A stretch of DNA of 35,460 nucleotides from Verrucomicrobiaceae bacterium. Lineage in GTDB: Bacteria > Verrucomicrobiota > Verrucomicrobiia > Verrucomicrobiales > DEV007. Below are positions 1 through 35,460 of this stretch, in pieces (within the stretch, counting starts at the first letter, position 1; every line of letters starts with the position of its first letter). The stretch lies in the NCBI GenBank assembly GCA_012719225.1, contig JAAYAT010000037.1, positions 1-35,460 on the forward strand, written 5' to 3'. The notes beneath the pieces are model-generated. The model did not search any database, was not told the origin of the DNA, and saw nothing but the letters and a program-made list of their open reading frames with translations. The translations under genes and the position numbers were made by a program.

Positions 1-3000
1 ATCGCCCCCGACACTCCCGAGACGATTTTGCGGAAAACGACGGAATCTTTTGGCCGCGAGCTTCCGCTGCTCGTTGTCTTCGGGGTCGATGTGCCACCGG
101 GAACCGAGGTGGCGGACTTCTTCGCCTTTCTCCAGCAGCAGGCCTACCTGCGGGTCTGGATCTACGGCAAGGCCTACCGCGTCGACGCCGCCGCGGACTA
201 CGAACGCAAGACGCTCCCCGGTCGCGTCGAGGTCATCCAGGATCGCGTCGCCCCGGCGCGTCGCAGCCGTTTCCTCGAGGCGCTGGAGCGCGCCCTCGAT
301 CTCGGAAAAGGGGTCGTCACCGTGGTGGAACCGGAGTCGGGGAAACGCCTCTCTTTTTCCCGGAGCTGGACCTCGCCGGAAACGGGGACGGAACTGAAAC
401 CGCCCACGCCGGGACTCTTCAGTTTCAACAATCCCATCGGGGCCTGCCCGGCCTGCCGTGGCTTCGGCCGGGTCATCGGACTCGATCTCGAGAAGGCGAT
501 CCCCGACAAGTCGCTCTCCATCGCGGAAGGGCTCGTGCGCGCTTTTCAGGGGGACTCCTACCGCGAATGCGAGGAGGATCTCGAACGCTGCGCGCGGGTG
601 CGGGGACTCAGTCTCGTGACGCCCTACGACGAGATGGATGCGGCGGACCAGAAATGGATTCTCGAAGGCGAGGGCGGGGACCCCGAAGAGGCTTGGGATC
701 ACGGTCTCTGGTACGGGGTGCGCGGATTTTTCGACTGGCTCGAATCGCGTGCCTACAAGATGCATGTCAGGGTTTTTCTGAGCCGCTACCGCAGCTACAC
801 CCGGTGCAAGGCCTGCGGTGGGACACGCCTCAAGCCCGAGGCCCTCGCCTTCCGCATCGCGGGAAAAACACTGCCCGATCTCTGGCAGCTCTCCATCGAC
901 GACCTCCACGCCTTTTTCCAAGATCTCGAGGTGCGCCGCGAGGACAAAACCGCCGCGATGCTGCACGGAGAAGTCGTCAGCCGACTCGGATTCCTCCGCG
1001 AGGTCGGGCTCGGCTACCTCAATCTCGACCGGCCCACCCGAACCCTCTCGGGTGGGGAAACCGAGAGGGTCAACCTGACGACCTGTCTCGGCGCGAGCCT
1101 GACAAATACTCTTTTTGTTCTCGACGAACCCACCGTCGGCCTGCATCCGCGCGACGTCGGCAAGCTCATCGGGGTGATGCAACGTCTCCGCGACCTCGGC
1201 AACACTCTCGTGGTGGTCGAACACGAGGAGGCCGTCATCCGCGCCGCCGATCATCTCGTCGACATCGGTCCGGGACGCGGCGAAGGGGGCGGAGAGCTCG
1301 TTTTTGCAGGAGCTGGCACGGCCACGAAAACAGCGGCGATAAAGGCGGGGCGGGCGCATCCCGATTCCCTGACATTGCAGTATTTGTCCGGAAAACGTGC
1401 CATCCCGATTCCGGCGAAGCGGCGGCGTCCGAAAAAATGGATCGCCCTGAAACGAGCCGCGCAGCACAATCTGAAGAAGCTCGATGTGGACATCCCGCTG
1501 GAGGTGTTCTGCTGCGTCACGGGCGTGTCGGGTTCGGGGAAATCGACCTTGGTTCACTCCGTTCTCTACGGCAATCTTCTCGCCGAACTCGGACTCGCCA
1601 CGGCGGAGACGGAGATCGGGCAATGCAAGGAACTGCGCGGCGCGGGCCACGTCCGCGAAGTGGTGATGGTCGATCAGGCGCCTCTCGCGCGGACCCCGCG
1701 CTCGACCGCGGCGGTCTATACCGGCATTTTCGAGTCGATCCGGAAGCTTTTCGCCGAGTCGCCCGAGGGGAGGGCGCGCGAGCTCACGCCGGGCTATTTT
1801 TCCTTCAACAGCGGGACCGGGCGCTGCGGGCGCTGCCTGGGGAACGGCTACGAGAAAGTGGAGATGCAGTTCCTCAGCGATCTCTACGTGACCTGTCCCG
1901 AATGCGAGGGAAAACGCTACACCCCCGAGGCTCTCGAAGTCGAGTTGGAGGGAAAGACGATCCACGAGGTGCTCTCCCTGACCGTGACCGAAGCGATCCC
2001 TTTCTTTTTTGCGATGGGTGGCAAAAAGCCCGCTTCCATTGTCACCGGGCTGCAACTGCTCGCCGATGTCGGGCTCGGGTATTTGCGTCTCGGACAGCCG
2101 CTCAACACGCTCTCGGGCGGGGAAAGCCAGCGGCTCAAGCTCGTCGGACACCTCCTCAGCGCTCCCGCCAAAAAGCGACGGGACGGCAAGACTGCGGTTC
2201 TCATTTTCGACGAACCGACCACCGGGCTGCATTTCGATGACACCGGGAGGCTCTTGGAGGTCTTCGAGCGGCTCGTCGCGGCGGGGGATTCCGTCCTCGT
2301 GATCGAGCACAATCCCGATGTCATCAAATGTGCCGACCACGTCATCGACCTGGGACCCGAAGCGGGAGCGGACGGCGGCGAAATCGTGGTCGTGGGAACG
2401 CCCGAAGAAGTCGCGGCCACTCCGCATTCGCACACCGGTCGATTTCTCCGCGAGGTTCTCGAAGGCCGCGGTACCGCTGCCGCCGCGAAGGGCCGACGAA
2501 AGGTGGCCGAAGCGGCGGCACCGGTGCGCTACCAAGGGAGGCGGAGGCAAAACGCGATCGAGCTTTTCGGGGCGAGGGAGAACAATCTCAAACAGCTCGA
2601 TATCGCGATCCCCCGCGAAGAATTCGTCGTCGTCACCGGCCTGAGCGGATCGGGCAAATCGACCCTTGCCTTCGACATTCTCTTCGCCGAGGGGCAGCGT
2701 CGTTTCCTCGATAGCATGTCCACCTACGCGAGGCAGTTCGTCGAGCAGATGGAACGTCCTGACATCGACCTCATCACCGGACTCCCGCCGACCGTGGCGA
2801 TCGAGCAGCGCATCTCGCGCGGCGGGGGGAAGTCGACCGTCGCGACGGTGACTGAGGTCTGGCATTTTTTGCGGCTGCTTTTCGCCAAGGTCGGACGCCA
2901 GTATTCTCCCGATACGGGAAATCCGGTCGAAAAGCAGAGTGTCAGCGCCATCGTCACCCGGCTCCGAGCGGAGGCCCGCAAACCCGGTGGTGCCGTGCGG

Positions 3001-5286
3001 GTCATGGCTCCGTTGATCAAGGCGCGCAAGGGCTTCCACAGCGAGGTGGCGGAGTGGGCCGCGAAGCAGGGGTTCACCGAACTGTTCGTGGACGGACGGA
3101 TGGTCGCCGTCGCCGATTTCCAGCGGCTGGAGCGCTTCAAGGAGCACCACATCGATGTCATCGTCGGCGAGGTCGCGGCGAAGACGCCCGCCGGCGAAGT
3201 GCTCGCAATGGTCGAGACGGCCCTGCGGGTGGGGAAGCGGACTCTGCGCTTTTTTGATGCGAAGAACCAGATCCAGGTGATGAACACCGAGATGGTCGAT
3301 CCCGAGACGGGACGCTCGTTCGAGGAGCTGGATCCGCGCCTTTTCTCCTACAACTCCCCCCACGGATGGTGCCCGGACTGTCGCGGCTACGGCACGATCG
3401 AAAAATATCCGAACCACTCGGACGCGCGGGAGGCCGAGTCCCAGCTCGACGCCGAGCTGCGCGAGGAGTACCGCCGTTCCCGAGGCTCGTCCGGGAGCGA
3501 GGGCGTGCTGGAAACCTGCGGCAGCTGCGGCGGCACCCGCCTCAACGAGGTCGCCCGTCATGTCCGCATTGGCGCATTTTCCATCACCGATCTCGCGTCC
3601 CGCACCGTGGCCGAAGCGGGCGAAGCCATCGCCGGCCTAACTTTTGACCGGGAGGGAACCCGGATCGCGCGCGACATTCTCCCCGAGATCGTGCAGCGCC
3701 TCCACTTCATGGAAGAGGTGGGGCTCGGTTATCTCCAACTGGACCGCTCCGCCACGACCCTGAGCGGAGGCGAGAGCCAGCGGATCCGCCTCGCCGCCCA
3801 ACTCGGATCGAATCTCCGCGGGGTTCTCTACATCCTTGACGAACCCACCATCGGGCTGCATCCGCGCGACAACGCCAGTCTCCTCGACACGCTCGCCGCG
3901 CTCAAGACCAAGGGAAACTCGCTCGTGGTGGTCGAGCACGACGAGGAAACGATACGCCGGGCGGACCATCTCATCGACCTGGGACCCGGAGCGGGGAAAT
4001 TCGGCGGTGAAATGGTTTGGCAGGGCGATCCGAAAGATCTTTTTTCGGAGAAATCGTCCCCGGTCCGCAACGCCGCCGGGGAGCCCCTTTTGTCGCCGAC
4101 CCGCGAGGCCTTTTTCCATCCCCTCGTCCATCCCATGCGCGGGAGCCGCCGCAAGCCGCCCGCGAAACGAAGCGCGGACGGTTGGCTCAGGGTCAAAGGG
4201 GCCGCAGCCAACAACTTGAAAAACATCGAGGTGGCCCTCCCCATCGGACGCCTCACCGTGATCTCCGGCATCTCGGGATCGGGCAAATCGAGCTTGATGC
4301 GCGGAGTGCTCAAACCCGCCGTCACGGCCGAACTCGCCAAAACGGCGAAAGGGAAGGCGAAAAGCGCGGCAGGGAAAAAGGGAACCCCGGCGCGATCCAA
4401 GAAGACTGCCAAGACAACAAATTCAAAGCTCTGGAAATCCATCGAGGGTGTCGACCAGATCGAGGCGGTCTACGAAGTCGATCAGTCGCCCATCGGCAAA
4501 ACCTCGCGTTCGACTCCGGCGACCTATGTGAAAGTCTTCGACGAGATCCGGAAACTCTTCGCCCAACTTCCCGAGTCCCGCGCGCGCGGCTACACCGCCT
4601 CGCGTTTTTCCTTCAACACCGAAGGCGGGCGCTGCGAGGCCTGCAAAGGCAACGGGCAGATCAAGCTGGAGATGAATTTTCTCCCGACCACCTATGTCCT
4701 TTGCGAAGAATGCGACGGACGCCGCTACAACAGCCCCACCCTGGAGGTGCTCTACAACGGCAAATCCATCGGCGACATCATGGATCTCTCGATCGAGGAG
4801 GCGGCCGGTTTTTTCTCCGGCCACCCGAAGATTTCCCGCACCCTCACCCTCATGAAGGAGACCGGACTCGGCTACCTCCACCTCGGTCAGCCCAGTCCCA
4901 GCCTCTCCGGAGGTGAGGCCCAGCGCATCAAGCTGGTCACCGAACTGACGCGGGGAATCGGACGCGCCGCCAACGCCCGTCTCCGCCAGAACCGCCAGCC
5001 CAAGTCCAACCTCTATCTCATCGAAGAACCGAGTATAGGACTGCATCCCGCCGACGTGAAACGGCTCCTCGAGATCATGCATCACCTCGTCGATGACGGC
5101 CATACCGTCGTGGTTATCGAGCACAATCTAGAGATCATCGCCGAGGCCGACCACCTCATCGACATCGGACCCGAGGCCGGGGACGCCGGGGGCGAAATCG
5201 TCGCGGCAGGCACCCCGGAGCAGGTCGTGAAGGTGAAAAAAAGCCGGACCGCACCCTTCTTGGCGGCTCAGTTGGGGCGGGGGTGA
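1..5286 (+). CDS. uvrA: Tandem-duplicated UvrA-like excinuclease ABC subunit A, 5'-truncated by the window edge
   Basis: ATP-dependent DNA damage recognition protein of nucleotide-excision repair, here with two UvrA units in one chain. The frame is open through base 1 and the first Walker A is absent, so the true start lies upstream and about 150 residues are missing. A TTG at 28 is in frame but would leave no ATPase I. Counting from that TTG: UvrB-binding-like domain (about 1-110), CPAC (about 140), CKACGG (about 260), LSGGETER (about 341), DEP Walker B (about 366); second ATPase GVSGSGKST (about 500), zinc pairs CGRC and CPEC, LSGGESQR (about 695). The second copy begins with GLSGSGKST (about 871) and has a UvrB-binding-like domain near 990, LSGGESQR (about 1245), GISGSGKSS (about 1414), LSGGEAQR (about 1626) and LIEEPSIGLHP. 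A Lys/Ala-rich insert follows the last Walker A. Tandem fused UvrAs are a known class distinct from housekeeping UvrA. Whether this one works with UvrB and the UvrC at the other end is unknown. Confidence 0.93.
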   Translation: MAPDTPETILRKTTESFGRELPLLVVFGVDVPPGTEVADFFAFLQQQAYLRVWIYGKAYRVDAAADYERKTLPGRVEVIQDRVAPARRSRFLEALERALDLGKGVVTVVEPESGKRLSFSRSWTSPETGTELKPPTPGLFSFNNPIGACPACRGFGRVIGLDLEKAIPDKSLSIAEGLVRAFQGDSYRECEEDLERCARVRGLSLVTPYDEMDAADQKWILEGEGGDPEEAWDHGLWYGVRGFFDWLESRAYKMHVRVFLSRYRSYTRCKACGGTRLKPEALAFRIAGKTLPDLWQLSIDDLHAFFQDLEVRREDKTAAMLHGEVVSRLGFLREVGLGYLNLDRPTRTLSGGETERVNLTTCLGASLTNTLFVLDEPTVGLHPRDVGKLIGVMQRLRDLGNTLVVVEHEEAVIRAADHLVDIGPGRGEGGGELVFAGAGTATKTAAIKAGRAHPDSLTLQYLSGKRAIPIPAKRRRPKKWIALKRAAQHNLKKLDVDIPLEVFCCVTGVSGSGKSTLVHSVLYGNLLAELGLATAETEIGQCKELRGAGHVREVVMVDQAPLARTPRSTAAVYTGIFESIRKLFAESPEGRARELTPGYFSFNSGTGRCGRCLGNGYEKVEMQFLSDLYVTCPECEGKRYTPEALEVELEGKTIHEVLSLTVTEAIPFFFAMGGKKPASIVTGLQLLADVGLGYLRLGQPLNTLSGGESQRLKLVGHLLSAPAKKRRDGKTAVLIFDEPTTGLHFDDTGRLLEVFERLVAAGDSVLVIEHNPDVIKCADHVIDLGPEAGADGGEIVVVGTPEEVAATPHSHTGRFLREVLEGRGTAAAAKGRRKVAEAAAPVRYQGRRRQNAIELFGARENNLKQLDIAIPREEFVVVTGLSGSGKSTLAFDILFAEGQRRFLDSMSTYARQFVEQMERPDIDLITGLPPTVAIEQRISRGGGKSTVATVTEVWHFLRLLFAKVGRQYSPDTGNPVEKQSVSAIVTRLRAEARKPGGAVRVMAPLIKARKGFHSEVAEWAAKQGFTELFVDGRMVAVADFQRLERFKEHHIDVIVGEVAAKTPAGEVLAMVETALRVGKRTLRFFDAKNQIQVMNTEMVDPETGRSFEELDPRLFSYNSPHGWCPDCRGYGTIEKYPNHSDAREAESQLDAELREEYRRSRGSSGSEGVLETCGSCGGTRLNEVARHVRIGAFSITDLASRTVAEAGEAIAGLTFDREGTRIARDILPEIVQRLHFMEEVGLGYLQLDRSATTLSGGESQRIRLAAQLGSNLRGVLYILDEPTIGLHPRDNASLLDTLAALKTKGNSLVVVEHDEETIRRADHLIDLGPGAGKFGGEMVWQGDPKDLFSEKSSPVRNAAGEPLLSPTREAFFHPLVHPMRGSRRKPPAKRSADGWLRVKGAAANNLKNIEVALPIGRLTVISGISGSGKSSLMRGVLKPAVTAELAKTAKGKAKSAAGKKGTPARSKKTAKTTNSKLWKSIEGVDQIEAVYEVDQSPIGKTSRSTPATYVKVFDEIRKLFAQLPESRARGYTASRFSFNTEGGRCEACKGNGQIKLEMNFLPTTYVLCEECDGRRYNSPTLEVLYNGKSIGDIMDLSIEEAAGFFSGHPKISRTLTLMKETGLGYLHLGQPSPSLSGGEAQRIKLVTELTRGIGRAANARLRQNRQPKSNLYLIEEPSIGLHPADVKRLLEIMHHLVDDGHTVVVIEHNLEIIAEADHLIDIGPEAGDAGGEIVAAGTPEQVVKVKKSRTAPFLAAQLGRG

Positions 5287-5386
5287 ACGACGTCTCGAAC
5301 GGAGTCTGTCGTGGCCCTAGGCGTTTTCCAAAATCCGGGAAATTTTTAGTTTGATGAACCCTTCTCCTCCTGTCATGATCATTCCC

Positions 5387-6535
5387 ATGGAGGCTCGTGC
5401 AAGCATTCTGCGAAGCGGTGTTGTAGGCCTTGCCTTGGGACTGACCTTCACTATGGGCAACGCCCAGACGCAGGAGATGTCACCAGCGAAACCGGGAATT
5501 GTCCTGCATACGGTGATGGATCCCGAGGCGAATATGCCGATGTGTGCGTTTCAAGGTCCGGCGGGTTGGCAATTCGAAAGTCAGGTGCAATGGAACCTTG
5601 GAAGCAGCGCGGTGCCGGTCATCGCGGCGGCTGTGTTGATGAATCCTCCGACCATGGAACGCCTGCAGTTTTTCCCCGACGCGGTGTGCTTCTGGCTGAC
5701 GGGTGACGCTGCCCTCAACGAAAACGGAACATGGAAATTCGGGATGTTGAATATCGCTCCGATGCCTCCTGCTGACGCCTTGGTCTCCGCCGTGCGCAAT
5801 CTTTACCGGATGGATGTTTCCGACCTGGTGATCACCGGTGTGCGCGAGGTTCCAGAGCTGGCACGCGTGCTCAAGCAACCGGAGTCGGGCACCAAGGGCA
5901 TCGGTCTGCGGGCGGAGTACACCATCGCCGGCACTCCGGTGGAAGAAGAAATTTATGCCCTCTATTTCTCGTCTGCGGCCACCATGCGGGGCGAAGCCGG
6001 CGTGACGACACAAACCACTTGGGGACTTACCGGAGTCCACGGATTCACCGCACCGCGCGGTCAATTGGATCAAAGTCGGAGATTTTTTGCTTCCATGGTC
6101 CATTCCGTGGAAGTGAATCCTGCCTGGGTGCAATTTCGCGATCAGGTGAAAGCCCGGATCGATCAGCAGTTTGCCCGGAACCTCCAAAATAATCGCGCTG
6201 CGCGCGAACAGATTATGGCGCGCAGCCGTGCTTTGGCGGCGGAAAACGATGCCTTTCGCTCGCGAATCATGGCCCGGCATCGGGCGGCCATGGACACGAG
6301 TAACCACGATCGTTTTGTCCGCGGCATCCACGAATCCACGATTCATGACCGTTACATCGACACGATTCGCGAGGTGGAAACGCTCAATGATCCCCATTAC
6401 GGCACCTCCCAGCACAGTTATGCCAAAGAGCATTGGACCGATGGGTATGGAAATTACGTCCACTCGGACAATGTGCTGCACGATCCCAATATCGGTTCAA
6501 CCGTGCATTGGGAACGAATGACGCCCGCGCGGTGA
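5387..6535 (+). CDS. Exported protein of unknown function
   Basis: About 382 residues; not recognised. In-frame starts also exist at 5351 (TTG), 5354 and 5375. ATG 5387 is preferred because it opens a normal signal peptide: basic N-region (MEARASILRSG), hydrophobic core and a probable cleavage after GNA or NAQ, implying export. The middle (about 30-235) looks like a globular mixed alpha/beta domain with many hydrophobic strands. Residues about 245-290 are charged and rich in R, Q and A, probably a helical or coiled-coil stalk. The C-terminus is rich in H, D, Y, N and W (WTDGYGNYVHSDN, NIGSTVHWERM), resembling tails of uncharacterised secreted proteins. Base composition is visibly less GC-rich than the flanking uvrA. 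A possible terminator lies just downstream. No function is proposed. Confidence 0.8.
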   Translation: MEARASILRSGVVGLALGLTFTMGNAQTQEMSPAKPGIVLHTVMDPEANMPMCAFQGPAGWQFESQVQWNLGSSAVPVIAAAVLMNPPTMERLQFFPDAVCFWLTGDAALNENGTWKFGMLNIAPMPPADALVSAVRNLYRMDVSDLVITGVREVPELARVLKQPESGTKGIGLRAEYTIAGTPVEEEIYALYFSSAATMRGEAGVTTQTTWGLTGVHGFTAPRGQLDQSRRFFASMVHSVEVNPAWVQFRDQVKARIDQQFARNLQNNRAAREQIMARSRALAAENDAFRSRIMARHRAAMDTSNHDRFVRGIHESTIHDRYIDTIREVETLNDPHYGTSQHSYAKEHWTDGYGNYVHSDNVLHDPNIGSTVHWERMTPAR

Positions 6536-6549
6536 TTCCTACGCATGAC

Positions 6550-6579
6550 GGCCCCCTCTTCACGGGAGAGGCCGGTTTT
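6550..6579 (+). terminator. Possible intrinsic terminator after the 5387-6535 gene
   Basis: CCTCT (6555-6559) pairs with AGAGG (6567-6571) around a 7-base loop. The flanking GG/CC can extend the stem with a bulge, and TTTT follows at 6576-6579. The stem is short and the T-run is only four bases, so the call is tentative. It would separate the secreted protein gene from the toxin-antitoxin operon. Confidence 0.4.
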
Positions 6580-6594
6580 GCAGGCGATCTTTTT

Positions 6595-6611
6595 AGTAAG
6601 CCCGTCTTACT
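6595..6611. repeat. Short inverted repeat upstream of the toxin-antitoxin promoter
   Basis: AGTAAG (6595-6600), spacer CCCGT, CTTACT (6606-6611): perfect 6-base arms. The right arm ends on the first base of the -35-like TTGACG. It may be a second operator half or an upstream transcript end; the sequence does not decide. Confidence 0.5.
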
Positions 6612-6646
6612 TGACGGAATCTAATCGCGCGATTAGATTCTTCCGC
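6611..6646 (+). promoter_or_regulatory. Promoter with embedded palindromic operator of the vapBC-type operon
   Basis: A -35-like TTGACG (6611-6616) and a -10-like TAGATT (6634-6639) are separated by exactly 17 bases. A perfect 24-base palindrome (6617-6640; half-site GAATCTAATCGC) fills the spacer and covers the -10. AbrB-type antitoxins, alone or with the toxin, commonly bind such palindromes and repress their own promoter. Bound protein here would block RNA polymerase directly. The expected transcription start (about 6646-6647) coincides with the antitoxin ATG at 6647, so the mRNA may be leaderless. Confidence 0.7.
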
Positions 6647-6907
6647 ATGACGACAACAACTCTTTCCAGCAAGGGACAGGTGGTCTTGCCCCGTTTGGTT
6701 CGCAGCAAGTTGCATTTGGCTCCGGGAACTAGGTTTTTGTGTGAGATCCAGGGCGACTCCGTGATTTTGACACCGGAACATCCTCGTCGTTTCGTTCGCG
6801 AATACGTTACCGATCCCGACACCGGGCTGCGCGTGACAAAAGTTTCGGATGACGCGGAGCCGGTTACCACCGAGATGGTCAAGGCCCTTTTGGAGGATTA
6901 CCCATGA
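6647..6907 (+). CDS. vapB: AbrB/MazE-fold antitoxin (VapB-type)
   Basis: 86-residue antitoxin and DNA-binding autoregulator for the PIN-domain ribonuclease encoded next to it. Residues about 4-43 (TLSSKGQVVLP..., LHLAPGTRF, DSVILTP) form the swapped-hairpin AbrB DNA-binding domain. The acidic remainder (about 44-86) is the likely toxin-binding tail. A longer in-frame reading from 6545 exists, but it would run through the promoter and palindrome, so ATG 6647 is chosen. It starts the conserved domain and lies 6 bases after the palindrome, with no room for a ribosome-binding site, consistent with leaderless translation. The stop overlaps the toxin start (ATGA), implying translational coupling and control of the toxin:antitoxin ratio. 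Confidence 0.88.
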   Translation: MTTTTLSSKGQVVLPRLVRSKLHLAPGTRFLCEIQGDSVILTPEHPRRFVREYVTDPDTGLRVTKVSDDAEPVTTEMVKALLEDYP

Positions 6908-7299
6908 GGTGGCTGCTGGACGTGAACGCCCTGATCGCCTTGGCTCATCAGGGGCACGCGGATCATTCGCGGGCCATCCGTTGGTTCGCGTCGCTGCTGG
7001 GTTCCGAGGCGAGGCTCGTGACCTGTGCGATCACTGAAGTGGGTTTTGTTCGCGTCAGTATTCAGGCCGGTTTCGAGAACAATGCCCCGGATGCATCGGA
7101 GACCTTGCGCGGTCTGAAAACCAGCAGTCGAATCCCCTTTGATTTGATTCCAGATTCGCTGGGAGCGGATGACCTCCCTGCTTATGTATTGGGAGCCAAG
7201 CAAGTGACCGATGGTCATTTACTCGCACTGGCAAAAAAATCCTCCATGCGGTTGGCTACCCTGGATGGGGGTATTCCGGGGGCCTACCTCATCCCTTGA
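6904..7299 (+). CDS. vapC: PIN-domain ribonuclease toxin (VapC-type)
   Basis: 131-residue PIN-fold endoribonuclease, the toxin of a type II pair. All four acidic metal-binding positions are visible: D6 (LLDVNALIAL), E45 (AITEVGFVRV), D103 (VTDGHLLALA) and D121 (ATLDGG). The length is typical for the family, so it looks intact and potentially active. VapC proteins usually cleave tRNA or rRNA and are held inactive by the cognate antitoxin; the target here cannot be read from sequence. The start overlaps the antitoxin stop by 4 bases. Composition is less GC-rich than the core genes, as expected of a mobile accessory pair. Confidence 0.9.
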   Translation: MRWLLDVNALIALAHQGHADHSRAIRWFASLLGSEARLVTCAITEVGFVRVSIQAGFENNAPDASETLRGLKTSSRIPFDLIPDSLGADDLPAYVLGAKQVTDGHLLALAKKSSMRLATLDGGIPGAYLIP

Positions 7300-7318
7300 A
7301 CCAGAGCGCGGACGTCCA

Positions 7319-7597
7319 TCAGTGAAACCTCACCTTGGCGTCGCCATTCGCCGTCAAATCGTCCGAGCGCACGGAGCGGTATCCGTCACGAAAGCAGCGT
7401 GCCACACGGTAACCTGAATAGAAGAGAAGCCCACACCACACCCAGGCTACGAGAAACCCGATCACTTCACCGGCGAGTCCCGGCCCGAAAGAAATATCGA
7501 CGTAGGGGATCCAGCTCAAAGTCCAGAGCTTCGAGACAACAATGAGACAAACAATCTTTTCGGGGACTTGCATTGCATTTTCCGGGATGCGCCCCAT
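7319..7597 (-). CDS. Putative small membrane protein, unknown function
   Basis: Up to 92 residues; in-frame ATGs at 7597 and 7573. Two hydrophobic stretches (around IVCLIVVSKLWTLSWIPYV and GEVIGFLVAWVWCGLLFY) are followed by a basic segment (YRVARCFRDGYRSVRSDD), as in a small two-pass inner-membrane protein with a cytoplasmic tail. It is convergent with the toxin gene. It may be a real gene or chance; the hydrophobic pattern favours real. Nothing else supportable was seen in 7300-7683, which also holds the poorly defined 5' region of the ABC ATPase gene. Confidence 0.45.
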   Translation of the reverse strand: MGRIPENAMQVPEKIVCLIVVSKLWTLSWIPYVDISFGPGLAGEVIGFLVAWVWCGLLFYSGYRVARCFRDGYRSVRSDDLTANGDAKVRFH

Positions 7598-7683
7598 GGT
7601 GAATGAACAGCATCGCCCGCTGCGAGGTGGTGCGCGCGGCCGTATTCCTCTCTTCTCGTTCGGTCGTTTCCGATCCAGAATTG

Positions 7684-8469
7684 ATGATTGAATTCACCGA
7701 TGTAACCAAAACGTTTCCAGGAATGGAACGCCCCGCCGTGGACGGTCTCACGCTATCAGTGAAGCGCGGGGAAACTCTGGTGCTGTTGGGTTCGTCAGGC
7801 TGCGGGAAATCCACTTTGCTGAAACTCGCCAACCGCCTTCTCGAACCCGATGCCGGCGAAATCCGGATCGGGGGCAGGGCCGTCGCCACCTGGCCGGTGC
7901 GAGAGCTGCGCCGCTCGATCGGCTACGTGATTCAGAATATCGGACTTTTTCCCCACTGGACGGCGGAGGAAAATGTCGCCGCCCCGCTGCGCATCGCCGG
8001 AGTCGCCCCGGAGGAACGGCGCGGACGCAGTCGCGAGCTGCTCGATCGCATCGGCCTGGCGTCGGACGAGTACGCCGGCCGCTATCCCGACGAGCTCTCC
8101 GGCGGTCAGCAACAGCGCGTCGGCGTGGCGAGGGCTCTCGCCTCCGATCCCGAAATCCTGCTGATGGACGAGCCCTTCGGCGCTCTCGACGGGATCACGC
8201 GGGAGCGGCTTCAGGACGAGGTCCGTCGGCTCAAGGGCGATCTCGGCAAGACCATTCTGCTGGTGACTCACGATCTCTTCGAGGCCCTCGCTCTGGGCGA
8301 TCGTATCGGGGTCATGCACGAGGGACGGCTCGAGCAGGCGGGACCGGCACGGGAGTTGCTCTCGGCACCGGCGACGCCCTTTGTGGAGGAACTTTTCAAA
8401 AAGCCGGCCCGACAGCTCGAAGCCTTCGGAGAGGCGGGCGGGGCATCCGTTGCAAAGGAGGGGAGTTGA
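7684..8469 (+). CDS. ATPase of a quaternary-amine (OpuC/EgtV-like) ABC importer
   Basis: 261-residue cytoplasmic ATPase that powers uptake of a betaine, choline, carnitine or ergothioneine-like solute. Walker A GSSGCGKST (36-44), Q-loop QNIGLFP (about 84-90), signature LSGGQQQRV (138-146), Walker B LLMDE (D162, E163) and H-loop THD are all present. It lacks the C-terminal CBS pair that OpuA and OpuCA use to sense ionic strength, so osmotic gating of that kind is not expected. The frame is open back to 7603, but ATG 7684 begins the conserved N-terminus (MIEFTDVTK). The next gene starts 1 base after the stop. The length and the fused partner recall the EgtUV ergothioneine importer, an alternative to osmoprotectant transport. 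Confidence 0.9.
   Translation: MIEFTDVTKTFPGMERPAVDGLTLSVKRGETLVLLGSSGCGKSTLLKLANRLLEPDAGEIRIGGRAVATWPVRELRRSIGYVIQNIGLFPHWTAEENVAAPLRIAGVAPEERRGRSRELLDRIGLASDEYAGRYPDELSGGQQQRVGVARALASDPEILLMDEPFGALDGITRERLQDEVRRLKGDLGKTILLVTHDLFEALALGDRIGVMHEGRLEQAGPARELLSAPATPFVEELFKKPARQLEAFGEAGGASVAKEGS
8455..8461 (+). promoter_or_regulatory. Shine-Dalgarno sequence selecting a TTG start
   Basis: AAGGAGG lies 9 bases before TTG 8471 and inside the end of the ATPase gene. It fixes the permease start at 8471 rather than the far upstream in-frame ATG at 8381. It is the only strong Shine-Dalgarno motif noticed before a real gene in this window. Confidence 0.8.
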
Positions 8470-8470
8470 T

Positions 8471-10054
8471 TTGTCGGAGCGTTTCTGGGAAGTAAAGACG
8501 ACTTTGGTGGAGCATCTTTTCTGGCTCACCTTGTTGCCGGTGGGGATCGCGGTGGCGGTGGCTCTGCCCCTCGCGGTGGCGGTCCGACACCGGCCGTGGC
8601 CGCGCTCTGTGGCGCTCGGTCTCAGCAGTGTCGTCCAGACGATCCCCAGCCTCGCGATGCTCGCTTTCCTGCTGCCGATTTTCGGGATCGGGAAAGTTCC
8701 GGCGGTGATCGCCCTGACTCTCTACGCCATCCTGCCGGTTCTCCAGAACGCCTCCCTCGCGCTCCGCGACCTGCCCGGGGATGTGCTCGAAGCGGCTGAC
8801 GGAATGGGGTTTTCGCCCCGGCAGCGGCTCGCTCTGGTGGAACTGCCGCTCGTCCTGCCGGTGGTTTTCGGAGGGATCCGCACCGCTACCGTGATCTGCG
8901 TGGGGGTGGCCACGCTCTCGACTTTCATCGGGGCCGGCGGTCTCGGCGATTTCATCAATCGGGGCATCGCGCTGAACCGCACCTCGCTACTGCTGCTCGG
9001 CGCGGGCGCGGCGGCGGCGCTCGCCCTGGTCCTCGATTTTCTCATCGATACCGTCGGGGTGGTCCTGCGCCCCGGACGCAAACCTCCCGGGTTGCGCCCG
9101 CGTCTCGTCGCCGCCGGGGTCGTCGTCGCGCTGCTCGCCGCCGTCCTCGCCTTCCCCCGACCCGCCGACGCAACGGCACGCGGGGCGGGCGGCGCGAATG
9201 CCGCACCGGCCGGGACGGTGGTCGTGGGGGCTAAAAATTTCACCGAACAGATCGTGCTCGGCGAGTTGCTAGCCCAGTGGATCGAAGGCCGCACCGATCT
9301 CCGGGTCGAGCGTCGTTTTCCGCTCGGCGGCACGGTGATCTGCCACGAGGCCTTGCTCGACGGGGGGATTGATCTCTACGTGGAATACACCGGGACCGCC
9401 CTGCTCAATCTGCTCGGACTCGACCACGATCCGGGCGCTTCGGCGGACGCGGTTCTCGCGGAGGTTCGTCGCCACTACCGCGAGCGCTTCGACGCGGTGG
9501 TGCTGCCGCCCCTGGGCTTCGAGAACACCTACGCGATCGCGATGCCGAGGGAGTCGGCCGAACGCCGCGGGTGGGAGCGGATCAGCCAACTCGCGGAGGC
9601 GGACGCGGCTGCGGACGGAGGAGGATTGCACGCGGGTTTCACGGCGGAGTTCGTGGAGCGGGAGGACGGTTTGCCGGGATTGCGACGCGCCTACGGGCTG
9701 CGCTTCGCTCGCGTCAGCGATCTCGCGCCGGAGCTCATCCACGCCGCCGCTGCCAGCGGGGAGGTGGACGTCATCGGGGCGTTCTCGACCGACGCCCGCA
9801 TTCACGAATTCGATCTCGTCGTGCTCGAAGACGACCTCGGCTATTTTCCTCCCTACGAGGCCGTCCCGGTCGTCCGCCGCGGCGTGCTGGAACGCCTTCC
9901 GGAACTGCAACCCGTCTTGGAGGAACTGGCCGGCCGGATCGACAACGCCACCATGATGCGGCTCAACCACGCCGTCGATGTCGGGAAACGCCTGCCTCGC
10001 GAGGTCGTCCGCGACTTTTTGAAACCTTTCCTAAACGAAGAAGAAACAGGGTAA
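8471..10054 (+). CDS. Fused permease and substrate-binding protein of a quaternary-amine/ergothioneine-type ABC importer
   Basis: 527 residues. Residues about 10-215 hold five or six membrane segments with the permease coupling loop (about 101-130, EAADGMGFSPRQRLALVELPL). A further hydrophobic segment (about 217-230) leads into a periplasmic binding domain (about 251-527) beginning VVVGAKNFTEQIVLGELLAQ, typical of the OpuAC/ProX-like family, with LYVEYTGTALLNLL. Such permease-binding-protein fusions are known as OpuF and EgtU. The total length and the CBS-less ATPase partner fit EgtUV-like organisation. Ligand identity (betaine, choline, ergothioneine) cannot be settled by eye. The start is TTG 8471, set by AAGGAGG. 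Both transporter genes form one tight operon. Confidence 0.9.
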   Translation: MSERFWEVKTTLVEHLFWLTLLPVGIAVAVALPLAVAVRHRPWPRSVALGLSSVVQTIPSLAMLAFLLPIFGIGKVPAVIALTLYAILPVLQNASLALRDLPGDVLEAADGMGFSPRQRLALVELPLVLPVVFGGIRTATVICVGVATLSTFIGAGGLGDFINRGIALNRTSLLLLGAGAAAALALVLDFLIDTVGVVLRPGRKPPGLRPRLVAAGVVVALLAAVLAFPRPADATARGAGGANAAPAGTVVVGAKNFTEQIVLGELLAQWIEGRTDLRVERRFPLGGTVICHEALLDGGIDLYVEYTGTALLNLLGLDHDPGASADAVLAEVRRHYRERFDAVVLPPLGFENTYAIAMPRESAERRGWERISQLAEADAAADGGGLHAGFTAEFVEREDGLPGLRRAYGLRFARVSDLAPELIHAAAASGEVDVIGAFSTDARIHEFDLVVLEDDLGYFPPYEAVPVVRRGVLERLPELQPVLEELAGRIDNATMMRLNHAVDVGKRLPREVVRDFLKPFLNEEETG

Positions 10055-10080
10055 AATACCCGCAACCTAAGAACCGAACG

Positions 10081-10875
10081 ATGCCAAAACCACGATACCG
10101 GGTGCAATTCCCACCGACTGACGCTGCCAGCCTGGAGCAGGACGAAGTGACCTTCCAGATTATTGAAAAAGGAGGGCAGGAAGTGCAAATCCGCTTCCAT
10201 GACTACGATCAGATCTATCTGAGACCGGGACTCTACGAACAGCTTTTTTACGATCGCCTCAAGTGCGCTTCCCCGGACAAGGTGGGGCAGTTGCTCGAAC
10301 TGGCTCTGGAGACGGACCGCGAGCCGATCACCGAGTTGCGCGTGCTCGACCTCGGTGCGGGCAACGGCATGATGGGCGAGGTGCTCAAAAACCGCCACGG
10401 GGTGGCCCGGTTGGTGGGCGCCGACATCATTCCCGAAGCTCGTGACGCCGCCTACCGCGACCGTCCCGACGTCTACGACGAGTATTTCGTGGCCGATTTC
10501 ACCGATTTGAACCGGCAAGACGAGGAGCAATTGGGAGAGTGGCGTTTCAACTGCCTCACCTCGGTGGCGGCGCTGGGTTTCGGCGACATCCCGCCGCGGG
10601 CATTTTTCAATGCGATGCGTCTCGTCAAGCCGACCGGGTGGCTCGCTTTCAACATCAAGGAGACCTTCCTGAACCGCTCCGACCAGTCGGGGTTCTCTCG
10701 TTTCATCCGCGAACTGATTTTCTCTGAGTATCTCGACATCTATCACCTGGAGCGCTACCGCCACCGCCTTTCAATGGAGGGAACCCCGCTCTACTATTTC
10801 GCTCTGGTGGGCCGCATGAAAGCTCAGATTCCGGACGATTTTCTCTCCATGATAGAGATGGACGAGGACGCCTGA
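10081..10875 (+). CDS. Class I SAM-dependent methyltransferase
   Basis: 264-residue cytoplasmic enzyme. The Rossmann SAM-binding motif VLDLGAGNGMMGE starts near residue 87, followed by an acidic residue of the second strand (GADIIPEA) and a FNCLTSVAALGFGDIP segment near motif IV. The N-terminal 80 residues (FHDYDQIYLRPGLYEQLFYDRL) resemble the lid of small-molecule methyltransferases. The substrate is not recognisable. The gene begins 26 bases after the ABC importer, so it may be co-transcribed and might act on the imported compound (inference). GGGTA-AAA-TACCC (10049-10061) is a small dyad across the transporter stop. ATG 10081 is chosen over a far upstream in-frame start because it fits the conserved length. 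Confidence 0.85.
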   Translation: MPKPRYRVQFPPTDAASLEQDEVTFQIIEKGGQEVQIRFHDYDQIYLRPGLYEQLFYDRLKCASPDKVGQLLELALETDREPITELRVLDLGAGNGMMGEVLKNRHGVARLVGADIIPEARDAAYRDRPDVYDEYFVADFTDLNRQDEEQLGEWRFNCLTSVAALGFGDIPPRAFFNAMRLVKPTGWLAFNIKETFLNRSDQSGFSRFIRELIFSEYLDIYHLERYRHRLSMEGTPLYYFALVGRMKAQIPDDFLSMIEMDEDA

Positions 10876-10884
10876 GAACCTCGG

Positions 10885-12366
10885 TCAGCGCTCCGGCCCG
10901 GCGGAATCGGAACTTCCGTCGGGCCGCTCCGTGGGGGCGGGCCTCGTCGTGGAATCCGCTTCCCCATCCGCCGGGTCCGGGGAATCCGCGAGGCGGCGAA
11001 AATCGAGTCCGGTGGGTTCTTGGAAAACCCGCAGACCGAACTCGGGGATCACGGCGTAGAGGTGGTCGAAAATGTCGGCCTGGATCGTTTCGTAGTTGGC
11101 CCAGGCCCGGTCGGCGCTGAAACAGTAGATCTCGATGGGAAGACCGCGGCCCTCGGGGGCGAGCTGCCGCACCAGCAGGGTCATGTCTTGGTGGATCCCG
11201 GGATGGGTGCGGAGATAGGCGCTGACGTAGGCACGGAAGGTGCCGATGTTGGTAAGGCGGCGACCGTTGATCTTGGGAGAGTCCTCCCGGATGCCGTGCG
11301 CCTCGTTCCATTCGGCGATCTCTTTCTCCCGCTCCCGCAGGTAGTCGGCGAGGTGTTCGATACGATGAAAACGCGCCAGCATGTCGGCGTCACAGAGTCG
11401 GATGGAGTTGGTGTCGATGGTGAGGCTGCGCTTGATCCGGCGTCCGCCGCTCTCTATCATTCCCCGCCAGTTTTTGAAGGGCTCGCTGATGAGGGCGTAG
11501 GTGGGGATGGTGGTGATGGTTTTGTCCCAGTTGCGGACTTTCACGGTGGTGAGTCCGATTTCCATGACGTCGCCATCGGCGTAGTGGCTCGGCATCTCCA
11601 GCCAGTCTCCCGGCGAGAGCAGGCGGTTGGTGGAGAGCTGGATACCGGCGACAAAACCGAGGATGACATCCTTGAAGACGAGCATCAGGACCGAGGCGAA
11701 AACGCTGAGTCCGCCGAGGAGGACCATGGGCGATTTGCCGATCACGAGAGCGATGGCGAGGATGAAAACGACCAGGGCGGTGACGAGTTTGATGACTTGG
11801 GCGAGGGCGCCCAGATTCATCCGTTGGGCCAGGCGGGTGCGCTGGAGGTCGGTGGTGATCGCGTTGACGAGGGAATCGACCACCATGTAGGCCGCGAGGA
11901 GGAGATAGAGGAGGGAGCCGGTTTTGAGGATCCGGGCGAGCCAGGGCACCGAGGCGAAAAAGCCCGGCGTCACCGTATAGATGAGCAGGGCGGGCAGCAC
12001 GTGGGTGAGCCAACGGAAGACGCCGTGACCGAAGAGGAACTCGTCGGCCCGTGTGGGCGACTTTTCCGCGATGCGTTTGCCGACGCGGAGGACGAGGGGG
12101 CGGGCCACTTTGAAAAGCAGCCAGGAGGCGAACGCCACCGCGAGCAGCAGCAGGACGAAGTGGACGGGTCGGACGAGTCCGTCGGGAATCCATGGCTGCG
12201 CATCGATCCAAGTCGTGAGGGAATCGGCGAGTCCGGTAACGCGTTCGTTCACCGCTTCGGAGGTTTTCTGGAGCGCCTCCAGCGGCGAGGGCGCGTCCGT
12301 GGCGGCCTCTTCGGAGGGCTTTCCGGCGGCAGGATTCTGGTAGGAGGAATCGGGGATTTCAGGCAT
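10885..12366 (-). CDS. ybdG: Mechanosensitive channel, MscS family, YbdG type
   Basis: 493-residue inner-membrane channel that opens under membrane tension to protect against hypo-osmotic shock. About five membrane helices lie in the first 250 residues. They end in the pore helix GGLSVFASVLMLVFKDVILG, then the beta domain SPGDWLEMP..., VMEIGLTTVKVRNWDKTI, FKNWRGM..SGGRRIKRS. The C-terminal part (TNIGTFRAY, LRTHPGIHQDMTLLVRQLAP, QADIFDHL) closely follows E. coli YbdG (MscM) rather than MscS. The last 45 residues are a Pro/Ser/Asp-rich tail. An in-frame reading continues upstream to 12582; ATG 12366 is preferred because residues before it are low-complexity. It converges with the methyltransferase gene, 9 bases between stops. 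Confidence 0.9.
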   Translation of the reverse strand: MPEIPDSSYQNPAAGKPSEEAATDAPSPLEALQKTSEAVNERVTGLADSLTTWIDAQPWIPDGLVRPVHFVLLLLAVAFASWLLFKVARPLVLRVGKRIAEKSPTRADEFLFGHGVFRWLTHVLPALLIYTVTPGFFASVPWLARILKTGSLLYLLLAAYMVVDSLVNAITTDLQRTRLAQRMNLGALAQVIKLVTALVVFILAIALVIGKSPMVLLGGLSVFASVLMLVFKDVILGFVAGIQLSTNRLLSPGDWLEMPSHYADGDVMEIGLTTVKVRNWDKTITTIPTYALISEPFKNWRGMIESGGRRIKRSLTIDTNSIRLCDADMLARFHRIEHLADYLREREKEIAEWNEAHGIREDSPKINGRRLTNIGTFRAYVSAYLRTHPGIHQDMTLLVRQLAPEGRGLPIEIYCFSADRAWANYETIQADIFDHLYAVIPEFGLRVFQEPTGLDFRRLADSPDPADGEADSTTRPAPTERPDGSSDSAGPER

Positions 12367-12614
12367 GGATCTGTTTTTCCCGGCGACGGTGCGGTAGGAA
12401 ATCACGGGGGGTTGCGATGGATACGAGGGAGAGGGCGGAGCCGCCGTTCCACGGAGACGTTCGTCCGGTGAAGATACTGACTGCGAGGAATCTTCTTTTT
12501 TCAAGCGTTTTGCCCCCGCCCGCGGCATGCCGTCCCCTCTTTCCGCCCGTGAGAGCGGGACACGAAACGGCGTGGGAAGCATCCGGCGTCATTGCGGAGA
12601 GGAGCGGATTGGGA

Positions 12615-12643
12615 TTGAACAAAAGGCTCTCTCATGGTACAAA
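12615..12643 (+). promoter_or_regulatory. Candidate promoter for the small CxxC protein gene
   Basis: TTGAAC (12615-12620), 17-base spacer, TACAAA (12638-12643): four of six matches at each hexamer. It would start transcription near 12650, about 30 bases before ATG 12681. It lies in the 314-base divergent gap between the channel and the small secreted protein (12367-12680). The rest of that gap holds only the possible longer N-terminus of the channel and no other recognisable element. Confidence 0.4.
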
Positions 12644-12680
12644 TCAATGGCTTCGAAAACCCATTATTCAAAAACGCATT

Positions 12681-12983
12681 ATGAAAACCCTACTCACCGC
12701 CGTTCTCGGCACCGCATTCGCCTTCGTTCTCGCCACCGCCCAGGCGGAGGAGGAGAAAACCTTCACGGGGGAAATGTCCTGCGCCAAGTGCAACCTGAAG
12801 CAAGCTGACAAGTGCGAGGACACCCTCAAGGTCGGCGACACGCTCTACCTCCTCGAAGAGGGCGGCAAACGCAAGACCAGCGAGCACGTCTGCTCCGGTA
12901 CCGAAAACGTCAAGGTCACCGGCAAGGTCGAGGACCGCGACGGGAAGAAATTCATCGTCGCCTCGAAAATCGAACTCGATTGA
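12681..12983 (+). CDS. Small secreted CxxC protein (DUF6370-like)
   Basis: 100 residues. A signal peptide (MKTLLTAVLGTAFAFVLATAQA) is followed by an approximately 78-residue mature domain. It has a CxxC pair (C34, C37), C45 and C71, and ends in a small beta-rich part (VKVTGKVEDRDGKKFIVASKIEL). From memory it resembles short periplasmic proteins annotated as DUF6370 (GEMxCAKCxLKxxDKC..., GKxxxxDGKK), whose function is unknown. The four Cys suggest metal binding or two disulfides. The in-frame reading upstream to 12417 is rejected because ATG 12681 starts a perfect signal peptide. It is followed by a strong intrinsic terminator, so it appears to be monocistronic. Confidence 0.85.
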   Translation: MKTLLTAVLGTAFAFVLATAQAEEEKTFTGEMSCAKCNLKQADKCEDTLKVGDTLYLLEEGGKRKTSEHVCSGTENVKVTGKVEDRDGKKFIVASKIELD

Positions 12984-13031
12984 TCTTTCCCGCGATTTGG
13001 GGAGAGACCGACACCGCCTCTCTCCACGTGG

Positions 13032-13068
13032 ACGCGTCGTACCGGGAGACCGGACGACGCGTTTTTTG
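13032..13068 (+). terminator. Intrinsic terminator after the small CxxC protein gene
   Basis: ACGCGTCGT (13032-13040) pairs perfectly with ACGACGCGT (13054-13062). CCGG/CCGG extends the stem after one bulged A, with a GAGA tetraloop. Six T follow (13062-13067). The strong GC stem plus T-run is a textbook Rho-independent terminator 49 bases after the stop. Confidence 0.85.
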
Positions 13069-13090
13069 TGTTTGTTTTGATAGGAAACCC

Positions 13091-13107
13091 CGGCTCGTCC
13101 CGAGCCG
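13091..13107 (+). repeat. Perfect GC hairpin in the leader of the amidase gene
   Basis: CGGCTCG-TCC-CGAGCCG: 7-base arms with a 3-base loop, 56 bases before ATG 13163, with no T-run after it. It may be a leader hairpin or the 3' end of a readthrough product. Confidence 0.4.
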
Positions 13108-13162
13108 TTCAGCATCCTTTTCCTTGCACTTCCGCGGAGCCGGGCCGTCCTTTTCCGCCACC

Positions 13163-14026
13163 ATGAAATCCCTCACCATAGGACTGACCCAGTTCGCCGC
13201 CGTGGAAAGCCCGGCCGCCAACCTCGACAAGGCCGAGCGACTTGTCCGCGAAGCCGCCGCCAAAGGCGCCCGGGTCATCTGCCTGCAGGAGATGTGCTCG
13301 ACGCTCTACTTCTGCCGCCGCGAAGACCCCGCCCTCTTCGCCTACGCCGAGTCCATCCCCGGCGACACCACGGCCCGCTTCGCCTCCGTCGCGAAAGAAC
13401 TCGGGGTGGTCGTGGTGCTGCCCCTTTTTGAAAAGCGGGCCACCGGACTCTACCACAACACCGCCGCCGTTCTCGACGCCGACGGCAGCTACCTCGGGAA
13501 GTACCGCAAGATGCATATTCCCGAGGACCCCGGTTTCCACGAGAAATTCTATTTCGCCCCGGGCGACCTCGGCTACCGCGTTTGGGAAACAGCCTTCGGC
13601 AAAATCGGGGTCCTGATCTGCTGGGACCAATGGTATCCCGAGGCCGCCCGCCTCACCGCGATGCAGGGGGCCAACGTTCTCTTTTATCCCACCGCGATCG
13701 GCTGGCTCACCGAAGAACGCGACACCCTCGGACCCGCCCAACACAATGCCTGGGAAACGGTCCAGAAAGGGCACGGCGTCGCCAACGGCTGCTACATCGC
13801 CGCCTCCAACCGGGTCGGACGCGAGGGCGACACCCTCTTCTGGGGCCAGTCCTTTGTCTCCGATCCCTACGGAGAAGTGGTCGCCCGGACCCCCGTCGAA
13901 GACGAGGTCGCCGTAGCCGTGGAGTGTGATCTCGAAAAGCTCGAGGAATTCCGCAATATCTGGCCCTTCTTCCGCGACCGCCGCATCGACAGCTACGATC
14001 CCGTGCTGCGACGCTGGATCGATTGA
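13163..14026 (+). CDS. aguB: N-carbamoylputrescine amidase
   Basis: 287-residue cytoplasmic nitrilase-superfamily enzyme that hydrolyses N-carbamoylputrescine to putrescine, CO2 and ammonia, the last step of the agmatine route to polyamines. The Glu-Lys-Cys triad is visible: E43 (CLQEMCSTLYF), K116 (GKYRKMHIPED) and C153 (LICWDQWYPEAAR). IPEDPGFHEKFYFAPGD, LTEERDTLGPAQHNAW and the C-terminal FRDRRIDSYDPVL are typical of the AguB subgroup. The length matches. The usual partner, agmatine deiminase (aguA), is not in this window. ATG 13163 starts the conserved core; the upstream in-frame reading passes through the terminator and is rejected. Confidence 0.92.
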   Translation: MKSLTIGLTQFAAVESPAANLDKAERLVREAAAKGARVICLQEMCSTLYFCRREDPALFAYAESIPGDTTARFASVAKELGVVVVLPLFEKRATGLYHNTAAVLDADGSYLGKYRKMHIPEDPGFHEKFYFAPGDLGYRVWETAFGKIGVLICWDQWYPEAARLTAMQGANVLFYPTAIGWLTEERDTLGPAQHNAWETVQKGHGVANGCYIAASNRVGREGDTLFWGQSFVSDPYGEVVARTPVEDEVAVAVECDLEKLEEFRNIWPFFRDRRIDSYDPVLRRWID

Positions 14027-14178
14027 GGAATCGAAGCGAAGCGGAGATGGACAATCGAGAGAATCGAGATAGGTGCCGAAGGCAAGCGAAGCGTCCAAAA
14101 CGAAGTGAAGTCAATTGAGGGGTTGAGGGGTGCGACGCAAATCTGCGGGAAAGATTGAATTTGGGAGCCGTCATCGGC

Positions 14179-14194
14179 GTCCAATGCATTGGAC
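14179..14194. promoter_or_regulatory. 16-base perfect palindrome upstream of the repeat/TPR protein gene
   Basis: GTCCAATGCATTGGAC is its own reverse complement and ends 33 bases before ATG 14228. Its position suits a dimeric-regulator operator. No convincing -35/-10 pair was identified around it. The remainder of 14027-14227 contains GAAGCGAAGC-type short repeats and no gene. Confidence 0.4.
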
Positions 14195-14227
14195 CTCTTT
14201 CGCGTCCCATTTCTTCCCCTACCGAAA

Positions 14228-16789
14228 ATGAAAACATTCTCCCCTCGATTTGTCGTGTTCGCGGCGACGCTTTTGCTCGCGCCTTGGCCGGGGCTGGGGC
14301 AAAACAGAAACGACAGCCGAAACGACAACAGGCGCGCCCCGCAAGCGAATCGCGCCCAGCCACGCCAAAACGCTCCGGCCAGTCCCCGCGCCAGCGCACC
14401 GCGCGCTCCCCAACGACGCGCCGCCCCCGCACAACGCCCCTCAACGCCGCGCACGGTTCCGCAGCGTCCTTCGACACCTCGCGCCGCCCCCGCACAACGC
14501 CCCTCGACACCACGCTCGGTTCCGCAGCGTCCTTCGACACCTCGCGCCGCCCCCGCCCAACGTCCCTCGACACCACGCTCGGTTCCGCAGCGTCCTTCGA
14601 CACCTCGCGCCGCCCCCGCACAACGCCCTTCGACACCTCGCGCCGCCCCAGCACAGCGCCCCACGACGCCGCGCACCGTTCCGCAACGGCCCACGGACAA
14701 GAGCAAAGCGAATCCCCGGGGCGGAATCGTCACGACCCCTCGCACGGTTCCGCAGCGCCCCACCGCACCCCGCACCACTCCCGCGCAGCGCCCTTCGACG
14801 CCACGCACCGTACCGCAGCGTCCCTCCGCACCGCGCGTCACGCCCGCCCAGCGTCCCTCGACCCCTCGCACGGCACCGCAACGCCCCACCGACAAGAGCA
14901 AAGCGAGTCCCCGAGGCGGAATCGTCACGACACCTCGCACCGTTCCGCAACGCCCTACCACCCCACGTGTCACGCCCGCCCAGCGACCTTCAACGCCGCG
15001 AACCGTTCCGCAACGGCCCACGGACAAGAGCAAATCGAGTCCCCGGGGCGGAATCGTCACGACACCTCGCACCGTTCCGCAGCGTCCCACCACACCCCGC
15101 GTCACGCCCGCCCAGCGCCCCTCGACGCCGCGCACCGTTCCGCAACGCCCCACCACGCCCCGGGTCAATCCAGCGGACTCTCTCGCGAACCGGCGTTTCC
15201 ACAACGGCCCCAGGCCCTCTTCGGACGTGGCCCGAAGGCTCGCTTCGAATTACAGCTCGCGCGGCAAGGGGCGTGCTCCGCTCTCCATTTCCCAAGGCAA
15301 CGGCCGGGTGCGTCCTGACAACACCGCTCGTCTAGCACCAAGTGTTTCTCCCAACCCTCTCGCGGGCAATCGCGTCGCAGCTCCCCTGAGGCTACGGGAC
15401 TATCTCGATGCGTCTCGCCGGAACGCGACAGATGGGAACCGGCACCGCTATCGCCCCGGACAGGCCCGGCCCCTCGCCCATCGCCAGACCGTCACACTTC
15501 CCCAAAACACCCGCTGGACGAGCGGTCGCAGTGTGTGGCGTCCCGATTTCCAGACGAGCCGGTACCGCTCGAGCCATTACAGCCCCAATTTCCTCTATTC
15601 GATGAACTATGCCAATCGTCCCGGTGCCTGGGGAACCCGTCCGTGGTGGGGGACGAAACACCACCACACTTGGCACAAGGGACGCTGGGACTACGGCTGG
15701 AACAACCACTGGCGCAATCGCTACCGTCACTACCACCGCCCCGTCTCCTACTATCCTCCCGGATACCGCAGCTACTATGTGGGACCCGCGGCGATCATTC
15801 CCTGGGGACTGGCCTCCTGGACGCTCGGGAGCCTCGCCTACGACATCGGCTACTACAGCTACCGCAATCCCTACTACGCCCCGCCGGTGGAGACCTATAC
15901 GACGGTGATCCACTACTCCGAGCCCCTCTCCGTAGCCGCCACCCGCTATGAGCCCGCCACGGAAGCACTCGCCCTGAGCAACGCCGAAAAGTCCTCCGCC
16001 GCACTGCAGATCTCCCGCGCGAGCTTTACAGAAGGGGACTACCCGGCCGCTCTCTCGGCGGTGGACGAGGCCATCTCCTACGAGCCGGGTGACAGCACTC
16101 TTCACGAGTATCGCGCCCTCGTTCTCTTCGCCCTGGGTCGCTATGGCGCCGCCGCCGGGGTGTTGAATCCCGTGCTCGCCTCGGGTCCGGGTTGGGACTG
16201 GGACACCATGATAGACCTCTACGCATCGCCGGATCGCTACACGGATCAGCTCCGCACTCTCGAAGACCACGTGCTCCATCACGCGGATCAGGCGGACGCC
16301 CACTTCCTCCTCGGCTACCACTATCTGGTGGGCGGTCACCTGGACGACGCCTATGCCATGTTCGACCGGGTACACGAGTTGCAGCCCGACGATACCGTGG
16401 CGCGGCAGTTGCGCTCTCTCGTCGGAGACTCCATTCCCACCGATGAGCCTCTCCTCGAAAAGACCGACGCCACGGAAATGGCGAAGGGGGAAAAACCCTC
16501 CCTCGATAAGGCGGCTCTTCCGGGCGTCTGGGAGGCGACGTCCGCCGACGGAAAAACGATCACTCTTTCGATGGCGGAGCCGGGCGGTTTTTCCTGGACC
16601 TACGAGGGAGCGAGCGAAGGCGAGGTGTTGAAGGGGGATTGGTCCATCGACGAAGAGGGTTTTCTGGTTCTCTCCGGCGAGGATGTCCAACTCGTCGGGG
16701 ACATCACCCTGAACGAGGATGGCAGTCTGCACTTCCTCCTCGCCGGCAGCCCCGAGGGCGATCCCGGGCTGGTTTTCCGCCGCGACTGA
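14228..16789 (+). CDS. Exported Pro/Arg-repeat protein with aromatic-rich middle, TPRs and a C-terminal beta domain
   Basis: 853 residues. A signal peptide (MKTFSPRFVVFAATLLLAPWPGLGQ) is followed by a very basic, disordered region (about 55-315). It is built from AQRPSTPR and VPQRPxTPR units, with three copies of a PTDKSK..PRGGIVTTPR unit. Residues about 430-560 are rich in W, Y, H, R and G (WWGTKHHHTWHKGRWDYGWNNHWRNRY). A hydrophobic segment follows (about 518-540). Helical TPR-like repeats span about 590-720, and a C-terminal domain (about 763-853; LPGVWEATSADGKTITLSM..., FSWTYEG) resembles small beta domains seen in planctomycete and verrucomicrobial proteins. Probably extracytoplasmic; function unknown. 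ATG 14228 is preferred over 14189 because it begins the signal peptide. Confidence 0.88.
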   Translation: MKTFSPRFVVFAATLLLAPWPGLGQNRNDSRNDNRRAPQANRAQPRQNAPASPRASAPRAPQRRAAPAQRPSTPRTVPQRPSTPRAAPAQRPSTPRSVPQRPSTPRAAPAQRPSTPRSVPQRPSTPRAAPAQRPSTPRAAPAQRPTTPRTVPQRPTDKSKANPRGGIVTTPRTVPQRPTAPRTTPAQRPSTPRTVPQRPSAPRVTPAQRPSTPRTAPQRPTDKSKASPRGGIVTTPRTVPQRPTTPRVTPAQRPSTPRTVPQRPTDKSKSSPRGGIVTTPRTVPQRPTTPRVTPAQRPSTPRTVPQRPTTPRVNPADSLANRRFHNGPRPSSDVARRLASNYSSRGKGRAPLSISQGNGRVRPDNTARLAPSVSPNPLAGNRVAAPLRLRDYLDASRRNATDGNRHRYRPGQARPLAHRQTVTLPQNTRWTSGRSVWRPDFQTSRYRSSHYSPNFLYSMNYANRPGAWGTRPWWGTKHHHTWHKGRWDYGWNNHWRNRYRHYHRPVSYYPPGYRSYYVGPAAIIPWGLASWTLGSLAYDIGYYSYRNPYYAPPVETYTTVIHYSEPLSVAATRYEPATEALALSNAEKSSAALQISRASFTEGDYPAALSAVDEAISYEPGDSTLHEYRALVLFALGRYGAAAGVLNPVLASGPGWDWDTMIDLYASPDRYTDQLRTLEDHVLHHADQADAHFLLGYHYLVGGHLDDAYAMFDRVHELQPDDTVARQLRSLVGDSIPTDEPLLEKTDATEMAKGEKPSLDKAALPGVWEATSADGKTITLSMAEPGGFSWTYEGASEGEVLKGDWSIDEEGFLVLSGEDVQLVGDITLNEDGSLHFLLAGSPEGDPGLVFRRD
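14392..15175 (+). repeat. In-frame tandem DNA repeats encoding the Pro/Arg-rich region
   Basis: GGTTCCGCAGCGTCCTTCGA recurs at 14455, 14518 and 14581, giving an exact 63-base period (21 residues). Further on, a longer unit encoding PTDKSK..PRGGIVTTPRTVPQRP recurs three times (around 14690, 14888 and 15019), separated by variable numbers of the basic units. All periods are multiples of three, so copy-number changes keep the frame. Confidence 0.9.
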
Positions 16790-16815
16790 TCTGGATGGCT
16801 TTTCTCACGCCCCGA

Positions 16816-17049
16816 TCAGCCGTCGGACGATTCGCTGTCCCTTCCGTCCGGTTCGAAGTGGAGCAGGTCGCCCGGCTCGCAGTTGAGGGCCTGACAGATG
16901 GCCTCGAGGGTGGAAAATTTGATGGCCTTGGCTTTTCCTGTCTTCAAGACGGACAGGTTCGGCACCGTGATGCCGACCCGTTCGGCGAGTTCGTTGAGAC
17001 GCATTTTGCGCTCGGCGAGGAGCACGTCCAGTCTGACATTGATCGGCAT
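16816..17049 (-). CDS. XRE-family HTH regulator, YozG-like
   Basis: 77-residue DNA-binding protein consisting almost only of an HTH_3 domain: LLAERKMRLNELAERVGITVPNLSVLKTGKAKAIKFSTLEAICQALNCEPGDLL. The pattern, with recognition helix ITVPNLSVLKTGKAKAI, is that of the YozG/YdaS-like small regulators. These are often encoded immediately beside a DUF2975 membrane protein, as here: the DUF2975 gene ends 49 bases upstream on the same strand. The short acidic C-terminus (GRDSESSDG) is probably disordered. Likely role: transcriptional regulator working with, or controlling, its neighbour (inference). Confidence 0.88.
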   Translation of the reverse strand: MPINVRLDVLLAERKMRLNELAERVGITVPNLSVLKTGKAKAIKFSTLEAICQALNCEPGDLLHFEPDGRDSESSDG

Positions 17050-17098
17050 ATTGACTCTTGATGTGTCGGTGTTAGAAATTTGGAAGCGGGTGGCGGGG

Positions 17099-17659
17099 TC
17101 AGATGGTGAGGTCTTGTTCGGCGCGGAGTTCGCAGGCCTCCTCCAAAATCCAGCCTATCATGAGGAGGATAAGCCCTCCGAGCAGGGCGGGATTGAGCGC
17201 GGCGACGACGAGGGTTAACAATTCGCCCACCCGGGCAGGATCGACGATCGCCTGGATCACGAACCCGACCACCGGGAGGGTGCCGCAAAGGAGGTAGATC
17301 GCTCCCAGCCATTTGAGACAGCGAGCTCCGGCGGGATGGAAAACGCCATGGTGGAGAAAGGCGTTGAACATGCGTTCCAAGAGCAGGATGGAGGCGAACC
17401 ACCAGAGATAGGCCAGCAGCACGGCGGGGAGATAGACGGGACCGGGAAGTGCTCCGTTCTGGGGAGGGGCGGCCCCCAAAAACACGTTCGCCACGGTGGC
17501 TGCCGACGCCAGGACGAGACCGGCCATCAGAATCCGGCAGATCAATCGCAAAGCGCGGCTCAACTTCATCACCCGCCGGAGGCGGGGCGTTTCCGACCCG
17601 GTGGAATGACCGGATCCCGGCTGGGAGGGCTGGTTGGTTTCTGCGTCCATGAAAGCCAT
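17099..17659 (-). CDS. DUF2975 membrane protein
   Basis: 186 residues (alternative ATG at 17650). A Ser/Thr/Pro/Gln-rich cytoplasmic N-terminus of about 30 residues precedes four predicted membrane helices: ALRLICRILMAGLVLASAATVANVFL, LPAVLLAYLWWFASILLLERMF, WLGAIYLLCGTLPVVGFVIQAIV and LTLVVAALNPALLGGLILLMIGWI. The end EEACELRAEQDLTI matches DUF2975, whose members usually close with a similar acidic helix before a YozG-type regulator gene. The molecular function of the family is unknown. The AT-rich region upstream (17660-17760) with CGATA-AATAAA-TATCG (inverted repeat) probably contains its promoter. Confidence 0.82.
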   Translation of the reverse strand: MAFMDAETNQPSQPGSGHSTGSETPRLRRVMKLSRALRLICRILMAGLVLASAATVANVFLGAAPPQNGALPGPVYLPAVLLAYLWWFASILLLERMFNAFLHHGVFHPAGARCLKWLGAIYLLCGTLPVVGFVIQAIVDPARVGELLTLVVAALNPALLGGLILLMIGWILEEACELRAEQDLTI

Positions 17660-17699
17660 TTTGTCAGATCCATGGTGATTTGTAATAAAAATTTACCGT

Positions 17700-17727
17700 A
17701 AAACGATAAATAAATATCGCAAAACGG
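17700..17727. promoter_or_regulatory. AT-rich inverted repeat upstream of the DUF2975-regulator operon
   Basis: CGATA (17704-17708), AATAAA, TATCG (17715-17719), with outer CCGT/ACGG also symmetric (about 17698-17727). It lies about 50 bases upstream of the DUF2975 start, in the only AT-rich tract nearby. It could be the operator of the adjacent HTH protein. The rest of 17660-17840 shows no convincing gene; a 69-residue minus-strand reading there is considered spurious. Confidence 0.35.
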
Positions 17728-17840
17728 TTCGTTCTGATTTTGTCAAAAACGTGCAGGTCTCTTCCCGGCCACAGGAAAACTTCTCCCAATCGCTCCGGGG
17801 AATGCCCTCCGCCGGAACTCTCACGGGTTCGCTGCCGGGT

Positions 17841-17860
17841 AAAAAAGTTCGTGAGAACTT
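17841..17860 (-). terminator. Intrinsic terminator after the Tat-exported protein gene
   Basis: Read on the minus strand: AAGTTC, loop TCAC, GAACTT (17860 to 17845), then a T-run (17846-17841). It begins 32 bases after the stop at 17892. The 6-base stem with a 4-base loop and uninterrupted Ts is a compact Rho-independent terminator separating this gene from the DUF2975 operon. Confidence 0.65.
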
Positions 17861-17891
17861 CTCGCCAACACACGGACAGGGTCCGCTTTTC

Positions 17892-19409
17892 TCACGCGCC
17901 GATGGCCCGGTCGAGCAGGTTCTTGGTGATCCGCTGGACCCGCGCGTCGGGGCCGTGGGGGCGCGACCAATGCGACCACGGCAACATATGTCCGGGAGGC
18001 GAGGCGAGTCCCTGGCACCAGAAAATGGTCGCGGCGTTGAAGACGAAATTGTCCTTTGGACCGGGATAGACCACCGCGCTCCACTCCGAGGGGTTCACTC
18101 CGCCTTGCAGCGCCGTGCCCTGGGCGACGACCTCGAGTCCGGGAATGTCGGACGGCGGATCGCCGTGGTATTCCCAACCGATCAGGCCGGGAATGGAGTC
18201 GCCCGCTTTCATTCCCGTGCCTTCGAAGATCCAGTGGTCGGGCTTTTCACAGATCCAGTCGCCGCCGCCGTTGACGGGACGAATGTTGCGCACGCCCATG
18301 AGGTAGCCCTCGTCCGGCCCGCGATGGGGAAAGGGACCGTGGCTCTTCTCCCGATCCACTGCATGAGGGCGTTCGCCGCCGTAGGGGCCGCCCCGGAAGA
18401 TGACGCGGTTCTCCCGCCCGTCGGTGGCCGGGGTCATCGGGGTGACCCAGCAGACGGCGTTGCCGGAGAAAAAGAGCAGGTTGGTCCCGGCGTCGCGGAG
18501 TTTGACGACATTTTCATACTCGCGGATGTCCCAGTATTCGTCGTGCCCGTTGCTGATGAAAGCCTTGAAGCGATCCGGTCGTGCGTAGGACGGGTCGACC
18601 ATGTCGGCGTTGGAGCAATAGGTGACGTCGTAGCCCTGCTCCTCCATCCAGTAGGCCATGGGAAACTCGAAGCAGAGCCACTCGCCCGAACCGATTGACA
18701 TGGGGTTGTCGTAGATCTGCGAGTACATGCCGTAGGGGCGGTCGAAGCTGACCTCGCCCCAGGGACCCTGGCCGCCCTTGGGGTGGGTGTAGATGGAAAA
18801 GTTCGTCGGCCATTTGTTGTAGGCCTGCCAGGTGTTGTCGGAGCACTGCAGACAAAAGTCGGCGGGGCGGTCGTCTTTGACGATGAAAACGACATAATTC
18901 TGCCAGTAGCCGTGTCCGCCCTTGTCGGGCGTGGTGAGGCGGCCGAGATAGACGCCGCTGGGCCAGTCTTGGGGGATTGTCAGGGATACGGCCGGTTCCC
19001 AGAGGCATTCGTGGAGATGCTTCTCCCCCCGGGTCGGCTCGGGCGTGGGCTGGGTCTTCCCGGGAAAGGGGTCGAAGGTCTTCATCAGTCGCGCCCCCTT
19101 GCCGCCGTAGTAGCCGGTGCGGAAAATTTCCAGGGTGACGTCGGCCTCGCGCTTCACGCTGACAAAAATGTCGAGTTCCTCCCCGGCGGCGACGGATTGC
19201 CGCGAGCAGTAGCCCTCGATGTCCGAGGCGCGATCCCCCGTGCGCGAGTCGAGCCGCACCCGGGTGAGTTGCCAGTCGTTCGAGCCGGGTTTGGCGTTCT
19301 CTTCGCGGATCAGATTCGGTCGGGCTTCGGCGGCGCGGGTCGAGGCGGCGGAAAAGGCCAGGGCCGGGGCGGCGGTCGTGGCGAGAAAGGAGCGGCGGGT
19401 CGGTTTCAT
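17892..19409 (-). CDS. Tat-exported protein related to the N,N-dimethylformamidase large subunit
   Basis: 505 residues. The N-terminus MKPTRRSFLATTAAPALAFSAASTRA is a twin-arginine signal, so the protein is exported folded. The body resembles the large-subunit C-terminal domain of N,N-dimethylformamidase: FRTGYYGGKGARLM, WPSGVYLGRLTT, YVVFIVKDD, SDNTWQAYNKWP.., FPMAYWMEEQGYDVTYCSNADM, ISNGHDEYWDIREYENV, LLFFSGNAVCW. The H-D-E-Y of NGHDEYW and nearby Tyr/Glu are candidate metal ligands (inference). True dimethylformamidase also needs a small subunit, which is not seen, so the substrate is probably different. An in-frame reading extends to 19484; ATG 19409 is preferred for the Tat signal. The bases just before this ATG are complementary to a Shine-Dalgarno rather than resembling one. 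Confidence 0.8.
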   Translation of the reverse strand: MKPTRRSFLATTAAPALAFSAASTRAAEARPNLIREENAKPGSNDWQLTRVRLDSRTGDRASDIEGYCSRQSVAAGEELDIFVSVKREADVTLEIFRTGYYGGKGARLMKTFDPFPGKTQPTPEPTRGEKHLHECLWEPAVSLTIPQDWPSGVYLGRLTTPDKGGHGYWQNYVVFIVKDDRPADFCLQCSDNTWQAYNKWPTNFSIYTHPKGGQGPWGEVSFDRPYGMYSQIYDNPMSIGSGEWLCFEFPMAYWMEEQGYDVTYCSNADMVDPSYARPDRFKAFISNGHDEYWDIREYENVVKLRDAGTNLLFFSGNAVCWVTPMTPATDGRENRVIFRGGPYGGERPHAVDREKSHGPFPHRGPDEGYLMGVRNIRPVNGGGDWICEKPDHWIFEGTGMKAGDSIPGLIGWEYHGDPPSDIPGLEVVAQGTALQGGVNPSEWSAVVYPGPKDNFVFNAATIFWCQGLASPPGHMLPWSHWSRPHGPDARVQRITKNLLDRAIGA

Positions 19410-19526
19410 GGAGGTGATCCTAGCCATACGCAATCTCGCTCGCAATAGCGCGAAGGAGGCGGGGGCGGCACCGGGTGCCCGCATCTTCGGGTTTGCTCAA
19501 AGGCCGATCCCGCGTATTTTCCGTGC

Positions 19527-19931
19527 ATGGCACTGAACTCATTCCTCACGTCGTGGAGCGGCAAACTGCTTTCGCTGCTCCGTATCATTTCCGCCGGTTT
19601 GATGATGCAACACGGAGGACAGAAGGTGCTGGGTTTCCCCGCTCCGTCCAAAATGGAGTTCGTGCTCTTTTCCCAAATCGGGGTCGCGGGCGTCCTGGAA
19701 CTGGTGGGAGGATTTCTGCTTCTCATCGGCCTTTTCACCCGTCCGGTGGCCTTCCTGCTCTCGGGACTGATGGCGGTCGCCTATTTCATCGGTCACGCCT
19801 CGGGCGGGTTCTGGCCCATGCTGAACGGCGGTGAACTGGCGGTGCTCTATTGCTTTGTCTACCTCTACCTCGCCGCGGCCGGCGGCGGCGACTGGAGCGC
19901 CGACCGTCTCCTCTCCAAAAAGCGCGGCTGA
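19527..19931 (+). CDS. DoxX family membrane protein
   Basis: 134 residues with four hydrophobic helices (LLRIISAGLMMQHGGQKVLGF, FSQIGVAGVLELVGGFLLLIGLF, RPVAFLLSGLMAVAYFIGHA and NGGELAVLYCFVYLYLAAAGGG). This is the DoxX/YqjF pattern, including the early His-Gly-x-x-K motif and GGxLLLIGLFTRPVA. Inner membrane. DoxX-like proteins are linked to sulfur or quinone redox chemistry in some organisms, but most have no assigned function. It is divergent from the Tat-exported protein gene and convergent with ilvA (19 bases between stops). Whether it works with either neighbour is unclear. Confidence 0.88.
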   Translation: MALNSFLTSWSGKLLSLLRIISAGLMMQHGGQKVLGFPAPSKMEFVLFSQIGVAGVLELVGGFLLLIGLFTRPVAFLLSGLMAVAYFIGHASGGFWPMLNGGELAVLYCFVYLYLAAAGGGDWSADRLLSKKRG

Positions 19932-19950
19932 CACCCGCGCGCGAGCGAAC

Positions 19951-21492
19951 TCAGCGAGTCCCCAGCCTCCGGCGGGTGGCGTCGTCGACGGGTTCACAAA
20001 GCCGGTATCCGTCTCCTTGCCGCGGGATCGCGGCGAGGAGGGTGTCGCGAGCCTCCGGGGAGGGAAAGTCGAGACCGATGAGGGCGCGCCCGATGCGCTC
20101 GCCCGATTGGTGGTAATTGAAGTAGCAAACGGTCGCATCCCCCGTGACGTGACTGGCGAGGAAGTCGTGGAGCGCGCCGGGACGCTCGTAGAAGTCGAGC
20201 CGGAGAAAGGCGGGGTGGCTCAACAAATCGCCCCGCAGCGGAATGGCCCGGAAAGCGACATCGACGGCTCCGGTGAGATCTTCCCAGGGAAATCCGGCCG
20301 TATCGAGAAACGGCGTCACCGCCGCGAGAACCTCGGCGTCGTCGGCCGCGAGGGTGAAGATCGGCCAGGCCTCCTCTCCATCGGTTTTTCCGTATTGGAA
20401 GTCGACGATGTCGATCCCCGCGAAGCCGGTGTCGAGCAGTCGCAGCATCGCGCCGGGCCGCTCGGGAATGCCGATGCGGAGGGTGCGGCTGGCTTGGCTG
20501 GAGGCGCCCTGGGTGCGGGCGATGAGACCCAGTTGCAGGAAATCGACGTTGCAGCCGGAGACCACGACCAGCACCTTTTTGCCCGCGAGAGCTTCCCGCT
20601 GTCGCAGCGCGGCGGCGAGTCCGAGAGCGCCGGAGGGTTCCGAGACACAGCGGAGGGATTCCCAGAGCGTCCGGATGGCCCCGCTGACCTCCGCGTTGGT
20701 GACCGTCTCGACGCGGTCGAGGGTGTCGCGCAGGATCTCAAAGGGCGAGTCCCCCGCGCGGCGCACCGCGGTGCCGTCGCAAAAGAGATCGACCTGGTCG
20801 AGCGCGACCGGTTTTTCCGCCGCGAGGGCCGCTTTCATGGAGGCCTGGCCGACGCCTTCGACGCCGATGAGTTCGATGTCGGGCCAGTAGGTCTTCAGCC
20901 AGGTGGCCACCCCCGCCGCCATCCCGCCGCCCCCGATTTGGAGAAACGCCGCGTCGAAGGGGCCGTGGCCGGAGAGCACGATCTCGTCGGCGAGGGTTCC
21001 CTGACCCGCCATGACGAGGAGATCGTCGTAGGCATGGATGTAGGTGGCACCGGACTCCCTTTCATCGAGCCGGGCGGACTCGACCGCCTCGTCGTAGGAA
21101 TCCCCCGCGATGCGAATCTCGACGAACTCTCCTCCGTGCTGCCGCACCGCCGCCTGCTTCACCCTCGGGGTGGAACGGGGCATGTAGACCCGGGCGCGGA
21201 TCCCCAGCACCCGGGCCGCGAGGGCGACCCCTTGGGCGTGGTTGCCCGCCGAGGCGGTGACGACTCCGCGGGCGGCCTCGTCGGGGGCGAGCACCGCCAT
21301 GCGGTTGCAAGCCCCGCGCCACTTGTAGGATTTCACGCTGCTGAGATCCTCGCGTTTCACCCAGATCTCGGGGCCGTCGGGGAGGGCGATCTTTTCGAGG
21401 GGCGTGGGTTCCCCGAAACGGTAGACCCGTTCGCGGGCAAAAAGGATTTCCTGGCGGAGGCGTCGGTCGAGCGGGAGGTTTTCTCGTTCCAT
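19951..21492 (-). CDS. ilvA: Threonine ammonia-lyase (threonine deaminase), biosynthetic
   Basis: 513-residue PLP enzyme converting threonine to 2-oxobutanoate and ammonia, the first committed step of isoleucine synthesis. The PLP lysine is K57 in SSVKSYKWRGA. SAGNHAQGVALAA and the phosphate-binding GGGGMAAG follow, and ESLRCVSEPSGALGLAA and VVVSGCN close the catalytic part (about 1-320). The regulatory half has two ACT-like domains (about 328-400 and 425-500), beginning SRTLRIGIPERPGAMLRLL and FLRLDFYERPGALHDFL. They normally bind isoleucine (inhibitor) and valine (activator). Length equals E. coli IlvA (514), so this is the allosteric biosynthetic form, not the short catabolic TdcB. ATG 21492 is chosen over an in-frame start at 21528. 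It starts 49 bases downstream of znuB on the same strand, so readthrough from the zinc operon is possible. Confidence 0.94.
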   Translation of the reverse strand: MERENLPLDRRLRQEILFARERVYRFGEPTPLEKIALPDGPEIWVKREDLSSVKSYKWRGACNRMAVLAPDEAARGVVTASAGNHAQGVALAARVLGIRARVYMPRSTPRVKQAAVRQHGGEFVEIRIAGDSYDEAVESARLDERESGATYIHAYDDLLVMAGQGTLADEIVLSGHGPFDAAFLQIGGGGMAAGVATWLKTYWPDIELIGVEGVGQASMKAALAAEKPVALDQVDLFCDGTAVRRAGDSPFEILRDTLDRVETVTNAEVSGAIRTLWESLRCVSEPSGALGLAAALRQREALAGKKVLVVVSGCNVDFLQLGLIARTQGASSQASRTLRIGIPERPGAMLRLLDTGFAGIDIVDFQYGKTDGEEAWPIFTLAADDAEVLAAVTPFLDTAGFPWEDLTGAVDVAFRAIPLRGDLLSHPAFLRLDFYERPGALHDFLASHVTGDATVCYFNYHQSGERIGRALIGLDFPSPEARDTLLAAIPRQGDGYRLCEPVDDATRRRLGTR

Positions 21493-21541
21493 GGAAGATA
21501 GTGGCGGGATTCGTTCCGCACGCGTCAACGAGGGGCGGAGA

Positions 21542-22378
21542 TCACGAACGCAGCCGTTTCACGAAGAAGGATCCGGAGTAAATGGCCACGGCGAGGAGGA
21601 CGATAAACGGTCCGGTGGGGATGTCCAGTTCGTAGCTGAAAGCGAGTCCTCCGGCGTTGCAGATCATCGTGATCACGATGGACACAATCATGATGACCCA
21701 GAGCTTCCGCGAAAAATGCGAAGCGGTCGCGGCGGGGAGGACGATGAGGGCGAGGGAGAGGATGATGCCGGCGATTCGGACCATGAGCACGACGCTCATC
21801 GCGGTGATGGCGAGGAGGAGCAGGTAATAAGCGCTGGAGGAGACCCCGCGGAGGCGGGCGAATTCCTCGTCGAAACAGACTGCGACCAGCTTGTGATAAA
21901 AGAGGATGACGAGGAGCAGGACGATGGCACCGAGGACAAAGGTGGCGACGACATCGCTGCGGGAGGTGAGCAGGATGTTCCCGAAGATGAAGCTTTCGAG
22001 ATTGACGCTTTTTCCGGGGGCGTAGTGAATGAACAAGAGCCCCACCGTCATCCCGAAGGCCCAGATCGCCCCGATGATGGTGTCCTCCCTCTCCCCGCAT
22101 TTGAGGCTGACCCAGCCGATCACTGCGGCGGAGAGGAGTCCGGCGATGATCGCTCCGATCATCGGGGTGAGCCAGGGCAGGTCATAGACCCGGCTGTAAT
22201 AGATCGAAGCCCCGATGCCGCCGAGGATGCTGTGGGCGATCGCGGCGGCGATGTAGGCGATGCGCCGGGTCACGACGAGGGAACCGACCACGCCGAAGGT
22301 GAGGCTGGAGACGATTCCCGCGATGAGGGAATAGCGGATCAGCGGGACCGTCTCCAGGGCTTCGAGGAAATCAGTCAT
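21542..22378 (-). CDS. znuB: Zinc ABC transporter permease
   Basis: 278-residue inner-membrane permease of the ABC-3 (metal) family, moving Zn(II) into the cytoplasm with ZnuC and ZnuA. Seven or eight hydrophobic helices; IAYIAAAIAHSILGGIGASIYY is the conserved early segment, and MVRIAGIILSLALIVLPAATA with the following SRKLWV is the family signature near the coupling loop. ATG 22378 overlaps the end of znuC by 8 bases (a GTG at 22384 is also in frame), showing translational coupling. Metal choice (Zn rather than Mn or Fe) is inferred from the His-rich ZnuA and His-rich outer-membrane partner. Confidence 0.92.
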   Translation of the reverse strand: MTDFLEALETVPLIRYSLIAGIVSSLTFGVVGSLVVTRRIAYIAAAIAHSILGGIGASIYYSRVYDLPWLTPMIGAIIAGLLSAAVIGWVSLKCGEREDTIIGAIWAFGMTVGLLFIHYAPGKSVNLESFIFGNILLTSRSDVVATFVLGAIVLLLVILFYHKLVAVCFDEEFARLRGVSSSAYYLLLLAITAMSVVLMVRIAGIILSLALIVLPAATASHFSRKLWVIMIVSIVITMICNAGGLAFSYELDIPTGPFIVLLAVAIYSGSFFVKRLRS

Positions 22379-23165
22379 GGTCACAGGCGGAGTGGTCTCC
22401 CTCGATGTGCCGGGAGCGGCGGTCGTGCTCGATGCGGCGTCGGCTGCTGTAGATTTCCTTGATCGTGTCTCCCGAGAGGGGCAGGGAATGTCGGTGGACG
22501 CGGTGGTTCACGCAGAGGACAGAATCCCCGAGGGAGGACACCAGATCGAGATCGTGGGTGACCATCAGGATGGTCAGCTTGCGACGCAGCGCACAGAGGG
22601 TTTCCATCAGCTGCGCCTCCACCGAGAGGTCGATGTTCGCGGTGGGTTCGTCGAGGAGGAGCAGCTCGGGTTCGCAGGCGAGGGCGCGGGCGATCATGAC
22701 GCGCTGGCGCTCCCCGCCGGAGAGGTCGGAAAAGGGACGCCGGGAAAAATCCGCCATGCCGACCTCGTCGAGCGCCTCGAGGGCGGCAGCGCGACATTTG
22801 CGGGAGAATGAACCGATGACGAGCCGGTCGAGCCGCCCCATCAGCACGATGTCGAGCGCCGAAATGGGGAATTGGGCATCGAAACGCATCGCCTGGGGGA
22901 CGTATCCCATGGCCCGCTGGGCTTTCCGGGGCGTCCGTCCGAGAACCTGCAAGGACCCCCGCGCCGGTTCGATGAGACCGAGGATGAGCTTGACGAGGGT
23001 GGATTTGCCTCCGCCGTTGGGTCCGATGACGCAGAGGGATTCCCCGCGGTGGATGCAAAAATTCACATCTTCGAGGACGAACGCCTTCCCGTATCCGAAG
23101 CAGAGGTCGCGACAATCGACGAGCACCGGCGCGTCGGGCGCGGGAGTTGGTTCGGTCGGTTTCAC
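22371..23165 (-). CDS. znuC: Zinc ABC transporter ATPase
   Basis: 264-residue ATPase of the metal ABC importer. Walker A GPNGGGKST, Q-loop PQAMRFDAQFPIS, signature LSGGERQRVMIARAL, Walker B LLLLDEPTANID and H-loop THDLD are all present. The C-terminus is His-rich (HRVHRHS, IEHDRRSRHIEGDHSACDHD), as in several ZnuC proteins, and could bind metal. The frame stays open upstream through the znuA end; GTG 23165 (MKPTEPTPAPDAP...) is the most reasonable start because it precedes the conserved VLVDCRDLCFGYG by a short linker. No Shine-Dalgarno is visible. It lies 89 bases after the znuA stop. Confidence 0.92.
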   Translation of the reverse strand: MKPTEPTPAPDAPVLVDCRDLCFGYGKAFVLEDVNFCIHRGESLCVIGPNGGGKSTLVKLILGLIEPARGSLQVLGRTPRKAQRAMGYVPQAMRFDAQFPISALDIVLMGRLDRLVIGSFSRKCRAAALEALDEVGMADFSRRPFSDLSGGERQRVMIARALACEPELLLLDEPTANIDLSVEAQLMETLCALRRKLTILMVTHDLDLVSSLGDSVLCVNHRVHRHSLPLSGDTIKEIYSSRRRIEHDRRSRHIEGDHSACDHD

Positions 23166-23254
23166 ACGGCGGCGGGCGTTCGGGAGGGGAAACGGGGTGA
23201 CCCTGTCAGGTGGTGGAGGCAAGAGGGTCTGCTCCGAGGATTCTGTCGTTCGGC

Positions 23255-24196
23255 TCACCGGGCGGAACGGATCGTCTTCGCGATGAGGCGGAGATTCGCC
23301 ATGATGTCTTTCTCCAGAGGGTCGAGAGTCTGCACTTTTCCCCCTATCGTTTCGGCGAGAGATTCGGCGCTGGATTGGTCGAACTGCGGTTGGACGAAAA
23401 TCACTTTGACGCCTTCTGCTTTGGCGCGTTTGGCCACTTCGGCGACTTGTCGGGGACTGGGGCTGCGTCCGGCCAGTTCGATGGATTTCTGGGTCAGTCC
23501 GTAGTCGGCGGCGAAGTAGGCGAAGGCCCCGTGGTAGACGTAGATGGTCGAATTTTTCACCGGTGCGAGCGTCTCCGTGAGATCCCGGTCGAGCTGTTTG
23601 AGGTCGCTCTCGAGGGCGGCGAGATTGGCGTCGATTTCCGGAGAGGCTTCGGCCGGAGTGTGCGCTTTGAGGATGGCGGCGATGCGTCCGGCCTGGTGGA
23701 GGAGCATCTTCGGGGAGAGCCAAACATGCGGGTCGCGCAGATCATCGTGGTCATGATCGTGCTCGTGGTCGTCCTTCTCGGCGGCGTCGCCTTTCTCTTC
23801 GGCGTGCTCGTGGTCGTGGTCGTGATCCACTTCGCATTCGCTGCAACTGTCGGCGAGGAGTTCGAGTCCTTCGAGGAGGTCGATGTCCTTGGGCGAATGG
23901 ATGCCGTCCCCCAGCGCGACGAAAAAGTTGGCTTCAAAAGAGATCCCGCCGGAGAAAATCAAGTTGGCTTTGGAAATCTCGGTGATCTGGCGGGGCGAGG
24001 GGGAATAATTGTGGGCATCGTCTCCTTTCTGCACGATCGCCTTGACCTCGATCCAATCCCCTCCGATGCGCTCGAGCAGATATTCGTAGGGCAGGATGGG
24101 GACAAAGACGCGGAGCTTCTCCGGCTTTTCCGCGGCGGCGGCGTTGAGACCGAAGGCGAGGAGGAGAAGGGCGAGGGCGGGGGACAGTGCTTTCAT
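23255..24196 (-). CDS. znuA: Zinc-binding periplasmic protein of the ZnuABC importer
   Basis: 313 residues, cluster A-I metal-binding protein. The signal peptide is MKALSPALALLLLAFGLNAAAA. Expected ligands are visible: H62 (DDAHNYSPSPRQ), H157 (DPHVWLSP), H222 (YHGAFAYFAADYG) and D292 (TLDPLEKD). An acidic His-rich loop (about 124-151; DHDHDHEH, DDHEHDHDHDD), the hallmark of zinc-specific members, sits between the first two ligands and is preceded by CSEC (118-121). It captures Zn(II) in the periplasm and delivers it to ZnuB. Transcribed with the upstream HMA protein and downstream znuC/znuB. Confidence 0.95.
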   Translation of the reverse strand: MKALSPALALLLLAFGLNAAAAEKPEKLRVFVPILPYEYLLERIGGDWIEVKAIVQKGDDAHNYSPSPRQITEISKANLIFSGGISFEANFFVALGDGIHSPKDIDLLEGLELLADSCSECEVDHDHDHEHAEEKGDAAEKDDHEHDHDHDDLRDPHVWLSPKMLLHQAGRIAAILKAHTPAEASPEIDANLAALESDLKQLDRDLTETLAPVKNSTIYVYHGAFAYFAADYGLTQKSIELAGRSPSPRQVAEVAKRAKAEGVKVIFVQPQFDQSSAESLAETIGGKVQTLDPLEKDIMANLRLIAKTIRSAR

Positions 24197-24228
24197 AGGA
24201 GAGGATGGCTATTGTGTGTCGATCAGGA

Positions 24229-24534
24229 TCAACCGGCCTTGGTCCAACTGATGATTTCGTAATGCGAGTCCTTGCCGAGGGCTTTGTTGGCGTCGGCCCG
24301 TGAAATCTCCGCGGTGCCGTCGGTGACGATGGTGAGCTGGTGCTGGTCTTTGCCCAGCTTGGTGATGCGGATCGTTTTGACTCCCTTGATTTTGCCGAGG
24401 GCGCGGCTGATCGTTTTTTTGCAGCCGGCGCATTCGATCCCCTTCATCTTCGCGGTGTAGGAGGTCTCCGCCGCGAAGGCCGCTTGCGAGAGGAACAGGC
24501 TCAAGAGGAGAAGACAGGTGGAGAGGGCTTTCAT
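24229..24534 (-). CDS. Periplasmic heavy-metal-associated (HMA) domain protein in the zinc operon
   Basis: 101 residues. A signal peptide (MKALSTCLLLLSLFLSQAAFA) is followed by a single MerP/CopZ-like HMA domain with metal motif GIECAGCKK (C35, C38), then a domain end VTDGTAEISRADANKALGKDSHYEI. It is the first gene of the leftward zinc operon, 32 bases before znuA. HMA proteins usually carry Cu(I), Hg(II) or Zn(II); here the context points to zinc handling in the periplasm, perhaps handing metal to ZnuA (inference). Its signal peptide begins MKALS, like that of ZnuA. Confidence 0.9.
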   Translation of the reverse strand: MKALSTCLLLLSLFLSQAAFAAETSYTAKMKGIECAGCKKTISRALGKIKGVKTIRITKLGKDQHQLTIVTDGTAEISRADANKALGKDSHYEIISWTKAG

Positions 24535-24566
24535 AGGGAAAAAATAGGAAAAAAGGGATGCCGTTA

Positions 24567-24645
24567 ACGCAAGTTACTTGCATAAAATACTTGCATTCGT
24601 TTTGCATTATGGCAGAAAGTTTTTACAAACGCAAACAATTTGCGT
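24567..24645. promoter_or_regulatory. Divergent control region of the zinc locus, with putative Zur-type operators
   Basis: Between the leftward hma-znuACB operon and the rightward outer-membrane gene. It contains GCAAG-TTA-CTTGC (24569-24581) and ACGCAAA-CAA-TTTGCGT (24629-24645). Both dyads share the core GCAA-N5-TTGC. TTGCAT occurs at 24578, 24591 and 24602. A leftward -10-like CATAAT (minus strand, 24611 to 24606) with TTGCGT 17 bases upstream is plausible. Fur-family zinc repressors (Zur) bind AT-rich dyads in such positions and release them when zinc is scarce. The repressor gene is not in the window. Confidence 0.6.
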
Positions 24646-24666
24646 ATGGGCAACCCCTCCAAAAGA

Positions 24667-25959
24667 ATGAAAAAAACCGCGCTGCTCTGTTCTCTTTTCT
24701 GGGTTTTTCTCCCCTTGGCGGCTCAGGAGACCGTCGAAAGCGATGCCGAGGTCTACGAATACCATGTCGGCGAGGTGGATTACCTCAGCGGCGAAGGGGT
24801 GAATCTCGGGGGATTTCTTTTTCCGAGCGTATTCGTTCAGGGCGCGGGCGGCGTTTTCGAACCGGGCGCCGGGGCCGGGGATGTCTCCACCACCGGGCAT
24901 GATCCCCAAAATGATTGGGGCGTCAGTGATATCCATCTCCATCTCGATCTCGACTTCGGAGGCAAAGTGACGGGCTCCGTGACGGGTTTCGGCCATCAGA
25001 CGGAAGACCACGTCTGGGAGGCGGAATTCGAGGAAGCGTATCTCCACTGGCGCATCAACGACACGCTTTCCATCGGCGGGGGGCAGTTTCGGAACGCCTT
25101 CGGTTTTCAGTCGGGCCTGCATCCCCACGATTGGTTTTTTGTGAACCAGAATCTGATCAACAGCCGCATGGTCAACGAGGGAGAGCTGATCTCCCAAGGG
25201 GGTGAGATCCTCGTGCGCACGCCCTCGAGCGGGTTGCTCACGTTCGGTCTGGGCGGAATCCGATCCCATTCCCACAACCACTCGCACAACCACGGAGGTC
25301 ACGGCGACCACGAAGACGAACATGGCGATGCGGACCATGACGAGCACGAAGAGGGCGAGGATCATCACGACGGCCATGACAGCGAGCCTCTCGAGATCGA
25401 CGACGCCGGATTCAAGAGCTGGGCTCTCACCACCGACTATCGCTTTCGCATGCCCTTCGACGAAAGCCTCACGGGCAGTCTCTCTCTCGGAGTGGGCGAG
25501 AACGGTTTCGGTCGCAATTCCACCCTCTACGGGGCGGGCCTTCGCAAGGTCTGGAACGGCCACGACCACGGTTCCGGTGGTCCCGATTTCTGCGCCGGGG
25601 CGACAATGTGGCAGGGGGAGCTGCTCGGGCGTAACGTCGATGTTTTTCTTGAGAATGGGGACCAGAGAACCTTCACCGACTACGGTTTTTCGAACTCACT
25701 CCACCACGGTCTCAGCGATCACGTCACCCTATCGCTGCGGCACGACTGGATCTCGGCGGTGGAAATCGCGGGGCTCGGTGATCGTCATCGCCTCTCCGCC
25801 GCTCTGACCGCCTTCGTCGATCCGGAGCAGCGGGTCCGCGCGCGGGTGCAATATGACTATCTGCGGGATGAGACCGTCGGCGGCGAACATGTCGCCTGGC
25901 TCCAGATCCAATGGCAATGGGGCGGCATCGGCGGTTCCCATGCGGGGCACGGGCATTGA
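24667..25959 (+). CDS. His-rich outer-membrane beta-barrel protein, probable zinc porin
   Basis: About 430 residues from ATG 24667 (ATG 24646 also in frame). The signal peptide is MKKTALLCSLFWVFLPLAA. The body alternates polar and hydrophobic residues in many short strands (VTGSVTGFGHQTEDHVWEAEFEEAYLHWRI, LTFGLGGIRSHSH, LTGSLSLGVGENGFG, HVTLSLRHDWISAVEI), and the last strand ends VAWLQIQWQWGG, as in porin-like barrels. A long His/Asp/Glu-rich loop (about residues 200-240; HNHSHNHGGHGDHEDEHGD) and a terminal SHAGHGH suggest zinc capture at the cell surface or in the pore. No TonB plug is seen, so passive or porin-type passage is inferred. Divergent from the zinc ABC importer and probably co-regulated with it. 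Confidence 0.85.
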   Translation: MKKTALLCSLFWVFLPLAAQETVESDAEVYEYHVGEVDYLSGEGVNLGGFLFPSVFVQGAGGVFEPGAGAGDVSTTGHDPQNDWGVSDIHLHLDLDFGGKVTGSVTGFGHQTEDHVWEAEFEEAYLHWRINDTLSIGGGQFRNAFGFQSGLHPHDWFFVNQNLINSRMVNEGELISQGGEILVRTPSSGLLTFGLGGIRSHSHNHSHNHGGHGDHEDEHGDADHDEHEEGEDHHDGHDSEPLEIDDAGFKSWALTTDYRFRMPFDESLTGSLSLGVGENGFGRNSTLYGAGLRKVWNGHDHGSGGPDFCAGATMWQGELLGRNVDVFLENGDQRTFTDYGFSNSLHHGLSDHVTLSLRHDWISAVEIAGLGDRHRLSAALTAFVDPEQRVRARVQYDYLRDETVGGEHVAWLQIQWQWGGIGGSHAGHGH

Positions 25960-26106
25960 GTCCTCCGAGCGGCGGATCCCCGACAGACGATTCCTCCGCC
26001 CGGTCTCACTCCGTTTTATTCTGGAATCCCCCCGCGCTCCCCGGACCCTTCCCGGCTTTTTCTTTGACGCGATTCGTTTTTTCTTTACGGTAGCCCCGAC
26101 TGCCGC

Positions 26107-27199
<1,093 letters not shown>

Positions 27200-27230
27200 T
27201 CTCCCCCTTCAGATCCATTCTTTTAGCATG

Positions 27231-27270
27231 AGAAAGCGCCCCCGACAGATCCGTTGGCGGGCGCTTTTCT
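27231..27270 (+). terminator. Intrinsic terminator between gapA and pgk
   Basis: AGAAAGCGCCC (27231-27241) pairs with GGGCGCTTTTCT (27259-27270) with one extra A:T position, around a loop of about 17 bases whose ends (CCGA/TTGG) can also pair with wobble. The T-run TTTTCT is part of the stem. It may be an attenuating rather than a complete stop, giving more gapA than pgk/tpiA transcript (inference). Confidence 0.6.
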
Positions 27271-27351
27271 GCCATTAGCTCTCTCCCCGGAAAACGGACC
27301 ACCGCATTTGGAGCGGACGTCGCTCCTTTCCCCTCTTCTCCTCCCTATCTC

Positions 27352-28554
27352 ATGGCCAAACTCTCTCTTCGTGACCTCGCTCCCGCCGGTCGTCGTGTTC
27401 TCATGCGCGTCGACTTCAACGTCCCGCTCAACAGCGCCGGGGAGATCACCGACGACACCCGGATCACGGCGGCGATTCCCTCGATCGAGTTCCTCGCGAA
27501 GGCGGGCGCTCGCGTCATTCTGATGTCCCATCTGGGGCGTCCCAAGGGCACCCCGGAGGCGAAATATTCCCTCCAACCTGCCGCCGCTCGTCTCGATGAG
27601 CTCCTCGCCGTCCCGGTGAAATTCGTCGACGACTGCATCGGGGAGAAAGCGGATGCGGCGGTCGCGGATCTCAAGGACGGCGAAGTGCTCCTGCTGGAGA
27701 ACGTGCGCTTCCACGCCGGAGAAGAGAAGAACGACCCCGAATTTTCCCGGCAACTCGCCGCGCACGGCGACATCTACGTGAACGACGCTTTCGGAACGGC
27801 CCACCGCGCCCACGCCTCGACCGTAGGGGTGACGCAATTCATCGACCAATGCGCGATGGGTTTCCTCATTGAAAAGGAGCTGGAATACCTCGTCGACAAA
27901 CTGGAGAACCCCGCCCGTCCTTTTGTCGTGATCATGGGTGGGGCCAAGGTCTCGGACAAAATCGAGGTACTGAACCGCCTCATGGAAAAAGCCGATGCCT
28001 TCATCATCGGCGGGGCGATGGCCAACACCTTCCGCCTCGCCCAGGGCTACCAAATCGGCAAGAGCCTCGCCGAGCCGGACAAAACCGATCTCGCCTTGCG
28101 GATCCTCGAAACCGCCGAGAAGAACCAAACCGAGTTCCTCCTTCCCGCCGACACCCGCCACACCGCCGAGTTCGCCGACGACGCTCCCACCGAGGTCACC
28201 GAGGTATGGGGCGAGGGCGGTGCCATTCCCGCCGAGCGCGAGGGCATCGACATCGGCGACCGCGCCATCGCCGATTTTTCCAAAAAGATCGCCGAAGCGG
28301 GCACCATCATCTGGAACGGCCCCATGGGCGTTTTTGAAAAGCGCGGCTTCGACATCGGCACGAAAGCGATCGGCAAGGCCATCGCGGAGAACACCAAGGC
28401 CGTCAAAATCGTCGGAGGCGGAGATTCGGTCACCGCGGCCAACCAGTTCGGATTCGGCGAGAAAATGGACCATATGTCCACCGGAGGCGGTGCCTCCCTC
28501 GAGCTGCTCGAAGGCAAGGTCCTCCCCGGCATCGCCGCCCTCGACGAAAAATAA
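27352..28554 (+). CDS. pgk: Phosphoglycerate kinase
   Basis: 400-residue cytoplasmic kinase that transfers phosphate from 1,3-bisphosphoglycerate to ADP. RVDFNVPLN (D21, N23) and SHLGRPKG (H60, R63) form the substrate side. GEVLLLENVRFHAGEEKND, VNDAFGTAHRAHAST, VVIMGGAKVSDKI, WNGPMGVFE and the nucleotide site VKIVGGGDSVTA (about 353-363) are all intact, as is STGGGASLELLEG near the end. Full length, no anomalies. It lies 152 bases after gapA and 56 bases before tpiA; pgk and tpiA probably share a transcript. Confidence 0.97.
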   Translation: MAKLSLRDLAPAGRRVLMRVDFNVPLNSAGEITDDTRITAAIPSIEFLAKAGARVILMSHLGRPKGTPEAKYSLQPAAARLDELLAVPVKFVDDCIGEKADAAVADLKDGEVLLLENVRFHAGEEKNDPEFSRQLAAHGDIYVNDAFGTAHRAHASTVGVTQFIDQCAMGFLIEKELEYLVDKLENPARPFVVIMGGAKVSDKIEVLNRLMEKADAFIIGGAMANTFRLAQGYQIGKSLAEPDKTDLALRILETAEKNQTEFLLPADTRHTAEFADDAPTEVTEVWGEGGAIPAEREGIDIGDRAIADFSKKIAEAGTIIWNGPMGVFEKRGFDIGTKAIGKAIAENTKAVKIVGGGDSVTAANQFGFGEKMDHMSTGGGASLELLEGKVLPGIAALDEK

Positions 28555-28569
28555 GAATCAAAAAATTTC

Positions 28570-28606
28570 CAGCTAAAAAGCAAAACAGCTAAAAGCTAAA
28601 AAGCTA
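28570..28606 (+). repeat. AGCTAAAA direct repeats in the pgk-tpiA gap
   Basis: AGCTAAAA or close variants occur four times (28570-28606), ending 5 bases before the tpiA start. The tract is strikingly AT-rich for this genome. It is probably an unstructured, A-rich translation enhancer in place of a Shine-Dalgarno, or slippage-generated. Confidence 0.6.
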
Positions 28607-28610
28607 CCCC

Positions 28611-29372
28611 ATGAGCCGCAAGACCATCATCGCCGCCAATTGGAAGATGAACATGACTCCGTCCGAGACGGCCGTCTTTCTCGAGCCTTTCCTCCAGAGC
28701 TTCCCCGAAGCCACCGCCGCCGACATCGTCATCGCCCCGCCCTTCGTCTCACTCGCGAAGGCCGCCGAAGGCCTCGGCGCGCATCCCGCCGTGGCTCTGG
28801 CTGCGCAGAACATGTCCCACGAGGCCTCCGGCGCGTTCACCGGTGAGACCAGCGCCGCGATGCTCGGGGATGTCGGTTGCGCCTACGTGATTCTCGGCCA
28901 CAGCGAGCGCCGCTCGCTCTACGGCGAAGGGGATTCTGTCATCAATCAAAAAGTCCACGCCGCTCTCGCCGCCGGGCTCAAGCCCATCCTCTGCATCGGG
29001 GAATCCCTCGAAGAACGGGACGGCGGACAACTGGAATTCGTCCTCTCGCAGCAACTCGAGGGCAGCCTCGCCGGGATCGCCGCCGCCGCGATGGCCGACA
29101 TCGTCATTGCCTACGAACCCGTCTGGGCGATCGGCACCGGACGCACCGCCTCGCCCGAGCAGGCGCAGGAGACCCAGGCCTACGTCCGCAGCGTCCTCGC
29201 AAACCTCTTCGGCGGGAAAGTGGCCGGGGCGACCCGCATCCAGTACGGCGGCAGTGTCAAACCGGGCAACGCCGCCGAACTCATCTCCCAACCGGACATC
29301 GACGGGTTCCTCGTCGGCGGGGCCAGCCTCGATCCGACGAGTTTCGCCGAGATCATTCGAGCCTCGCTTTGA
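28611..29372 (+). CDS. tpiA: Triosephosphate isomerase
   Basis: 253-residue TIM-barrel enzyme interconverting dihydroxyacetone phosphate and glyceraldehyde-3-phosphate. Catalytic residues: N10 and K12 (AANWKMN), H97 (ILGHSERR) and E169 (IAYEPVWAIGTG). Phosphate-binding IQYGGSVKPGNA and FLVGGASLDP are present. Length is typical. ATG 28611 is 56 bases after the pgk stop. The last codons form the left arm of a putative terminator hairpin. Confidence 0.97.
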   Translation: MSRKTIIAANWKMNMTPSETAVFLEPFLQSFPEATAADIVIAPPFVSLAKAAEGLGAHPAVALAAQNMSHEASGAFTGETSAAMLGDVGCAYVILGHSERRSLYGEGDSVINQKVHAALAAGLKPILCIGESLEERDGGQLEFVLSQQLEGSLAGIAAAAMADIVIAYEPVWAIGTGRTASPEQAQETQAYVRSVLANLFGGKVAGATRIQYGGSVKPGNAAELISQPDIDGFLVGGASLDPTSFAEIIRASL

Positions 29373-29379
29373 GGCTTTT
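29359..29379 (+). terminator. Probable intrinsic terminator overlapping the tpiA stop
   Basis: AGCCTC (29360-29365) pairs with GAGGCT (29371-29376) around GCTTT, followed by TTTC. The left arm is inside the last tpiA codons. The sequence from 29371 (GAGGCTTTTCAGGGGTT) is repeated almost exactly at 29388 (GAGGCTTTCAGGGGTC), a tandem direct repeat within the short gap before the convergent lipoprotein gene. Confidence 0.5.
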
Positions 29380-29401
29380 CAGGGGTTGAGGCTTTCAGGG
29401 G

Positions 29402-30286
29402 TCACTTCAGCTTCACCGTGAACTCTTCGGCGGTTTCGATGGTGAGGCCGTCGAGTTTTCCGAAAAGTTCCCTGACGGATGCTTCCGTCACGCTCTTCGG
29501 ATCGGCCGCCGCTTTGTCGGCGAAGGCTCCGAAATCGGGGTCGTTGAGCAGTTGGCCCACGTCCGCGTCGCTCAAGGTGATGCGGTTGCCCTCGACGTGG
29601 GTCGCGGTCGTTTCCGCGATGCCTCCGTCGGCTTCCAGGAAAATCCCGGCGCGCATTCCCTGGGTCATCCCCGCCGCCATTTTCATCGATTGAGAGGGGG
29701 TCATGCCCATCTGTTGACCCTGTTTCAGTTGTTCTTCGTCGATGAGACCATCGAGTCCGCTTTTGGCGAAGGAGGATTTCGCGGTGAGGACATCCCCGTT
29801 CAGATCAAAGGTGAGCGCGCCTCCCGCGTCCGTCGGCATTTTTTCGCCGGACGATTCCACGAACTCCTTGGCCTGGCCCGGCATCGTGTTCTGGTCGATG
29901 CGGATCTTGCGAATGTCGTCGAAATCATAGGTGACCGAGTAGCCCTCCCAGCCTTCGGCGTCCTTGCCGGGTTCGTGTGTGGCGTAGCGGACGCCCTCCC
30001 CGTAGTTGGCCGCATCCTTGCGGAGCGATGCCTCGTCGGGCGTGGCCATCTTGCCGATGAGCCCGAATTGGGGCGTTCCGGCTCCGGCGGCCGATCCGGT
30101 CCCTTCGAGAGCCCCGCCGAGACTCTCCAGTTGTTTGATCATCGCCAGCATCTGCGGGGAGAAATGGTACTGGGAAACGATGGAACCGGTCCCGTCCTTT
30201 TTCACCTTCACGAGGGTGGAGGTGCGGAAGCAGGAGGTGGAGAACAGGGAAACAACACCGAGGAGGAGGAGAAGTGTGCGCGTCAT
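29402..30286 (-). CDS. Putative lipoprotein of unknown function
   Basis: 294 residues. The N-terminus MTRTLLLLLGVVSLFSTSC is a lipoprotein-type signal with modified C19; the lipobox STSC is weak at its first position. The following FRTSTLVKVKKDGTGSIVSQYHFSPQML resembles the start of several verrucomicrobial lipoproteins of unknown role. The middle is rich in G, A and M, the end in short beta strands (LTIETAEEFTVKLK). No enzymatic motif is seen. It follows the PBP2-like gene by 56 bases on the same strand, so a link to envelope assembly is possible but unproven. Confidence 0.82.
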   Translation of the reverse strand: MTRTLLLLLGVVSLFSTSCFRTSTLVKVKKDGTGSIVSQYHFSPQMLAMIKQLESLGGALEGTGSAAGAGTPQFGLIGKMATPDEASLRKDAANYGEGVRYATHEPGKDAEGWEGYSVTYDFDDIRKIRIDQNTMPGQAKEFVESSGEKMPTDAGGALTFDLNGDVLTAKSSFAKSGLDGLIDEEQLKQGQQMGMTPSQSMKMAAGMTQGMRAGIFLEADGGIAETTATHVEGNRITLSDADVGQLLNDPDFGAFADKAAADPKSVTEASVRELFGKLDGLTIETAEEFTVKLK

Positions 30287-30342
30287 GGGCGCAAGGATAC
30301 CCCATTGTCGCCGGGGCGGGAATCAAAAAAGCGCGCTTCTTC

Positions 30343-32733
30343 TCACTGGCGTCTGCGTTTGAAAATCCGCTGGAAGAAACCGCCGCTGTCGGGGCGGGGG
30401 CGGGCGGCGGCTTCGGTCTGTTCGGGAACGACCTCGGTCAGAACGGGTTCGGGTTCCCCCTCCTGGAAGATGGACTGGACCGGTGCACGAGAGGTGTATT
30501 CCTCGGCTTCGTCGAGAGGAGCTTCCTCTTCGAGCATATTGGCGCGGCTGCGCACCCGGTTGTAGTTCTCTTCGTTGAGGTATTCTTCGAGGAAGGCACC
30601 GACGACGGGGGCGGTCTGTTTGCCGCCGCTGACCACTTCGCCGGGGTCTCCCTCATAAATGACGGCAAAGGAGTAGACGGGATTTTTGGACGGGAAATAT
30701 CCGGCGAACCAGGAGATGTTTTGTTTTTGGGAAGGCTTCCACTGCCCCGTCCCGGTTTTGCCCGAGACGGTGATCTTGTGGTAGGCGGCTTTCCCGGTGC
30801 CGTTCCCCGCGTTGACGACGTCGTAGAGTCCGCGCTGCACCGCGCGGAGGGAGTAGGAATCGACATTGAGGGAGTTGCTCACCTCCACCGGGAAGGTGCG
30901 TTCGAGTTCGTGATTGAGATCCTGGATCTGCAGCACGAGGCGGGGCTTGAGGACCTGCTGCCCGTTCCCGATCGCCGCCATCATGCGGGCGGATTGCAAG
31001 GGGGTGACTTCGACGGTACCCTGGCCGATGCTCATGACCGCCTCTTCTCCATCCGACATCATGTAGCCGTGCTTGTCGAGCCAGTAGCGGTTGCTGGGGA
31101 TGAAGCCTTCGGTTTCCTTGAGCGGAATCCCGGTCTTCTGGCCGAGTCCGAGACGAGTCGCCATGTAGCTCATCGTGTCGGCACCGGCGCGGCTGGCCAC
31201 TTCGTAGAACCAGGTGTTGCAGGAGCGGGTCAGGGCGCCCACGACATTCATGGAACCCTCGCCCTTCTTGTTCCAGTTGCGCATGATGACGTCGCCGACC
31301 TTCCAACTGGAGGGGCAGGGGAAGAGGTCGTTGGGGGAGATGTAGCCGCTCTCGAGAAACCCGAGGGCGACGACCGCCTTGAAGGTCGAGGCGGGCGGAT
31401 AGGCGGCGCGGAAGGCGCGCGGGAAGAGCGGTTTGGAGGGATCTTCGGCGAGGGCGCTGTATTTGTCCTGGGTGATCGCGGGAATGAAATCGTTGGGATC
31501 GAACTGCGGGTTGCTGGCCATGGCCATGATGTCGCCGTTGCGCACATCCATGATCACCATGGCCCCGCGTTTGACCTTCTCTTCGAGGAGCCGCTCGCAG
31601 ATTTGCTGCATTTCCAGATCGATCGTGGTGACGACGTTGTAGCCGGGGCGGGGCTTCGAGAGGACTTTCTCCTTCACTTTTGTCCCGTCGGCTTCGAAGA
31701 CCACATTGACCCGGCCGGGAGTGCCGCGGAGATCGGTTTCAAAGGACTGCTCCAGGCCGTCCACACCGATGGGCAGCCCCCAGAGCGCTTCGTCGTTGAC
31801 GATGGGCCCTTTGAGCCGCGGCGGACGTTTGCCGACGTATCCGATCACGTGTGAGAGGGTTTTTCCCTGTGGGTAATGCCGCAGGTAGACGGGCTGCAGG
31901 GTGAGGCCTTCCATTTTCTGGCGCTTCAATTCGTCCACCTGGCTGCTGGACAGCACCGAGGAAAAGGTGAGCGGAATCCAGCGGCGGTCGCGGTAGTGCT
32001 CGACGACCACTTTGCGCGACAAATCCCAGTCGGTTCCGAGGATGTTGTTGACGTGGACGATGCGTTCGCCGGCGTAGCGCTGGACCTCGGGATCGGAGAC
32101 TTCGCTGCCGAGATAGGGGAAGCTGATCGCAGCGTAGTAGGCCACTTTGCTCTGGGCGAGGGGGTAGCCGTTCCGGTCGAGAATCTGGCCGCGTGGCGCG
32201 GGAATCGAAAAAGTGAAGGTCCTCGCCTCCGTCCGCGTCAGCACCGAGGAACCGACCGGGTCGGGTTTCTCGGGCGGAGATTGGGCGCGCAGGTCCTCCG
32301 CCATGACCGGGGCCTGGTTGGGAGCGGTGGTTTTTTCCACTTCTTTTACAGTGGAGTCCTTTTCATCGACCTCCTCCTCGACATCGGCACCGGTCGCCAT
32401 GGGTTCGGACTCGGAGCGGGGGAGAGCCTCCTCGTCGCCGAGGAGTTCCTCGGGGATCTCGACCGCTCCGGCGTCGTCGATCGGCATCGCCCGGATCGGA
32501 GCGGGCGGCGGGAGGGCGGGCGCTTCCTCAAAACGGGGGATCGCCTCGAGATCGATCGGCTCGGCAACCGGTTCGGGCGCGAGTCCTTCGATGACGAAAC
32601 CGCCCGGCGCGGTGGCGCCCTGTGGAACCTGTTGGGCTCGCAGCCCGGTCCCGACGAGCAGCGCCGCCAGCACGAAGACGGCCGGGACGATTCCGAATCC
32701 CGGGGTGTGGCGGAGGCATGGCTGGGTTCTCAT
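30343..32733 (-). CDS. mrdA: Penicillin-binding protein 2-type transpeptidase with an extended N-terminus
   Basis: 796-residue class B PBP that cross-links peptidoglycan. Catalytic motifs: S449-T-F-K452 (YPPASTFKAV), S504-C-N506 and K659-T-G (VSGKTGTGQW). The dimerisation part begins at about 175 (FSIPAPRGQILDRNGYPLA) and includes LRHYPQGKTLSHVIGYVG and GLEQSFETDLRGTPG, typical of PBP2/MrdA rather than PBP3/FtsI. Oddities: the only N-terminal hydrophobic stretch (GIVPAVFVLAALLVGTGLRA) looks like a cleavable signal as much as an anchor. It is separated from the catalytic module by about 140 Pro/Glu/Asp-rich residues. A 75-residue C-terminal tail ends FFQRIFKRRRQ. PBP2 normally pairs with RodA and MreBCD, none of which is in the window. 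Upstream on the same strand is uvrC (94 bases). Confidence 0.9.
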   Translation of the reverse strand: MRTQPCLRHTPGFGIVPAVFVLAALLVGTGLRAQQVPQGATAPGGFVIEGLAPEPVAEPIDLEAIPRFEEAPALPPPAPIRAMPIDDAGAVEIPEELLGDEEALPRSESEPMATGADVEEEVDEKDSTVKEVEKTTAPNQAPVMAEDLRAQSPPEKPDPVGSSVLTRTEARTFTFSIPAPRGQILDRNGYPLAQSKVAYYAAISFPYLGSEVSDPEVQRYAGERIVHVNNILGTDWDLSRKVVVEHYRDRRWIPLTFSSVLSSSQVDELKRQKMEGLTLQPVYLRHYPQGKTLSHVIGYVGKRPPRLKGPIVNDEALWGLPIGVDGLEQSFETDLRGTPGRVNVVFEADGTKVKEKVLSKPRPGYNVVTTIDLEMQQICERLLEEKVKRGAMVIMDVRNGDIMAMASNPQFDPNDFIPAITQDKYSALAEDPSKPLFPRAFRAAYPPASTFKAVVALGFLESGYISPNDLFPCPSSWKVGDVIMRNWNKKGEGSMNVVGALTRSCNTWFYEVASRAGADTMSYMATRLGLGQKTGIPLKETEGFIPSNRYWLDKHGYMMSDGEEAVMSIGQGTVEVTPLQSARMMAAIGNGQQVLKPRLVLQIQDLNHELERTFPVEVSNSLNVDSYSLRAVQRGLYDVVNAGNGTGKAAYHKITVSGKTGTGQWKPSQKQNISWFAGYFPSKNPVYSFAVIYEGDPGEVVSGGKQTAPVVGAFLEEYLNEENYNRVRSRANMLEEEAPLDEAEEYTSRAPVQSIFQEGEPEPVLTEVVPEQTEAAARPRPDSGGFFQRIFKRRRQ

Positions 32734-32827
32734 GTGTTGCGAAAGCCGTAAGGAGGTGATGATGATGACTATCCGGCCATTGTAACACGGATCACGGCGA
32801 GGTCACACTCCGAATACGGGCGAAGCA

Positions 32828-34426
32828 TCAGTGTGTTTTCAAAAAATGTACGATTTCCCGGGCGAGTTTTCCGTTGATCCCCGGAACGGTGGCGATTTCT
32901 TCGGCGCGGGTCTTCCGCAGTCGCGAGACCGAGCCGAACCTTTCGAGGAGCCGCTCTTTCCTGGCCTGACTGATGCCGGGGCAGTCATCGAGGATGCTCT
33001 CCTCGATGCGGCGTTTCATCAGCAACTGGTGGTAGCCGTTGGCGAAGCGGTGGGCTTCGTCGCGGATGCGCTGGAGCAAGCGCAGGGCCCCCTTGTCGTG
33101 GGGGATCACGAGGGGTTCCGATTCGCCGGGGCGGAAAATTTCCTCGCGTTGTTTGGCGAGACCGATGACGGGGAGATCGTGCAGACCGAGCCGGTTCAAC
33201 TCGCGCACCGCCATCCCGAGCTGGCCTTTGCCGCCGTCGACGATGACGAGATCGGGGAGGCGGACGAAGGGTTTTCGTTTTTCCTCCTCCTCTCCGCCGG
33301 CGGCCTCGACCGCCTCCTCCAAGCGCCGCATCGCCGCCAGGGGAGTTTCCTGACTGGCGTCGGCGTCTTCCCCGCCGACCCGCTCGCGGGCTTCGAGGAG
33401 GATGCGGGAGTAGCGCCGCCGGATCACTTCGGCCATGCTGGCGAAATCGTCCTGTCCCTCGACCGTGCGGATGCGATAGCGACGGTAGTGGCGGTTGTCG
33501 GCGAGGCCGTTGCGGAACCGCACCATGGAGGCGACGATGTGATTGGAGGAAATGTTGGAAATGTCGAAGCACTCCATCACCCGAGGAGGCCGCTCCAAGC
33601 CGAGATATTCCTGCAGTTCGAGGACGTCGGCCTCGGGATGGATCGCCGGGCCCGGGACCCCGCGGCGGGTGAACTGACGGGTCGGTTTGAGGGTCTGGCG
33701 CAGGTTGTCGATCATGTCGCGCAGTTCGGCGGCGCGCTCGAAATCGAGGGCGGCGGCGGCCTCTTTCATCTCTGCCTCGATCGGGCCGATCAGATTCTTC
33801 GACTGTCCCCGGAGAAAATCGCAGGCCTGTTCGACGCGGGCCATGTAGTCCTCGCGGGAGATGCGCCCGATGCAGGGGGCGGTGCAGTTTTGGATGATGT
33901 CGTCGTGGCAGTGGCGGTAGTCCTTTTCGCCGGGGTTCATGGGGCGGCAGGTGCGCAGGCCGAACTCGCGGTTGAGCCATGAGATGGTCTGGCGCAACGC
34001 CCCCGAATGGGCGAAGGGGCCGAAATAACGGGCACCATCCTCTTTCTTGAGACGGGTCAGTTGGAAGCGCGGCCAGGGTTCCTCCGGATGGATCTTCACG
34101 AGGAGGAAACGCTTGTCGTCGCGGAAGGCGATGTTGTACTTCGGGCGGTATTCCTTGATCAGCTTGCCCTCGAGGAGGATCGCCTCGGGTTCGTTGCGGA
34201 CCTCGTGGTAGTCGAAGTCCCAGATGCTCTCGATGAGTGCCCGCGTCTTGTGTTCGGCGACGCGCTGGCGCGAGGGGGTGAAGTAGGAGGCGAGCCGCTT
34301 GCGCAGATCCCGCGCCTTGCCGACGTAGATGATGGAGCCGAGCCTGTCCTTATGCAGGTAGACCCCCGGCTTGTGGGGGACTTCCCGCATTTTTTTCTGC
34401 AGATCCGGTTTGGCATCGCTGGGCAC
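32828..34426 (-). CDS. uvrC: Excinuclease ABC subunit C
   Basis: 532-residue nuclease that makes the 3' and 5' incisions in nucleotide-excision repair after UvrB loading. The GIY-YIG domain comes first (GVY 21-23, YVG 34-36, R39, E81 in NEPEAILLE), then C-rich CHDDIIQNCTAPCIGRI, the UVR domain that binds UvrB (about 205-240), the RNase H-like endonuclease (ECFDISNIS, DLVIVDGGKGQL, RDEAHRFA) and a C-terminal helix-hairpin-helix pair (CPGISQARKERLLERFGS, VPGINGKLAREI). It is somewhat shorter than E. coli (610) or B. subtilis UvrC, mostly between the UVR and nuclease domains. GTG 34426 is chosen; ATG 34390 would cut the first helix, and the longer frame overlaps the DUF1501 gene. Confidence 0.93.
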   Translation of the reverse strand: MPSDAKPDLQKKMREVPHKPGVYLHKDRLGSIIYVGKARDLRKRLASYFTPSRQRVAEHKTRALIESIWDFDYHEVRNEPEAILLEGKLIKEYRPKYNIAFRDDKRFLLVKIHPEEPWPRFQLTRLKKEDGARYFGPFAHSGALRQTISWLNREFGLRTCRPMNPGEKDYRHCHDDIIQNCTAPCIGRISREDYMARVEQACDFLRGQSKNLIGPIEAEMKEAAAALDFERAAELRDMIDNLRQTLKPTRQFTRRGVPGPAIHPEADVLELQEYLGLERPPRVMECFDISNISSNHIVASMVRFRNGLADNRHYRRYRIRTVEGQDDFASMAEVIRRRYSRILLEARERVGGEDADASQETPLAAMRRLEEAVEAAGGEEEEKRKPFVRLPDLVIVDGGKGQLGMAVRELNRLGLHDLPVIGLAKQREEIFRPGESEPLVIPHDKGALRLLQRIRDEAHRFANGYHQLLMKRRIEESILDDCPGISQARKERLLERFGSVSRLRKTRAEEIATVPGINGKLAREIVHFLKTH

Positions 34427-34509
34427 GCAGAACGATACGCGTGACCGCGGTAATTGGAAAGTGCCGGTGAAGAGGGCACCGCTCGGATCGGAGGGTGAAA
34501 ACCACCGTC

Positions 34510-35460
34510 TCACACGAACCACTCGCGCACCACTTTGCCGGCGACGTCGGTGAGGCGAAAGTCGCGGCCGTTGTGGCGGTAGACGAGCTGTTCGTGGTCG
34601 AAGCCGAGGGCGTGGAGGATGCTGGCGTGGAAGTCGTGGATGTGGACGGGGTTCTCCGCTGGCTTCGCTCCGATTTCGTCGGTGGCACCCCAGACGGTGC
34701 CTCCGCGGACTCCTCCTCCGGCGAGCCACGCGGAAAAGGCGGCGCTGTGATGCCCGCGTCCCGTGCCGGTGGCCCAGGGGGTGCGCCCGAACTCCGAAAC
34801 CCAAACCACGAGGGTGTCGTCGAGCATGCCCCGGCCCCGCAGATCGCGGAGGAGTCCCGCGATGGGGCGATCCACGGCGTGGGCGAGGGACTCGTGCCGC
34901 TGGAGGTTGCCGTGCTGATCCCAGTTTCCCGCGGATCCGCGGTCCACCAGTTCGACAAAGCGCACCCCGCGCTCGACGAGACGACGCGCCATGAGGCATT
35001 TCCAAGCGAATTCCGAGGTCGATTTTTCGTCGAGTCCGTAGAGGGCGCGCGTGGCGGGCGACTCGCGCTCGATTTCGTAGAGTTCGGGCACCGCGAGCTG
35101 CATTCCCGCCGCAATCTCGAAAGAACGGGCTCTCGCCGAGACCATGGGATTGGGATCGGCGGGACGGACGGCTTCGAGCCGGCGGAGGAAATCGAGTTCC
35201 CCGGCCTGAACCGAACGCGGCGTGGTGGGACTGATGTTCGCCACCGTCTCTTTCGGACGGATGTGCAGGGCGGAGTGGACCGGGGGGAGAAAGTTGGAGT
35301 TCCACACGGTGTGGCCGTTGTAGGTCGGCTGCGAGGCGAGGGCGACAAAGGAGGGGAGGTTCGCATTTTCGCTGCCGAGGCCGTAGCTCACCCACGATCC
35401 GAGGCTGGGGCGCGGCACCGTGATGGAACCGGTATGGACTTGCAAAGTCGATTGGGAATG
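34510..35460 (-). CDS. DUF1501 family protein, 5'-truncated by the window edge
   Basis: At least 317 residues; the frame is open to the right edge (HSQSTLQVHTG...), so the start lies outside. DUF1501 proteins have an alkaline-phosphatase/sulfatase-like fold, usually with a Tat signal, and are abundant in Planctomycetes and Verrucomicrobia. They are often paired with DUF1549/DUF1553 cytochrome-type proteins. Family marks here: GSWVSYGLGSENANLPSFVAL, CLMARRLVERGVRFVELVD, NWDQHGNL, TLVVWVSEFGRTPWATGTGRGHHSAAFSAWLAGGGVRGGTVWGATDE and the closing VHIHDFHASILHALGFDHEQLVYRHNGRDFRLTDVAGKVV. Exported location and hydrolase role are inferred from the family. It lies 83 bases upstream of uvrC on the same strand. 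Confidence 0.93.
   Translation of the reverse strand, partial: HSQSTLQVHTGSITVPRPSLGSWVSYGLGSENANLPSFVALASQPTYNGHTVWNSNFLPPVHSALHIRPKETVANISPTTPRSVQAGELDFLRRLEAVRPADPNPMVSARARSFEIAAGMQLAVPELYEIERESPATRALYGLDEKSTSEFAWKCLMARRLVERGVRFVELVDRGSAGNWDQHGNLQRHESLAHAVDRPIAGLLRDLRGRGMLDDTLVVWVSEFGRTPWATGTGRGHHSAAFSAWLAGGGVRGGTVWGATDEIGAKPAENPVHIHDFHASILHALGFDHEQLVYRHNGRDFRLTDVAGKVVREWFV

Follow-up and report, generated by a model that had tools for sequence, protein, structure and literature searches.

Periplasmic proteins encoded together with ABC transporters have been described in two systems close to the locus reported here. In Paracoccus denitrificans, AztABCD is a zinc ABC importer whose periplasmic chaperone, AztD, transfers zinc directly to the binding protein, AztC (PMC6689063), and in Pseudomonas aeruginosa the zinc-starvation protein PA4063 (PA4063-PA4066) is a periplasmic zinc protein of ferredoxin-like fold that is expressed with an ABC transporter (PMC8561739). 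Our locus shares with AztABCD the joining of an importer and a periplasmic protein in one operon, but in place of AztD it has a 101-aa HMA domain with a CxxC motif, and a divergent outer-membrane barrel is placed on the shared control region. With PA4063 it has in common that a small periplasmic protein with a ferredoxin-like fold is encoded alongside an ABC transporter; PA4063, however, has a non-canonical topology and uses His-rich loops, whereas ours is a genuine HMA domain whose site is Cys-based, and it comes in addition to a full ZnuABC. The locus is a member of neither type. ZnuABC with the TonB-dependent ZnuD offers a further comparison, i.e. an inner-membrane ZnuABC, an outer-membrane protein with a His-rich loop and Zur-type control, the last of which we infer for the present case. 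The barrel differs from ZnuD in having 16 predicted strands and no plug, no expected dependence on TonB and no recognisable sequence relation, and judging from its model it is not a ZnuD-type receptor. The HMA protein resembles the N-terminal domain of ZntA in its fold and in the acidic residue before CxxC, and MerP in its fold and its exported single-domain form (without reaching the cut-off of the MerP model), but unlike these it belongs to an import operon with an operator of the zinc-starvation type. All parts are thus of known kinds, and what is new is the combination of an import-side HMA carrier with a plug-less HxH porin. Apart from TonB-dependent receptors, little is known of how zinc passes the outer membrane, and we know of no earlier HMA-domain protein that carries zinc during import; the present one would be the first.

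The window, i.e. the whole stretch of DNA analyzed, comprises 35,460 nucleotides of a Verrucomicrobiaceae bacterium contig (JAAYAT010000037.1). Open reading frames and Pfam matches place the barrel gene (plus strand) opposite HMA-znuA-znuC-znuB (minus strand), around a 132-bp control region. The initial annotation had proposed that ZnuACB, an exported HMA protein and a divergent His-rich barrel share one control region, which the gene calls and Pfam matches bear out, and its placing of the HMA gene at the head of the znu operon agrees with the gene order, which is conserved with znu in relatives. Only 32 bp separate the HMA stop from the znuA start, making a single operon likely. The features of the locus are as follows:

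21542-22384, minus strand: znuB, inner-membrane permease of the zinc ABC importer (PF00950, E=1.8e-61)
about 22371-23165, minus strand: znuC, ATPase (PF00005, from the translation; GTG at 23165, start codon uncertain)
23255-24196, minus strand: znuA, periplasmic zinc-binding protein (PF01297, E=1.6e-58)
23741-23845, minus strand: ZnuA CSEC (residues 118-121) followed by a His-rich loop to residue 152 (motif conservation)
24229-24534, minus strand: exported HMA protein, 101 aa, first gene of the operon (PF00403)
24262-24264, minus strand: HMA H91, possible third ligand (invariance and secondary structure)
24421-24435, minus strand: HMA metal-site motif E34-C35-A-G-C38 (alignments)
24567-24583, no strand: operator box 1, ACGCAAGTTACTTGCAT, 32 bp 5' of the HMA start, perfect match to AYGCAANNNNNTTGCRT
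24591-24607, no strand: operator box 2, degenerate, TTGCATTCGTTTTGCAT, 2 mismatches
24629-24645, no strand: operator box 3, ACGCAAACAATTTGCGT, 21 bp 5' of the barrel start, perfect match
24667-25959, plus strand: 16-strand outer-membrane porin-type barrel without plug, 430 aa, likely start ATG 24667 (AlphaFold model, Foldseek)
25120-25128, plus strand: barrel loop 3 HPH (H152, H154), putative zinc eyelet (conservation)
25264-25395, plus strand: barrel loop 4 (strands 7-8), His/Asp/Glu-rich, predicted extracellular (alignment; low model confidence)
25930-25956, plus strand: barrel C-terminal tail GGSHAGHGH, predicted periplasmic (alignment)

Directly 3' of the barrel gene lies an ordinary glycolysis cluster, gap-pgk-tpi (window 26201-29372), identified by reading only.

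As in ZnuABC, PF01297, ABC_tran and ABC-3 domains are found in one operon and ZnuA has a His-rich loop. ZnuA scores 131.6 bits against an NCBIfam ZnuA equivalog cut-off of 268, for which reason the importer is filed as ZnuABC-type, cluster A-I, and not as a curated equivalog. The gene order around znuC is kept in relatives, and ZnuB is 64-90% identical in those with the divergon. Beside the ZnuA His-loop, a CxxC or C[DE]HPS[HQ] motif occurs in 32 of the 33 copies examined from HMA-bearing genomes; the four copies from genomes without HMA have no Cys, one Cys, one Cys and CHEC, respectively. The CxxC/CDHPSH residues are likely ligands, and they fit a Cys-His relay between the HMA protein and ZnuA, a correlation drawn from related genomes only.

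The secreted protein had been taken for an HMA (CxxC) protein, an identity which holds: PF00403, the only Pfam match, scores 28.1 bits against a gathering cut-off of 24.8, with no match to the ZrgA profile (PF10986). The N-terminus resembles a signal peptide, and the protein is predicted to be exported. AlphaFold models the mature domain as beta-alpha-beta-beta-alpha-beta, with a pLDDT of about 94-98 over most of its length; the CxxC and, in the model, the fold of an HMA domain are both present. The fold search with this model was unspecific, circular permutants of ribosomal protein S6 outscoring metal domains, and HMA membership is thus assigned from the sequence profile. The zinc ATPase ZntA characteristically has an acidic residue ahead of its CxxC, and among the structural matches listed the ZntA N-terminal domain (1mwy) has the highest identity (26%, Z 8.7). 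In the operator-linked set, residue 34 is E or D without exception, and the invariant residues in the alignments include C35, C38, K39, H91, Y92 and W97. H91 is situated in loop 5, just before strand 4, which in the HMA fold is next to the CxxC loop, and may be a third ligand. The likely ligands are accordingly, from conservation, the CxxC with its preceding E/D and the invariant His. MerP (TIGR02052) was the best NCBIfam match but with 33.5 bits against an equivalog cut-off of 92.55, and membership of that family was rejected.

For the barrel, Pfam gave no family above cut-off and no TonB plug match; BBP2 (PF07642) scored 13.8 bits (cut-off 26.2) and Porin_O_P (PF07396) did not match the window protein, each of the two matching weakly (E>=0.0027) in 3 of 23 barrel members. 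The AlphaFold model, built on only 23 related sequences, has 16 strands and no plug (mean pLDDT 74.7, pTM 0.72), with short helices in loop 3 (strands 5-6) and the His-rich stretch as a low-confidence loop 4 (strands 7-8). Neither the N-terminal plug nor the 22-strand barrel of TonB-dependent receptors was found. Model and Foldseek instead indicate, at moderate confidence, a general 16-strand porin with a long loop 3, the matches being general porins (OmpM1, Omp32, OmpF; E down to 4.5e-11), and the earlier description of the barrel as porin-type and free of a TonB plug is supported by the model. A PDB sequence search with the barrel profile yielded nothing useful. Five residues, namely H152 and H154 (the loop 3 HxH), H78, E122 and E123, are invariant in 36/36 homologs down to about 25% identity, and the HxH residues are likely zinc ligands. 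A His-rich C-terminal tail is found in nearly all of the 23 genus and family barrels aligned. No description of His-rich zinc porins was found in the open-licence literature.

In a search of 142 relatives, the barrel had matches in 82 and HMA in 90, the latter forming two main groups, of which the one without internal stops adjoins the barrel. The initial annotation had made its reading depend on conservation next to znu in relatives, and such conservation was found. Of the 34 genus genomes, 27 have a znu-type HMA and 25 of these also the barrel (counted from homolog matches), and in genus and family the two genes are divergent neighbors in 30 of 33 loci read, a recurrence that chance does not account for. 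Exceptions are G028, G023 and also G002, where the contig ends. In most paired loci with enough contig, HMA is followed by znuA, usually together with znuC-znuB. Four genomes (G011, G014, G022 and G032) keep barrel and ZnuA but have no HMA of the znu type, from which it follows that HMA is not essential, and in two (G001, G031) none of HMA, barrel and ZnuA was found. In another five (G017, G024, G025, G029 and G030) HMA adjoins the barrel and znuA is elsewhere in the genome. A pattern scan of 84,980 species returned 30 HMA loci, only from Verrucomicrobia MAGs and mostly labeled Verrucomicrobiales or Akkermansiaceae, with a profile-derived pattern that requires G[IV][ED]Cx[GAD]CK and would miss divergent relatives. 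The same locus is present in the record of a genus relative, Akkermansiaceae bacterium UBA6138 (L209).

Elsewhere in the family and order, in other genera, the barrel is the first gene of an operon for a different metal ABC importer, ZnuA2-X-ZnuC2-ZnuB2, without HMA; ZnuA and ZnuA2 are 22-25% identical. Operator-like boxes, read by eye, are often found upstream of these operons as well. The association of the barrel with two non-orthologous importers indicates that the coupling of porin and importer outlives the importer, and of the partners in metal ABC import the porin seems to be the older one, to which HMA and the present ZnuABC would have been added in the group of the window. Together with the invariant HxH in the predicted constriction loop, this opens a possible passage of zinc through a porin to direct testing. 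The view of the locus as a compact divergon consequently stands in part: pair and operator are conserved, but it is not one fixed unit, as HMA and barrel occur without adjacent ZnuACB in some genomes, and the barrel with another importer and no HMA elsewhere. Loci with barrel and other importer are L103, L240, L242 and L248-L253. In L103, a small exported-looking protein of no known family is encoded between the substrate-binding and ATPase genes, and several other loci have a gap of similar size.

The HMA/barrel control regions have in common a palindrome, AYGCAANNNNNTTGCRT, with the consensus AYGCAA-N5-TTGCRT, mostly in two to three copies per region. The single control region claimed for the locus thereby gains a conserved zinc-type operator, at least one site being present in 27/27 regions examined, window included, with 64 sites in total (at most one mismatch to a slightly looser form), as compared to a mean of 1.05 and a maximum of 4 in 200 shuffles. 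Box spacings of 23-24 and 37-38 bp recur among relatives. Throughout the 35-kb window there are just three matches with up to two mismatches (24567, 24591 and 24629), all in the HMA/barrel gap and two of them perfect. With a stricter pattern, 15 of the 34 genus genomes gave hits, whereas the reversed pattern used as control gave none; together with the shuffles, this rejects chance as the source of the operator. In the GC-rich window genome, the count with one mismatch allowed equals that of the control (8 and 8), and hence only perfect sites were used there, the genome-wide search being by pattern only. One site, on G000:C260 (L125), is probably due to chance, as it is situated 3' of a gene. 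Promoter and terminator consensus scans of the control region found none, such scans being uninformative for this phylum.

Outside the divergon, the operator precedes a ZigA-type gene for a zinc GTPase (612 bits against an NCBIfam equivalog cut-off of 600), whose divergent neighbor encodes a pyridine-nucleotide oxidoreductase. In relatives it is also found before MerC plus COG0523 genes and between an oxidoreductase and a HisI paralog, and most unlinked znuA genes read have it upstream. COG0523 GTPases and HisI paralogs are known members of Zur regulons (PMC2770081). The palindrome is thus common to known zinc-starvation genes (ZigA, znuA and MerC, with a HisI paralog nearby), and because all of these genes have it upstream, the operator of the divergon is in all likelihood a Zur box, which points to Zur control and would define a Zur-like regulon for Verrucomicrobiales; no description of Verrucomicrobial Zur regulons was found in the open-licence literature. 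In G024, a Fur-family gene is located between HMA and barrel. For the window genome, the candidate is the Fur-family gene L140 3005-3439 (G000:C207), whose product is, with 33% identity, the closest of three to the G024 protein and may be the regulator; generic Fur models score above the Zur model for it, all below cut-off.

Further gene families were seen near operator sites. A small lipoprotein family with an [ESTV]WPEL motif and no Pfam match has a perfect or near-perfect operator upstream in four genomes (L192, L194, L197 and, in the window genome with a perfect site, L135 3075-3575, G000:C158), and is a candidate new member of the Zur regulon. An uncharacterized family with a QQMYFWGRDVxHPxGN-like motif occurs beside ZigA/COG0523 or MerC genes (L191 3263-3871, L086 9463-10053, L204 2759-3427), with operator boxes near L191 and L204; the L191 member has no Pfam match. 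MerC-domain proteins, of a mercury family, are encoded with COG0523 GTPases, ZnuA or HMA in L195, L199, L203, L204, L104 and L086, several with the operator upstream, which suggests a zinc role for the operator-linked ones. The window genome (G000) has no MerC match.

Gene order, conservation, the operator, predicted folds and invariant residues form the basis of a model in which the locus encodes a Zur-controlled zinc-uptake line through all layers of the envelope, including a handover from the HMA protein to ZnuA, a reading that we consider rather probable. At low zinc, a Fur-family repressor (candidate L140) would leave the palindromic boxes between both promoters, and both arms would be made. 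The His/Asp-rich outer loop of the plug-less 16-strand porin would collect zinc, which would then pass an eyelet lined by the invariant loop 3 HxH. In the periplasm, the exported HMA protein would hold Zn(II) by E/D-C-x-x-C, perhaps with His91, and hand it to ZnuA, where the CxxC/CDHPSH at the base of the His-loop is a likely docking site or relay ligand, and ZnuBC would pump it into the cytoplasm. In this scheme we infer Zur as the binder, zinc as the metal, the porin as the entry and the HMA to ZnuA transfer. With the gene set kept in dozens of relatives, the locus seems to be a real zinc-uptake line that does without the energy-driven receptors of better-known bacteria. A more specific form, independent of TonB, in which HMA would receive zinc from a zinc-selective HxH porin and pass it on by thiol exchange to a matching CxxC/CDHPSH dock on ZnuA, is put forward tentatively and as a doubtful case; if true, such a thiol relay would be a periplasmic analog, for zinc import, of the cytosolic copper-chaperone relay.

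Besides zinc, CxxC sites of the HMA family bind Cu(I) and Hg(II), and the HMA protein could instead handle such ions where the zinc importer and porin, once de-repressed, would otherwise let them in, sparing ZnuA the wrong metals. Copper HMA domains make up most of its profile and structure matches, the best NCBIfam match is MerP and MerC-domain genes share the operator set in relatives; the MerP score is nevertheless far below cut-off, all operator-linked copies have the ZntA-like acidic residue before CxxC and the window genome has no MerC match, and we regard this role as quite improbable. Somewhat less so, but still unlikely, is that the protein acts as a zinc or heavy-metal buffer or sensor, protecting the periplasm or tuning ZnuA on sudden zinc return rather than delivering the metal. 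Zinc-type regulation, small size and the several genomes where HMA adjoins the barrel without ZnuA fit such a role. Cys-based E/D-C-x-x-C sites, however, as a rule have a far higher affinity than His sites in the micromolar range such as those of PA4063, and ZnuA carries matching Cys motifs. Buffer/sensor and delivery roles have both been proposed for PA4063 with its micromolar sites (PMC8561739).

On the outer-membrane side, the barrel could be a general porin, or one for anions, for which zinc is no more than a regulatory signal, its His-rich loop binding zinc only at the surface. There is a precedent in Pseudomonas OprD, a porin with zinc-dependent regulation of unexplained purpose (PMC10393844), and the Foldseek hits to general porins and the weak BBP2 and Porin_O_P matches go in the same direction. 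The link to two non-orthologous metal ABC importers, the invariance of the loop 3 HxH and the conserved operator speak against it, and we would give this explanation perhaps a minor chance, preferring a porin that admits zinc.

Paralogous HMAs elsewhere in the same genomes provide a contrast to the znu-linked form. In these, an in-frame UGA, read as selenocysteine, replaces the first Cys (UxxC), Thr or Val replaces the acidic residue and Arg (rarely Lys) replaces H91; the operator was found in 0/14 such loci scanned. This contrast argues for the acidic residue and the His as features of the zinc-starvation form. For the znu-linked HMA itself, selenocysteine was ruled out, as translation places internal UGA only in the unlinked paralogs. 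The second exported HMA (VTYVAGMTGVTUGGCK) was seen in relatives only (L107, L109-L112, L115-L123), not in the window genome, and it resembles the UxxU family NF041115 yet differs from it. Several of its genes adjoin mnmH, and some selD and selA, while L109 encodes two tandem UxxC domains.
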